Source: a virus. From it: 49,553 nucleotides of DNA. A model generated the notes under the pieces. It did no database searches, was not told where the DNA came from, and was given only the letters and a program-made list of their open reading frames with translations. Location: positions 1 to 49,553 of the IMG/VR virus record IMGVR_UViG_3300002906_000001. One strand, given 5' to 3'. Below, one piece after another: positions 1 through 49,553 of this stretch; within the stretch, counting starts at the first letter, position 1, and each line of letters opens with the position of its first letter. Position numbers and translations under genes: made by a program.

Positions 1-65
1 GTCGCAGGAAGATGCGCAGGCCATCGTGGATCGGCTCGCGCCGGTCGTCGCTAAGAATCACGTTG
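1..65. repeat. Left copy of 65-bp contig-end repeat
   Basis: Bases 1-65 are identical to bases 49489-49553. The reading frame of the scaffold gene continues through the join without interruption. The simplest reading is that the contig is a closed circle whose overlap was not trimmed, so the genome is circular or circularly permuted. A true terminal redundancy of only 65 bp is possible but less likely. Confidence 0.95.
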
Positions 66-370
66 CATCGGTGCTCGGGCTTGCACGCACGGCAAGCGAC
101 GAGTGGATCGCCAAGGCGGCTACCGATACTGAATATGGCGGCGAAAAGTTTCCTGAGAACGCCGCAGTCGCCAAGAAGACTTTCGATCTGTTCGGCACGC
201 CGGCACTCGCCAAGTTTCTGAAAGACAGCGGCATGGGCAATCATCCGGAGATGATCCGTTGGGCTTTTCGCATCGGCAAGCTGATCGGACCCGACGACAA
301 GTTCATCGGCGGCACTGAAGCATCGAATCGTCTGAAGACCGCAGAAGAATCTCTGTGGCCCAGTTCGTAA
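2..370 (+). CDS. Scaffold protein, 3' part (continues from 49019 across the contig join)
   Basis: This is the C-terminal 122 residues of a protein of about 279 residues that begins at 49019. The frame is open from base 2 with no start codon before it, and it matches the frame leaving the right end of the window. The part seen here is mixed-charge and mostly helical by composition, ending with a stop at 368-370. It lies 28 bp upstream of the major capsid gene, where scaffold genes are found, and the order Bbp19-like, scaffold, capsid, cement matches phage BPP-1. The N-terminal half is described under 49019. The role, assembling the procapsid around an internal scaffold, is inferred from position and composition. 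Confidence 0.75.
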   Translation, partial: SQEDAQAIVDRLAPVVAKNHVASVLGLARTASDEWIAKAATDTEYGGEKFPENAAVAKKTFDLFGTPALAKFLKDSGMGNHPEMIRWAFRIGKLIGPDDKFIGGTEASNRLKTAEESLWPSS

Positions 371-398
371 AACGTTTTTTCACGAGAGGAGTATCACA

Positions 399-1565
399 AT
401 GACCTTCCTTCATTTGCTGTTCTCCATGCTGGTGGCAGCGGTATTGCTGCTAGGCGTGCCTTACGTCGTAACGCTCGTGTTCGGCTGGCAACTTGTCAAC
501 GTGCCGGCAGCTTTCGGTCAGAGCGGCGCAACCATCGGCGTGAGCGGCAAGGTCACACTCCTCGACTGGGCCAAGTCTCTTGACCCGGACGGTTCGACTG
601 CAACGGTGGTCGAGCTGTTGAATCAGACGAACGAAATCCTGCTCGACATGCCGTTCATGGAAGGGAATCTTCCGACCGGTCACAAGACGACTGTGCGAAC
701 CGGTTTGCCGACCGCGATCTGGCGGCAGATGTACCAGGGCGTGCCCCCGAGCAAGACCGTGCGGGCGCAGATCGAAGACGCCTGCGGGATGCTCGAAACG
801 CGCGCCGAGCTGGACAAGGACGTGGCCGCGTTGAACGGCAACGACAAGTCGTTCCGGCTGATGGAAGCGCAAGCGTTCCTCGAAGCCATGAATCAGAACA
901 TGGCGCAAACGCTGTTCTACGGAAATACGGCGGTCAACCCCGAGCGCTTCATGGGGCTCGCGCCCCGGTTCTCAACGATTTCGGGCGCGGTCAACGGCCA
1001 GAACGTCATCAGCGCGGGTGGTGCGGGCTCGGACAATACGAGCGTGTGGCTTGTGGTGTGGGGCAAGAACACCGTGATCGGTCTGTTCCCGAAGGGGTCG
1101 AAAGCAGGGCTCACGCACGAAGACTTGGGACTCATCGATGCGTTCGACTCGAACAACAACCGCTATCGTGCGCTGGCCGATCACTGGCAGTGGAAGTGCG
1201 GTCTGACGGTGCGTGACTGGCGCTACGCGGTGCGCATCGCCAATGTGGACGTGTCCGATCTCGTCGGCCAAACCGGTTCGCAAGCACCGACCGCCGCGAC
1301 GGCGCTCATCAAGCTCATGACTCGCGCGATGGCGCGCATCCCGTTTATGGGGATGGGCACACCGGTGTTCTACGCAACGCGTACCGTGAAGGAAATGCTC
1401 TCGGTCGCCGCCATCGACAAGTCGAACGCGGCGCTATCGATCCGTGAAGCCGCAAATCAGTTCGGTACGGTGTCGCCGGGCTACGTGCAGAAGCAAACCG
1501 AGTTTTTCGGTGTGCCGATCAGGACTGTCGATCAAATCTTGACAACGGAGGCCGTGGTTAGCTAG
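399..1565 (+). CDS. Major capsid protein with an unusual hydrophobic N-terminal extension
   Basis: The 388-residue product forms the head shell. From about residue 49 it reads like the capsid proteins of BPP-1-type podophages: a VTLLDWAKSLDPDG stretch, then EGNLPTGH and RTGLPTAIWR at about residues 88-110, and ALFYGNT-type and RF.GL motifs near 173-190. The first 45 residues are not typical of this family. Residues 5-32 are strongly hydrophobic and look like a membrane segment. The ATG at 399 has an excellent ribosome-binding site (GAGAGGAG, 8 nt upstream), so the extension is probably translated. An in-frame GTG at 540 would give a product of ordinary length (341 aa) but has only a weak site. 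The last 8 bases overlap the end of the convergent HNH gene. Confidence 0.9.
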   Translation: MTFLHLLFSMLVAAVLLLGVPYVVTLVFGWQLVNVPAAFGQSGATIGVSGKVTLLDWAKSLDPDGSTATVVELLNQTNEILLDMPFMEGNLPTGHKTTVRTGLPTAIWRQMYQGVPPSKTVRAQIEDACGMLETRAELDKDVAALNGNDKSFRLMEAQAFLEAMNQNMAQTLFYGNTAVNPERFMGLAPRFSTISGAVNGQNVISAGGAGSDNTSVWLVVWGKNTVIGLFPKGSKAGLTHEDLGLIDAFDSNNNRYRALADHWQWKCGLTVRDWRYAVRIANVDVSDLVGQTGSQAPTAATALIKLMTRAMARIPFMGMGTPVFYATRTVKEMLSVAAIDKSNAALSIREAANQFGTVSPGYVQKQTEFFGVPIRTVDQILTTEAVVS

Positions 1566-2115
1566 CAGGAGGATTGGCTAGATATTTAGTTAATCTTTCT
1601 GCAAAAGCTAAAGGACTGAGATGCGTGCGATTGAGAAAACCCTCAACGGTATTACACTGGTGGCAGAGAAGACCGCGAGGTTTTCCCGACTGATGGCAAT
1701 GATCCGCGCACACTTTTACACCTGGGCCAAAAGGTCGGTCGCATACTGCGCACCGGTTCTTTTGGTGCGCGAGAAAAGTTTCTATCATCGCAGGGGTGAA
1801 TCCGGTTCTACGTTGGCGTTGACGTGCGATACGGTTTTTACGTACCTCAGGATTTTCCGCATTGCGTGTTTCGTATTTGAGTTTGGCGCGCGTTTTTGCG
1901 TATTCTGTTTGCGCGTAAAGTCGGCGTTTGAGCTTTATTTCCGGCAGAGCGTCGCGAGCTTTGCGCCGAGCTTTCACTTCAGGACGGGCGTTATATTTTC
2001 GTTGTCTTTGTTTTTCGCGTTCTTTGTTCAGAGGATTCGCGCGGCGCGCGCGGTGGTAGAGAAGGTGAGCCGCCCACTTTTCTGGCGTGCAGGCGTTTTT
2101 TCGGGGGCTACCCAT
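1558..2115 (-). CDS. HNH endonuclease, endonuclease VII-like, free-standing homing type
   Basis: This gene lies antisense between capsid and cement genes. The product (185 aa from the ATG at 2115) has a long basic linker rich in Arg, Lys and Gln, then a C-terminal endonuclease VII-like HNH zinc module: CAVC near the start, a D-H-C-H motif (ADHCH), the RGLLCHQCN signature, and a tail ending YLANPPAS. Proteins of this kind are usually intron-free homing endonucleases that cut the empty site in related phages, repair of which copies the gene. A frame-compatible ATG at 2178 would add 21 residues but would run into the start of the cement gene. The stop overlaps the last 8 bases of the capsid gene. 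Two other genes here (42510, 45635) share the NPPA tail. Confidence 0.8.
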   Translation of the reverse strand: MGSPRKNACTPEKWAAHLLYHRARRANPLNKEREKQRQRKYNARPEVKARRKARDALPEIKLKRRLYAQTEYAKTRAKLKYETRNAENPEVRKNRIARQRQRRTGFTPAMIETFLAHQKNRCAVCDRPFGPGVKVCADHCHQSGKPRGLLCHQCNTVEGFLNRTHLSPLAFAERLTKYLANPPAS

Positions 2116-2148
2116 TTGCGTAGCATAACACAGTTTTGCGTAACATAA
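2115..2148 (+). promoter_or_regulatory. Directly repeated promoter-like motif upstream of the cement gene
   Basis: TTTGCGTAGCATAA (2115-2128) and TTTGCGTAACATAA (2135-2148) are direct copies 20 bp apart with one mismatch. GCGTAGCAT also forms the -10 part of the candidate late promoter before terS. They lie 12 bp before the cement start, where the antisense HNH insertion would otherwise cut the gene off from capsid transcription. Promoter function is inference. Confidence 0.3.
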
Positions 2149-2160
2149 AGGGCACACCAA

Positions 2161-2649
2161 ATGTTCATCGATCTCCAAACGACCTTCGACGGCTCGACCA
2201 CCGCAGCGGGCGTGAAATCCGGTTCGGCGGTAACGGCGACTGCAATCTCGGCCAACGTTGTCGATCTGCGTCAGGCGGCGTCACCGGCACTTGCAGACGA
2301 GGGTATCAGTGGACCGGAAACGTGGTTCATTGTTCAGTCGGACGGCTCGGCTGACTTTGCCGCAGCCGGTGCGGCGACCTTGACCATCACGCTCGAATCG
2401 GATTCCGCTGCGACCCTCGCATCTGCACCGGTCGTACACTATTCGACGGCGGCAATCGGCAAGGCGGCGATCCTGAAGAACACTGTGCTGATTCGCGTAC
2501 AGTTGCCTTCGGACAACTACAAGCGATTCCTGGGAGTGCGTTACACAGTCGCCACCGGCCCGTTCACCGCGGGGGCGATACTCGCGTGGATTTCGCCCGA
2601 TCTCGCGCGCAACATCGTGTACCCGGCTGGCTTCACCATCGACGTATAA
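2161..2649 (+). CDS. Capsid cement/decoration protein, Bbp16-like
   Basis: The 162-residue protein resembles the Bbp16 family, which in phage BPP-1 clamps neighbouring capsid subunits on the outside of the head. Supporting features are the start MFIDLQTTFD, the alternating hydrophobic/small-residue pattern of a beta-jellyroll-type fold, and the end YPAGFTIDV. It follows the capsid gene in the same order as in BPP-1, although here an antisense HNH gene separates the two. The ATG at 2161 has a modest purine site (AAAGGG, 11 nt upstream). A strong hairpin follows the stop. Confidence 0.75.
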   Translation: MFIDLQTTFDGSTTAAGVKSGSAVTATAISANVVDLRQAASPALADEGISGPETWFIVQSDGSADFAAAGAATLTITLESDSAATLASAPVVHYSTAAIGKAAILKNTVLIRVQLPSDNYKRFLGVRYTVATGPFTAGAILAWISPDLARNIVYPAGFTIDV

Positions 2650-2671
2650 ACGAGCAGAACAGCGCGCTCGG

Positions 2672-2696
2672 CGCTGCCAGCATGTTGCTGGCAGCG
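2672..2696 (+). terminator. Strong hairpin after the cement gene
   Basis: GCTGCCAGCA (2673-2682) and TGCTGGCAGC (2686-2695) form a perfect 10-bp stem with loop TGT, extended by a C-G pair at 2672/2696. There is no T tract after it, so it may be an attenuator, an mRNA-stabilising 3' end or a processing site rather than a full intrinsic terminator. Confidence 0.5.
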
Positions 2697-2722
2697 TAAC
2701 CCAGGAACTAAAGGAAAAGGTC

Positions 2723-2944
2723 ATGACGGAACAAGTCAAGATGGTTGCGGTGGTGGCGCTGCGGCGCGGGCTGTATCTCGGTGCGGTGTACGAAGCGGGC
2801 GAGCGGTTCGTGGTGCCCGAGTCGCTGATGACCGCGAAGAAAGATGCGGAGGGCAACCCGGTTGCGCCGAAGTGGTTCGAGCCGGTGAAAGACGACGAAC
2901 CTGTCGTGGAAGAAACCTTCCGGCTCGGTAAAGGGAGAAAGTGA
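2723..2944 (+). CDS. Small structural-region protein, first of a tandem pair
   Basis: Function unknown. The 73-residue product shares a pattern with the next gene: V-K-M near the start, VVA, an R-G motif, an acidic GE.F segment, PES.MTAK, and P.WF.PVK near the end. The two are therefore tandem paralogues. The compact beta-rich composition (about 45 residues of VVALRRG and GERFVVPES type) suggests a small beta-barrel, but this is not proven. It lies in the head-tail block between cement and tail adaptor. The ribosome-binding site is AAGGAAAAGG just before ATG 2723. Its TGA overlaps the next ATG. Confidence 0.75.
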   Translation: MTEQVKMVAVVALRRGLYLGAVYEAGERFVVPESLMTAKKDAEGNPVAPKWFEPVKDDEPVVEETFRLGKGRK

Positions 2945-3183
2945 TGGGCAAAGACGTAAAGATGATTCGAGTGGTGGCAATCGGCCGTGGCTTTGACGGT
3001 ACCGCGCTGCGGGAACCGGGTGAGGAATTTATGATGCCCGAGTCGAGCATGACAGCAAAGGTGGAAGTCGAGAGAGACGCACTCGGCAAGGAAACCGGCA
3101 AGAAAACCATCATCGCCCCGACATGGTTCAAACCGGTCAAGGCCGGTCAGCCTGCCGCAGCTCTCGCCGACGAGCTCGCCTAG
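2944..3183 (+). CDS. Small structural-region protein, second of a tandem pair
   Basis: This 79-residue product is a paralogue of the preceding gene with the same order of motifs (VKM, VVA, RG, GEEFMMPES, MTAK, P.WFKPVK), but it carries an insert of about 12 charged residues before the WFKPVK motif and an Ala-rich tail. I chose ATG 2944 because it overlaps the preceding TGA (TGATG) and has AAAGGGAG upstream; a GTG at 2941 is also in frame. An intrinsic terminator follows the stop by 30 bp. The role is unknown; position suggests a head-completion or minor capsid function. Confidence 0.75.
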   Translation: MGKDVKMIRVVAIGRGFDGTALREPGEEFMMPESSMTAKVEVERDALGKETGKKTIIAPTWFKPVKAGQPAAALADELA

Positions 3184-3212
3184 TCACCGGCTGCAAAGGT
3201 CGTTGAAAACAG

Positions 3213-3240
3213 CAGGGGCTACGGCCCCTGTTTTTGTTTA
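3213..3240 (+). terminator. Rho-independent terminator inside the structural operon
   Basis: CAGGGGC (3213-3219), loop TACG, GCCCCTG (3224-3230), then TTTTTGTTT. This is a textbook GC-rich stem plus U-tract. It separates the abundant capsid-region genes from the tail genes, so it probably lowers tail-gene transcription by partial termination. Confidence 0.85.
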
Positions 3241-3250
3241 GGAGAAGCGT

Positions 3251-3922
3251 ATGGCGTCGGTGATAGATGTTTGCAATACAGCGCTCGGGCATATCGGCGA
3301 TGAAGCCTTAGTTACGTCGATTGATCCGCCTGATGGTAGCGTGCAGGCAATGCACGCCGCGCGTTTCTATCCGATAGCGCGCGATGCGCTCCTCGAAATG
3401 CACACTTGGCGTTGTTGCACACGACGTGCCAATCTCGCCAAGCTGAGTATCACGCCACCGATCGGTTGGGCGTTTGCTTATTCGCTTCCCAATCTGTGTG
3501 TGCGACCGATTGCGGTGTTGATGCCGGATGCGTTGCCCGATCTTTTCTCGACGGTCAACACGAACATCCTTACGCCGGCCGCGACTGACACGCTCAACTC
3601 GCAGGATTTTGTCGTGGAGTCGCTCGATGACGGTAGTTCGGTGGTGTACACGAATACCGATTCGGCGCAGATGATTTTTCAGATAGGTGTGACCGATCTG
3701 AATAAGTTCACGCCACTGATGGTGCTGGCGCTCGGGCGATTTCTCGCATCGTTCCTCGCGGGGCCGATCATCAAAGGAACGGATGGCGCTGCTGTCGCCA
3801 AAGCGCAGCTTCAGATATTTCATGATTTCGATTTGCCGAAAGCCGCGATGTCTGACGCCAACGCGCGGCAATCAAATCCGTACAATAATTCAACGCCGGC
3901 TCCGATAGCAGCTCGCGCATGA
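3251..3922 (+). CDS. Head-to-tail adaptor (T7 gp11-like tail tubular protein A)
   Basis: The 223-residue product resembles the gp11/TTPA family, which forms the ring joining the portal to the tail nozzle. Typical features are the N-terminal pattern VCNTALGHIG, then ARFYPIARDALLEMHTW, and a helical C-terminal half containing the LALGRFLASFLAGPI segment. Its length is usual for the family. It is preceded by TTTAGGAGAAG, an excellent ribosome-binding site, and its stop overlaps the start of the nozzle gene (ATGA at 3919-3922). This adaptor-nozzle pair is standard in podophages. Confidence 0.85.
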   Translation: MASVIDVCNTALGHIGDEALVTSIDPPDGSVQAMHAARFYPIARDALLEMHTWRCCTRRANLAKLSITPPIGWAFAYSLPNLCVRPIAVLMPDALPDLFSTVNTNILTPAATDTLNSQDFVVESLDDGSSVVYTNTDSAQMIFQIGVTDLNKFTPLMVLALGRFLASFLAGPIIKGTDGAAVAKAQLQIFHDFDLPKAAMSDANARQSNPYNNSTPAPIAARA

Positions 3923-6768
3923 GGATCGCAACCCTAACTCGATCGTTTGCGGCTGGTGAAATAACGCCGGAACTGTTTGGGCGGATTGATCTCACCAAGT
4001 ACCAGACCGGGTTGAAGACATGCCGTAATTTCGAAGTGCTTCCGCATGGGCCGGTGGCGAATAGTCCGGGGTTCGAGTACATCCTTGAAACGAAGAACAG
4101 TACCAAGCAGTCGGTGCTCATTCCGTTCATCTTCAATACGGCGCAAGCGTATCAGTTGGAGTTTGGCGATCAGTACATTCGATTTCATACGCAAGCGGGC
4201 ACGGTGCTCGAAGCAGGCGGCGCTATTACGGCGATCACACAAGCCAATCCTGGTGTGGTGACGCAGAACGCGCACGGCTACAACAACGGCGATACCGTGT
4301 TCCTGTCAGGGATCGGCGGCATGACGCAATTGAATGGGCGCTTCGCTGTCGTTACGAACAAAGCTGCGAACACCTACGAGCTTTACTATTTCGACGGTAC
4401 GAAGATCAACACGACGACTTATGGCGCGTACACCGCTGGTGGAACAGGCGCGCGTGTGTACGAGATTGCGTCGCCATACCTTGAAGCTGATCTTTTCGAT
4501 CTGCACTACACACAATCTGCGGACGTGATGACGATTACGCACCCGAGCTACGATAAGCGGGAGCTGAAACGTTTTGGTGCGGTGAATTGGACGTTGACGC
4601 CGATTAGTTTGGCGCAAACTCTGGTAGTAGAAGCTGATCCTGTTGTGGTGAACGTAGGAGGCGGGGGTGGCACCCCTAAGTTGGCGGAATATCTCGTTAC
4701 TTTCGTAAAAGCGTCGGCACTTGAAGAATCTGTTGCTTATCGTCCGCGCACACATTCTACTGCGGTTGGTTTTAGTAACGTTATAAATGCAGTGACGAAT
4801 GCCAACCCAGGCGTATTCACCACGACTGCTGCGCACGGTTATAGTGTGGGGCAGACAGTTAGGATAACTGGTGTCGCTGGTTTGAATGGCTGGTTCGATT
4901 TGTTTATTGGCGCGATAAACTCGGTGCCGACTGGAACAACGTTCACGGTAAAACGCACAACGACGCCGATAGATACAACAGCTCTTTCCCCTTATGGCGG
5001 TGGAGGAATTTCTGATGCCGTCATAATGACTGGGAATTGGATAACAGGTATGACAAGTGCCAATCCCGGCGTGTTCACTACGAATACAGCGCACGGTTTT
5101 GTTGTCGGTGATCCAGTAGTGTTGGAAGGTATAGGTGTGACCGTTCAGTTCGGGCCATTTTTGCAGCAACCGTATTTTGGCATTGTGAATTCTGTTCCGT
5201 CGCCAACTACGTTCACACTACGAAGCGAGACTACCAGTGTTGTTTTGGACACTACGGATGCTTTTGCGTACATAGCTAATTCTGGATTTGTTCGGCTTGT
5301 TGGTGTGTACAATGACCTTACAGTTGCGGGGCATAGTAATAATATTAGACTTATTCCCGCTCCGCTTCCGTCAAACGTAACATTTTTGCGCTACAACATT
5401 TACAAAAAACTAAATGGGCTTTTTGGTTTTATCGGCGCATCGTCTATTTCAGGTACGTTTGTTGACAACAATATTCTACCGGATACAACGTTCACACCAC
5501 CGATTATTAACGACCCAATCTCCGCAATCAATAACTACCCTACTGCTGTAGGCTACTGGCAAGGTCGTCGTTGGTTCGCCGGATCGAACAACGCACCGCA
5601 GGGTGTGTTTGCTTCTAAATCAGGTACAGAAAGTAATTTCACGTACCGCATACCTGGATTGGCTGACGACGTTATTCAGGTGCAACTCAAGGCACGACGC
5701 GCGGATACGATACGACACATCATTCCCGGTACGGATTTGCTTCTTCTCACATCGGGTGGTGAGTGGAAAATAAATTCAAGTGGTCAAGGTCCGGTGACGC
5801 CTTCCAACATTTCGTACACGCCGGAAGACTACGTAGGATCGAGCAACACCACACCGATAGTAATTGGTGGTTCGGTGCTCTATTCGCAAGACAGAGGTTG
5901 CCGAGTTCGAGAACTTAACTTTGTTTGGCAACAACAGAGTTATCGTTCGACTGATCTATCGGTCATGGCTCCGCATCTTTTTGACACGTTCACCATTAAG
6001 AGCATGGCGTACACACGAGCGCCGTACTCATTCGCGTGGTCGGTGCGTTCAGACGGCGTGTTGCTTGGATTGACTTACGTACCGGATCAGCAAGTCGCAG
6101 CGTGGTTTCACAGAGACACTAACGGATTTTTTGAGTCGATCTGCGCAACGCCTGAGGGCACGGAAGATGTGCTATATGCAATCATCAGGCGTGTAATCAA
6201 TGGGCGCACGGTGCGTTATTTTGAACGGCAGCGCACACGGCAATTGACTACGTTGGCGTCATCGTTCTTCGTTGACGCCGGCAGCACATATAACGGTGCA
6301 CCGGCCACGACCATCAGCGGTTTGTACCATCTTGAAGCTACACCAGTGAAGGTTCTTGCGGATGGCGCGGTGATACCAGGGCTGATCGTACTTAATGGAT
6401 CGATCACTCTACCCCAAGCGGCGAGTTTGGTGTCGGTGGGTCTAGGATACAATTGCGATCTTGAAACATTGCCGCTTTCGTTCGAGGCTGCGGCGCTTGG
6501 TCAGGGCGTGACGAAGAACGTGGACGAAGTGATGCTGCGCGTTTACCAGTCGTCAACTATTAAGGTCGGCCCGAGCTTAACGAAACTGCGAGAGATACCG
6601 CAGCGCACTACTGAACCTTACGGATCGCCGCCCAATATGGTGAGCGGTATGCTCCCGATGAAGATTGACCCGAGCTGGAACCAAGACGGAGGTATCGCTA
6701 TCCGTCAGGAGAATCCGTTGCCGCTTACGGTGCTGTCGATGTCACTGAAGGTGGCTGTCGGTGGTTGA
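3919..6768 (+). CDS. Tail nozzle (T7 gp12-like tail tubular protein B) with FCCH-like repeats
   Basis: The 949-residue product forms the tail tube below the adaptor. The N-terminal RSFAAGEITPELFGRIDLTKY and the NFEVLPHGPV..PGFEY segment are typical of podophage nozzle proteins. Inserted in the first half are three copies of a module beginning ANPGV.T...HGY or HGF followed by GD/GQ.V.L.G, at about residues 112-180, 295-350 and 377-440. These resemble the FCCH-type domain seen in many phage tail proteins. The C-terminal half carries the WQGRRWFAGS and FNVWQ-type beta-propeller strands. It starts by ATGA overlap with the adaptor gene and its end overlaps the acetyltransferase gene by 8 bp. Stretches of lower GC occur around 5250-5480. 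Confidence 0.85.
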   Translation: MRIATLTRSFAAGEITPELFGRIDLTKYQTGLKTCRNFEVLPHGPVANSPGFEYILETKNSTKQSVLIPFIFNTAQAYQLEFGDQYIRFHTQAGTVLEAGGAITAITQANPGVVTQNAHGYNNGDTVFLSGIGGMTQLNGRFAVVTNKAANTYELYYFDGTKINTTTYGAYTAGGTGARVYEIASPYLEADLFDLHYTQSADVMTITHPSYDKRELKRFGAVNWTLTPISLAQTLVVEADPVVVNVGGGGGTPKLAEYLVTFVKASALEESVAYRPRTHSTAVGFSNVINAVTNANPGVFTTTAAHGYSVGQTVRITGVAGLNGWFDLFIGAINSVPTGTTFTVKRTTTPIDTTALSPYGGGGISDAVIMTGNWITGMTSANPGVFTTNTAHGFVVGDPVVLEGIGVTVQFGPFLQQPYFGIVNSVPSPTTFTLRSETTSVVLDTTDAFAYIANSGFVRLVGVYNDLTVAGHSNNIRLIPAPLPSNVTFLRYNIYKKLNGLFGFIGASSISGTFVDNNILPDTTFTPPIINDPISAINNYPTAVGYWQGRRWFAGSNNAPQGVFASKSGTESNFTYRIPGLADDVIQVQLKARRADTIRHIIPGTDLLLLTSGGEWKINSSGQGPVTPSNISYTPEDYVGSSNTTPIVIGGSVLYSQDRGCRVRELNFVWQQQSYRSTDLSVMAPHLFDTFTIKSMAYTRAPYSFAWSVRSDGVLLGLTYVPDQQVAAWFHRDTNGFFESICATPEGTEDVLYAIIRRVINGRTVRYFERQRTRQLTTLASSFFVDAGSTYNGAPATTISGLYHLEATPVKVLADGAVIPGLIVLNGSITLPQAASLVSVGLGYNCDLETLPLSFEAAALGQGVTKNVDEVMLRVYQSSTIKVGPSLTKLREIPQRTTEPYGSPPNMVSGMLPMKIDPSWNQDGGIAIRQENPLPLTVLSMSLKVAVGG

Positions 6769-7228
6769 GATCAGATTAGCCACGTCAGGTGATGCAAAGG
6801 TGCTGCTCGCACTTGGGCACCGTATGCGCAACGAAGGTCCGAATTTTTTAAAGCTCGATTTCTCTTTAGAGAAAGCAGCGTTGGTGATCGATAAGCTGAT
6901 TGCTAATAACTGTATGTTGGTGGCGTGCAAAGGCGAGCAGATCATCGGGCTGATTGCTTTCGTGGTGGTCGAACATTTATGGGGCTACGATAAGATCGCG
7001 TCGGACGTGGCTATTTTCGTTGATCCGGCGCATCGCGGGTGCAGCGCTTTTATACGATTGATTCGAGCATTCGAAGCTACAGCCGTGGAACGCGGAGTGA
7101 AGATGTTTGAGCTTGGTGTGAGCGCAGGAATTGACAACGGTAAGACCGCTGAAATGTTTGCAGCACTTGGTTATCACCATCACGGCATCGGTATGCGAAA
7201 GGAAGTGACTCATGTGCAGCGGGTCTGA
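6761..7228 (+). CDS. GNAT-type acetyltransferase in the tail module
   Basis: The 155-residue protein has the GNAT fold pattern: IRLATSGDAKVLLALG at the N-terminus, central beta strands (MLVACKGEQIIGLIAF), the VDPAHRG..AFIRLIRAFEATA acetyl-CoA-binding region at about residues 88-108, and a C-terminal AALGYHHHGIGMRKE motif. GNAT-like proteins occur at this position in several podophages, between nozzle and internal virion genes. The substrate is unknown; it could modify a virion or host protein, or be a virion component with a retired enzyme fold. Translation probably starts at GTG 6761, overlapping the nozzle gene; its end overlaps the next gene by 17 bp. Confidence 0.8.
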   Translation: MVEIRLATSGDAKVLLALGHRMRNEGPNFLKLDFSLEKAALVIDKLIANNCMLVACKGEQIIGLIAFVVVEHLWGYDKIASDVAIFVDPAHRGCSAFIRLIRAFEATAVERGVKMFELGVSAGIDNGKTAEMFAALGYHHHGIGMRKEVTHVQRV

Positions 7229-7748
7229 TGTAGGGACAACAGCGCTCGGCATTCAAGGTGCGGGCACCATTATGTCCACGGCTGCGGCGTACACTAAGAG
7301 CAAGGCGGACAAAGCGGCTTACGACATTCAAGCCGGGACCGCGGAAACCAACGCGATGCTCGATAAAGCGCGTTCGGAAGATGCGAAGTACCGTGGCGAC
7401 GTAGCGGTGAGCGCTTCGCGGTTGAAGACGCGGCAGCTTGAAGGACAGCAACGTGCGGGGATGGCTGCAAGTGGCGTGAGTCTTGAAAGCGGATCGCCGC
7501 TCTCGATTCTTGAAGGCACTGAGTTCATGGGTGAACGCGATGCTCAAATCATACGAGACAATTCGCTCAAAGAGGCGTGGGGTTACGACGTGGCTGCGGT
7601 CAACGACAGAAACAATGCGCGGTTGCTGCGTTATCGATCTGGACTAGAACGTCCAGGGCTGAATGCGGCTACCACGTTGCTCACTGGTGTGGGTTCTGTG
7701 GCATCGAGCTGGTACAACATTCGTAAGAGCGGAGCGACGATTCCGTAA
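7212..7748 (+). CDS. Internal virion protein, T7 gp14-like position
   Basis: This 178-residue protein begins MCSGSD, a start typical of podophage internal (ejection) proteins. It is largely helical, with an Ala-rich central region and a glycine/serine segment (GMAASGVSLESGSPLSILEGTEFMGERD) at about residues 83-110 that is shared by this class. It lies directly before two larger internal virion genes, giving the small-medium-large order of T7 gp14-gp15-gp16. These proteins leave the head during infection and form a channel across the cell envelope. The sequence similarity is general, so the call rests mainly on position and style. Confidence 0.7.
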   Translation: MCSGSDVGTTALGIQGAGTIMSTAAAYTKSKADKAAYDIQAGTAETNAMLDKARSEDAKYRGDVAVSASRLKTRQLEGQQRAGMAASGVSLESGSPLSILEGTEFMGERDAQIIRDNSLKEAWGYDVAAVNDRNNARLLRYRSGLERPGLNAATTLLTGVGSVASSWYNIRKSGATIP

Positions 7749-7753
7749 AAATT

Positions 7754-9511
7754 ATGCAGGTTCCTAGTTACGACAACCCACAAGCTCAACCCGCTGCGCT
7801 GCCCGGTACGCGGGTAGAGAGTGTTGCATCGCCCGCGTTGCTCGATGCTGGCGCGGTTGACCAATTGCAATTTGGACGATCTCTCGAACGCGCGGGGATC
7901 GGTCTTGGTGCGGTTGCGTATCACATGCAGGAGCGTGAGAACGCGGATGCGATCTTCAAGACTGAGGCTCAGGACAAAGCCGACTACATAGCGTATGAGC
8001 AAGATGTGCGCACCAATCGGCAAGGTGCTTACGCCAAAGGGCTCACCACGGAAACCGCGACATGGTGGAAGGATCGCATCTCGAAGAACGTGGACGGTCT
8101 TGCGAACAACGAGCAGAAGCGCATCTACTCGAAGCGCGCGACCGAGTTGCAGCTTCAAAGTCTCTCGGAGCTTTCCAAGTTCGAGAGTAATCAGTTGGAG
8201 ATCAGCCACGACCAAACGTGGAAAGCCAACAAGATCAATACCATCAACTTAGCCGCAGCCAATCCATCGGCTGATGTGGTGACGTCGTCGTTGGCTGAAA
8301 TCAAAAAGATGAACGCTTATCAAGCTGCGCGTAAAGGTTGGACTGGCGAAGATGGATCGAAAATTCTCCAAGCGGTGAACGAAGAAGACATCACCAAACT
8401 GCATAAACAGGTCATCGAAACGTTAGCTCTGCAAAACAAAGCTGGCGCTTACGATTATTTCAAAGCGCATGAGCAAGAGATCGCTGGTAGTCAGCGCGCG
8501 GAGATTGGTCAATTTGCTGAGAGAACTACCGCAGCCTACGTGGGCGCGACTACCGCGCAGAACGTATGGGTTAGCGACGGGCCGAAGTCAGATACGGATG
8601 TGTCGAACATCGACAAGATGAAAGCACGTATCCGTACAGAATTGAAAAGTAATATCTATGCTCGGGATGCAGCGCTTACGGAGATCGATCAGATCAACAA
8701 CGACCGGCACAACGGTATTACGGCGCGCGTGAACAACCGTGAGGCTCAGATCAACACGATGCTGATAAATGGTGCGACTATCGCCGACGTTCAGAAAACG
8801 CCAGTGTGGGCAGCACTCGACGGCACGCAGCAAAGACGTATCCAGGCCATAGCGCGCGGAGAGCTGAACGTTGAAGGCATTGACGCGATGATGCAGCTCT
8901 CAAACCCTGACGTACTCGTAGGCATGACCCGCGATCAGGTAGTGAATTTGCGGCCGAAGATCGGCGATCAAAACACAGCGCATCTTCTTGACAAATGGGA
9001 TGCTTATACCAAGAACGGTACGCTGTTGTCGGAAGCAAAGATCGACGCGGATCAGTTTAACGAGTTTGCGAATGCGGCTGGTCTTGACACCACCAGCAAA
9101 GACACCGACATGAAGAAGCAGATCATCGCTACGCGCAATAAGGTCGAGCAGATTATCGGCGTGGAGCAACAAAAACTGAAGCGTCCACTAGACCGCACGC
9201 AACGCGATGATGTCATGAAACGTGTTATCGACGATACGGTTACGCGGCAACGTACATTCTGGTTTGACAAACCGGGCGTGCCAGCTATCACGCTTACGCC
9301 GAAGCAGGCGACGACCGCTTACGTCAACGTCGAAGGCGGGCATGAAGTTCAGTTGTCGAGCATACCGCCCGCCACGACTAAGGCCATCAGTGCGGAGCTT
9401 CAACGTCAAAATATACCGGTGACGCAGCAGAACATCGCGCAGGCATGGGCGAACATGAATCCAAAGAAATACCCGAAGGTATCGCCTTCCATCGATGAGT
9501 ACGTGCAGTGA
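7754..9511 (+). CDS. Internal virion protein, T7 gp15-like position
   Basis: The 585-residue product is highly helical and rich in Gln, Asn and Ala, with many heptad-like stretches (about residues 55-260). It lacks a signal peptide or clear membrane segment. It contains the motif F.RSLER.G at about residues 38-45 and a C-terminal segment (PVTQQNIAQAWANMNP) seen in related ejection proteins. It is translated from ATG 7754, 5 bp after the preceding stop; no strong ribosome-binding site is visible, suggesting re-initiation. Its stop overlaps the GTG start of the giant next gene. The likely role is in the DNA-ejection tube. Confidence 0.7.
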   Translation: MQVPSYDNPQAQPAALPGTRVESVASPALLDAGAVDQLQFGRSLERAGIGLGAVAYHMQERENADAIFKTEAQDKADYIAYEQDVRTNRQGAYAKGLTTETATWWKDRISKNVDGLANNEQKRIYSKRATELQLQSLSELSKFESNQLEISHDQTWKANKINTINLAAANPSADVVTSSLAEIKKMNAYQAARKGWTGEDGSKILQAVNEEDITKLHKQVIETLALQNKAGAYDYFKAHEQEIAGSQRAEIGQFAERTTAAYVGATTAQNVWVSDGPKSDTDVSNIDKMKARIRTELKSNIYARDAALTEIDQINNDRHNGITARVNNREAQINTMLINGATIADVQKTPVWAALDGTQQRRIQAIARGELNVEGIDAMMQLSNPDVLVGMTRDQVVNLRPKIGDQNTAHLLDKWDAYTKNGTLLSEAKIDADQFNEFANAAGLDTTSKDTDMKKQIIATRNKVEQIIGVEQQKLKRPLDRTQRDDVMKRVIDDTVTRQRTFWFDKPGVPAITLTPKQATTAYVNVEGGHEVQLSSIPPATTKAISAELQRQNIPVTQQNIAQAWANMNPKKYPKVSPSIDEYVQ

Positions 9512-12500
9512 CCGAGCTAGTTTCCGATGTACCGATCTCCGATGCGGTAGGAGCACTCGCGCCATCTGAAGCGCTGCCGGTCGATGATGTATCGAACGCG
9601 GTAACGCAGATCAAGCAGCAGCGCGATCTATCGTTGAAGGGATCGCTCAATCAAGCAGTGACCATCGACCCGGACAAGGCGGCGAAGAATCAAGCGCTCG
9701 CCGACAAAACCGGCGTACCAATAGATGTCATCAACCGCAACGAGGAAGCTATACAGCAGCGCGCTCGGGCCAATGATCTGCGGGCGTTGGTTTCTACTTC
9801 TCCGATCTTGGAGCAGCAGATGATGAACCCGCAATTCGCTGCGCTCGCGCACGACGATGCGGAAAATCTCAACATCTTCGAGCGCACACTGCGCACTTAC
9901 TTGGGTGCGTCCACTAAGTCGGGGTTGGAACAACTGCTCGGCGTCGGCGCGAAGTTGCTGGACGTAGCCACGCAAGGAATCGGTATAGGTACAAGCGAAC
10001 AAGAGGGCGCGGTTCTTTTCAAAGGTCAGCCAGCAGAGCTGAAGAAGTTCCAAGAAGGACCGGCGATGTTCCTTACTCGCTTTACTAAAGCGATGCAGGA
10101 AGCGTCAACACTCTCGATGAAGAACCTGAGTCCTGCTGCGCAACTTGAATACGGTGATTTGCGATATGCCACTCTTGAATCGAGCAAAGCCGCGTATCTG
10201 TCGCCAATCAAAGTGGTTGGTGACGCCATCCAATCGTTGCCGACATCACTTGCGCTTGGGGTTAGCGTATATCTCACTAAGGGCGTGGCTGCGCGAACTG
10301 AAGCGGCGGCGCTCGGAGCTGGAATGTCACCCACGCTCGCGCGGGAAGCCGCAATTCACGCGGGCGCGGAGACAATGGCTCGTTTGGGTGCCGCGACAGA
10401 AGGCGCTGCGGGTTACGGGCAGCAGTACATGCAGACGCGGCAGCAGGCCGACGAGGTAACGGATGAGCAACTACAGCAATCCCCGCAGTACCAGCAACTT
10501 GTTGCGGCAGGCTATTCGCCTGAAGCGGCTCGATTGCGACTTAGCGCAGTGGCAGCGGAAACGTCGGGCGCTGCGGGCGGCGCTATCGATGCGATCACGA
10601 ACTACTTCGGCGGACGCTTCCTCGGAACGATTCTCACCGAGGGCGGTCGCGTGGCTGCGCGTACCGCCAAGGGCTTTGCGACTGAAGCATTGACCGAAGC
10701 TGTACAGAGTGGCGGTGAACAGCTTGCGCAGAATGTAGCGGTGCAGCACTACTTGAATCCGGCGCAGGAAACGCTCGATCAGGTAGCGGAGAATATCGCC
10801 CAGGGTTTCGTGGTGGGCGGTGTAACTGGTGGCGCGTTCTCTGCCGTAGCGGGAGCGAAATATCGGCAGGAAGCTGCTACGCACGATGCTGCGGTGCTGA
10901 CAAAGCTCTCGGAGCTTGCCGCGAATTCCGAGCTGCGCGCTCGCGCGCCTGAAACCTTCGCGCAATTTGTGAATGCCGCTGCTGCTGACGGCCCGGTAGA
11001 AGCGGTGTGGATCGACGCCAAGGGTTTCGCACAGAGCATGGTCAAGGCCGGTATGGACGAAGCACAGCTCGCGCAGAAGATGCCTGAGACTGCGGCAGCG
11101 CTGCCCGATGCGCTCGCCACAGACGGCAAGGTGCGCATACCTACCGGTGAATTCATGGCGACATTTCCTGGCACCGGTATCGAAAAAGAATTGATTCAGC
11201 AGTTGAGCACGACGCCCGAAGGTCCGACTGCTGCCGAAGCGCACGACGCAGCTTTCATCGAGGATTCGAAGCGTCAAGTTGAAGCGGTGTTAGCCAAGCA
11301 GGAATTCACGAATGCCGTCAAAGAATCGATGGGTAGCGTCGAGCGTGAGCTATTGGCGCAGCTCACAACGGCGAACCGGTTCACGAAAGACGTGAACACG
11401 GCTTACGCGAAGTTGATGGCGTCGTTCTACACAGTGATGTCGCAGCGCGTCGGGCTCACACCGGAACAGATGTACGTGAAGTATCCGCTGCACATCCAGG
11501 CGGAAAGCGTGACTGCGCCCGGTACGCTGAATCAACCACGCTCATCTACTGCGGTGGGTTACTGGGAAGGTCCAGGTGGCGAGCACACGGAGACAGACCA
11601 CGTACCGGGGATTGCGGAGCGTGCCGTTGAGCTAGGACAGCATGACAGACGTTGGCACCGCTACCCTAATGCGCCTGCGGTATTCAAATCGAATCGTCAG
11701 GGTACTGTGCTGACAGGGCCGGCAGAAACGGTTGTTGATCCGAATGACCCGAACATTTTACATCAGTTGCCGGTACGCAATGAGCCGTCAGCAGCGGACC
11801 TTTATCCGAACGGCAATCCTATTTTCTACTCCGCACTCCAACGTCAAGTAGAAGCGCTGAAAATAACCACTGCGCCAGCGGAGGAGTGGAAGAAAGCGAT
11901 CAACAGCTTGATGTCGAAGGGCGTGAAGAAGGCCGAGATTGAAGCGAGCGGCGTGATGGAATGGCTGGATACAGCTCCAGGTTTTGAATTGGTCGGGCCT
12001 AACGGTGAAAAGATAAATGTAGATGAGCCGTTGCCTGAAGGCGTGAAAAGTATTCCAGTTGATCGCATTTCGCGCAATGAAGTGCTCGCCTACCTGCACA
12101 GCGACGGTGAAACCGAAGTGCGCACTACTATCTTCGGTGAAGCGCAGCAGCCGACTGACATTATCCAATCGGACGAAGAAAATGGTGTGAGCGAGGAGCA
12201 GATTGAACAACGCGCGGAGCAATTGTGGCGCGATCAGCTTCAAGAGGAAGCGGAACGTTACGCTAGTGAAGACGATTATTACATATACAGCGATCCGCTG
12301 GTGCGCACGCCGAACTATCGGATCGAAAAGCTGCCTGCGGATATGTTGCGCGGAAAAGATCAGTACGGTGTGAAGGAGTTGGTGTGGGATGTACCGACCG
12401 GTAAGGAGATGCCAGATAACGCTGAAGAACTGGCGTCGATGTATCCGGGTGGCCCACGTGAGAAGTGGTTGGAGTATTTCGGTACGGAAGCTGCTGCTGA

Positions 12501-15500
12501 AGCCTGGGCGCAAGGTCATGAGTTTGAAGACGGCCACACTGGTTATAACGGCAAACCGTACTGGACTTCGCAAGATGATAATGGCGACGAGATCGGCGAG
12601 TACGACGATAAAAGCGAAGCAGAAGCTGGTATCCAATCTCACAAAGAACAGGATTTTCAATACGCTGTTGAGAGCTATATTGACAACGCTTCGTGGTCTG
12701 AAGCCGACCAAGAGCATTTCATCAGGGAAGCACGCGAGGAGCTGACTGACGAAACACCGCGAGAGCGCAATCAGCGCTTGGAGCGCGGCAATGTACTTAA
12801 ACTTCGCCACGAGGATTCTTACCAACTACCGGGCGGCAAAGAGCAAACCGAGCTAGTTGTTTGGGTGCCAGGGATCGAGCCCTACGCGGCAAGCGACACC
12901 ACGCACTTCGGTGATGTCGGGCAAGGTCGCGCGATTGCCTGGGCGCGGCTCTCGCAGTTCGACGACGCCAACGGCAAGCCGGTGCTAATGGTGAACGAGT
13001 TGCAAAGTTTGCGTGCGCAAGCGGGGCGTGAAGAAGGATTCAGCGGAGAATTGATTAAGCAGTTCGTTGTTCTTTCTCCGAGCGGTATTCGTCTTTCTAG
13101 TTTCGAGACTCATGAAGCTGCTCAACGTTACATGGAGCACAATTATAGTAAAGCGGTAAGAGAACAACCTGACGAAGAATTGCGACCACGCATAGAAGAA
13201 CGCGCAGAGAAAAAAGCGAGTGGCGTTCCCTCTGCGCCCTTCGTCAAAGACACACAAGCCTGGGTAACGCTCGACATGAAGCGCGTGATCCGCTATGCGG
13301 TGGACAACGGCCTCGATACGGTGACGTGGACAACTGGCAAGCAACAGGTTGGCATTTACACCAATGCGCTGCGCAGCGAGATCAAAGAGCTGAAGTGGAA
13401 GAAAACCGCTGACGGTATAGAGATAACAGCGGATGGTCGCAACGTGAATCGCACGTTCAGCGACAAAGAGCTGCGAGTCGCCGCGGGTGGCGCGATCACC
13501 GATCAGATCGTCAACAGCAAAGAGCAGGAAGGCACGATCTCAGGCCAGAACATTCGTTTCGAAGCGGTGTGGCCGTACTCGTTCTACGGTGATGAGAAGG
13601 GTTATGGTCCGCTCAACCAGAAAGAGATCGACGCGCTGAAGAAAGCGGGCAAGCCCATACCGGAGAGCAAGCCGTCGATCATCACCGCTGCGACCGAGAA
13701 GATTCTTGCGTCGATTGGTGGCGGGAAGGTTGAGAGCATTCCGGTTGTTGGGATTGCGCGCGGCGAAACACCATGGCGCTTTGACGTACACGATGCGGAA
13801 GGTAACTTAATAGATCAATTTCTAAATGAAAAATTAGCGCAGCAAAGAGCAGTTAGCGTTGGCGGAACATATCAGCCAACACCATCACCGAGTAATCTGC
13901 AACCCGGTTTCCGCATCACGCCTGAGATGAAGAAAGCCGTGCTCGGCGGCTTCGCCATGTTCCAGGGCGAGGGCAAGCGCGGACAGATTTCGTTCGGTGA
14001 GGGTATGGGCATTTCGCCAACCACTATCACCCTTTTGCAGAACGCCGATCTCTCAACCTTTCTGCACGAATCGGGTCACTTCTACCTCGAAGTGATGAGC
14101 CACATGGCGACGCAGGAGAACGCTGCGCCTGAGATCGTTCAAGACATGCAGCGCATTCTGAAGTGGTTCGGTGTACCCAACGCTGACGTGTGGAACGCCA
14201 TGACGCTCGACGAAAAGCGCCCATACCACGAGCAATTCGCTCGCGGCTTCGAGTCGTATCTATTCGAAGGCACCGCTCCCAGTCCTGAATTGAAGTCCGT
14301 TTTCGCGCGCTTTCGTGCGTGGATGCTAAACGTGTACCGACAGCTCGGCAGTCTCAACGTGCAGCTCACTGACGAAGTGCGCGGTGTCTTCGACCGGATG
14401 CTCGCTTCCAACAACGAGATCATCGCCGCGGAAAACCAACGAGGGTTCGCGCCGCTCTTTGACGACGCCGCTAAAATGGGCGCGTCGCCTGACGAGTGGA
14501 AGAACTACCAGGAACAGGGCACCGCCGCGACACAGGACGCCGTGGACAAGTTGCAGACCCGCTCCTTGCGCGACATGAAGTGGCTCTCCAACGCGCGCAG
14601 CGCCGTCCTCAAGCAGCTCCAGGCGTCAGTTGCACGGCTGCGCAAGGGGATGCGCGCGGAAGTCGCCAAGGAAGTCAACGCGCAGCCCATCTACCAAGCG
14701 ATGCGCTGGCTCAAGTTCGGGGAAACCACTTCGCCCGAGGGCGAAGCGGTCAAGGCCACCCAAGGGTTCAAGCTCGACGTTCAAGCGCTCGCCGTTATGT
14801 ACCCGCCCACTATGCTCGCGCGGCCTGATCTCTCCAAGCTCGGCGTGGGTAAGTACGGCATGACCGGTGCGGAAGGTCTTGACCCTAACCTCGTGGCCGA
14901 GATGTTCGGCTTTGGCTCCGGTGACGAGCTGGTGCGCAAGTTGATCGACGCGGAGCCCGCGCGCTCGGTGATCGAGGGTATGACCGATCAGCGGATGCTC
15001 GAACGCTACGGCGATCTCACCAGCCAGCAAGCGATCTCCGCAGCCGCAGACAAGGCTGTACACAACGAGCTGCGCGCGAGGGTCTTGGCGACTGAGCTGA
15101 ACGCTCTCACACGCGCTACCGGACAAAAGAAGCTCTTGACCAAGGCAGCGCGCGAGTTCGCTGCCGCGATGATTGCCCGCAAGAAGCTACGCGACATCCG
15201 GCCGGCGCAGTTCGAGTCGGCTGAAGCTCGCAGCGCCCGCGCCACGGAGAAAGCCTTGGCTGCGGGCAAGTTGGTGGAAGCCGCGACCGAAAAGCGCAAT
15301 GAGCTGGTGAACAACTACGCGGCTAAGGCGGCGCACGCCGCGCTCGATGAGATCGCGCAGGGCGTGGCGTATCTGCGCAAGGTCGCCGACTCGAAGACCA
15401 TCGATCCAGCTTACCGTGAGCAGATCACCGCGATGCTCGAACGCTTCGATCTGCGGCAAACCACGTTGAAGGAAGCCAAGCGCAAGGCGTCGCTGCTCGA

Positions 15501-17709
15501 ATGGATGGAGTCGCAAAAAGACCAAGGATTCGAGCCAGTGATCGATCCTGAGATCGCTAACGAAGCTATGCGCATGCCGTACCAGGAGATGACTATGGAA
15601 CAATTCCGTGGGCTCACCGACTCCGTGCGCAATATCGAGCATCTTGGCCGTTTGAAATTCAAGCTGCTAAAGATCGCCGACCAACGCGAGTTCGCGGCGA
15701 CCGTGGACGAAGCGGTAACTGCGATCACCGACAACGCGAAGAAGACCGTACCGCAGCGCCTAGAAGGCAACACGTGGTCGGCCAAGATGAAGGATGGCGT
15801 GACCGAATTCTTCGCCATGCACCGCAAGTTCGCGTCGCTGTGGCGTGAGATGGACGGCTTCACCGATGGCGGCAAGCTGTGGCAGCTATTCGTGCGACCG
15901 ATGAACGATGCGGGCAACACGGAAACCACAATGCGCGAGCAGGCCACCATCGCCATGCAGCGCATTTTCAAACCGCTGTTCGATCAAGGCGGGTTGAAGA
16001 CGAAGACCTTCATTCCGGCGATCAACGCGAGCTTGTCGCGCGAAGGCCGGCTGATGGTGGCGCTCAACACCGGTAACGACGGCAACCTACAACGGCTGAT
16101 GGACGGCGACCACTGGACGAAGGCCCAAGTGGACGCCATAGTGGACACGCTCTCGAAGCCCGAGATGGATTTCGTGCAATCTATTTGGGATATGGTGGGG
16201 CGCTACAAGCAGCAGATCGGTGAGCAGCAGAAACGCTTAACCGGTGTTGCGCCTGAGTGGGTCGAGCCGCGGCAAGTAGTCACACGGCATGGCGTCTACG
16301 CGGGTGGCTACCTGCCGGCCAAGTACGACACCACGCGCAGCACTCGTGCGCTTGCGGACGAAGCTGCGGCTGGCATCATGGATCAATGGCGCGGAGCCAG
16401 AGGGCTCGCCAAAACGCGCGACTCGTTCACCAAAGAGCGTGCAAGCAAAGTGGTGAACCGCCCGCTGCGCAAAGACTTCGGCGTCATCACGCAGCACGTC
16501 ACCGAAGTGATCCATCGGCTCTCATGGCAGGAATACCTAACCGACGCCAACCGGTTGCTGCGCTCGAAGGGGATCGATAACGCGATCCGCGAACATTACG
16601 GACACCAAACGCTCGAAGCGCTGCGCAATACGCTCGAAGACGTGGCAACGGGCGAGCTGCCGGCGCAGAATGCGTTTGAGCGGTCCATCAACTATATTCG
16701 TCAGGGCGCAACCATAGCTGGTCTAGGCTGGCGGCTTACCACCGCATTGCTCCAACCGTTCGGGCTGACGCAGAGCATGGTGCGCATCGGTCCCACCTAT
16801 GTGGCGAAGGGGTTGGCCGAGTGGATGGGCGACAGCGTGCGGATGGAGAACACCGCTGCCCGCATATACGAAAAATCTGAATTCATGCGACTGCGCGCGA
16901 AGACGCTGCAACGCGAGATCAACGAAATTCGCAATCAAGTGGAAGGCAAGAATTCAGCGCTCACCGCGAGCTACTTTTACCTCATCACGAAGATGCAGCT
17001 CGTGGCGGACATACCGACGTGGTTGGGCCAATACCATAAAGCTATCGAGAGTGGGGCTGACGAGTACAACGCGCGGGCTCAGGCAGACCAAGCGGTGATC
17101 GATGCGCAGGGTTCAGGGCAGCTCAAAGACCTAGCTGCGATTCAACGCGGTGGGCCGATGTTGAAGCTCTTTACGAATTTCTATTCGTTTTTCAACACCA
17201 CGTACAACATGACAAGCGAAGCATTCGGTCGCACCAATTTCAAGAACCCGTTGTCGATTGGCCGGCTGATGGTGGACGTGCTGCTGCTCTATTCGGTGCC
17301 TGCCGCACTCGGGACGTTCATGAAGGCGGCGCTGCACTCAGGCGACGACACGCCCGACTGGGAAGACAAGCTCGTGCGCCAGTTGATCGCCGATCAGATG
17401 ACTTACTGGCTCGGCACGATGGTGGGCTTGCGCGAGATCAGCGGAGCCGCGCAGACGGCACTTGGACTCTCCGGTGACTACCAGGGGCCGGCGTCGGTGC
17501 GGTTGTTCGCGTCGATCGCTGAATTGGGGAAGCAGATCAACCAGGGCGAGATCGACGAAGCACTGTTTAAGGCCATCGACAATGTGGGTGGGGTTTTGTT
17601 CCACTACCCGGCCGGTCAGATCAACGCCACGGTGGACGGTATCGTGACGATGGCGCAGGGTAAGACTGACAATCCTGGGGCGCTGATCGTAGGGTCCAAT
17701 CGCAAGTAA
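9508..17709 (+). CDS. Giant polyvalent internal virion protein (2733 aa) with HExxH and LPD-type domains
   Basis: At 2733 residues this is about twice the length of T7 gp16, whose position it takes. It is probably ejected into the cell with the DNA. Visible modules in order: an Ala/Gly-rich, partly hydrophobic N-terminal region (about 190-460) that could insert in membrane; a middle region (about 730-1275) with the KPVLMVNELQS (about 1158) and VTLDMKRVIRYAVDNGLDTVTWTTG (about 1250-1275) signatures of large polyvalent proteins; PLNQKEIDALKKAG (about 1366); a zinc-peptidase motif HESGH at 1520-1524; long helical regions; and an LPD38-like C-terminal region (about 2390-2610). Polyvalent proteins carry several effector activities in one chain. 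Translation starts at GTG 9508, overlapping the preceding stop. Confidence 0.85.
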   Translation: MTELVSDVPISDAVGALAPSEALPVDDVSNAVTQIKQQRDLSLKGSLNQAVTIDPDKAAKNQALADKTGVPIDVINRNEEAIQQRARANDLRALVSTSPILEQQMMNPQFAALAHDDAENLNIFERTLRTYLGASTKSGLEQLLGVGAKLLDVATQGIGIGTSEQEGAVLFKGQPAELKKFQEGPAMFLTRFTKAMQEASTLSMKNLSPAAQLEYGDLRYATLESSKAAYLSPIKVVGDAIQSLPTSLALGVSVYLTKGVAARTEAAALGAGMSPTLAREAAIHAGAETMARLGAATEGAAGYGQQYMQTRQQADEVTDEQLQQSPQYQQLVAAGYSPEAARLRLSAVAAETSGAAGGAIDAITNYFGGRFLGTILTEGGRVAARTAKGFATEALTEAVQSGGEQLAQNVAVQHYLNPAQETLDQVAENIAQGFVVGGVTGGAFSAVAGAKYRQEAATHDAAVLTKLSELAANSELRARAPETFAQFVNAAAADGPVEAVWIDAKGFAQSMVKAGMDEAQLAQKMPETAAALPDALATDGKVRIPTGEFMATFPGTGIEKELIQQLSTTPEGPTAAEAHDAAFIEDSKRQVEAVLAKQEFTNAVKESMGSVERELLAQLTTANRFTKDVNTAYAKLMASFYTVMSQRVGLTPEQMYVKYPLHIQAESVTAPGTLNQPRSSTAVGYWEGPGGEHTETDHVPGIAERAVELGQHDRRWHRYPNAPAVFKSNRQGTVLTGPAETVVDPNDPNILHQLPVRNEPSAADLYPNGNPIFYSALQRQVEALKITTAPAEEWKKAINSLMSKGVKKAEIEASGVMEWLDTAPGFELVGPNGEKINVDEPLPEGVKSIPVDRISRNEVLAYLHSDGETEVRTTIFGEAQQPTDIIQSDEENGVSEEQIEQRAEQLWRDQLQEEAERYASEDDYYIYSDPLVRTPNYRIEKLPADMLRGKDQYGVKELVWDVPTGKEMPDNAEELASMYPGGPREKWLEYFGTEAAAEAWAQGHEFEDGHTGYNGKPYWTSQDDNGDEIGEYDDKSEAEAGIQSHKEQDFQYAVESYIDNASWSEADQEHFIREAREELTDETPRERNQRLERGNVLKLRHEDSYQLPGGKEQTELVVWVPGIEPYAASDTTHFGDVGQGRAIAWARLSQFDDANGKPVLMVNELQSLRAQAGREEGFSGELIKQFVVLSPSGIRLSSFETHEAAQRYMEHNYSKAVREQPDEELRPRIEERAEKKASGVPSAPFVKDTQAWVTLDMKRVIRYAVDNGLDTVTWTTGKQQVGIYTNALRSEIKELKWKKTADGIEITADGRNVNRTFSDKELRVAAGGAITDQIVNSKEQEGTISGQNIRFEAVWPYSFYGDEKGYGPLNQKEIDALKKAGKPIPESKPSIITAATEKILASIGGGKVESIPVVGIARGETPWRFDVHDAEGNLIDQFLNEKLAQQRAVSVGGTYQPTPSPSNLQPGFRITPEMKKAVLGGFAMFQGEGKRGQISFGEGMGISPTTITLLQNADLSTFLHESGHFYLEVMSHMATQENAAPEIVQDMQRILKWFGVPNADVWNAMTLDEKRPYHEQFARGFESYLFEGTAPSPELKSVFARFRAWMLNVYRQLGSLNVQLTDEVRGVFDRMLASNNEIIAAENQRGFAPLFDDAAKMGASPDEWKNYQEQGTAATQDAVDKLQTRSLRDMKWLSNARSAVLKQLQASVARLRKGMRAEVAKEVNAQPIYQAMRWLKFGETTSPEGEAVKATQGFKLDVQALAVMYPPTMLARPDLSKLGVGKYGMTGAEGLDPNLVAEMFGFGSGDELVRKLIDAEPARSVIEGMTDQRMLERYGDLTSQQAISAAADKAVHNELRARVLATELNALTRATGQKKLLTKAAREFAAAMIARKKLRDIRPAQFESAEARSARATEKALAAGKLVEAATEKRNELVNNYAAKAAHAALDEIAQGVAYLRKVADSKTIDPAYREQITAMLERFDLRQTTLKEAKRKASLLEWMESQKDQGFEPVIDPEIANEAMRMPYQEMTMEQFRGLTDSVRNIEHLGRLKFKLLKIADQREFAATVDEAVTAITDNAKKTVPQRLEGNTWSAKMKDGVTEFFAMHRKFASLWREMDGFTDGGKLWQLFVRPMNDAGNTETTMREQATIAMQRIFKPLFDQGGLKTKTFIPAINASLSREGRLMVALNTGNDGNLQRLMDGDHWTKAQVDAIVDTLSKPEMDFVQSIWDMVGRYKQQIGEQQKRLTGVAPEWVEPRQVVTRHGVYAGGYLPAKYDTTRSTRALADEAAAGIMDQWRGARGLAKTRDSFTKERASKVVNRPLRKDFGVITQHVTEVIHRLSWQEYLTDANRLLRSKGIDNAIREHYGHQTLEALRNTLEDVATGELPAQNAFERSINYIRQGATIAGLGWRLTTALLQPFGLTQSMVRIGPTYVAKGLAEWMGDSVRMENTAARIYEKSEFMRLRAKTLQREINEIRNQVEGKNSALTASYFYLITKMQLVADIPTWLGQYHKAIESGADEYNARAQADQAVIDAQGSGQLKDLAAIQRGGPMLKLFTNFYSFFNTTYNMTSEAFGRTNFKNPLSIGRLMVDVLLLYSVPAALGTFMKAALHSGDDTPDWEDKLVRQLIADQMTYWLGTMVGLREISGAAQTALGLSGDYQGPASVRLFASIAELGKQINQGEIDEALFKAIDNVGGVLFHYPAGQINATVDGIVTMAQGKTDNPGALIVGSNRK

Positions 17710-17712
17710 AAG

Positions 17713-17745
17713 GGTGCTCATGATTGAGCTGTGCAAGTCTAGAAT
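17713..17745 (+). promoter_or_regulatory. Candidate late promoter before the tail-spike gene
   Basis: GGTGCTCATGAT (17713-17724), 15 nt, TAGAAT (17740-17745) followed by C. The same two-part motif is found at 41107, 44465 and 48655, each before a late gene block. It lies in the 54-bp gap between the giant internal protein and the spike gene. The upstream element does not resemble a sigma-70 -35 box. Confidence 0.65.
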
Positions 17746-17763
17746 CACGCGAAGGAAAATGCC

Positions 17764-19839
17764 ATGATTTCGAGCGACGCAATCCGCAAAGCCGGCCCCT
17801 ACGTCGGCAACAGTATCGTCACGGTTTTCGCTTTTGCCTTCAAGACTTTCTCCGCGGCCGATCTCAGTGTAACACTCCTCACGACGGCAACTGGCGTTCA
17901 ACAATTGCTGGTGCTGAACACGGATTACACGGTGGTGTTGAACGCCGATCAGAACGCCAACCCAGGCGGCACAGTCACAACCATCGGCGCGATCTCGCCG
18001 ATAGCGAATACTAAGACGTTGACGATCAGCGGCAACGTCATGGCCGATACGCAGAGCACCGATCTCATCACGCCAGGGCCGTGGAACCCTGACATCGTGG
18101 AGGTCATGGTGGATCGCGCCATGATCGGCATTCAGCAATTGCGAGATCGCGCGATCAAGTTCCCGGTGATCGACGCGGTAGCGCCGGTTGATCTGCCGCA
18201 AGCTGAGACTCGCGCGGGCCGACTGCTTGGATTTGACGCAGTAGGCGCGATTACAACTTACATAGTGCAGGCTGCGACTTCTCTTATCGATTTGGCGGCG
18301 GCGACGGGTTCATCGCTGATTGGATTCATTCAGGCCGGTGTTGGCGCAATTGTTCGAACATTACAAGCAAAGCTACGCGAAGCGGTATCTGTCAAAGACT
18401 TCGGTGTCATCGGCGACGGTGTAGCCGACGACGCAGCAGCGTTCGCCACGGCGTTCGCTAGTGGCAACAAACTATTTCGTGTCCCCGCGGGCACATACAA
18501 ACTCACGTCCGCCGTAACAGTGCCGGTCGATGTTTCGTTTTACGGCGACGGCATAGGAAAGACCAATTTCGTACAGGCGACCGCGAACACGAGCGGGTTC
18601 CTTACTTCGGCGTCAGCAAATCGTGCGTACCAGTCGTGGGGTGGCTTCACAATCACCGGAGCAGGTATCGGAGCCAACACTTCAATAGGCGTCGGGTTTG
18701 GCGCATCTGCGTTGACGAAGTTCGATAACTATTGCAAAGCATATGATATCGAAGTGACTGGCTTCGGCAGCGGAATGATCGTAACCAACAACATCGAGGG
18801 TAAGTTCTCCGACATTCATTGCCACAGCAACGGTACAGTAGGATTCAAGGCTGTAGGAAGTGCCTTGCCGGGTTCGAACGCATTCAACAAATTTGATTAT
18901 ATCGAATGCTACGACAACACAACCGATTTCATGCTAGACATCGGCAACGAGAATCAACTGAAAAGATTATATTGCTGGTCAAACGCAGCGCAAACTGTTC
19001 TGCATAATCTTTGGGTGCGCGACTCATCGTTTAATCACTTTGAAGATTATCATATCGAACCTTTGGCCGGTGCCATACAGACCGGCGCGGAAGTGCTGTT
19101 CGAGTCCACCGCTGGCAACATCAACGGTAACATGGTCGGCAACAAAATCGACCGCGCACACTGGTGGCGCAACGGCGGCACCGTTGACAAGTTGCAACTC
19201 GGTACTGGCGGTGGCGGTCAAGCAGTGTACGGTACAGAATTGAATCAATGCGATTGGATGCCGGTTACGGGCGGCACGTATCACGTCAATCTGCTCAACG
19301 AACAGAGCACAAATATCCTTCGCCCACGCTCTCGTAGCGCGACGTTCAGTCAGATCATACGAGAACTTACGATCAATAATCCTAACGTCGCGACGAATCA
19401 TAGCTACATTGGGTCGTATTACGAAGATAGCTATGGCACTTGGGCTCCTGTGTTGTTCGCATCTGTAGCTGCGGCAGCGCTTGGAACTTTGACCGGCACG
19501 ACAAAATGGCAACGCCGCGGCAACACAGTAAAAGTTCAGTTCGATGTGACGTTGAGCGCGAAGAATGCGAATACCGGGAACATCACTTTGCGAGGCTGCG
19601 AAACTATTTCACCAAACGCCGGAACGACTGTGTTCGCAGGATTGCCGGCTGGAGTTGCGATCCCGGTTGCATTGAACGTCTATTCCAACGCTGGCGTTAG
19701 ACAGACAATGAACGCCTACTTCAATACAACTAGCAGTTTCGTTACTTTCCAGATTGACGCCACTGGGGCGCTCGCCACTGAAGCTGCATTTGCTAATAAC
19801 TACCAGATTACCGGTACGTTTGAGTTTCCAGTATCCTAA
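17764..19839 (+). CDS. Tail spike: T7-type fibre N-terminus plus pectate-lyase-like beta helix
   Basis: The 691-residue protein joins a virion-anchoring domain to a receptor-binding or depolymerase domain. Residues 1-160 follow the T7 gp17 N-terminal pattern (G.S..VF.F.FK.FSAADLSV, TLLTTATG.., DYTVVLN, GPWNPDIVEVMVDRAM..IQQLRD). A short linker leads to VKDFGVIGDGVADDAAAF at about 211-228, the hallmark start of a pectate-lyase-3 right-handed beta helix, which continues to about residue 560. The C-terminal 110 residues are beta-rich and may be a trimerisation or carbohydrate-binding cap. This is the main host-range determinant. The ribosome-binding site is GAAGGAAAA before ATG 17764. Confidence 0.85.
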   Translation: MISSDAIRKAGPYVGNSIVTVFAFAFKTFSAADLSVTLLTTATGVQQLLVLNTDYTVVLNADQNANPGGTVTTIGAISPIANTKTLTISGNVMADTQSTDLITPGPWNPDIVEVMVDRAMIGIQQLRDRAIKFPVIDAVAPVDLPQAETRAGRLLGFDAVGAITTYIVQAATSLIDLAAATGSSLIGFIQAGVGAIVRTLQAKLREAVSVKDFGVIGDGVADDAAAFATAFASGNKLFRVPAGTYKLTSAVTVPVDVSFYGDGIGKTNFVQATANTSGFLTSASANRAYQSWGGFTITGAGIGANTSIGVGFGASALTKFDNYCKAYDIEVTGFGSGMIVTNNIEGKFSDIHCHSNGTVGFKAVGSALPGSNAFNKFDYIECYDNTTDFMLDIGNENQLKRLYCWSNAAQTVLHNLWVRDSSFNHFEDYHIEPLAGAIQTGAEVLFESTAGNINGNMVGNKIDRAHWWRNGGTVDKLQLGTGGGGQAVYGTELNQCDWMPVTGGTYHVNLLNEQSTNILRPRSRSATFSQIIRELTINNPNVATNHSYIGSYYEDSYGTWAPVLFASVAAAALGTLTGTTKWQRRGNTVKVQFDVTLSAKNANTGNITLRGCETISPNAGTTVFAGLPAGVAIPVALNVYSNAGVRQTMNAYFNTTSSFVTFQIDATGALATEAAFANNYQITGTFEFPVS

Positions 19840-20369
19840 TGCAGCTCACCACTCACTTCTCGCTCGAAGCGCTGGCCGAATCGGCTACGGCGCAGCGCTT
19901 GGGAATCGACAACTCACCGCCAGATGAATTGATCTCCAACGCGCAGCGTTTGGCGATGGGCCTTGAGCAAGTGCAAACGCTACTCGGGTTTGCATTGCAT
20001 CGCAATTCGGGCTACCGCTGCGAGGCTTTGGAAAAAATATTGACCGCCAAAGATTTCGCAGCGTGGTGCGCGCATCATCAGAAAGACGTTAGCACTGCAT
20101 GGCCTGAGTATTTTGCACGTAAGCAGCATCCTAAGTTCGAAGCTGAAGATTTTACGTGCCCCGAGTTCGGAACGCCACAACATATAGTCGAAAAAATTGC
20201 AGCTTCTAACATTCAGTTCGACCAACTGATAGAGGAAGGCACCTGGGTGCATATCTCGTTCAGTGAAAGCCCGCGACTTCTGAGGGAAGTAGCAACGTTC
20301 AACAATGGCGTGCCGTCGTATTCAACAACCAAAAACAGGCTACCCAATGGATCAATTATCGGAGCCTAG
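19839..20369 (+). CDS. Endolysin, peptidase M15 (D-Ala-D-Ala carboxypeptidase-like)
   Basis: The 176-residue product has the phage M15 layout: LTTHFSLEALAES at the start, RNSGYRCE (about 48-56), a zinc-binding H-x6-D pair in KQHPKFEAEDF (about 88-98), FDQLIEE (about 127), and WVHISF (about 135-140) supplying the last zinc histidine. The usual S.H..G.AAD motif is altered, with the glycine replaced and an extra segment of about 30 residues inserted after SGYR, but the key H, D and H remain. It would cleave peptidoglycan cross-bridges or stem peptides at lysis. No signal peptide or membrane segment is present, so it should depend on the holin. ATG 19839 overlaps the spike stop. Confidence 0.85.
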   Translation: MQLTTHFSLEALAESATAQRLGIDNSPPDELISNAQRLAMGLEQVQTLLGFALHRNSGYRCEALEKILTAKDFAAWCAHHQKDVSTAWPEYFARKQHPKFEAEDFTCPEFGTPQHIVEKIAASNIQFDQLIEEGTWVHISFSESPRLLREVATFNNGVPSYSTTKNRLPNGSIIGA

Positions 20370-20697
20370 CATCGTGAAGTTCTTACTTGACTGGGCGTGG
20401 ACTGCGGTGATCGCGTTGATTGCGGCGCTTTGGGGCGTGCTTCAAAAACGCATCTCAAGTAAGGCGTCCCGAGAGAGCGTTGACCAATTGCGCGACGAAA
20501 TGACGAAAGAATTGGAAACACGGTTGCGATTGATCGACAAATTGTTCACAGCGGTGGAAGACCACGCGAAAGAAGATCACGCATTCCACATGGAAGTGAT
20601 GAAGCAAATGAACACGTTTCACGCTACGGCGATGGAAAAGCTCGCGTCGATGAACGTGGAGACTTTCAAAGAGCTGGCAAAAAAGGCGGACAAATGA
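20347..20697 (+). CDS. Membrane-anchored coiled-coil lysis protein (spanin- or holin-like)
   Basis: The 116-residue protein has one N-terminal membrane helix (about residues 10-28, FLLDWAWTAVIALIAALWG), followed by a charged, coiled-coil domain (about 35-110). This is the layout of an i-spanin (Rz), but single-membrane-segment pinholins also exist. No partner o-spanin lipoprotein was found. I chose ATG 20347 because an AGG site lies 8 nt upstream and the membrane helix then lies near the N-terminus; an earlier in-frame ATG at 20305 would add 14 residues deeper in the endolysin gene. Its stop overlaps the holin start (ATGA). Confidence 0.7.
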   Translation: MDQLSEPSIVKFLLDWAWTAVIALIAALWGVLQKRISSKASRESVDQLRDEMTKELETRLRLIDKLFTAVEDHAKEDHAFHMEVMKQMNTFHATAMEKLASMNVETFKELAKKADK

Positions 20698-21266
20698 AAT
20701 GGACCGATCTACGCGACACATTCGAGAAAGTCGGCTTGCCGATCTTGGCGCAGGCCATCCCCGGCGGCGGCATCGTCGCCACACTGGTGAAGGGGGCGCT
20801 CGGGCTGGCATCGAGCGCCGGTCCTGAAGAAGTGAAGGCGGCGATGACGCCCGAGAATGTGCTCAAGCTCACCGAGCTTCAGAACACGCACGCGGAAGTC
20901 ATGGCGAAAGCCGCCTACGATGCACAGACCGCCGACCGGCAGGCCGAGCGCGACGAGCTGGTGGCTGTCAACACCACCATGCAGACCGAAGCCAAAGCCG
21001 AGCACTGGCTGCAATGGAGCTGGCGACCCCTGAATGGCTACACCCTCGCTGTGGGGAGCTTGGCGCTCGTCCTGGGCACGATCTATCTAGCTGTGGTGGC
21101 GGTCGCCAATAAGGATTTCAGCACCCTCAACGCGATCCCCACGGTGGTCATGGCTGTGACCGCTGCGCTCGCGGTCCCTGGGGCTGTCTGCGGCGTCACC
21201 GCATGGCACCGCGGCGTGGCGCAGCGGATCGACGCGGGTGAGGAACGGGTGGTCAAGACCAGTTAG
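20694..21266 (+). CDS. Holin, three-membrane-segment type
   Basis: The 190-residue product resembles the 3TM holin family of phages and gene transfer agents. It has a weakly hydrophobic N-terminal segment (ILAQAIPGGGIVATLVKGALGLA, about 17-40), a charged linker with repeated Gln/Ala/Glu (about 55-105), the family signature WSWRPLNGYTLAVG (about 108-121), and two strong membrane segments at about 114-137 and 148-168, ending with a WHRG motif and a basic tail. It should make inner-membrane holes that release the M15 endolysin. It is the last gene of the plus-strand late region and its stop lies inside a terminator-like hairpin. Confidence 0.8.
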   Translation: MKWTDLRDTFEKVGLPILAQAIPGGGIVATLVKGALGLASSAGPEEVKAAMTPENVLKLTELQNTHAEVMAKAAYDAQTADRQAERDELVAVNTTMQTEAKAEHWLQWSWRPLNGYTLAVGSLALVLGTIYLAVVAVANKDFSTLNAIPTVVMAVTAALAVPGAVCGVTAWHRGVAQRIDAGEERVVKTS

Positions 21267-21310
21267 AGATGGTCTTGACCAGTTAGAGATGGTCTTTGAT
21301 GGTCTTGACG
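21251..21310. terminator. Palindromic repeats between convergent operons
   Basis: GGTCAAGACC (21251-21260) and GGTCTTGACC (21271-21280) form a perfect 10-bp stem around the 10-nt loop AGTTAGAGAT. The right arm and loop are then duplicated: AGTTAGAGAT again at 21281-21290 and GGTCTTGAC again at 21301-21309. The holin stop lies in the first loop. There is no T tract, but the position between convergent operons suggests a bidirectional terminator or transcript-collision element. Confidence 0.5.
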
Positions 21311-21323
21311 AGTTGAAAAGTCG

Positions 21324-21527
21324 TCAGTCTAGAGCTTCGAAGTCGGCGGCGACGAGCTTGGCGATCTTAGCCGGATCGCAGCGATGTATCTCACCGTGAC
21401 CGTCCACGAGCCGCCAACGCCCGTTGTCATCTTCCCAGGCCAAGCCACCCTTCCCGCAGCGCCGGCACTCTACGAGCGCACCTGACTCGTCTTCTTGGTC
21501 ATCAAACTGATCGTCAAACCAGTTCAT
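21324..21527 (-). CDS. Small acidic protein with possible zinc knuckle
   Basis: The product has 67 residues from the ATG at 21527 and an acidic N-terminus (FDDQFDDQEDES). A CRRC pair (about residues 20-23) and a later HRC (about 48-50) could bind one zinc. Unknown function. It is the last gene of the minus-strand operon. Its start is embedded in the final codons of the upstream HNH gene, and no good ribosome-binding site is visible, so it may rely on translational coupling. An in-frame ATG at 21536 adds three residues. Confidence 0.6.
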   Translation of the reverse strand: MNWFDDQFDDQEDESGALVECRRCGKGGLAWEDDNGRWRLVDGHGEIHRCDPAKIAKLVAADFEALD

Positions 21528-21972
21528 AAGAATCAAGGTAATTCAAAGCAGCCCTAACCAAAGCAGGATCGTCTTTGAATTGTCCTAGAGCAAGATTGCA
21601 AACACGGCACAACCACCCCCTAACTTTTCCAGTAATGTGGTTGTGGTCTAAGTGCTGATTTTGCGTTGTAAGCGTACTTAAATCAACTCGACAAATAGCG
21701 CACAAACCATTTTGCAATAGCCACAGATGCGCGCCATCAGTTCCGTAATCTCTTTTTCTTTTGTACGCTCGTTGACTATCAGCATTTGCTTTTCGCCATG
21801 CGCGTTGAGTTATCTTAGCTCTTTCTTTGTGGCCAGAATAGTACACTCTACTTTGTGCATTTAATTTTTCTTTATGCCTGCTGTAGTATCTCAGTGATGC
21901 GGCTTTTACTTTGTCTGGATGTTTCTTACGCCATTTAGCGGATGCGGCTCTTAACGCGAGTTTATTAGCCAC
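21514..21972 (-). CDS. HNH endonuclease, endonuclease VII-like
   Basis: The 152-residue protein has a basic N-terminal half (repeated KWRKKHPDK, YYSRHKEK, YYSGHKER motifs, typical of DNA-binding linkers of this class) and an endonuclease VII-like module: CAICR (about 93-97), LDHNHITGKVRG (about 108-119) with the catalytic D-H-N-H, then WLCRVCN. It lies between the SNF2 helicase gene, which it overlaps by 8 bp, and the last small gene, which it overlaps by 14 bp. Precise insertion at gene junctions beside replication genes is typical of homing endonucleases. AT-rich codon use contrasts with the neighbouring helicase gene. Start GTG 21972. Confidence 0.8.
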   Translation of the reverse strand: MANKLALRAASAKWRKKHPDKVKAASLRYYSRHKEKLNAQSRVYYSGHKERAKITQRAWRKANADSQRAYKRKRDYGTDGAHLWLLQNGLCAICRVDLSTLTTQNQHLDHNHITGKVRGWLCRVCNLALGQFKDDPALVRAALNYLDSYELV

Positions 21973-23365
21973 GTCGAGCTTTCATCGCGTCAAGTAAAAT
22001 ATCTTGCACGCTTCGTTTGTTTTCTCTACGCGCTAAAACTAATTCGTCAACGGTATCCCGAGCAACAATGTGGTAAATGAAAACTGGTCTATCATAACCG
22101 CTCTGCGCTTGGCGCACTGGGCCGATTCGCGCGTTAATTTGATCATATAATTCGAGTGACCAGTTGTGACCGAAGTGCGCGATGATGTTGGTCACGTCTT
22201 GAAGGCCGTCAATACCGTGGCCCATGCTCTTAGGGTGCGCCAGCCCAATCGGCGATTTCTTCTTCATGAACGTATCAAAGCCGTCTTGAGTAGCGAGCAG
22301 CACCGCTTTAGGAAACGCCTTGGCGATCCGCACTGCGTCGCTTTTGAATTCGTAGCTCACGAGCACCGGCATGCCGTTGGCTTCCTCGACGATGCTCTCC
22401 AGGGCTTCGAGCTTGACGGTGTGAAGCTCACGAAAATCTCTGCCGCCTAAGAGATCGCCCACGTCTTCGAGCGGGGTGACGTAAGCCGCACCGTTGGCTA
22501 GCTGCAAACACTTCTGCGTGCGCGCCGCGGCGTTGAATGCTTCGACTTCGCGCTGTTCGAGCATAGTGAACATCTCGCGTTCCATCTCGTTGTACTTGAT
22601 CCGTGCTTTCGGTGGAAGGTCAACGTAGATGTTGTTGACGATAGGTTCCTTGATGTCGAAGTAGTCTTTGGCGTCGATGGAGATGCACAGATCGCGCAGC
22701 TTGCCTTGAATCTCGGTCTGCGTATGCGGCAACGGTTCGAGCCCGTAACCGTTGTAGGAGCGCTGAAACCAGCGCTGCTTGAAAGCGTTGTGTGTGCGGC
22801 CAAGACGCTGGCCGGCATCGAGGAACCACATCTGGCCCCATAGATCGCTCAACCCCTCCGGTGAGGGCTCACCGGTTAGCTCGATGAAGCGCTTGATCTT
22901 GGTGTGCGCGTGCCGGCTCAGAGCCCGCGGTCGAGCTGCGCCTTGCTTCAAGCGGAAGCCTTTCAGCCGTGTGCTCTCATCGGATACCACTGTGGCAAAC
23001 GGCCAGCGGTCGCCGTAGTAGTTGACCAGCCACTCTAAGTTGTCGTAGTTGGTCGTGTAGATTTGAGCGGCGTACCTAGTCGCGCGACGGCGTTCGTCTT
23101 CGTTGCCGACGATAGGCATAATCTGGAGATTCTTCAGGTGATCCCACTTGTTCGCTTCATTCGGCCATACGTTCTTCGCCACCCGAAGCGGTGCGATCAC
23201 GAGCATCGGATCGTCTTCACCGGCTGCGAGCAGCATATCGAGCGCGGTGAGCGTGCCCACCGTCTTGCCCAAGCCCATGCTCGCCCACACAGCGCAACGC
23301 GGTGTGTCGAGGATGTGATCGGTGATGATCGATTGATAGGGACGCGGTGTGTACGGCTTGCTCAC
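21965..23365 (-). CDS. SNF2-type DEAD/H helicase
   Basis: The 466-residue protein is a superfamily 2 translocase. Motif I is WASMGLGKT at about residues 27-35, motif Ia APLRV near 58, motif II is DEST (about 128-131) in place of DEAH, and motif III-like LTGEPSPEGL lies near 163. The C-terminal domain has LVSYEFKSD (about 345), SMGHGIDGLQ (about 387) and a motif VI-like QINARIGPVRQ (about 418), followed by the FIYHIVARDTVDE segment common in SNF2 proteins. In many phages this gene is paired with a VRR-NUC nuclease, as here, and takes part in replication or recombination. Its start overlaps the upstream gene by 4 bp (ATGA). Confidence 0.88.
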   Translation of the reverse strand: MSKPYTPRPYQSIITDHILDTPRCAVWASMGLGKTVGTLTALDMLLAAGEDDPMLVIAPLRVAKNVWPNEANKWDHLKNLQIMPIVGNEDERRRATRYAAQIYTTNYDNLEWLVNYYGDRWPFATVVSDESTRLKGFRLKQGAARPRALSRHAHTKIKRFIELTGEPSPEGLSDLWGQMWFLDAGQRLGRTHNAFKQRWFQRSYNGYGLEPLPHTQTEIQGKLRDLCISIDAKDYFDIKEPIVNNIYVDLPPKARIKYNEMEREMFTMLEQREVEAFNAAARTQKCLQLANGAAYVTPLEDVGDLLGGRDFRELHTVKLEALESIVEEANGMPVLVSYEFKSDAVRIAKAFPKAVLLATQDGFDTFMKKKSPIGLAHPKSMGHGIDGLQDVTNIIAHFGHNWSLELYDQINARIGPVRQAQSGYDRPVFIYHIVARDTVDELVLARRENKRSVQDILLDAMKARRG

Positions 23366-23643
23366 GGCGCTTCAGGATCGAGGAACGTATTTTCGTTCAG
23401 CTCACTCTTGTCGTACTTCGGGATGCCTTCGCTTTTCAGCGCAGCGTCGTGCGCTCGGCACAGATCAAGGCCCGATTCACGAGCGTGGAAAAAAGCCATG
23501 AGATACGCGCACACCCACTGTCCTTTGGCAATGATGAGCGGTTGCGCCTTCTGGCCTTTCAGTTTGTCGTTGATGTTGTCCATGATGACGAGCGCACCGC
23601 GAATTTCCACCACCTTGTAGAGCTTGTCTTTTTCAAACTTCAT
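23362..23643 (-). CDS. Small conserved replication-operon protein
   Basis: Unknown function. The 93-residue product begins MKFEKDKLYKVVEIRGALVIMDN, with beta-strand-like alternation, and continues with a helix containing AYLMAFFHARESGLDLCRAHDAAL. It lacks known catalytic motifs. It lies between the VRR-NUC and SNF2 genes and overlaps the SNF2 start by 4 bp, so it is part of the same translation-coupled cluster. An AGGAGAA site precedes the ATG at 23643. Confidence 0.75.
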   Translation of the reverse strand: MKFEKDKLYKVVEIRGALVIMDNINDKLKGQKAQPLIIAKGQWVCAYLMAFFHARESGLDLCRAHDAALKSEGIPKYDKSELNENTFLDPEAP

Positions 23644-23669
23644 CGGTTCTCCTTTTTACTCGAATAATT

Positions 23670-23981
23670 CTAAACCTCATTGCGGCGCACTCTCTCGATG
23701 TATGCGTCGATCTTGGCGATAGTGTCGAGCACTAGCACCACGCAGCCTAGACGCTGAAGCCGCACGTGCTCACGTGCCTGACCTTTGTTCGCGCCTTTAC
23801 CGGGGGCTTTGCACTCCACGAAATGAATGCGCGCGGGGAGCTGCATACCGGTAGTGAACAGCGGCCAGATCGCAAGGCGATCTGGCGCATGACGACGGCC
23901 AGGGCTGACAAACTTACGTGTGGTTCCACCGTAGTGTTCGACCTTACGGTGCAGGTAACGCTCGACGCTGGATTCTCTCAT
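23670..23981 (-). CDS. VRR-NUC domain nuclease
   Basis: The 103-residue protein matches the standalone phage VRR-NUC form of the PD-(D/E)XK fold. An N-terminal helix (ESSVERYLHRKVEHYGG) leads to K-F-x-SPGRRHAPDRL (about 23-35), giving the catalytic Asp, then HFVECKAPGK (about 52-61), the E-x-K catalytic pair, then the QAREHVRLQRLGC helix and VVLVLDT strand. Such enzymes act on branched DNA and are often linked to an SNF2 helicase, which is encoded two genes downstream. Its start overlaps the upstream gene by 4 bp. Confidence 0.88.
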   Translation of the reverse strand: MRESSVERYLHRKVEHYGGTTRKFVSPGRRHAPDRLAIWPLFTTGMQLPARIHFVECKAPGKGANKGQAREHVRLQRLGCVVLVLDTIAKIDAYIERVRRNEV

Positions 23982-24571
23982 GGAAACATTTCTCCGTGAA
24001 GTTCGGCCTTGCCAACCGGTACTTTGTTATGCACGCTGTTGTAGTCCTTGTAGTACACCTTGCCTCGCGGAGTGTAGAAACCCCACCATTGTAGCTTCGG
24101 GCCGGTGATAAATAGCGTCACGCACTCTGCGCTTTGGTTGACGATGCGGTGTCTGTCGGTCGCATGACGGAAGGCGATGCTGCGCTCATTGCGATGCACC
24201 ACCCAGGTGAATTCTTCGTCTTGGCCTTCGAAGCACGGTCGTCCGTTGTCGATAGGTCGCAGTTCGCTATACCAGCCGCGCAGTACCACGCTCACAAAAT
24301 TCCAAGGGTGATCGTGCAGCGCGCGATCTAGATCAGGCGTGTGGATGACGTGGATACGAATGGCGATGCCGAAGCGTTGGCACAACCAGCCGAACGGTTC
24401 GCGCCACCATCTCATCGGGTAGCATCCAAGGTCTTCGTGCCATGGAAACGGCACCAGCCAATAGCGCTCCATGTAGAGCGTGCCGTCACCGTGGCGCAGA
24501 TGAAAGTACGGCGTGCGCTTCGCAAGCGCGATGAGTTTGTTGACGGTCCATTTCCATAACCATTTTCTCAT
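23978..24571 (-). CDS. Cupin-like protein
   Basis: The 197-residue product has a cupin-type pattern: a DRALHDHPWNFVSVVLRGWYSE motif at about residues 90-111 (two closely spaced His, then Pro, hydrophobic strand and Gly-Tyr) and a later HRIVNQSAECVTLFITGP strand pair. This suggests a metal-binding double-stranded beta-helix, but the substrate is unknown. Related proteins of similar size occur in phage replication clusters without known function. I chose ATG 24571 because GAAAGGGG lies 8 nt upstream; a longer in-frame start at 24601 would overlap the HNH gene. It overlaps the VRR-NUC gene by 4 bp. Confidence 0.6.
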   Translation of the reverse strand: MRKWLWKWTVNKLIALAKRTPYFHLRHGDGTLYMERYWLVPFPWHEDLGCYPMRWWREPFGWLCQRFGIAIRIHVIHTPDLDRALHDHPWNFVSVVLRGWYSELRPIDNGRPCFEGQDEEFTWVVHRNERSIAFRHATDRHRIVNQSAECVTLFITGPKLQWWGFYTPRGKVYYKDYNSVHNKVPVGKAELHGEMFP

Positions 24572-24585
24572 TGGCTTAACCCCTT

Positions 24586-25110
24586 TCAAATGTGCGCCCA
24601 ACGACGACGTTTTTGGATATTACAGATATTGACCGGGCTTATGCAGAAACGTAATGCTAGTTCTCGGCCCGTGACTTTGCCGCGCAAGCGGCGAATTGCT
24701 AAAACTTCTCGGTTAGTGAGTTTGGCGGCGTAACTACTCTCACCACGCGGTTGGCGACCGTGTTTGATCGTATCGCCGTGGTTGGCTTTGCGTGTATCGT
24801 AGCGTAAATTTCTTGGTGTATTATTCAGATGATCGCCGTCATTGTGGCAAACATCTTTACCATACGGACGTGGACCGATAAACGCAAAAGCAACGGTTTG
24901 GTGAATGAGGATACGCTTACTGTCATTATTTTTCTTTAGCGTAACTTTCTTGTAACCAAAACCGTCTTTATGCAATGAACGGAGCTGTCCGCGATAAAAA
25001 CGACGACGCCCATCTGAGAATGCAACCCAACGTCCGACTGAACGCACTCGGCCAATACTACTGATTTCGTACCAGCCAACGTATCCAGGAATAGGTTTCC
25101 AATGTTCCAT
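24586..25110 (-). CDS. HNH homing endonuclease with NUMOD4 domain
   Basis: The 174-residue protein has a NUMOD4 N-terminus (WKPIPGYVGWYEISSIGRVRS, about 4-24), a central HNH module (IHQTVAFAF, then DVCHNDGDHLNNTPRNLRYDT, about 85-106) and a C-terminal helix-turn-helix-like DNA-binding segment (AAKLTNREVLAIRRLRGKVTG onward). This is the I-HmuI/I-TevIII-like class, not the endonuclease VII-like class of the other HNH genes here. It sits 2 bp downstream of the DNA polymerase gene, a classic homing target. Its AT-rich codon use differs from the genes downstream. The ATG at 25110 follows the polymerase stop by 2 bp and has AAAGAATAG upstream. Confidence 0.85.
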   Translation of the reverse strand: MEHWKPIPGYVGWYEISSIGRVRSVGRWVAFSDGRRRFYRGQLRSLHKDGFGYKKVTLKKNNDSKRILIHQTVAFAFIGPRPYGKDVCHNDGDHLNNTPRNLRYDTRKANHGDTIKHGRQPRGESSYAAKLTNREVLAIRRLRGKVTGRELALRFCISPVNICNIQKRRRWAHI

Positions 25111-25112
25111 GA

Positions 25113-27176
25113 CTATTCTTTGCGGTAACGATATGTTTCAAATCCGCCAGCGGCAAGTGGCATATCTTCCGCCCACGCAGGTACAGTTGCGAGTAAAGTA
25201 CTTAAACGCTCCGCAGTAAATTCGTCAGTGTCAGGCGCTTCAGTTATTGGCTCATCATGGGATGTGAAAAGAATTTCGTAGCCAGCGTCTTCTATCGCCG
25301 GCATGTTTGCGGCCATCACATCACGCGCAACTGCTTGACATACGTTCTCGAAAACGCGACCGCCATAAGTAGCGATGCGCCGCCACTGATGCGAATACTG
25401 GTTGATGCCCATGTATGTGATCTTCTTGTCAATCACTTGCGGTGAAGGGTAGCACAACGACCGACCGCTCGGAAGCTGGATGCGCAGCCACGCGCCATCA
25501 CGGCGAATCTTCAATACGCGACACTGAAACGTTTTTCCTGGCTGGTCGATAGCAAGTGTCACGTAATCTTCAAGGTCTTGCCAAATACGAACAATGTTCG
25601 GGTGATTGCGACGCCACAGACGTTTGAATGAATCGCAGACCATAAACGTTTCGCGGTCTAACCCGAACGTAGGTCGTTTTTTTTCGTTCACCCACGTCCA
25701 AAATTCGCTCGCTTCTTGCCATACTTCAGGTTCAGTAGCGACCAGCATATCGATAGAATTCTTAGCCATTGCATCTAGATCAATGTTATAGGTCGCAGCT
25801 CCGGTGATGTACGCGCCAACGCCCCCTTGGTAAGCGAGCATCAGTTCTTGCACCTTGCCAGCGTTTCGCTGTTCTTTAGTGACTTCTTCTGGCGCAATCC
25901 TAAAACTTTTGGCGTAAGACAACTTGTAAAGATCGGGACCGATACCCGCATCGTAATCAGCAAACGCTTTCAGCTTCCAGGTTTCACCTGCTATCCATGC
26001 GGCATCTCTACCTTCGATGTTTGAAAGGTCAGCCACAACCAATTTTTTACCGGACGGGGCAATGATGCAGCCGCGTATTGCGTTCGACGCCACACGCATT
26101 ACGTTATCAGTAATGAGATCAATATAGCCGCCTTTAATCGCGTCGATTCCTTCGTTGATCTCTGCGATGGACATATCAGGACGTGGCATATTCTGAGGCT
26201 GAAATCCTCGGCCCGCCCACCGTCCGGTGCGCTGCGCGCCGTCGAACTGCAACGATCCGCGCAGCCGACCGTCAGGCATCGTGGCGTTGAGCAGCGTCTT
26301 GTATTTGCTCGTCGATGTAGTTGTGGCCTGCAAGCGAATCATCAGCAGCTCGCGCAGCTCGATGGGCAAATCAGGATCGGCGATTCGGCGTTCAAGCGTC
26401 GCCATCTGCATGTCGGGCAGACTGACACCGTACTCGGCTAGGATGTGTTCGAGGAGTTTATCGCGCTGCGTGGTTGAAGCTACTTCGCCACGAGTTAGGG
26501 TATTGGTTTTGTCAGCAAGGTTTTTAAGCTCCGAAGAAACTGCCTGAATAGCTGCCGTCGCAAGGGTTGTATCGACCGCAAATCCACGGTCGTTGATGGT
26601 TTGATCGAGATGCCAAAGCGCAAGCTCAACTCCGGTGTAATTCCAGCTCGGGAGCTTTTGATCGATGTAGCGCATCGCCGCTGTGTCGTTGATCGCGTAC
26701 TGAATGAAGTCTTGCCACTCTTTCGGATGCGTTTCACGTGTAGCTCTCCTGATCTTGACGTGTGCGCCGCGCGGTTTGGTGAATAAGTTGATGAGTTGCT
26801 TGCCTTGGTGCTTCGCTAATTCTTCCGGCACGTTGAGTATGACGCAGAGCTTGTCCAGGCCACCAGGGAGTCCGTGCGCAAGTGCCTTGACCATTGTATC
26901 GCGCCAGCGGTGGATCGGTATGTTGATGCCGTGTGCATACTTGAGCACGTTGCGGTCGAACATCGAGGAGTGCGCGCAGATCAGCTCGCCATCGTCGTGA
27001 AGCGCGTAGTCTAGATCACCGGGCATTGTGCCTTGGCGAGTGCAGTCCCAAACCTGCACTGGTTGGTCGTCGAAAGCGTATGTCACGATGAGCGGTTCAC
27101 AGGTCGAAACGTATTTGTACGTGCCATGTTTGATCGGCACGCTTTCGTTGTACGTTTCTGCGTCAAAGTAGAGCAT
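25113..27176 (-). CDS. DNA polymerase, family A, with 3'-5' exonuclease
   Basis: The 687-residue enzyme is the phage replicase. Exonuclease motifs: YFDAETY (D5, E7), HSSMFDRNVL (about 69-78) and YAINDTAAMRYID (about 161). Polymerase motif A is VVADLSNIEGRDAAW (about 385), with Asp followed by the phage-type S-N-I-E-x-R; motif B is RNAGKVQELMLAYQGG (about 435-450); motif C is HDEPITE (about 638). There is no 5'-3' exonuclease domain, as expected for phage enzymes of the DUF2800/DUF2815-linked type. I chose ATG 27176; an upstream TTG (27197) is in frame but has no better site. A homing endonuclease gene follows directly. Confidence 0.92.
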   Translation of the reverse strand: MLYFDAETYNESVPIKHGTYKYVSTCEPLIVTYAFDDQPVQVWDCTRQGTMPGDLDYALHDDGELICAHSSMFDRNVLKYAHGINIPIHRWRDTMVKALAHGLPGGLDKLCVILNVPEELAKHQGKQLINLFTKPRGAHVKIRRATRETHPKEWQDFIQYAINDTAAMRYIDQKLPSWNYTGVELALWHLDQTINDRGFAVDTTLATAAIQAVSSELKNLADKTNTLTRGEVASTTQRDKLLEHILAEYGVSLPDMQMATLERRIADPDLPIELRELLMIRLQATTTSTSKYKTLLNATMPDGRLRGSLQFDGAQRTGRWAGRGFQPQNMPRPDMSIAEINEGIDAIKGGYIDLITDNVMRVASNAIRGCIIAPSGKKLVVADLSNIEGRDAAWIAGETWKLKAFADYDAGIGPDLYKLSYAKSFRIAPEEVTKEQRNAGKVQELMLAYQGGVGAYITGAATYNIDLDAMAKNSIDMLVATEPEVWQEASEFWTWVNEKKRPTFGLDRETFMVCDSFKRLWRRNHPNIVRIWQDLEDYVTLAIDQPGKTFQCRVLKIRRDGAWLRIQLPSGRSLCYPSPQVIDKKITYMGINQYSHQWRRIATYGGRVFENVCQAVARDVMAANMPAIEDAGYEILFTSHDEPITEAPDTDEFTAERLSTLLATVPAWAEDMPLAAGGFETYRYRKE

Positions 27177-27227
27177 TGCACACCACGTAGATCGCAATGC
27201 AAAACCAAACTACGAATTCGTCAACGC

Positions 27228-27359
27228 TCACGTTTTCAGCGCAACAACCGTACCGTTTTCGTTTCGTTGTTCAACTCGTATTACTACACCGCCTAGTACA
27301 ACGACACGAGCCCACTGCGGTTGTTTCTTTAATTCTTCAATCAGTTCTGCGACAGTCAT
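27228..27359 (-). CDS. 43-residue phage protein
   Basis: This gene encodes a 43-residue protein, MTVAELIEELKKQPQWARVV at the N-terminus, then GGVVIRVEQRNENGTVVALKT in the rest. The amphipathic helix followed by beta strands is a style common among small phage proteins upstream of replication genes. AGGAG lies 8 nt before the ATG at 27359, which supports translation. The function is unknown. It lies 51 bp upstream of the polymerase gene. Confidence 0.7.
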   Translation of the reverse strand: MTVAELIEELKKQPQWARVVVLGGVVIRVEQRNENGTVVALKT

Positions 27360-27543
27360 TGGTTAGCTCCTAAAAAGGTTGCTGAGATTTTGGCGACAAC
27401 GTTCATTACGCTCTCACGCCATTTACGCACATCGGAGTGCTGTTTGTCATTCCGCGGACACAACCGACTAGCGATCTCAGCTCATTCATAACCACAGGTC
27501 CACTCCGACGCTGCGGGTTGGAGGAGAGCAACCGCGTTTTGAA
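27360..27543 (-). other. Gap between terminator and polymerase block, with two tiny chained open frames
   Basis: No gene is clearly supported here. On the minus strand an ATG at 27489 opens a 27-codon frame ending in TAA at 27406, which overlaps an ATG (TAATG) opening a 16-codon frame ending in TGA at 27356, which in turn overlaps the ATG of the 43-residue gene (ATGA). The chain resembles a leader-peptide arrangement, but no strong ribosome-binding site precedes the first ATG. The gap presumably also holds the promoter for the polymerase block, since a terminator lies just upstream. Confidence 0.3.
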
Positions 27544-27569
27544 AAATGCTCCTCCGTAGAGGAGCATTT
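27544..27569 (-). terminator. Intrinsic terminator in the middle of the minus-strand operon
   Basis: AAATGCTCCTC (27544-27554), loop CGTA, GAGGAGCATTT (27559-27569): a perfect 11-bp stem. Read on the minus strand it is followed by TTTTTC, so it should stop transcripts coming from the DUF2800/SSB block just after the 27590 gene. The polymerase block downstream therefore needs its own promoter or antitermination. Confidence 0.85.
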
Positions 27570-27589
27570 CACGAACAGCGGTCGGCGAT

Positions 27590-27868
27590 CTAGCCTAGCT
27601 TCTTGCTGGCCTTGAGCAGCGTCCGCAGATTGCGGCGGTCGCGCTCCATGTTGCGCAGTTCACGGCTGATGTAGGAGCGCACGCTTTTCAACGTGATCGG
27701 CTTGCGCACCGACCGGCGTTTCGTTTTGCGTTTCGCTTTCTTCACTTCGGGTTTGGCTTTGCTTGACACGATTGCACCTTCTTTCTGTTGATTGGGTTTT
27801 TCCCCGCATTGTTTTGCACAGCCGCACATCGGGAATGCGGGGCATCCCAATTGCGCTCGTTTCTTCAC
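27590..27868 (-). CDS. Small basic protein with Cys-rich N-terminus
   Basis: The 92-residue product has a cysteine cluster near the start (C-x5-C-x-C-x3-C, about residues 9-21) followed by a very basic stretch (KKAKRKTKRRSVRKP, about 43-57) and a charged helix (YISRELRNMERDRRNLRTLL). This suggests nucleic-acid binding with a possible metal site. The GTG at 27868 overlaps the stop of the SSB gene (GTGA), so coupling is likely. The function is unknown. It is the last gene before the terminator. Confidence 0.6.
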   Translation of the reverse strand: MKKRAQLGCPAFPMCGCAKQCGEKPNQQKEGAIVSSKAKPEVKKAKRKTKRRSVRKPITLKSVRSYISRELRNMERDRRNLRTLLKASKKLG

Positions 27869-28434
27869 GCGAGATCGTCGGCCGCGCCGGCACCGTCGCC
27901 TAAGTCGTCGAAGTCTTCGGGATCAGGCCGAGCGCCCGCAGCGAAGGCGTCGCCGTCCTTCTCGAACTGTACGCCCAGGAGCGTCGCGTTGATCCGCTGG
28001 CCCCATCGATTGTCTTGAGCCCACAGATCGATGCTCGCGTTAACGTAGCAGCCGGCGTACACCTTGCCGGAAGCAGCGTCCACCGGTGACTTGTTGCGGT
28101 CGAGCACGAGCGGCTTCACTTCGTTCGAAGCATTGACGTGGTACATGCCTTCGAAGCCGACGTACACGTCGCCGGTCTTGTTCTTCTTCGGACCTTCACG
28201 GAAGCAGATGCGGTCTTTGGCCTTGAGCACTTCGCAAACCGCGGGCCACTTGGTCTTCCACTTCTCCGCGCCGACTTGCGACACGGCGGCGAGCAGCGCC
28301 TTGGCGTTCGCGCCACCCGGCTCGACGATGAAGATGGAAGTGAAACGCGGCGTGCTTGTCGGATCGTCATCGATCTTGACTGCAACGAACAGATCAGGAA
28401 ACGCGAGCCTTGCAACTTTCAGAACTACTTTCAT
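27865..28434 (-). CDS. ssDNA-binding protein, DUF2815/Enc34 type
   Basis: The 189-residue protein resembles the DUF2815 family (Enc34-like single-strand DNA-binding protein), which has an OB fold and an acidic C-terminus. Here there are PRFTSIFIVEPGG (about 30-42), WKTKWPAVCEVLKAKDRICFREG, YVGFEGMYHVNAS and SGKVYAGCYVNASIDLWAQDN (about 125-145), and an acidic tail of DPEDFDDLGDG...DDLA type. It is a usual partner of DUF2800 and family A polymerase in phage replication clusters. I chose ATG 28434, which has GAAAGG upstream; the longer open frame adds 31 poorly supported residues. The final DDLA-stop-GTGA sequence recurs at 32762. Confidence 0.85.
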   Translation of the reverse strand: MKVVLKVARLAFPDLFVAVKIDDDPTSTPRFTSIFIVEPGGANAKALLAAVSQVGAEKWKTKWPAVCEVLKAKDRICFREGPKKNKTGDVYVGFEGMYHVNASNEVKPLVLDRNKSPVDAASGKVYAGCYVNASIDLWAQDNRWGQRINATLLGVQFEKDGDAFAAGARPDPEDFDDLGDGAGAADDLA

Positions 28435-28471
28435 GGTGAAACCTTTCGTGTTTGGTTGTAGGTGATAGGTG

Positions 28472-28738
28472 CTATTTGTGCGAGCGATCCATAAAGCTCG
28501 GCACGGTGTACCGTGGCGTGAGTGCAATATCCTCCTGTATGAAAAGTTTGGGGTAGGCGAGTTTGATGCGCGCGGTCACTGCGTCGAGTGCACGAATGCG
28601 TAAGATCGACTCACCGACCGGTGATCGTGTGTCGAGCAGCGCAGCTTCTTGCAACGCTTTGGTAGCTGTCGCCGGCAGCGTATGTGCGACCATCGTAGTC
28701 GGATACAAAATCGGCCATTTGATGTCGGTGTTACTCAT
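28472..28738 (-). CDS. Small replication-operon protein
   Basis: The 88-residue product is of unknown function. It starts MSNTDIKWPILYPTTMVAHTL and has a helical centre (TKALQEAALL) and a segment RIRALDAVTARIKLAYPKLF. No catalytic motif is visible. It overlaps the upstream YkgJ-type gene by 8 bp and lies 37 bp before the SSB gene, so it belongs to the same transcript. Confidence 0.7.
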   Translation of the reverse strand: MSNTDIKWPILYPTTMVAHTLPATATKALQEAALLDTRSPVGESILRIRALDAVTARIKLAYPKLFIQEDIALTPRYTVPSFMDRSHK

Positions 28739-29294
28739 GGAAAAACTCCCGTATGTCGGCGTAGGGTTCGTTGACGGTGATTTCTGCTGCGGCGAAGCTC
28801 AACCACGAAAGATCGATGCTCGCTATGGGCTCTTGATTTTTCGTAGCGTCGCACTTCGTAGCATCCGCTTCGATGACGTGGTGCGCGCGACAGGTGATGG
28901 GTCGGTCTTTGTACACGCTGCATTCATTGTTGACTAGGAAGCTACAGGGTACGCCAATGAAGCGCTGCATGCTATCGATCTGCTCTGCCGCTATTGACGC
29001 CGACTGCCCCGCGGATATGTCGAGCTTACGACCGGACACTGCGGCGAGCTTCATCGCTTCACCTAGACTGATCGGCACCGGTATGTGGCAGCAGTGCGAG
29101 CATCCTTGCTTGCAAGGCGTGCTCGGCGCAACGATGGCGTTCGCTTCATCCGTGATCTGCGTGAGTCGCCAGTATTTGCGCTGCGGTGAGTCGGACGAGC
29201 GAATCACTACGGAACTTTTCATCCGTAGTTGCCGAAGGCGATCACCACCACGCGCTTCGACTTCTCTTGCCCGATCAAAAACGTCACCGGTCAC
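28731..29294 (-). CDS. YkgJ-type cysteine-cluster protein (putative zinc/iron chelator)
   Basis: The 187-residue product has the cysteine pattern of the YkgJ family: PCKQGCSHCCHIPVPIS (C-x3-C-x2-CC, about 58-74), then PCSFLVNNECSVYKDRP.TCR (about 113-133). The family is thought to bind zinc or an iron-sulfur centre; its role in phages is unknown. I place the start at GTG 29294, which overlaps the preceding stop (GTGA) and has AGGGAGGA 3 nt upstream. The shorter ATG at 29222 lacks such a site but would also keep the full cysteine domain. The ribosome-binding site is part of the 35-bp repeat 29299-29333. Confidence 0.78.
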   Translation of the reverse strand: MTGDVFDRAREVEARGGDRLRQLRMKSSVVIRSSDSPQRKYWRLTQITDEANAIVAPSTPCKQGCSHCCHIPVPISLGEAMKLAAVSGRKLDISAGQSASIAAEQIDSMQRFIGVPCSFLVNNECSVYKDRPITCRAHHVIEADATKCDATKNQEPIASIDLSWLSFAAAEITVNEPYADIREFFHE

Positions 29295-29536
29295 GTCTTC
29301 CTCCCTGTGCGCTTGCGCTTGAGAGCGGCGGCGCGTTCTGCGATCATTGGCATTCCGCATCCAGTACAGCACGGATGATCGCCGGGCGCTATCTCGTTCG
29401 GCCCAATGTCGCGCCGCATGCCGCAGCCGATACATGTCGCTGTCACCGCGACGCTTACTGCGCGCTCTCGCATAAGATTGCATCCACCATTCCACGCTCG
29501 GCGATAATTCTTCGGCTTATGTTTGTCTAGTGACAT
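29291..29536 (-). CDS. Small zinc-ribbon protein
   Basis: The 81-residue protein has two cysteine pairs, CIGC (about 35-38) and CTGC (about 57-60), spaced as in a zinc ribbon, a basic start (MSLDKHKPKNYRR) and a basic tail AAALKRKRTGRKT. The tail is encoded by the first copy of a 35-bp direct repeat whose second copy encodes the tail of the upstream gene. GAGGAGATGAG before the ATG at 29536 is a strong site. Possible DNA or RNA binding; function unknown. Confidence 0.75.
   Translation of the reverse strand: MSLDKHKPKNYRRAWNGGCNLMRERAVSVAVTATCIGCGMRRDIGPNEIAPGDHPCCTGCGMPMIAERAAALKRKRTGRKT
29299..29333. repeat. 35-bp direct repeat, copy 1
   Basis: Identical over 35 bases to 29543-29577. It covers the final 11 codons of the zinc-ribbon gene and the AGGGAGGA ribosome-binding site of the next gene (YkgJ-type). 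The flanking bases differ, so the duplication has exact limits. Confidence 0.95.
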
Positions 29537-29537
29537 C

Positions 29538-29708
29538 TCATCTCCTCCCTGTGCGCTTGCGCTTGAGAGCGGCGGCGAAATGCTTGCAGGCGCGATATAG
29601 AGCATCATCTGAATTTCCTATTTCACGATAGGAACCACCAACGATCCAGCTTCGATACCACCTCATCGCCGCCTTCTCCAGTAGCGCCCGCAAGGTCTTG
29701 GCGGTCAT
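29538..29708 (-). CDS. 56-residue basic protein
   Basis: This gene encodes 56 residues: MTAKTLRALLEKAAMRWYRS at the start, a short GGSYREIGNSDDALYRAC centre and the tail FAAALKRKRTGRR. Its ATG at 29708 overlaps the stop of the DUF2800 gene (ATGA), and its TGA is 1 bp from the next ATG. This tight packing and the shared tail with its neighbour support it as real. The function is unknown; the product looks like a small helical nucleic-acid-associated protein. Confidence 0.7.
   Translation of the reverse strand: MTAKTLRALLEKAAMRWYRSWIVGGSYREIGNSDDALYRACKHFAAALKRKRTGRR
29543..29577. repeat. 35-bp direct repeat, copy 2
   Basis: Second copy of the 29299-29333 repeat. It covers the last 11 codons of the 56-residue gene and the GGGAGGAG ribosome-binding site of the zinc-ribbon gene. 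The interval between the two copies is exactly one gene long (244-bp period), as if that gene were a cassette added at a duplicated junction. Confidence 0.95.
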
Positions 29709-31006
29709 ACCAAGTCGCTCCCATCATCAGCGGTGAAATCATCCGCAGCGTTCGGCGGCACGTAAGCCGGTCGCGTGTCTTTCTCAGGAGCAACGTGCGT
29801 AGTGCCCGGTTCCTGGGTGATGAGTGGCACGAGCTGCGCCCATCGCTTTGGTGTGGGCTTCAAGAATTTCTCGGCCGCGGTCGGCGAGAGCACCGTCATC
29901 TTGTACATCTCGGTGATCTTGAGGCGCATTCCTTTCAGCAGCTTGATGACTGCGCTTTCATCACCCCACTTGCGGTTGCCTTTCTTGCCGACAACGAGCT
30001 TCCATCCTGTCACCGGCTCACCGCTGCGCAAAAGCGAATCGGTCTTGGCGCGCACCGCTTTGCACCAGTCTTCGACCATTTCAACACGACCCATGCGATG
30101 CGCGACTAGATCAGATGTTGCTGGCAGAATAATTTCCGGTGTCTTCTGCGCATCGAGTGCATTGAAGTCACCGAACACCGCTTCGCTCACGGTGCGTGCC
30201 AGTTCAGGACACGTCGCCTTGGCCTTGCAGAATCGGCATGCTGCTTCGCTCGCGTGAAGGTCTGAGCTGACTACGCCTGACTTCAGCACGGTGAGAGCTT
30301 TCGCCGCTTTCGGCGTGGCTTCGTTGTAACCCCAGGCGAGGAGTGTTGTCACGGGACACACCCACTCATCGAGATGTCCGAGCCGCGGCTGGTGGATCAC
30401 CAAGCGCACGGTGTCGTAGTCTTCTCCGGTAGGATCAAATTCAGCCAGCGCTCCAAGCGCGTACATCATGAGCTGCGGATTGCGTTCCGCAAAAACCTGG
30501 ACGCCCATGCCGTATTTCAGATCGTGGACCTGAAGCTCGCGTTGTGCGGGACATTCGATCACCGCATCGCTTGTGCCTTCAGCGTCTTTCTCTCCGGTGA
30601 TGTGGCTGATCGACACGCGCTGCTCGACGTGCAATTGCCCGAGCGTCGCGTACTCGCGGATTGCGTTGACGTAGGTTCGCACGTTCTCTATCATCGAATC
30701 GTCAACGACGAATTCTCGTTGCGTCGGCGGAATTCTTTTCTGACGCGCGACAACTTCCGTCGCTGTCATCTCCTCTGTTACGTTTGGGACGTACACACCG
30801 TTGATGACGGTCAGCACGCGACCCTCATACGCGGCCGGATCGTTGTTCGTGGTGAGGCACATCGACGCGAGCGCGTGCGCTGCGGTACCTTCATCGGCGT
30901 ACTCGTTCGTTTCGTCGGGGCAGTTCGCTTCCATCGCTGGAGCCCCGATGCACGTCATCCAGCGTTCAGCACCGGACGGTGCGAGAATTGCGTGAACTGT
31001 TTTCAT
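29705..31006 (-). CDS. DUF2800-type PD-(D/E)XK nuclease with C-terminal cysteine cluster
   Basis: The 433-residue protein resembles the DUF2800 family, part of the Cas4/AddB-like exonuclease group. The N-terminus LAPSGAERWMTCIGAP..E is typical. The nuclease core has AEGTSDAVIE (about 142-151) and LQVHDLKYG (about 158-166), giving D and D-x-K, then a QLMMYALGAL helix. A cysteine cluster CRFCKAKATCPE (about 255-266), together with the early C, may hold an Fe-S centre. It probably processes DNA ends in recombination with the SSB encoded downstream. ATG 31006 has GTAGGAGAAAA upstream. Its last 24 bases, encoding DDGSDLV, nearly match the 3' end of terS. Confidence 0.85.
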   Translation of the reverse strand: MKTVHAILAPSGAERWMTCIGAPAMEANCPDETNEYADEGTAAHALASMCLTTNNDPAAYEGRVLTVINGVYVPNVTEEMTATEVVARQKRIPPTQREFVVDDSMIENVRTYVNAIREYATLGQLHVEQRVSISHITGEKDAEGTSDAVIECPAQRELQVHDLKYGMGVQVFAERNPQLMMYALGALAEFDPTGEDYDTVRLVIHQPRLGHLDEWVCPVTTLLAWGYNEATPKAAKALTVLKSGVVSSDLHASEAACRFCKAKATCPELARTVSEAVFGDFNALDAQKTPEIILPATSDLVAHRMGRVEMVEDWCKAVRAKTDSLLRSGEPVTGWKLVVGKKGNRKWGDESAVIKLLKGMRLKITEMYKMTVLSPTAAEKFLKPTPKRWAQLVPLITQEPGTTHVAPEKDTRPAYVPPNAADDFTADDGSDLV

Positions 31007-31170
31007 TTTTCTCCTACAACTTTCCACGCTTCTGTCAAGGCTGCGCGACGCGCATCTAAAATGTCATCTTCAGGTGTACGCGGCCCACCCATCGCAGCAG
31101 AAACGCTACGCTGAGAAGTATTCCAGTTTCGACATTCAGTGATGATGTGCCACGCTTCTTCTTTGGTCAT
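31003..31170 (-). CDS. 55-residue protein
   Basis: This gene encodes 55 residues, beginning MTKEEAWHIITECRNWNTSQ, with a helix-rich pattern and PRTPEDDILDARRAALTEAW near the end. Its ATG at 31170 overlaps the preceding stop (TAATG), and its own TGA overlaps the DUF2800 start (ATGA). Its 3' end contains the GGAG site for DUF2800. The double overlap supports it strongly; the function is unknown. Confidence 0.72.
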   Translation of the reverse strand: MTKEEAWHIITECRNWNTSQRSVSAAMGGPRTPEDDILDARRAALTEAWKVVGEK

Positions 31171-31403
31171 TATCTTCCCTTTCGCTTCTCGATGTTGCGA
31201 CGACGCCGAGCATCGCGCAAATCCATCGACACAGTGCGGTGCGACGTTCGGTGCGTCGCAGAGAGTTTTCCACGCGGAGCGGAACGACGCACCATGTCTT
31301 CTACCCGCTCGCGCAGCGTCGGTTCAGCACGCGGCGGGGCAACCGCCTTAATTGGCTGCGGTTTCTTTGAGAACAAACCGACGATGCGATTGAAGAAGCT
31401 CAC
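31170..31403 (-). CDS. Small basic protein
   Basis: The predicted product has 77 residues from the GTG at 31403. An N-terminal hydrophobic/basic segment (VSFFNRIVGLFSKKP) is followed by a Pro/Ala linker and a highly basic C-terminal half (RRSAPRGKLSATHRTSHR and DARRRRNIEKRKGR). It could be an amphipathic membrane-associated or nucleic-acid-binding protein. The start is uncertain, because the GTG lies 2 bp after the upstream stop and has no clear ribosome-binding site. Function unknown. Confidence 0.5.
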   Translation of the reverse strand: MSFFNRIVGLFSKKPQPIKAVAPPRAEPTLRERVEDMVRRSAPRGKLSATHRTSHRTVSMDLRDARRRRNIEKRKGR

Positions 31404-31405
31404 GG

Positions 31406-31720
31406 CTACGCGGCCGGTGCTTCGGCAGCTTTTTTGATCGCGGCGAGCACTGCCGCGAACTGTTCGGGCTTGACCGTCTTCAGGTTCTCGTGCCCGAATT
31501 CCTTGCAGACCGCGCGACCGGCATCCGCGCCGTGCGATTTGCACAGTGCAAGAAACGGAGTCTTGATGTCGTCGTAGGTCAAACCGTTTGCAGTCGGCGC
31601 TGTGGGCTTGCCTGCTGCCGGTTTGGCGGCAGCAGCACCGCTGGTGCTCATCTTGGAGAACGTTTCGTTCAGCGCGATCAACGCTAAGGTATTTTCTGCG
31701 ATCAGTTTTTCGATTGACAC
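31406..31720 (-). CDS. Small conserved phage protein with Ala/Pro linker
   Basis: The 104-residue product has an N-terminal helix (IEKLIAENTLALIALNETFSKM), an Ala/Pro/Lys-rich linker (about 27-45) and a compact C-terminal domain starting LTYDDIKTPFLALCKSHGADAG. This two-part layout with TYDD..K is found in many phage proteins of unknown function located near recombination genes. The start is GTG 31720 with AAAGGAAG about 9 nt upstream. Confidence 0.72.
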   Translation of the reverse strand: MSIEKLIAENTLALIALNETFSKMSTSGAAAAKPAAGKPTAPTANGLTYDDIKTPFLALCKSHGADAGRAVCKEFGHENLKTVKPEQFAAVLAAIKKAAEAPAA

Positions 31721-31827
31721 GGGGGGTCTTCCTTTCGTTGGTAAGTGGGTTTGCGGGAGATTAAGAACACAGCGGCAAGAAACCCAAACGTGCCGCCGAG
31801 AAAAAATCCGATTGCGAAGTTTAGCAC
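31702..31827 (-). CDS. 41-residue single-pass membrane microprotein
   Basis: This small frame encodes 41 residues, with a glycine-rich membrane helix AIGFFLGGTFGFLAAVFLIS (about 5-24) and a charged tail. The pattern is like the small DUF3789-type membrane proteins common in phages. Start GTG 31827; the end overlaps the next gene by 19 bp. The ribosome-binding site is weak, so expression is uncertain. Confidence 0.5.
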   Translation of the reverse strand: MLNFAIGFFLGGTFGFLAAVFLISRKPTYQRKEDPPCQSKN

Positions 31828-31842
31828 GACCGCAAGCCGGTG

Positions 31843-32130
31843 TTACGTCTTCCGCAGCTCTTTGGCCGGGGTGTTGTTCGTGTTGATGGAAATGCTCGTG
31901 AACTGGTCCACCATGCGGATCAGCCGGTCCCTTTCGGCTGTGAGATCGTTGATCTTCATGTTTTTGAGTGCGATGGCTTCGTCTTTCTGTGTAATCGCCG
32001 ACAAACGATCCGCGTCGCGCTTGGTTGATAGTTCGGCGGCTGCTTGGTATCGCGCGACTCGTTCGCGCTCCTGCCGCAGTTCGTTGCGAAGGGTGATGGT
32101 TTGTGCTCTACGTTTTTGCTGCGCGTTCAT
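31843..32130 (-). CDS. Small coiled-coil protein
   Basis: The 95-residue product is nearly all charged helix (KRRAQTITLRNELRQERERV, DADRLSAITQKDEAIAL) with heptad spacing, so it is probably a coiled-coil dimer. I chose ATG 32130 because GGAGGT lies 7 nt upstream; the longer frame reading from 32232 is not supported. The function is unknown. It follows the 32132 gene by 1 bp. Confidence 0.72.
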   Translation of the reverse strand: MNAQQKRRAQTITLRNELRQERERVARYQAAAELSTKRDADRLSAITQKDEAIALKNMKINDLTAERDRLIRMVDQFTSISINTNNTPAKELRKT

Positions 32131-32131
32131 T

Positions 32132-32326
32132 TCAATACCTCCAATAGCAGGTTGTACGCCAAAGGGGCCAGCCTTGCGCACTCCAACTGACCGTGTTGAA
32201 AACTGCGGTTGCGTTTGGGCGAATGCGGTCACACGTCGCTAGCGTCGCCGGATGCGGAGCGGTGAACGTGACGAAGTAGAAGATGGCTTCAGCGATCACA
32301 GCGGAGCTTTCGGAGAGTATCCGCAT
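32132..32326 (-). CDS. Small protein, weakly supported
   Basis: The frame encodes 64 residues from the ATG at 32326: a short helix, then AIFYFVTF, and an aromatic C-terminus GWPLWRTTCYWRY. It overlaps the upstream zinc-finger gene by 31 bp and its TGA lies 1 bp before the next ATG, typical of this operon. No homology is recognised, the start is uncertain (32335 is possible), and the large overlap reduces confidence. Confidence 0.45.
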   Translation of the reverse strand: MRILSESSAVIAEAIFYFVTFTAPHPATLATCDRIRPNATAVFNTVSWSAQGWPLWRTTCYWRY

Positions 32327-32499
32327 TGGTGACACGGGTCGTTATCTACCAAACCTATGCCGTTCAAAATTTTAACCGCGAGTTTTGGATCAGCATGAAT
32401 GCGGGTTTCAAGTTCCCAACATCCGTCACAGAGTTTTGTTCCGAGCATCGGTGTTTGCTTACCGCAAAGACGACAAAATACAGTTGGCTGATTGCTCAT
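32296..32499 (-). CDS. Small zinc-finger protein
   Basis: The 67-residue product has CRLC (about 9-12) and CDGC (about 24-27), a four-cysteine zinc ribbon, followed by a helix WELETRIHADPKLAVKIL and a second pair C-H-Q-C near the end (DPCHQCGY). Small double-knuckle proteins of this kind are frequent in phage early operons, with no assigned role. Its start overlaps the upstream stop by 4 bp (ATGA). Confidence 0.75.
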   Translation of the reverse strand: MSNQPTVFCRLCGKQTPMLGTKLCDGCWELETRIHADPKLAVKILNGIGLVDNDPCHQCGYSPKAPL

Positions 32500-32765
32500 G
32501 GTGCTCTCCGCATCTCCAAGACCGTCCAGCCCGCCGCTTTGATGACGCGCTCGATGTCAGGCTCGGGCGCAAAGCCGAGCTGACGCACGACAGTTTGTTT
32601 CGCGTGGTGGATGGTGTAGATTGTGCTTGAACGCGGCACGATCCACTTACCGCCATCGGAGATCACGGAGAATAGTTTGCGTTGCCACGCTACGGCGTTC
32701 TCCATGCCTTCGGCAGTGTTCAAGTCCCACGATCCGTGAATGCCGAATGTGTCCACGGTGCTCAC
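32496..32765 (-). CDS. Small protein of unknown function
   Basis: The 89-residue product, beginning (V)STVDTFGIHGSWDLNTAEGM, has mixed helix and strand character with a C-terminal helix IERVIKAAGWTVLEM. No motif is recognised. It starts at GTG 32765, overlapping the upstream stop (GTGA), and ends in ATGA with the zinc-finger gene, so it sits in a run of four-base overlaps. Confidence 0.7.
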   Translation of the reverse strand: MSTVDTFGIHGSWDLNTAEGMENAVAWQRKLFSVISDGGKWIVPRSSTIYTIHHAKQTVVRQLGFAPEPDIERVIKAAGWTVLEMRRAP

Positions 32766-33139
32766 GCGAGATCATCCCCGTTGTCTTCAACTTCAACAAC
32801 TATCGGCAAGCCAGCCGGCGATGTAGCGCGTTCACTTTTGATCCGCGCTTCGAGCGCTAGTATTTCCGGTTGCTCGAATAAGCGTTTGATCTCCTCTGAC
32901 GGAGTGAGCTGCCGATCACCCTTGGCGAGCTTCGGCAGCTTCACCGCGTAGCCCGCAAGGCGCAACAGCATCGGCAGCGGAATGGTCTTGTCTCCTGACT
33001 TCATGCCGACAAGGTGGAAGCGGATTGCTTCAGGCGTTGCGCTGGCGGCGTCGCCAGGAACGAGGGTCACTTCGATCTCCCGGTCGTCCACGGTGAGTGT
33101 GGTGCGCCGCGTGACTTCATCTAGGAGCGGTGTGGTCAT
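32762..33139 (-). CDS. Small protein of unknown function
   Basis: The 125-residue product has a beta-rich N-terminal half (TTLTVDDREIEVTLVPGD..) and a helical C-terminal half (LPMLLRLAGYAVKLPKLA, SEEIKRLFEQPEILALEARI) with an acidic end DNGDDLA. It is not recognised. The last bases (gene end plus GTGA) match the end of the SSB gene at 27865. It overlaps both neighbours by 4 bp. Confidence 0.72.
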   Translation of the reverse strand: MTTPLLDEVTRRTTLTVDDREIEVTLVPGDAASATPEAIRFHLVGMKSGDKTIPLPMLLRLAGYAVKLPKLAKGDRQLTPSEEIKRLFEQPEILALEARIKSERATSPAGLPIVVEVEDNGDDLA

Positions 33140-33360
33140 GACGCCGCCTTTCGCAGCAAATGCGCCACAAGAACACGCGGCTGCGGTTGCTGATTTTCTT
33201 TTCCTTTATATATTTTCGACACTTCTTGTTTGCCCTGTGCGACCTTTCCAGTGCCAACAAAACGTGGAAACAAGCCGGTATTTCTGCGTCGTTGCGTTCG
33301 TGAACCTAAGCTCATTCGAGCCAAACGACGAACATTTTTGCTTGTGATTTTCCTATTCAT
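33136..33360 (-). CDS. Small very basic protein
   Basis: The 74-residue product is rich in Arg and Lys (NRKITSKNVRRLARMSLGSR, KVAQGKQEVSKIYKGKENQQ) and suggests nucleic-acid binding. AGGAG lies 7 nt upstream of the ATG at 33360; an adjacent ATG at 33363 is 4 nt away. It lies 80 bp downstream of the DUF932 gene and overlaps the next gene by 4 bp. Function unknown. Confidence 0.65.
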   Translation of the reverse strand: MNRKITSKNVRRLARMSLGSRTQRRRNTGLFPRFVGTGKVAQGKQEVSKIYKGKENQQPQPRVLVAHLLRKAAS

Positions 33361-33440
33361 CATTGTTCTCCTGGCTGGTTGAACTGCTCGGTGTGTTCGT
33401 GACTGCGGGCGAGCCTTGTGAGCCCACCTGCAAGAAGCGA

Positions 33441-34541
33441 CTACGCCGCAAGCCTCATGATATTGCCTGCTTGGCGTTCCAGCTCGACGCGCTGATCCTG
33501 GTACTCGATGGCCCGCGCGTAGGCTGTGACCGCCGTGGTCGCGTCCCACAGCGTTTCGATGGGCCGGCCTTCCTCGTTCATGTGCGCCGACTTGATCGTT
33601 GCGACCATGCGCGGCCCGAAGCGCTTGGCGAGGAAGTCGTCCACGGTGGCACCGTTCTTATCGATGCGGGCAGCACGCGCAGCTTGGACGGCCTTGGTGA
33701 TCGACTGCGTGCTCGACTGCGCGTAGAGTTGCAATGCAGGTGCGGCCTGCTCGATGAAGCGCTCGGGTGCGCTCGCGGTGTGGCGAATGGAAATCTCGCC
33801 GTAGCCTTCAGCGCCCCACACGATGCGGTTGCAGCACACGTAGTCGAACAAGAATGTGCCGATGCCGAAGGTGGTCTTGCCGACTTCGCTGTTCCACACG
33901 AAGAAGCCGCGGGCGAGTGAACCCATCTCACCGTTGCGCCGATTGGGCACGTCGATGCGGTGCTCCTCGTCGGCGAGGAACACGAACATATCCCTGTCGC
34001 CTGCGTACAGCGTGGTGTTGGCCTTGGTGACATCGACGTGCTTCCCGAATTCACCGGGTACGCGGAAGTCGCCGGTCAGACCGTCACCGAACTGTTTCAC
34101 CAACCCGTTCACGATGTCCGAGTTCCAGATGCGGCCATACTTCGGGCCGGTGGCGGCGCGGATCACAGGCGAACCGTTTTTGTAGAGCAGCAGGCCCACG
34201 TCTTCGATGTCGCGTTTGAATTGCAGACCGTAGTTGATGCAGTCCGCGGCGAGCGGCGAGGGAAGCGAGCGCATGTACGCAGCGGGAGCTTCGGCGAGCT
34301 GCGCGAGCTGACCGAACGCCCAGTTGGTCGGCGCGAAGGGGTTGCCGTTCGGTCCCAGGATCACGAGACTCTTGTTGTCCTCGCCGGGATTGGCGTGAAT
34401 CTGCCGGTTGGCTACGACGACCGCCTTGCTCAACTGGCGCTGCTCGGTGAAGTGGGATTGCATATCGATGAGGGAGACGAAGCGCTCATCGCTCGGGCGC
34501 GTGGCCCATTGGTGGCTTGCTTGCATGAGAGTGTTTTGCAT
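33441..34541 (-). CDS. DUF932 family protein
   Basis: The 366-residue protein is a full-length DUF932 member. Its features include GPNGNPFAPTNWAFGQLA (about 63-80), a YMRSLPSPLAADCINYGLQ helix, VIRAATGPKYGRIWNSDIV (about 126-144), and the FVWNSEVGKTTFGIGTFLFDYVCCNRIVWG core (about 214-243). DUF932 proteins are common in phages and plasmids, often early-expressed, with no settled function. It is the first gene of the minus-strand operon, so probably immediate early. ATAGGAGAAA lies before the ATG at 34541. Divergent transcription begins 290 bp away. Confidence 0.85.
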   Translation of the reverse strand: MQNTLMQASHQWATRPSDERFVSLIDMQSHFTEQRQLSKAVVVANRQIHANPGEDNKSLVILGPNGNPFAPTNWAFGQLAQLAEAPAAYMRSLPSPLAADCINYGLQFKRDIEDVGLLLYKNGSPVIRAATGPKYGRIWNSDIVNGLVKQFGDGLTGDFRVPGEFGKHVDVTKANTTLYAGDRDMFVFLADEEHRIDVPNRRNGEMGSLARGFFVWNSEVGKTTFGIGTFLFDYVCCNRIVWGAEGYGEISIRHTASAPERFIEQAAPALQLYAQSSTQSITKAVQAARAARIDKNGATVDDFLAKRFGPRMVATIKSAHMNEEGRPIETLWDATTAVTAYARAIEYQDQRVELERQAGNIMRLAA

Positions 34542-34607
34542 CTGATTTCTCCTATGCCCGGTATCCGCGGGCTACGGGGCTGGCGAAGGAATTTCACCAG
34601 CTCGCAA

Positions 34608-34637
34608 ATTTTAGCGCCTGCTACAAGTAGAATGCAA
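34608..34637 (-). promoter_or_regulatory. Candidate early promoter for the minus-strand operon
   Basis: On the minus strand TTGCAT (34637-34632), an 18-bp spacer, then TAAAAT (34613-34608) resemble sigma-70 -35 and -10 boxes. The downstream operator-like copy (34609-34626) covers the -10 region, so a bound repressor would block it. The start would lie about 60 bp before DUF932. Confidence 0.45.
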
Positions 34638-34673
34638 GGGGGTCAGCGAAATAAAGTTTAGCACTTGCTAAAC
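34609..34673. promoter_or_regulatory. Two operator-like palindromes between divergent early operons
   Basis: GTTTAGCA-CT-TGCTAAAC (34656-34673) is a perfect 18-bp palindrome. A second, imperfect copy lies at 34609-34626 (TTTTAGCG-CC-TGCTACAA), matching at 13 of 18 positions. Their centres are 47 bp apart. Paired operators in a divergent control region suggest regulation by a dimeric phage repressor; the YdaS/Cro-like product at 37906 or the HTH protein at 40663 are candidates. Confidence 0.55.
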
Positions 34674-34702
34674 AACGAGTTAGGAGATAGTTCAAAGAGT
34701 TC

Positions 34703-34732
34703 TTGCGGTCAGCTTGTAGTCGGTGCTACGCT
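34703..34732 (+). promoter_or_regulatory. Candidate early promoter for the plus-strand operon
   Basis: TTGCGG (34703-34708), an 18-bp spacer and TACGCT (34727-34732), with an extended-10 TGC just before. The transcript would start near 34739, at the beginning of the foldable leader, and then reach ATG 34833. Confidence 0.4.
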
Positions 34733-34738
34733 TTAAAC

Positions 34739-34812
34739 GTGTGGTGGCCCCCGCTAGGCCCGAGGGTGCGGCTGCAAAAATATCGGGCGATGAGCAACGC
34801 CGTCCACCACAC
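34739..34812 (+). ncRNA. Foldable 5' leader (nested stems) before the plus-strand early operon
   Basis: GTGTGGTGG (34739-34747) pairs perfectly with CCACCACAC (34804-34812), enclosing a 56-nt region in which GCCCGA (34758-34763) pairs with TCGGGC (34783-34788). The remaining bases include a GC-rich loop. The outer stem ends 9 nt before the AGGAG of the 34833 gene, so folding could change access to that site. No known riboswitch class was recognised. Confidence 0.4.
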
Positions 34813-34832
34813 ACTTTCCCAGGAGCTTCGTC

Positions 34833-35135
34833 ATGAGCGACGCCGAACGCATCAAACGTTTTCTCGAAGACGGTCACCAACGCAATCGTGAGATTTTCGA
34901 AAACCTCATCGAGCTGCGCGGTGCATTTCGCGCCAACATCACATCGGAGCTGTGCAATATTCGGCTCTACATGACCGCGCTGCAACCGTGTACGTGCTTT
35001 CCGAACATCTCGGAAGTCATCATGCAGAGCGGCGTCGCACTCAGCGCTGTTCTGTGCAAAGAGCACGGTTGGGATATACATGAAGTCATCGCCGACATCG
35101 ACATGATGTTCAAGGCGCGAGCGCTCGAAAAATAG
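34833..35135 (+). CDS. Early protein of unknown function
   Basis: The 100-residue product is helical, with a charged N-terminal half (DAERIKRFLEDGHQRNREIF) and three cysteines in the middle (LCN, PCTC). No homologue is recognised. The ribosome-binding site is AGGAG with 7-nt spacing. It is the first gene of the plus-strand early operon and probably among the first phage proteins made; such genes often act on the host. Confidence 0.75.
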   Translation: MSDAERIKRFLEDGHQRNREIFENLIELRGAFRANITSELCNIRLYMTALQPCTCFPNISEVIMQSGVALSAVLCKEHGWDIHEVIADIDMMFKARALEK

Positions 35136-35146
35136 GAGAAGCAACA

Positions 35147-35362
35147 ATGGAGAAGGACCAAGTAATCGAAATCAGCCAAGTCGCCAATGGTTTCATCGTG
35201 CGGCGTGCACCTGGACACTGGTTCAAGGATGAACAAAACAACACGCAGTGGACCGGAATCAGCGGTGACTACTACGTGTTTCAAAGTATCGCAGAGCTGG
35301 TTATGTTCTTGTCGGTGCACTTCACTCACCGCAGTACAGTCGTCATCACCGACGCAAAATGA
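35147..35362 (+). CDS. Small early protein
   Basis: The 71-residue product has a beta-rich start (KDQVIEISQVANGFIVRRAP) and a helix SIAELVMFLSVHF. It is unrecognised. AGGAGAAG lies 7 nt before the ATG, and the end overlaps the next gene by 4 bp. Confidence 0.7.
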   Translation: MEKDQVIEISQVANGFIVRRAPGHWFKDEQNNTQWTGISGDYYVFQSIAELVMFLSVHFTHRSTVVITDAK

Positions 35363-35613
35363 GCGAGCCCATCGTCAAGACTCCCGAGCAAGAGCGCTTC
35401 GAGCGCGTGCTCGCCAAGATCGCCACGCTCGACGAGAAGGATCAACTGATGGTCCAGGCTGGTATTGCCATGATCGAAATGGCTATCGACGAGGTAGGAG
35501 CAAGCCACGGCGTGCTTGCGGTGGCCTACGTGAGCTGTCGCATCGCTGCCGGCATCGAAGCGGAGCAACCGGAAGAACAACGAATCGTCGTGCCAGGAAG
35601 GACGCTCAATTAA
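35359..35613 (+). CDS. Small early helical protein
   Basis: The 84-residue product is a charged helix followed by hydrophobic helices (DQLMVQAGIAMIEMAIDEVG, VLAVAYVSCRIAAGIEAE) and a short tail. The hydrophobic parts are amphipathic rather than clear membrane segments. No known family. It starts by ATGA overlap with the previous gene. Confidence 0.7.
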   Translation: MSEPIVKTPEQERFERVLAKIATLDEKDQLMVQAGIAMIEMAIDEVGASHGVLAVAYVSCRIAAGIEAEQPEEQRIVVPGRTLN

Positions 35614-35614
35614 A

Positions 35615-35956
35615 ATGCGCACAAAACGAAATGTCGTGGTGTTCGGTGCTGGCAATACGTACACCGATGAAAAAACATACTCCGCTGAAGGATGCCGTCA
35701 TCCTGAGTTTCATTGGCTACAACTGCGACCAATTCAACGAGTGACAGTGAAACAACCGCGCGTCATCGATACGCTGCCACTAGTCGCTGATAAAGTTATT
35801 CGCGTTCGTTTTGAAGTTGACGGCGACCAAAAATGTCGTGTAGTTCTTATCCCTAACGAGTACACCCTTGCTAAAAAAGAAAAAGTAGTGTGGGAAGGTT
35901 TTTGTGTTTTTATCGACGAAGCATTTCAATCAATCATGGAAGAAGCTCTGCTGTGA
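35615..35956 (+). CDS. Early protein of unknown function
   Basis: The 113-residue product has alternating strand and turn character, including LPLVADKVIRVRFEVDGDQK and a C-terminal WEGFCVFIDEAFQSIM. It is unrecognised. It starts 1 bp after the preceding stop and overlaps the next gene by 4 bp (GTGA), so translation is probably coupled. Codon use is more AT-rich than in adjacent genes. Confidence 0.65.
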   Translation: MRTKRNVVVFGAGNTYTDEKTYSAEGCRHPEFHWLQLRPIQRVTVKQPRVIDTLPLVADKVIRVRFEVDGDQKCRVVLIPNEYTLAKKEKVVWEGFCVFIDEAFQSIMEEALL

Positions 35957-36213
35957 TAACGCTATTCGTAGGCGGTAGTCATGACGGTGCGCGTCTTGAG
36001 ATCGACGAAGCGCGCAAGGAAGTGCGCTTGCCGGTGATCGAAAGTTTTGCGATGGGCTCTATCACCGTCGAGACAAAAGAAACAGACCTTTACCGAAGCG
36101 AGCATTACGTGCGGTGGACGAACAACGACAAGAGCATTTCGGTCTTTGCGCTCAACCACATGTCGGAGAGCGACATGCTGCGCGCGTTGGTCTATGGGTA
36201 CAGGCGCAAATGA
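35953..36213 (+). CDS. Small early protein
   Basis: The 86-residue product starts at GTG 35953 with (V)ITLFVGGSHDGARLEID and resembles small phage proteins with a GG.HDG turn near the N-terminus and Y..E.YVRW in the middle. Its C-terminal codons YRRK and the stop are part of the 13-bp repeat CAGGCGCAAATGA (36201-36213), whose second copy precedes the 37374 gene. Without the intervening insertion this gene would overlap 37374 by 4 bp. Confidence 0.72.
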   Translation: MITLFVGGSHDGARLEIDEARKEVRLPVIESFAMGSITVETKETDLYRSEHYVRWTNNDKSISVFALNHMSESDMLRALVYGYRRK

Positions 36214-36440
36214 GTGTATGCACTAAGTGCCGCCTGAGAAAATCAGTGGGTGCATTTCATCGAAATAAGAATCGTCCCGATGGTTTATGCGGCCACTGCA
36301 AACAATGCCGAAGCGCGGACGCTAAAAAGCGCAACAGCGCACCGGAAGTAAAAGCGCGGCAGGGGAGACTTCGCGCTACGCTAAAAGTAAAAGTAAAAGA
36401 ACGCCTGCGCAAATCCAATAAAAAAGGGAATTATATACAT
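36210..36440 (+). pseudogene. Truncated HNH (endonuclease VII-like) homing gene
   Basis: The frame begins MSVCTKCRLRKSVGAFHRNK and continues DGLCGHCKQC: the double C-x2-C zinc finger and basic linker (KKRNSAPEVKARQGRLR) that form the N-terminus of this endonuclease class. The catalytic D-H and RGLLC-x2-CN core is missing. After about 36430 the frame stays open but runs antisense through the membrane-protein gene, so the rest is not homologous sequence. The gene appears to have been cut by the insertion of that gene. Its ATG overlaps the previous stop (ATGA). Confidence 0.7.
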
Positions 36441-36461
36441 GACTCCCTTCCGGGGAGTCAT
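36439..36461 (-). terminator. Hairpin downstream of the antisense membrane-protein gene
   Basis: ATGACTCCC (36439-36447), 5-nt loop, GGGAGTCAT (36453-36461): a perfect 9-bp stem. It lies about 67 bp after the stop of the minus-strand gene, at the junction with the HNH remnant. A T-rich run follows on the minus strand after about 15 nt, so this is probably the gene's own terminator, as expected for an independently expressed moron. Confidence 0.5.
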
Positions 36462-36527
36462 TCAAAATCCCGGCGACAGGCCGGTATTGCGACATGGGCG
36501 GCGCTGTTCATGATTCTGCTAATGGCC

Positions 36528-37250
36528 TTACTTCTCTTTGCGTTGGTAATTAAACGTGGAATTTTCGTCGAGCACAAAATGTGCTGCTTCTTTGTCCCAT
36601 ACAAAACAAAAACTGGCGATGTATTTTTTGCGCCAATAGTCTCTAAATTTAATCGTAGCGATGATCCAGAACTTGGCCGAACCTTCACGGACGCTTTTAA
36701 CGTCGCCCGCAGTGAGTACAGGCGCATCAATCGTGTCCTGAATTCTTCTGACATCCTGTCCCGGCAACAGTTGAAGCCATCCAACCCTCTTTTCGACAGA
36801 GAAGGTGTTGACCGCACTGGATTTGGTGAGGTGGTCTCCATAAAAACTCGCGAATCTAATTTCACTTGGGAAGGCGGGCGTCTTGCCGTAATTCCGCATT
36901 TCAATCTGAACACTACATTTGGCCATTTGTCCCCACTCGTTTTCAAAACCACGCGCCCAAATACCGGTGGGCTCCAAGTAGGGCAATTCCAGGCTAAGGG
37001 CGGAGTCGGCGGCGTCGCGGGCAGCTTCAGCGGATTTCTCGGCGGCACTCACGCTTTTTACCAGCACGTCTTCCTGTCGAATCATCCAAACAAACTGGAA
37101 CCAAACAACGAAGGAAAGCATGAGCGTAAAGAACGCTACGGGGTCTTCAAACGTCTTTGCAGTGAGCCCGCAAATATCGGAGCAAGTTCCAAGTGGTTTG
37201 GCATCGCTTCCTTGATCTTTTTTGGCAGTGGTATTGCCATTCTTAGTCAT
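36528..37250 (-). CDS. Antisense moron: membrane-anchored protein with GKTPA-type domain
   Basis: The 240-residue protein has a short N-terminal tail, one membrane helix (FFTLMLSFVVWFQFVWMI, about 40-57), a coiled-coil rich in Ala and Ser (SVSAAEKSAEAARDAADSAL, about 66-85) and a beta-rich domain with PYLEPTG and IEMRNYGKTPAFP (about 128-140). The N-YGKTPA motif after a membrane helix and an S-A-x-x-A-A-R coiled coil is seen in many chromosomal and prophage proteins of proteobacteria with unknown function. It is the only minus-strand gene in a plus-strand operon. Start choice is uncertain: a GTG at 37349 would add 33 residues. A role such as superinfection exclusion is speculation. Confidence 0.7.
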   Translation of the reverse strand: MTKNGNTTAKKDQGSDAKPLGTCSDICGLTAKTFEDPVAFFTLMLSFVVWFQFVWMIRQEDVLVKSVSAAEKSAEAARDAADSALSLELPYLEPTGIWARGFENEWGQMAKCSVQIEMRNYGKTPAFPSEIRFASFYGDHLTKSSAVNTFSVEKRVGWLQLLPGQDVRRIQDTIDAPVLTAGDVKSVREGSAKFWIIATIKFRDYWRKKYIASFCFVWDKEAAHFVLDENSTFNYQRKEK

Positions 37251-37373
37251 CGCCGCAATCAATGGGGCCAAAGTTGCCTGATTCTCGGCTTGTTTTTCTT
37301 TCTTATGATGCTCTTTGCAGCTCGCAGTCTGTGAAAAACAACGACTCACCCCTTCTTCTCGAAGCAGGCGCAA

Positions 37374-37571
37374 ATGATAGAACGTGAAGTTAGCGACGGC
37401 GTGCTTGTATCGTACAATGAAGACCGCAAAGCTGGCGTACCACTAGTAATGACGAGAGATTTTAGGGATGGCATGCGCTACGCAGCAAAACTCATCCGCG
37501 AATACGAGCCCGAGCACAACAAGCTCTACCGTGAGCGGCTTGCGCAGCACATCGAGGAGAAAGCGAAGTGA
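37374..37571 (+). CDS. Small early protein ending in QHIEEKAK
   Basis: The 65-residue product begins MIEREVSDGVLVSYNEDRKA and has a helical end (RYAAKLIREYEP, then RLAQHIEEKAK). Its last eight codons lie in a 24-bp repeat shared with the next gene. Function unknown. Its ATG lies in the 13-bp repeat that brackets the upstream cassette; its stop overlaps the GTG of the next gene. Confidence 0.7.
   Translation: MIEREVSDGVLVSYNEDRKAGVPLVMTRDFRDGMRYAAKLIREYEPEHNKLYRERLAQHIEEKAK
37544..37567. repeat. 24-bp direct repeat, copy 1
   Basis: Identical to 37735-37758. It spans the last eight codons (QHIEEKAK) of the 37374 gene and the GAGGAGAAAG ribosome-binding site of the next gene. The copies are 191 bp apart and bracket one gene. 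Confidence 0.95.
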
Positions 37572-37762
37572 GTCGTTCCGATTTCAAATATCTCAAACAA
37601 ACTTCGGTGTGGCGAAATGCCCCGCGCAAAGTTCGTGAAGATTTTACTGAGTACATGACTGAGCGCGAGTACGGACAAATCGAAACACTCGACGCATTCC
37701 ACCATTTTTACGCGGGTTGGAATTGCCACGCGATGCAGCACATCGAGGAGAAAGCGAAATGA
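37568..37762 (+). CDS. Small early protein, also ending in QHIEEKAK
   Basis: The 64-residue product starts at GTG 37568 ((V)SRSDFKYLKQTSVWRNAPRK) and has FHHFYAGWN before the shared tail. Apart from the tail it is unrelated to its neighbour. The GTG overlaps the preceding stop and the TGA overlaps the next ATG. Its bracketing by identical gene-end repeats suggests it was inserted as a cassette. Unknown function. Confidence 0.7.
   Translation: MSRSDFKYLKQTSVWRNAPRKVREDFTEYMTEREYGQIETLDAFHHFYAGWNCHAMQHIEEKAK
37735..37758. repeat. 24-bp direct repeat, copy 2
   Basis: Second copy of 37544-37567. It spans the last codons of the 37568 gene and the ribosome-binding site before ATG 37759. In the first copy the next start is GTG, in this copy ATG. 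Confidence 0.95.
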
Positions 37763-37866
37763 CGCCCCCACTCCACAAACCGGGTTGGATTGAAAGCGAA
37801 TTTGGTGCGTATCGTCGAGGATTGTCACCATACAAGCGACGCGCATTTCAAACTCGTAGTTGCTGA
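37759..37866 (+). CDS. 35-residue microprotein
   Basis: This frame encodes MTPPLHKPGWIESEFGAYRR followed by GLSPYKRRAFQTRSC. It starts with an ATGA overlap and a GAGGAG site in the 24-bp repeat. Pro- and basic-rich, with no membrane segment. It is short, so the support is the junction and ribosome-binding site only. Function unknown. Confidence 0.5.
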   Translation: MTPPLHKPGWIESEFGAYRRGLSPYKRRAFQTRSC

Positions 37867-37905
37867 AGCGCTATTGATGTTGTTGAACCGAACAGAAAAA
37901 ACAAA

Positions 37906-38193
37906 GTGAACCCCTTCCGCAAATGGTGGTCCGCTGCGACGCCTCAACAGAAGCGCCGCCTTGCGCGCCTTGCCAAGACCACCGTGGGCTCACTGCACCA
38001 GCTCGCCGGCAGCTACCGCACTCACGGAGTGCTGCACGCATCGCCCGAGCTGGCGAGAAGGATTGAGATCGCTACCACCCAAATGTACGATCATCCGCGC
38101 AGTCCGTATGAATTACGTGGGGTTCCGATACTTCGTGTTGATCTGTGCCCTGCATGCAAGCGCTGCGAATTCGCCCAACGGTGTGGACAATGA
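37906..38193 (+). CDS. YdaS/Cro-like HTH regulator with C-terminal Cys cluster
   Basis: The 95-residue product has a Cro/YdaS-like helix-turn-helix: QKRRLARLAKTTVGSLHQLA (about 15-34) then SPELARRIEIAT (about 47-58). A C-terminal CPACKRCEFAQRC (about 81-93) could bind a metal. It is a plausible Cro-like repressor for the palindromes at 34609-34673 or the TGCAACTC array. Start GTG 37906; no strong ribosome-binding site is visible, though the 39-bp gap before it is A-rich. The stop overlaps the next ATG. Confidence 0.7.
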   Translation: MNPFRKWWSAATPQQKRRLARLAKTTVGSLHQLAGSYRTHGVLHASPELARRIEIATTQMYDHPRSPYELRGVPILRVDLCPACKRCEFAQRCGQ

Positions 38194-38285
38194 TCCGTCA
38201 CGTGAATTATTTTGGGTGGGGAGTGTGCGTAGGAATTTGGCTCACTCGATTTTTTGATTTAATCGTCGAACTATTATTTCAATGA
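38190..38285 (+). CDS. 31-residue membrane microprotein
   Basis: This frame encodes 31 residues, MIRHVNYFGWGVCVGIWLTR at the start and FFDLIVELLFQ at the end. It is hydrophobic and would span or lie on the membrane. It starts by ATGA overlap with the regulator gene and overlaps the next frame by 4 bp. Both junctions match the style of this operon. Function unknown. Confidence 0.45.
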   Translation: MIRHVNYFGWGVCVGIWLTRFFDLIVELLFQ

Positions 38286-38392
38286 TCCGCACCGCTCTCT
38301 ATGTTTTGCTGGTGTTCTTGTTCGATCCGCACGACGAGAATTGGCGCAGCATGATGCGCAACGATATATACAACCGAAAAGCGAAATACTAA
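38282..38392 (+). CDS. 36-residue membrane microprotein
   Basis: The product has a short hydrophobic N-terminus (MIRTALYVLLVFLF) followed by a charged tail DPHDENWRSMMRNDIYNRKA. A single membrane anchor with a cytoplasmic tail is likely. The ATG overlaps the preceding stop. It lies 14 bp before the primase gene. Function unknown. Confidence 0.45.
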   Translation: MIRTALYVLLVFLFDPHDENWRSMMRNDIYNRKAKY

Positions 38393-38406
38393 AAAGGTAA
38401 CACCGA

Positions 38407-40422
38407 ATGACGATGCGCTACGGCGCGTCGGTCGAGGAGTGGATCAACTTCAGTCTGGTGCTCGGTTTAACGAGCGATCTGCTCCCGGTCGTCGCAAATC
38501 CAAACGCGGTGATAGGCGAACACTCGAAGCTGAAAGCTTTGGGTAAGACCCCATCACGCTACAACAGCTCCCATAAAGTCGGCGGCATACTCGACTGGAC
38601 CACCAAGATCACCACGCCGGCTGAAGTGCAGTCGTGGTCGCAGAATCCTGATTACGGCATCTGTATCATCACACGGCGCATTCGCGCCATCGACGTGGAT
38701 GTCAGCGATCAAGCATTAGCCGATGCGATCCGCGCCAAGCTCTCAGCGTTCACAACCCGCTACCGCGACAACTCACCGAAGTTCCTCGCAGCGTTCGAGC
38801 TTCCAGGCAACTATTCGAAGCGCGTCATCAAAACACAGCACGGCGTCATCGAATTCCTAGCAACCGGTCAGCAGTTCATTGCGGCTGGTACACACCCATC
38901 AGGTGCTCGCTACAAATGGCGTGGTGGCGATCCTAGTGAGTTTATTTTGCTCGATGAAGCCGCTTTCAGCGCATTGTGGCTAGATTTGGAAAAATCCTTC
39001 GGTATCGAGCCATCGACAGAATCGCATTCATCAGATAGAAAAACCGTTCTTCAAGCTGCGGCGATCAATGACCCAATTGCACAATTCCTGCACCAGAATA
39101 ATCTAGTGCTTTCAACTGAACGTGACGGAAGAATTCATCTGCTCTGTCCATTTGCTGAAACTCACACAAATCAGCTTATCGGAAGTGAGAGTGCTACCAC
39201 TTATTTTCCGCGTTTCACAGGAGGTTATAGTCATGGCTTCGTCAAATGTTTCCACGCGCATTGCCAACAACGTTCACAACAAGAGTTCCTCACTGCGCTC
39301 GGGATCACCGCAGCGGACGATTTCACCGACAACAGTGGTGGGCCAGTTCAGAGCGCAGGAGAAAAAAGCGTTCGACAAGACGTTCAGCCAACAGCTATCA
39401 AAGCACGCTATGTCTTCGAACCAGCGCACATCTTCGCGCAAGGCGAAGCCGCGGCGTGGATAATCAAGGGCGTGCTGCCCGCTGCGGATTTAGCAGTGGT
39501 CTTCGGCGAATCGGGAAGCGGGAAAAGTTTTTTTACACTTGATCTCGCAGCATCCATCGCTCAGGGAATTTCTTACCGCAGCAAAAAAACTCAGCAAGGC
39601 GCTGTTGCGTACATCGCAGCCGAAGGCGCAGGCGGCTTCAAGAACAGGCTCAAAGCCTACGCCGCGCACCACGAAATAAATCTCACCGATCTGCCGCTCA
39701 CCGTGCTCGCTGCCTCACCGAACTTCATGAGGCGCGACAACGTGGACGCAGTACGCGACGCCATTTTGGCCCTCCCCGTTCGCCCTACCCTCATCATCAT
39801 CGATACGTTCGCCCAGGTAACACCCGGTGCAAACGAGAACGCCGGCGAGGACATGGGCCGAGCACTTGGGCACTGCAAACAACTGCGCGCAGCCACTGGA
39901 GCGATGATCGTACTCATCCACCACTCAGGGAAAGACGCCACCAAAGGGGCTCGTGGCTGGTCAGGACTGCGCGCAGCGGCCGACGTGGAGTTCGAGATCG
40001 TGCGCGATCCCCACAGCCCACAGCGGGTGGCTACCATCACCAAGCTACGCGATGGGGGTGACGACGTAGAGATGGGCTTCAAGCTCGACGTGGTGGCCCT
40101 GGGCAACGATGCTGACGGCGATCCAATCACGAGCTGCGTCGTGGTGCCCACGGACAGCGGGACACCAGCAGGACGCGCTCGGGTCGTCCTGGGTGATCTA
40201 GAGCGGCTTACGATGCGGGTGCTCGAAGACCTAATAGGGCTCACCGGATCGAGTGTAAAAATTAACGACTTGCTCGAAGCGGTGATAAGCCAGCGGGTGC
40301 CGCCGGCTGATGGCAAGCGGGATACACGCAAGCAAGTAGCCCAAACGGCGCTCGACAGGCTGGTTGAGAAGGGCCAACTACGCTTCAATGGTGGGCTCGT
40401 TGAGGTAGTCCACCATGACTAG
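38407..40422 (+). CDS. Primase-polymerase fused to RepA-type (AAA_25) helicase
   Basis: The 671-residue protein combines two replication domains. Residues 1-200 form a bifunctional primase/polymerase-like domain, with RAIDVDVSD (about 94-102) carrying the acidic metal ligands, a KFLAAFELPGN strand, and a FLATGQQFIAAGTHPSGARYKW loop typical of phage primases. A CPF..H and C-HAHC segment (about 248-290) is a likely zinc site. From about 340 an AAA_25/RecA-like ATPase has Walker A GESGSGKS (about 367), Walker B LIIIDT (about 460) and IHHSGKDATKGARGWSG (about 503-519). The C-terminal 80 residues form a winged-helix-like tail. It supplies priming and helicase functions not encoded elsewhere here. 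Confidence 0.88.
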   Translation: MTMRYGASVEEWINFSLVLGLTSDLLPVVANPNAVIGEHSKLKALGKTPSRYNSSHKVGGILDWTTKITTPAEVQSWSQNPDYGICIITRRIRAIDVDVSDQALADAIRAKLSAFTTRYRDNSPKFLAAFELPGNYSKRVIKTQHGVIEFLATGQQFIAAGTHPSGARYKWRGGDPSEFILLDEAAFSALWLDLEKSFGIEPSTESHSSDRKTVLQAAAINDPIAQFLHQNNLVLSTERDGRIHLLCPFAETHTNQLIGSESATTYFPRFTGGYSHGFVKCFHAHCQQRSQQEFLTALGITAADDFTDNSGGPVQSAGEKSVRQDVQPTAIKARYVFEPAHIFAQGEAAAWIIKGVLPAADLAVVFGESGSGKSFFTLDLAASIAQGISYRSKKTQQGAVAYIAAEGAGGFKNRLKAYAAHHEINLTDLPLTVLAASPNFMRRDNVDAVRDAILALPVRPTLIIIDTFAQVTPGANENAGEDMGRALGHCKQLRAATGAMIVLIHHSGKDATKGARGWSGLRAAADVEFEIVRDPHSPQRVATITKLRDGGDDVEMGFKLDVVALGNDADGDPITSCVVVPTDSGTPAGRARVVLGDLERLTMRVLEDLIGLTGSSVKINDLLEAVISQRVPPADGKRDTRKQVAQTALDRLVEKGQLRFNGGLVEVVHHD

Positions 40423-40461
40423 GCAGGGCCAAAATAGGGTCAAATCACTCGTAATTTCTTA

Positions 40462-40641
40462 CGTGCAACTCGTGCAACTCGGTGCAATTCGTGTTGAGAA
40501 ATTGCAGGGCAAACCTGCGACATGCAACTTGGAAAAAGGGTGGGGATGTATTGACATCCCCCCCGCCAAGTTGCAAGTTGCAAATTGCAGAAGCGTGACT
40601 TTTTCAGACAATGCAACTCGCAACTCAAGTTGCAACTCGGT
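40462..40641. repeat. Clustered TGCAACTC motifs, direct and inverted
   Basis: At least eight copies of TGCAACT or close variants: three in tandem (40462-40490, CGTGCAACT then CGTGCAACTC then GGTGCAATTC), one before the central hairpin, two or three inverted (CCAAGTTGCAAGTTGCAAAT, 40566-40585), and three at 40611-40639 (ATGCAACTCGCAACTC then AAGTTGCAACTCGG). No protein frame is supported here. The cluster lies between the primase-helicase and a helix-turn-helix gene, suggesting an origin (iterons) or operator cluster. Confidence 0.75.
40523..40575. promoter_or_regulatory. Large cruciform/hairpin within the TGCAACTC array
   Basis: TGCAACTTGG (40523-40532) pairs with CCAAGTTGCA (40566-40575); inside, GGGGATGT (40542-40549) pairs with ACATCCCC (40554-40561) around loop ATTG. 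The two nested perfect stems could act as a terminator for the primase operon, or as a single-strand initiation structure if this is an origin. Confidence 0.6.
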
Positions 40642-40663
40642 TAGGGCTTCATCGGGAGCCCTA
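40642..40663 (+). promoter_or_regulatory. Hairpin covering the ribosome-binding site of the HTH gene
   Basis: TAGGGCT (40642-40648) pairs with AGCCCTA (40657-40663), with the GGGAG ribosome-binding site partly in the loop and the first base of the ATG in the stem. Folding would limit translation of the 40663 gene. Confidence 0.4.
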
Positions 40664-40899
40664 TGGTAGCTCGTAATAAATTGCGCGTTGTGAAACACCG
40701 CGAGGGAGACTACACCCACGGTGAAGCGCATCCTAAGGCGATGCTCAGTGACCACGAGATCGAGCTGATGCGTCAGCTCCATGAGGAGTACCCAGTGGGC
40801 GATCCCAGGCACCTGGGGTATCGCCGACTGGCTAAGAAGTTCAACGTAGCCAAGACGACCGTGAGGGCGATCTGCAACTACAAGGTGCGCAACAACTAG
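40663..40899 (+). CDS. Standalone helix-turn-helix DNA-binding protein
   Basis: The 78-residue product has a basic N-terminus and a helix-turn-helix region: AMLSDHEIELMRQLHEEYP (about 27-45) then GYRRLAKKFNVAKTTVRAIC (about 53-72). The same domain style is found at the C-terminus of the NUMOD4 homing endonuclease here and in small phage regulators. It is flanked on both sides by repeat arrays, so it may be an autoregulator, an origin-binding protein or a packaging-site factor. A hairpin covers its ribosome-binding site. Confidence 0.7.
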   Translation: MVARNKLRVVKHREGDYTHGEAHPKAMLSDHEIELMRQLHEEYPVGDPRHLGYRRLAKKFNVAKTTVRAICNYKVRNN

Positions 40900-40927
40900 C
40901 GTCCAGGGCGCTCACTACGCCTCATAG

Positions 40928-41096
40928 CTCCGTCACCGTAGCTCACCGCCCGCAGCGCTGTCACCGTAGTGGATGCTGCCCGCTACCGCAGCTCGCAGCT
41001 CCGTCACCGTAGCTCTGTCACCATAGCCCTGTCACCGTAGCCCTGTCACCGTAGCCCTGTCACCGTAGCTCACCGCCCGCAGCGCTGTCACCGTAG
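40928..41096. repeat. 14-bp tandem repeat array upstream of terS
   Basis: About eleven 14-bp units of the form CYCTGTCACCGTAG. Seven keep the core GTCACCRTAG: 40928-40941, 40956-40969, 40999-41012, 41013-41026 (one change), 41027-41040, 41041-41054, 41055-41068, and again 41083-41096. Divergent units CTCACCGCCCGCAG occur at 40942-40955 and 41069-41082, and GCCCGCTACCGCAG at 40978-40991. A larger block (about 40932-40972) is repeated at 41059-41099. A 14-bp period cannot keep a reading frame. Iteron-type origin, packaging site or binding array are the main options. Confidence 0.9.
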
Positions 41097-41106
41097 TGGA
41101 CGCTGC

Positions 41107-41140
41107 GGTGCTCATGATCCTAAGCTCAGGAGCGTAGCAT
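41107..41140 (+). promoter_or_regulatory. Candidate late promoter before terS
   Basis: GGTGCTCATGAT (41107-41118), 16 nt, TAGCAT (41135-41140) then C. It lies 11 bp after the repeat array and about 43 bp before the terS start. It is a member of the four-copy late motif. Confidence 0.65.
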
Positions 41141-41182
41141 CTGGTCCGGTACGCGCGCGTTCAAGTCGGAGTATGCGCTCAC

Positions 41183-41755
41183 ATGATCCCAAAGCGAACG
41201 AAGCACTACACGGAGCTGGTCCTGCAAGGGCTACGGCGTGGGTGGGCTGTCGCCAAGATTTGCGCGATGGGTAAAGCGGGGCTGCTCAACATCGGCGACG
41301 AGCCCGATCCTGAGTTCCCTGTCAAGACGACGGTGTTCGATTGGCTCGGCGTCGATCCGCAATTCGCGGAGCTGTATCTCGCGGCGCGACGCTCAGGTTG
41401 CGAAGCGATGGTGGACGACGGCATCGTGATCGTGGACAACTCGTACAACGACACCGAGTGGTGCGTCGATGAGGAAACGGGTGAGCTGCACAAGATCGTG
41501 GATCATGAGCACGTACAGCGGTCACGACTGCGCGCAGACTATCGCAAGTGGTACGTGGCGAAGCTCGTGCCCAGGCTCTACGGTGAGCGCGTTGAGGTCG
41601 AGCACAAGGTCAATAGCGAGCTAACTGCTCGGCTCACGTCAGGCCGGCAGCGTGCGCTTGGCGATGCGAACGACGGTGTGTTGCAGCTCGATACCACTCG
41701 GCTGATCGAAGGCAGCGCAGTGCGTGTTGAAGATGATGGGAGCGATTTGGTATGA
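41183..41755 (+). CDS. Terminase small subunit
   Basis: The 190-residue protein resembles small terminase subunits of podophages. It has an N-terminal helix-turn-helix-type region (TELVLQGLRRGWAVAKICAM, about 10-29), FPVKTTVFDWLGVDPQFAELYLAARRSG (about 45-72) and the strong signature SRLRADYRKWYVAKLVPRLYGER (about 113-135). The C-terminus DDGSDLV is encoded by 24 bases nearly identical to the 3' end of the DUF2800 gene. It recognises the packaging site, so the 14-bp repeat array just upstream is a natural candidate target. ATG 41183 has GGAG 11 nt upstream. Confidence 0.85.
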   Translation: MIPKRTKHYTELVLQGLRRGWAVAKICAMGKAGLLNIGDEPDPEFPVKTTVFDWLGVDPQFAELYLAARRSGCEAMVDDGIVIVDNSYNDTEWCVDEETGELHKIVDHEHVQRSRLRADYRKWYVAKLVPRLYGERVEVEHKVNSELTARLTSGRQRALGDANDGVLQLDTTRLIEGSAVRVEDDGSDLV

Positions 41756-41906
41756 GGGGGCACGACCACCCTTGGCGGACGCGAAGGGCGCTTTGGGGTT
41801 TTCAAGTTGCTGATCGCGGGGTGCACGGTATTAAAGTGAATCGGTTTTAGAAAATAAAAAATGCAATCCTCGCAAAAAATTACAACTTCTTAAAGGTGAT
41901 TCCAAA
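41756..41906 (+). promoter_or_regulatory. AT-rich gap after terS with a possible promoter
   Basis: This 151-bp gap contains TTGCTG (41807-41812), a 16-bp spacer and TATTAA (41829-41834), a plausible sigma-70 promoter, followed by an A-rich segment (41850-41885). No gene or hairpin terminator is evident. Confidence 0.3.
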
Positions 41907-42110
41907 ATGGTAAATGTTCTACTGAAAGCGAAACACGAAATCGTTCAGCTCCGCAAGCGCAATGAAATTCTCGAAGCGCAAATGACGGTGGTGGACATCT
42001 TCGCAGCAGCGCTCGGATTCAAACGCGAACAGCGCGGCGCGGAGATAGACGTGGTGTGGGAGCTGGAAGGCAAAATCGCCGAGTTGAATACACCGAAGCA
42101 GGCGCGGTGA
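41907..42110 (+). CDS. Small conserved phage protein (67 aa)
   Basis: The product MVNVLLKAKHEIVQLRKRNE then ILEAQMTVVDIFAAALGF follows a pattern common among phages of proteobacteria: a coiled-coil helix with L-R-R-N-E-I-L, then VMD.FA. The function is unknown. AAAGGTG lies upstream of ATG 41907, and the end overlaps the next microprotein by 4 bp (GTGA). Confidence 0.72.
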   Translation: MVNVLLKAKHEIVQLRKRNEILEAQMTVVDIFAAALGFKREQRGAEIDVVWELEGKIAELNTPKQAR

Positions 42111-42211
42111 TTAGATTCATCCTCGAAGCTCTGCTCGCTTGCGTGCTTGGTCTTGCGGTCGGCTCGATCCTGTTGTTTGTCGTCGTAATGCTTTCACAGA
42201 TCGCACCGTGA
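42107..42211 (+). CDS. 34-residue membrane microprotein
   Basis: This frame encodes 34 residues with one strong membrane helix (ALLACVLGLAVGSILLFVVV, about 8-27) and short polar ends. The GTG start overlaps the preceding stop, and its TGA overlaps the GTG of the next gene. The GTGA overlaps at both ends support it. The role is unknown. Confidence 0.55.
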   Translation: MIRFILEALLACVLGLAVGSILLFVVVMLSQIAP

Positions 42212-42516
42212 CTTCCAGAAAATCAAAGCTGCGCAGGTTGCAGCGCATTGTCGATGCGCTGCGGCACTTCATAAAAAATAAAAGGGATTGGGATTTGGTG
42301 GAACTGGCCTTGGCAGTGGACGCGCATTTCAGTCTCACCAAACGCGAGCGAACGCGCCTTCGCAAAGAGATACGCATGGCGCGGTTGTCGCGGTCCGATG
42401 CGCAGAAACTAAGACGTAAGCGTGAGCGCGAAGTCGGTGCGGGCGGACCTAACTGGACGGCGGCGCTGCGCGCGATGCGAAAGAAAGAAGCGCTGCGTCG
42501 GCGAGGTATATGGTGA
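42208..42516 (+). CDS. Small basic helical protein
   Basis: The 102-residue product starts at GTG 42208 ((V)TSRKSKLRRLQRIVDALRHF) and is very rich in Arg and Lys, with repeated helices (LTKRERTRLRKEIRMARLSR, AQKLRRKREREVG). It could bind DNA near the terminase or associate with the packaging complex; this is inference. It ends RRGIW with TGA at 42514-42516, inside the start of the HNH gene. GTGATGG at this point recurs at the terL start. Confidence 0.65.
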   Translation: MTSRKSKLRRLQRIVDALRHFIKNKRDWDLVELALAVDAHFSLTKRERTRLRKEIRMARLSRSDAQKLRRKREREVGAGGPNWTAALRAMRKKEALRRRGIW

Positions 42517-42983
42517 TGGAAACAAAAGAAGAACGAAATAAAAAGGCGCTCATGCGTAATCGTATAAAACGATCAACGTTTGAAGGTCGGGCTGCGTGGA
42601 ATGCAAGGATGCGAGAATACAATAAACGTCCTGAAGCTCGTGCAAAAAGAAAAGAAAGAGATAATCGTGAGCATGTGAAAGAACGAGGACGAGCTTACGC
42701 ACGTTTAAAAAAGACAGGTATGAACGACGCTGTACGCGCGAAGTTGATGATTTTGCAAAACGGATGTTGCGCGGTATGCGGCACCTTGTTTAGCGGTGAG
42801 GGGAATCTAAGAGCGCATGCAGATCACGATCATGTAACTAAAAAAGCACGCGGTTTGCTCTGTCACTATTGTAATATCGCTGAAGGAATGATAAAAGAAA
42901 CTGGTGCGAAGCCGGAGGATTTTGCTCGTCGTCTTCAACACTATTTAACCAATCCGCCTGCTGATATTTTAGAGCTTACGTGA
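42510..42983 (+). CDS. HNH endonuclease, endonuclease VII-like, inserted before terL
   Basis: The 157-residue protein has a basic linker (KRPEARAKRKERDNREHVKE) and an endonuclease VII-like core: CAVC (about 86-89), RAHADHDHVTKKARG (about 101-115) with D-H-D-H, then LLCHYCN, and a tail ending NPPADILELT. It is inserted exactly at the junction between the 42208 gene and terL, and the short sequence GTGATGG is present at both ends. AT-rich codon use contrasts with terL. The TTAGAG in its last codons serves as the ribosome-binding site of terL. ATG 42510 or 42516 could be the start. Confidence 0.85.
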   Translation: MVMETKEERNKKALMRNRIKRSTFEGRAAWNARMREYNKRPEARAKRKERDNREHVKERGRAYARLKKTGMNDAVRAKLMILQNGCCAVCGTLFSGEGNLRAHADHDHVTKKARGLLCHYCNIAEGMIKETGAKPEDFARRLQHYLTNPPADILELT

Positions 42984-44527
42984 TGGTCGATACGCGCACA
43001 CTCGACGAGCAAATAGCGGACGACGTTTCTAGATTTTACAGCGATCCTCTCGGCTACGTTTTGTATGCTTTTGACTGGACGAACGACCCAGAGCTGCACA
43101 TCGTCAAGCTCCTCGAACCCTGGAGTTTGATCTACGACAGCGAGTATGGCCCGGATAAATGGGCGTGCGAGTTTCTGGACGACCTCGGGAGCCAGATTCG
43201 CGCGAACAAGTTTGACGGCCGCACGCCGGTGAGAGCGATCCGCGAAGCGGTGGGCTCAGGCCACGGCATCGGCAAGTCGGCGCTCGCCGCGTGGGTGGTG
43301 CAGTTCATCATGAGCACGCGCCCCTTCTCGCATGGCACGATCACGGCGAACACATCGGAGCAGCTCTCGACGAAGACCTGGGCGGAAGTGGCGAAGTGGA
43401 ATAAGCGGTCGATCACCGGTCACTGGTTCGAGGTTACGACCGGCAAGGGTGCGATGCGGATGGTGCACAAGGAGCATCCGCAGAATTGGTTCTGCACCGC
43501 GCAGACGTGCAGGGAGGAGAACAGCGAAGCGTTCGCCGGGCAGCACGCGCCTACGGCGACATCGTTCTACGTGTTTGATGAAAGTGGCGGCGTGCCCGAC
43601 ATCATCGACGAAGTGAGCGAAGGCGGGTTGACGGACGGCGAGCCGATGAAATTCGCCTTCGGCAATATCACGCGGAACGTCGGGTGGTTCAAGAATACGT
43701 TCGGCGGGAAGCGCTGGCGAAGTCGCAACATCGACAGCCGCGATGTGCAGATCACCAACAAGGAATTCATCGCCGAGCAGATCATCGAGTACGGCATCGA
43801 TAGCGACTTCATCAAGGTACGCGTGCGCGGTATGGCCCCGAGCATGTCGATGAAGCAGTTCATATCCGCGGAGGACGTGGACGCCGCGTTCGGACGGCAT
43901 CTGAAGATCGACGCCTACGACTGGGCTCCGAAGATTTTGACCTGTGACCCGGCGTGGGAGGGCGACGACGATTTGGTGATCGGATTGCGGCAGGGATTGT
44001 CGTTCAAGATTTTGCAGGTCATGGCGAAGAACGACAACGACATAGTGGTGGCGAATAAGCTGATGAGGATTGAAGATGAGCTGAAGGTCGATGCGGTGTT
44101 CGTCGATGGCGGTTACGGTACCGGCATCGTGAGCGCGGGGAAGACGCTCGGGCGTGATTGGCAACTCGTGTGGTTTGCCGGTGAATCGACCGACCCAGGG
44201 TGTCTGAACAAACGCGCGCAGATGTGGAAGGACATGCGCGACTGGCTGAAGGCGGGCGGGTCCATTCCGCTCGATCACAAGTTGTACAACGATCTTGTCG
44301 GTCCTGAAACTGTGCCGCGACTTGACGGCAAAATTCAGATCGAGGGGAAGAAGGACATGAAGAAAAGAAAATTGCCTTCACCCAATCGCGCCGATGCACT
44401 GGCTCTGAGCTTTGCCTTTCCGGTGGTATCGAAAGCGTTGCAGCACATGGTCGGTCCGACGACTGGTGCTCATGATCCAAAGGCGCGCGAGTATGATCCC
44501 TACGCCTCTGAAACCATGAAGGGTTGA
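42983..44527 (+). CDS. Terminase large subunit
   Basis: The 514-residue motor-nuclease packages DNA into the head. ATPase: Walker A GSGHGIGKSALAAW (about 91-104), Walker B FYVFDESGG (about 195-203) with the catalytic Glu, and coupling motif FGNITRN (about 231). Nuclease: LTCDPAWEGDDD (about 320), FVDGGYGTGIV (about 374), and a C-terminal NRADALALSFAF (about 472). The lengths and motif spacing are those of podophage/P22-like terminases. ATG 42983 overlaps the HNH stop (TGATG); GTG 42980 is also in frame. Its 3' end contains the late promoter motif at 44465. Confidence 0.92.
   Translation: MVDTRTLDEQIADDVSRFYSDPLGYVLYAFDWTNDPELHIVKLLEPWSLIYDSEYGPDKWACEFLDDLGSQIRANKFDGRTPVRAIREAVGSGHGIGKSALAAWVVQFIMSTRPFSHGTITANTSEQLSTKTWAEVAKWNKRSITGHWFEVTTGKGAMRMVHKEHPQNWFCTAQTCREENSEAFAGQHAPTATSFYVFDESGGVPDIIDEVSEGGLTDGEPMKFAFGNITRNVGWFKNTFGGKRWRSRNIDSRDVQITNKEFIAEQIIEYGIDSDFIKVRVRGMAPSMSMKQFISAEDVDAAFGRHLKIDAYDWAPKILTCDPAWEGDDDLVIGLRQGLSFKILQVMAKNDNDIVVANKLMRIEDELKVDAVFVDGGYGTGIVSAGKTLGRDWQLVWFAGESTDPGCLNKRAQMWKDMRDWLKAGGSIPLDHKLYNDLVGPETVPRLDGKIQIEGKKDMKKRKLPSPNRADALALSFAFPVVSKALQHMVGPTTGAHDPKAREYDPYASETMKG
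44465..44497 (+). promoter_or_regulatory. Candidate late promoter inside the end of terL
   Basis: GGTGCTCATGAT (44465-44476), 15 nt, TATGAT (44492-44497) then C. It lies inside the terL coding region, 36 bp upstream of the 44533 gene, and would drive the head-protein genes that follow. Embedding in coding sequence while keeping the same spacing as the intergenic copies supports function. Confidence 0.5.
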
Positions 44528-44532
44528 AACCA

Positions 44533-44787
44533 ATGTGCGTCGATCAGGCGAAGCAAGCGGCGGACGCATTGGGCACTGCCGATACGCTGCTCAAGCGTCC
44601 GAAGAAAGTTTCGTGGCAATCAAAGTTCGAGGACTTGACCGGAAAGACACCGGACGATGCAGGCGTAAAGACCGAGGAAGAAGCCCGCGGTTTCGTGCAG
44701 GCATTGACGCAGAAGCGCACCGACTCGGCGTCGCTTCCTGGCGGTACGGTGCTCACCGGCTACCAAGGCCCGCTCGGAGTTCACTGA
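44533..44787 (+). CDS. Small protein before portal genes
   Basis: The 84-residue product begins MCVDQAKQAADALGTADTLL and is polar and helical, with a Gly-rich end (LPGGTVLTGYQGPLGVH). Unknown function. The MC start recalls other virion-associated small proteins here (44787, 7212). GAAGGG lies upstream of ATG 44533; its TGA overlaps the next ATG (TGATG). Confidence 0.7.
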   Translation: MCVDQAKQAADALGTADTLLKRPKKVSWQSKFEDLTGKTPDDAGVKTEEEARGFVQALTQKRTDSASLPGGTVLTGYQGPLGVH

Positions 44788-45479
44788 TGTGCAGCGGCAA
44801 CATCGGTCATGACGTCGCGGAGTTCGCCAAGAAATACGATCCTGACCCCACGCACTTAGGCAACCAGAAATTGTCGGCCACTCTCCAGGTGGCGCGCAAT
44901 CCCAACGAGCTGCCGGGAATCAACACGAAAGGTGCGACGCCGCTTGACGTGTCGGCGTTGGGCACGGGGCTCGCATCCAAGCCGGGCGTGCGCAAAGCGG
45001 GGCGCGTAGCGGGTGCGGTGATTGGATTGGTGGCGGGTGGTGAGGCTGCACTTGGCGGTGAGGGCAGCGCAGCGGCACCGGGCGGTGAAGCCGCTACGAG
45101 CGGATCGACGGCGGCAACCGGTGTTGCACCGGCATCGGCAACCGGCGTGGTAGGGGCCGATACGGCAGCAGCGGCAACGCCGGGGACCACTGCGGGGATG
45201 ACGGTCAAAGAGATGGTGCAGCTTGGCGCGGCCATCGCAGGAACAGCGAATGCAGCGTATTCGATCTACGCAGCGAAGCACGCGCCTCAACCACCGGACG
45301 TAGAGAAGCCGCCGCCCATACCGCAGCCGGGAAAGCAACCTGATTTCGTGGCCGCTCGGAAGAAAAGTTTGTTCGGTGACGAGGGGCCGTTTACGCGCGA
45401 CTCCACGTTCCTCACCGGTCCTGGCGGCGTGCCGTCAGGGAGTTTGAATCTCGGGCGCAACATTTTGTTGGGGAGCTAG
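44787..45479 (+). CDS. Ala/Gly-rich protein upstream of portal
   Basis: The 230-residue protein starts [20 protein letters not shown]. Residues about 60-150 are an extremely Ala/Gly/Thr-rich, low-complexity region with a hydrophobic part ([20 protein letters not shown]). The C-terminal third has Pro-rich [17 protein letters not shown] and a [32 protein letters not shown] motif that is frequent in phage proteins encoded near the portal. Possibly a minor virion protein. Start by TGATG overlap. Confidence 0.7.
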
Positions 45480-45483
45480 GGGC

Positions 45484-45633
45484 ATGCCGCTCGTCAAATC
45501 TGCAAGCAAGGAAGCGCTGTCGAAGAACATCGCTCGGGAGATCAAGAGCGGAAAGCCGCCTGCACAAGCCGCTGCGATTGGCTACGCTGTGCAGCGCCAG
45601 CTTCAGCAGCAAAAACCGAAGGTGCATAAATAA
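45484..45633 (+). CDS. 49-residue conserved phage protein
   Basis: The product [20 protein letters not shown] then [20 protein letters not shown] matches a very common small phage protein style: MPL.KS.SK.A.S.NI..EI..GKP..QA.AI. It is typically found near terminase and portal genes; function unknown. It starts 4 bp after the preceding stop. Its 3' end abuts the HNH gene. Confidence 0.8.
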
Positions 45634-45634
45634 A

Positions 45635-46093
45635 GTGGCCTGGGCGCTTCATCATCGCAAAGAAAAAAGTCGCTTAGCGACGCAGCGATATCGTGACACG
45701 CACAACACGCCAGAAGATAAGAAAAAACGTGTCGAGAAACAGAAGGAGTACATGAAACGTCCAGGGATGTTAGCTAAGAAAAAAGCCTACGACACATCGT
45801 TGGAAGCGAAGGCTAAACGGCGGTTAAAGCGTACTGGAATTACTGCGGCTCTTTTTGAAATACTTTGGCGATTTCAAAACGGGCGCTGCGCGATCTGTGA
45901 GCGCGATCTTGTTGAAAGGGCAACGCACGCAGATCACTGTCACGATACAAAGCAACCGCGAGGTTTGCTTTGTTTTAATTGCAACGTTATAGAGGGGGCG
46001 ATAAAAAAAGTTGGTTTGACACCTTCAGGTTTCAGTGAGCGGTTAGAGCGTTATCTGAATAACCCACCTGCAAGTGTTTTGGAGCTTGTATGA
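45635..46093 (+). CDS. HNH endonuclease, endonuclease VII-like, inserted before portal
   Basis: The 152-residue product (GTG 45635) has a basic linker (RYRDTHNTPEDKKKRVEKQK, KRPGMLAKKKAYDTSLEAKA) and the endonuclease core CAICERD (about 89-95), ATHADHCHDTKQPRG (about 101-115), LLCFNCN, tail NPPASVLELV. It follows the 49-residue gene by 1 bp, and its stop overlaps the portal ATG (ATGA). The codons of LEL supply GGAG, 5 nt before the portal start. AT-rich relative to its neighbours. A homing insertion beside the essential portal gene. Confidence 0.85.
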   Translation: MAWALHHRKEKSRLATQRYRDTHNTPEDKKKRVEKQKEYMKRPGMLAKKKAYDTSLEAKAKRRLKRTGITAALFEILWRFQNGRCAICERDLVERATHADHCHDTKQPRGLLCFNCNVIEGAIKKVGLTPSGFSERLERYLNNPPASVLELV

Positions 46094-47844
46094 TTTCGCG
46101 TCGTGAACAATATCTTATACGGCGTGGTTCTCTAGTCACCGAGCGCGCGACGTGGTTGAATCAGTGGCGCGAATTATCAAATTACATAATGCCGCGCACC
46201 GGGCGGTTCTTGGTGACGGATCGCAACAAAGGCGACAAGCGCTACAACTCTATCATCGACTCTACCGGTACGCGCTCGCTTCGCGTGCTCGCGGCGGGGC
46301 TCATGGCCGGCATGACTTCGCCCGCGCGTCCGTGGTTTCGGCTCTCGACGACCGACGTGGGATTGATGAAATACGGTCCGGTGAAATCGTGGCTCTCGAA
46401 CGTCACTGAGATCATGCGGGTGATCTTCTCGCGTTCGAACACCTACAATTCGCTCCACACGTTGTATGAGGAGTTGGGGTTGTATGGTACGGGTGTGTCG
46501 ATTGTCATGCCGGATTTTCAGGACGTGCTGCGCCACTACCCGAGCACTTGCGGGGAGTACATGATCTCCGTGGACGCGCGCAACCAAATCTCCACGTTGT
46601 ATCGCGAATACGACATGACGGTGGCGATGATGGTGCAGGCGTTCGGCCGGGAAAATTGCAGCGGGGCGGTGCGGAATATGTGGGACACCGGCAAGAACCT
46701 CGACGCCTGGGTCACAGTGCTCCATGTGATCGAGCCCCGCGCGGATCGCGAGCGCGATACCAGCAAACTCGGTCAGGCGTTCGGCCGCAATATGCCCTAC
46801 GCATCGTGCTATCTGGAACCCAACGCCGCGGAGATGGTGAGCGGCGGCTCGGAGAAGTTCTTGAAAGAGTCGGGTTTCAAGCGTTTCCCGGCACTCGCTG
46901 CGCGCTGGCACGCTACTGGTGGCGACATCTACGGCAACAGTCCGGGGATGGAGAGCCTAGGCGACATCAAGCAGCTTCAGCATGGGCAATTGCGCAAAGG
47001 TCAAGCCATCGACTACAAGGTGAAGCCGCCGCTGCAAATTCCGACTGCCTTGAAGAACATGCCCCTCGCCACTCTACCCGGTGGTTCAGCCTTCGTCGAT
47101 CAGACAAGCGCAGGCGGGGGCATCCGTTCCATGTTCGACGTGCAGCTCGATATTAGCGCGCAGATGGAAGATATCAGGGACATCCGCCAGCGGATCAAGG
47201 AAAATTTTTATGTCGATCTGTTCCTTATGCTCGCGCAATCCGATGACGGTGGCGTGCAGCCTGTGTCGGCGCGCGAAGTCGCTGAGCGCCACGAGGAGAA
47301 GTTGTTGATGCTCGGGCCGGTGCTCGAACGGCTACACAATGAATTGCTCAAACCAAAGATCGATCTCACATTCGACCGTATGATCGAAACAGGCATCGTG
47401 CCCGAGCCGCCACAGGAGATGCAGGGGCAAGAACTGAACGTGGAATTCGTGTCGATGCTCGCGCAGGCGCAGCGCGCCATCGGCGTGCAGGGCGTGGACC
47501 GATTGGTTATGACGGTAGGCAACATCGCGATGCTCCAGAAGAACGCGGGGCAGATGCCCGACGTGCTCGACAAGCTCGACTTTGACGACATCGTGGACGG
47601 CTACGGCGATATGCTCGGCGTCGATCCTGAGTACATCGTGGCGAATGACAAGGTGGCGATCATCCGGCAGACCCGCGCGGCGCAACAGGCAGCGGCAGCG
47701 AAGGCGCAGCAGATTGCGGCGGCAGCGAATACCGCCAAGACTCTCTCGCAAGCCAAGACTGGACCGACCGATCAGAACGCGCTCACCGATGTAATAAGTC
47801 AGTTTTCCGGCTACACCGGCCCAGGGCAAGCGGTGGCAGCGTAG
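46090..47844 (+). CDS. Portal (head-to-tail connecting) protein
   Basis: The 584-residue protein belongs to the T7-like head-tail connector family. Recognisable parts are RRGSLVTERATWLNQWRELSNYIMPRTGRFL (about 12-42), STGTRSLRVLAAGLMAGMTSPARPWFRL (about 58-85), YGTGVSIV (about 133-140), the wing-type ALAARWHATGGDIYGNSPGM (about 269-288), a LGDIKQLQHGQLRKGQAIDYKVKPPL helix, and a C-terminal Ala/Gln-rich tail. The dodecameric ring at one head vertex is the DNA channel and the terminase docking site. Length typical. It starts by ATGA overlap with the HNH gene. Confidence 0.92.
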   Translation: MISRREQYLIRRGSLVTERATWLNQWRELSNYIMPRTGRFLVTDRNKGDKRYNSIIDSTGTRSLRVLAAGLMAGMTSPARPWFRLSTTDVGLMKYGPVKSWLSNVTEIMRVIFSRSNTYNSLHTLYEELGLYGTGVSIVMPDFQDVLRHYPSTCGEYMISVDARNQISTLYREYDMTVAMMVQAFGRENCSGAVRNMWDTGKNLDAWVTVLHVIEPRADRERDTSKLGQAFGRNMPYASCYLEPNAAEMVSGGSEKFLKESGFKRFPALAARWHATGGDIYGNSPGMESLGDIKQLQHGQLRKGQAIDYKVKPPLQIPTALKNMPLATLPGGSAFVDQTSAGGGIRSMFDVQLDISAQMEDIRDIRQRIKENFYVDLFLMLAQSDDGGVQPVSAREVAERHEEKLLMLGPVLERLHNELLKPKIDLTFDRMIETGIVPEPPQEMQGQELNVEFVSMLAQAQRAIGVQGVDRLVMTVGNIAMLQKNAGQMPDVLDKLDFDDIVDGYGDMLGVDPEYIVANDKVAIIRQTRAAQQAAAAKAQQIAAAANTAKTLSQAKTGPTDQNALTDVISQFSGYTGPGQAVAA

Positions 47845-47866
47845 TACCTATATAGGAGCAGCGAAT

Positions 47867-48235
47867 ATGGCTTCACTCGATTTTGCCGTACCGGGTTCAC
47901 CGCCTGAGATGTTGCGCACACCGAACAAGTTTGTGCCTATCGCCGCGGTAGCTGTCAATCCTGAGGCGGCGATCTGGACACCGGCAGCGGGAAAGAAATT
48001 CCGCTTCATGGGTATTTACTTTGCCGAGGGCGTCTTGACCGGTGGGATTCTTTTGAAGGACGGTGTGGGCGGTACGACTATTTTTCGCTTACCGGCGATT
48101 GCTGTGAACACGCCGACGTTGTTGGTGATCCCGGGCAACGGCATTCTTTCGGCAGCAGCGAACAATGCGCTTACCGCTACCGGTGGCGGCGCGGGCGAAA
48201 CACTTGACGGGACAATTTTTGGCACTGAAGAGTGA
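47867..48235 (+). CDS. Small structural-region protein
   Basis: The 122-residue product, MASLDFAVPGSPPEMLRTPN at the start, is rich in small and beta-branched residues with Gly turns (GGGAGETLDGTIFGTEE end). It is probably a beta-sandwich. Such proteins between portal and scaffold can be head decoration or connector proteins, but the evidence is position only. AGGAGCAG lies before ATG 47867. Confidence 0.7.
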   Translation: MASLDFAVPGSPPEMLRTPNKFVPIAAVAVNPEAAIWTPAAGKKFRFMGIYFAEGVLTGGILLKDGVGGTTIFRLPAIAVNTPTLLVIPGNGILSAAANNALTATGGGAGETLDGTIFGTEE

Positions 48236-48275
48236 GCACCGCTCGCTACTTGAACAAGTTATAGGAGAAATACAA

Positions 48276-48650
48276 ATGGTCAATTCTGCTGCCACGGACG
48301 CGCCGATGGGAAAAGTGGCTCCCAAGCTCATCTCGATGAAGCTCGATCCGAAACAGGTGGACGACTACGCCGTGCCGACAAGCATCGATCCGAACGAAGG
48401 GCCGGCGTATCCGTGGGGTTTGTGTCTCGATCTGAACGATGACGTGTTGCGCAAACTGGGCATACCGTTGCCCGATGTGGCGAACACGTTCACGCTTGTG
48501 GCGAGCGTCGAAGTGACGCGCACGAGCGCGAACAAAACCAAAGACGGCGGCTCGGAGTTGAGTGCGTCGTTGCAGATCACCGCGATGCGATTGATCGACG
48601 GCAACAACGCACCGGACAAAGCGGCGAAGCTCTGGCCGGACGCGACGTAA
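48276..48650 (+). CDS. Capsid staple-like protein
   Basis: The 124-residue product has an extended polar N-terminus (about 1-45, MGKVAPKLISMKLDPKQVDD), then YPWGLCLDLNDDVLRKLGIP and PDVANTFTLVASVEVTRTSA, ending SLQITAMRLID. This order (extended arm, PYGL.L.L...LKKLGI, D.V.V.A.A.V, LQITDM) is the pattern of phage capsid-associated staple proteins. Identification by pattern only. I chose ATG 48276 because ATAGGAGAAA lies upstream. Confidence 0.55.
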   Translation: MVNSAATDAPMGKVAPKLISMKLDPKQVDDYAVPTSIDPNEGPAYPWGLCLDLNDDVLRKLGIPLPDVANTFTLVASVEVTRTSANKTKDGGSELSASLQITAMRLIDGNNAPDKAAKLWPDAT

Positions 48651-48654
48651 TCGC

Positions 48655-48687
48655 GGTGCTCATGATTTGAAGAAGCGCGCGTAGTAT
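48655..48687 (+). promoter_or_regulatory. Candidate late promoter before the Bbp19/scaffold/capsid block
   Basis: GGTGCTCATGAT (48655-48666), 15 nt, TAGTAT (48682-48687) then C. It lies in the 45-bp gap before the Bbp19-like gene and would supply the abundant scaffold and capsid transcript. Confidence 0.65.
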
Positions 48688-48695
48688 CGCGTCCG

Positions 48696-49043
48696 ATGGC
48701 GAAGCCCACGCGGGAGCGCGATCCTTACGACACCCGCGCAGAGGATGCGGCAGCGGTAGATCAAGCCGATGCAGAGCGCCAACTGCGCGCGTTGGAAGTG
48801 ACCGACTTCAAATGGCTGATGGGTCATCGTCAAGGTCGGAGATTCATGTGGCGGTTGTTGAGCTTGACCGGCTTGCACCGCAATCCGTACCGGCTGAGTG
48901 CGCCCGAGGGCGACGTGGCATTTCGGTGCGGTGAGATGAACATAGGTCAACGAATGGAAGCAGAGATACATGAACTTTGCCCCGAGCGGTACAACGAAAT
49001 GATAGGCGAGCATCAAGCATGGCTGAAGAAGCAGCAGGCGTAG
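48696..49043 (+). CDS. Bbp19-like protein
   Basis: The 115-residue product matches the Bbp19-type domain: a charged N-terminus (DPYDTRAEDAAAVDQADAER), then DFKWLMGHRQGRRFMWRLLSLTGLHRNPY (about 37-65), FRCGEMNIGQRMEAEIHELCPERYNEMIGEH (about 76-106). In BPP-1 this gene also lies just before the scaffold. The function is unknown, presumably in head assembly. The ATG at 48696 is only 9 nt after the -10 box of the candidate promoter, so the transcript may be nearly leaderless. It overlaps the scaffold gene by 25 bp. Confidence 0.8.
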   Translation: MAKPTRERDPYDTRAEDAAAVDQADAERQLRALEVTDFKWLMGHRQGRRFMWRLLSLTGLHRNPYRLSAPEGDVAFRCGEMNIGQRMEAEIHELCPERYNEMIGEHQAWLKKQQA

Positions 49044-49553
49044 CATCTGCGGGAGCACCCGCCGCAGCAACCGCCGCCCCGGCCGCAGCCGCAGCGCCCA
49101 ACGCTGCAACAACCGCTGCACCAGCGAGCGCCCCTGCTGCGACGACCGCTGCCGCCGTCGCCCCTGCCGCCGATTCGCCCGAAGCGAAAGCCGCCGCCGA
49201 AGCTGCTGCGAAAGTAGTGGCGGAAGCGGACGCTGCCGCCAAGAAGGCGGAAGCAGCCACCGCTGAAAGCGCTCGCCGCGCTGCTCTCACATCGGAAGCA
49301 CGTGCCGCGGAAGACAAAGCCAAGGACGCCGAGAAAGCAGCCAACCTCGAAGCGGAAAAAACGGCGAAGCTCGAAGCTCGTCGCAAGCAGGCTCCCGAGA
49401 AGTACACCGATTTCGTGGCACCGGAGGGCGTCGATCTCGACGCACCGGTCATCACCGAATTTCAAGCTGTGGCGCGTGACTTAGGATTGTCGCAGGAAGA
49501 TGCGCAGGCCATCGTGGATCGGCTCGCGCCGGTCGTCGCTAAGAATCACGTTG
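49019..49553 (+). CDS. Scaffold protein, 5' part (continues at 2-370)
   Basis: The full protein is 279 residues when the contig is closed. Residues 1-60 are Ala/Pro-rich; residues about 55-120 form a charged Ala/Glu/Lys coiled coil (EAKAAAEAAAKVVAEADAAA, then KKAEAATAESARRAAL); the remainder (from about 120, KYTDFVAPEGVDLD) is an acidic region typical of podophage scaffolds, with FQAVARDLGLSQEDAQ. ATG 49019 lies within the end of the Bbp19-like gene and has CGAG upstream. It directs procapsid assembly and is removed from the mature head. Confidence 0.8.
   Translation, partial: MAEEAAGVASAGAPAAATAAPAAAAAPNAATTAAPASAPAATTAAAVAPAADSPEAKAAAEAAAKVVAEADAAAKKAEAATAESARRAALTSEARAAEDKAKDAEKAANLEAEKTAKLEARRKQAPEKYTDFVAPEGVDLDAPVITEFQAVARDLGLSQEDAQAIVDRLAPVVAKNHV
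49489..49553. repeat. Right copy of 65-bp contig-end repeat
   Basis: Identical to bases 1-65 and in the same coding frame. It marks the overlap of a circular assembly. Confidence 0.95.

Follow-up and report, generated by a model that had tools for sequence, protein, structure and literature searches.

Gene content between the 35953 and 37374 genes

The window analysed here is the whole contig IMGVR_UViG_3300002906_000001, 49,553 bases from an uncultured tailed phage, and is the only sequence of this virus that was searched. Between two small + strand genes, starting at 35953 and 37374, it carries the remnant of an Endo VII-type HNH gene and a membrane-protein gene on the opposite strand (Table 1). 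The original prediction described this segment as a cassette bracketed by a 13-bp repeat, CAGGCGCAAATGA, acquired in two steps, whose removal would restore an operon coupled by ATGA.

Table 1. Features of the segment and its borders (contig coordinates; L003 is a locus of the close relative)
Feature	Position	Strand	Description
Left-flank gene	35953..36213	+	86 aa, GTG start; 59% identical homolog in L003; weak match to PHROG 25918 (E 7e-5)
CAGGCGCAAATGA, copy 1	36201..36213	+	Exact; holds the stop of the 35953 gene (36211-36213) and the ATG that opens the 36210 ORF
Endo VII-type HNH gene, N-terminal Cys4 part	36210..36437	+	phrog_1035, E 9e-9
Perfect 9-bp hairpin	36439..36461		Behind the 3' end of the - strand gene; not followed immediately by a strong T-run
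Opposite-strand ORF	36528..37247	-	239 aa from ATG; predicted to have one membrane helix, a coiled coil and an Ig-like (ApaG-like) sandwich
CAGGCGCAAATGA, copy 2	37365..37377	+	Exact; holds the ATG of the 37374 gene
Right-flank gene	37374..37571	+	65 aa; conserved from ~37455 on; N-terminal ~28 residues unlike those that two homologs have in common
Small gene with 28-bp bracketing repeat	37568..37762	+	Repeat copies at 37544-37571 and 37735-37762 (27/28)

The proposed HNH remnant is present: over its residues 1 to ~73, the 36210 ORF matches phage Endo VII-type nucleases in their N-terminal Cys4 region, with a profile match to phrog_2340 (E 2e-7) in addition to phrog_1035. The Endonuclease_7 catalytic domain (PF02945) was not found in 36201-37377 by a search that recovers four other genes of the contig, and the homology of the remnant stops about where the 9-bp hairpin begins. 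The + frame from 36210 stays open to 37334, opposite the membrane-protein gene. We set aside this 374-aa frame as one real gene, its matches being confined to the first ~73 residues; it also runs codon-in-register opposite the membrane-protein gene, and the codon scores of the two (0.02 vs 0.09) are not decisive alone.

Both the opposite-strand membrane-protein gene and its own hairpin, as originally proposed, were recovered as an ORF and a strong stem downstream of it. A second short stem (36470-36484) is weak and terminator-like. No promoter for the antisense gene was recognised in a scan of 35900-37900 for sigma-70-like sites, and Rfam and tRNA searches of the contig gave no match. At the sensitivities used, the 239-aa protein had no sequence relatives in viral contigs, phages, plasmids or genome contigs, and it matched nothing in Pfam, NCBIfam or PADLOC. 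A structure model built without relatives (mean pLDDT 60, low confidence) contains a predicted β-sandwich that resembles ApaG/Ig-like folds (Z 10.8, rmsd 2.4-2.8, 115 residues), and the viral structure that Foldseek ranks best (E 8e-6, low TM-score) belongs to a 'transmembrane protein' from Rhizobium phage RHEph01. On a model of this confidence, the protein could be an accessory of the moron kind that works at the membrane of the host, where superinfection exclusion and host modulation are examples of what it might do.

Codon usage sets both genes apart, with scores of 0.09 for the antisense ORF and -0.13 for the HNH part as compared with 0.17-0.41 for 17 phage genes, scores of short genes being noisy.

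The corresponding place in a close relative

A helicase scan identified one close relative, IMGVR_UViG_3300015245_000070 (helicase 72% and terminase 91% identical), which is covered by loci L003, L078, L117, L119 and L120. Homologs of the genes at 34833, 35359, 35953, 37374 and 37906 occur there in the same order as in the contig, and the 35953 and 37374 homologs enclose a single, unrelated + strand gene of 107 aa (L003:5313-5636) that overlaps its upstream gene by ATGA. This slot of the relative lacks the HNH remnant, the antisense gene and CAGGCGCAAATGA. Since conserved flanks enclose unrelated DNA in the relative, the place is one of variable DNA at a gene junction. Other small genes of the same operon differ as well: those at 35147 and 37568 are absent from the relative and that at 35615 is replaced, with a clean ATGA junction in place of gene 35147-35362. 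The uninterrupted 35953-37374 junction expected from the original prediction was sought in relatives and not found, the slot of the relative being filled by the 107-aa gene.

Single-sequence searches with the products of the two flanking genes returned no relatives in viral contigs, and none were found in genome contigs. An alignment search and a degenerate DNA motif added just the known relative and a second locus, L118; scans with the terminase and DUF932 yielded many loci, but among these the small flanking genes had homologs nowhere except in the known relative and L118.

L118, an otherwise unrelated contig, contributed an additional member of the 37374 family through the motif scan (L118:10357-10184). 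Its N-terminus matches that of L003 (CDPPC..RVA) and differs from that of the 37374 product, whose homology to both begins near residue 28, at about base 37455. An N-terminus unlike the one common to L003 and L118 indicates that the foreign DNA probably ends inside the 37374 gene, running past the second copy of CAGGCGCAAATGA to a border near 37455.

The 13-bp repeat at the segment edges

CAGGCGCAAATGA is exact at both junctions, as had been claimed, and the contig holds no third occurrence. Joining the two copies would indeed let the stop of the 35953 gene overlap the start of the 37374 gene as ATGA. At the first copy, the 35953 gene is already coupled to the HNH-like ORF by an ATGA, and the coupling of the operon is therefore broken at the right side only.

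Exact direct repeats of at least 13 bp lying within 2 kb of each other number 23 in the contig (~10 of them exactly 13 bp), compared with 3 to 5 under Markov models of its sequence. Most of the 23 are without visible meaning, so that a 13-bp repeat by itself is weak proof. Its placement is more unusual. Among 1542 ATGA pairs within 2 kb, the CAGGCGCAAATGA pair has the longest upstream match (9 bases), for which the expected number, estimated by extrapolating the decay of the distribution, is roughly 0.03-0.1. Among 29 hand-listed gene starts it ranks second, behind 37568/37759 with 24 bases and ahead of a next best of 4. Placement of CAGGCGCAAATGA at gene junctions is thus rarer than a chance repeat, which is suggestive but not compelling; a repeated gene-end sequence of 13 exact bp is present at both borders of the segment, at borderline significance.

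We rejected a transposon target-site duplication, as no terminal inverted repeats were found inside the duplication. The sole inverted pair found in the region (37340-37360/37557-37577) is imperfect, is not placed at the two ends and was judged to be at chance level.

Gene-end repeats and nuclease genes elsewhere in the contig

The neighbouring gene 37568-37762 is a clearer example of repeat-bracketed anatomy than the segment with its 13 bp. Its 28-bp repeat is the 3' end (...QHIEEKAK, stop) that two consecutive genes have in common; in the relative, such an end occurs once, and gene 37568 is missing together with the next 143 bases. Apart from these further 143 bp, the relative shows a bare junction with a single repeat copy, whereas no bare junction with a single CAGGCGCAAATGA was found there, L003 having another gene and no copy of the 13-mer.

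An exact 35-bp direct repeat lies at 29299-29333 and 29543-29577, a region that the contig of the relative stops short of. It closes two small - strand reading frames that follow one another, giving both the same C-terminus (..AALKRKRTGR..), and is probably another gene-end copy. Within the contig we regard gene 37568 as a clear case of shared gene ends as recombination sites, the 29299/29543 repeat as a probable one and the 13-bp-bounded segment as a doubtful one. Across the contig and 196 fetched loci, 12 pairs of nearby ORF ends agree in 20 or more of the final 24 bases (in L014, L039, L051, L099 and L111, among other loci), as against 0-2 at control offsets. Some of these pairs may be gene duplications or other repeats, and the copying of gene ends may be widespread in the small-gene regions of phages.

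Tandem repeats of the GTCACCGTAGC type (14-bp units and longer) cluster at 40926-41100, between genes 40663-40899 and 41183, and could mark a region of control or of replication.

Three intact Endo VII-type HNH genes of the contig (1558-2178, 42510-42983 and 45578-46093) are absent from the relative. The relative has short empty sites (32 bp or less) in place of 1558-2178 and 45578-46093 and different DNA at the place corresponding to 42510-42983; no repeats of at least 10 bp span any of the three insertions. The contig of the relative does not extend to two further nuclease genes, a fourth one of Endo VII type and a NUMOD4/HNH_3 gene on the - strand (21514-21972 and 24586-25110).

Discussion

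We interpret the segment between the 35953 and 37374 genes as cargo that occupies a variable slot within an operon of small genes, with a probability of about three in four. The relative with both flanks and other DNA between them, atypical codon usage, the different N-terminus of the 37374 product and the other variable small genes of the operon count for this reading, as does, with the reserve due to a model, the match of the predicted membrane-protein fold to a phage protein. With a single close relative, the change could have gone either way, as a gain in the window or as a replacement in the relative, and the assembly could be chimeric. Acquisition at a variable slot is supported: of the original claim, what stands is that the segment is variable and absent from one close relative, while a precise repeat-to-repeat insertion and a two-step order are not shown.

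As cargo, the segment probably arrived by recombination at or near gene ends that preserved reading frames and most stop-start overlaps. The right border of the exchange would lie inside the 37374 gene, and such exchanges may have been steered by short gene-end sequences in common (13 bp at the segment, 28 bp at the neighbouring gene).

More specific histories can be set against the same observations. The DNA might have entered precisely between the two copies of CAGGCGCAAATGA, using or duplicating a 13-mer at the 35953/37374 junction, so that its removal restores the operon, either as originally modelled or by homologous recombination at a short boundary sequence. An exact repeat right at both gene junctions, with the longest ATGA-anchored match within 2 kb, argues for this history, as do the same anatomy with 28 bp in gene 37568, absent from the relative, and the published precedent of Island3 gene 68. 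The main evidence against it is the N-terminal part of the 37374 product, which lies outside the repeats and is also foreign to its family. In addition, no relative with a bare 35953-37374 junction was found, CAGGCGCAAATGA is absent from the junctions of the relative, repeats of 13 bp are common enough in the contig, and three Endo VII genes are missing from the relative without a spanning repeat of at least 10 bp. We consider precise insertion unlikely. The repeat could instead be a coincidence of similar gene starts, each an AGG-containing ribosome-binding stretch followed by ATGA, to which we give somewhat less than an even chance: ATGA and purine-rich stretches recur at operon junctions, and other matches of 6-8 bases upstream of [AG]TGA occur without meaning, but the 9-base upstream match exceeds that of every other tested start pair except 37568/37759. 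The repeat at the segment edges is real, but it is no proof of how the block arrived.

Similarly improbable, in our estimate, is the order of events proposed originally, in which an Endo VII homing gene came first and a moron with its own terminator then replaced its catalytic half. The homology of the remnant does stop at the hairpin that marks the beginning of the antisense unit, and intact Endo VII genes are numerous in the phage and vary between relatives. Against this, the remnant could have come in one block, truncated beforehand; zinc-finger modules like it have matches at the C-termini of other PHROG families; the scan revealed no promoter-like site for the antisense gene; and no intermediate was found, nor any relative in which the HNH gene is complete and the antisense gene missing, which leaves 'homing gene first, moron second' a conjecture.

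The preferred reading, cargo in a variable slot, makes the segment one of the places where a mosaic phage genome swaps DNA, a kind of event that is already known. It shows at base level a phage swapping small genes at operon junctions with translational coupling retained. Gene ends in common have been proposed in the literature as recombination sites and are rarely caught. A broader idea, that small-gene turnover in this phage group runs via short gene-end repeats (13, 28 and 35 bp in one genome) that preserve stop-start coupling, strikes us as a long shot. If it were true, an acquired gene would bear a copy of the 3' end of its upstream neighbour and could be lost exactly, and the 13-bp-bounded segment would be a large, composite example.

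Comparison with known systems

In mycobacteriophage Island3, the C-terminal 18 residues of gene 68 resemble those of gene 67, and gene 68 is absent from Brujita (PMC3029335). The segment is alike in placing small genes between conserved neighbours, with a gene-end repeat at both borders and absence from a relative; it differs in that ~50 bp are in common in Island3 as compared with 13 bp here, and in that its relative has another gene and no empty site. Gene 37568-37762 matches the Island3 case better than the segment does.

With phage morons, the segment shares an opposite-strand gene that has a hairpin behind it, atypical codon usage, and presence in one genome with absence from a relative between neighbouring genes, though L003 has another gene there. 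It differs in the endonuclease remnant alongside and in that no promoter was recognised for its gene. Free-standing HNH homing endonuclease genes, such as the T4 mob genes (PMC2988022) and Endo VII-like genes, offer a further parallel: the remnant is an Endo VII-type N-terminal region at the junction of genes conserved in relatives and is missing in the relative, yet this putative nuclease, unlike those, has no catalytic domain. The segment is ordinary phage mosaicism with published precedent; mosaic exchange close to gene boundaries, morons, and endonuclease genes that stand free between conserved neighbours are all known (PMC3029335, PMC2988022).
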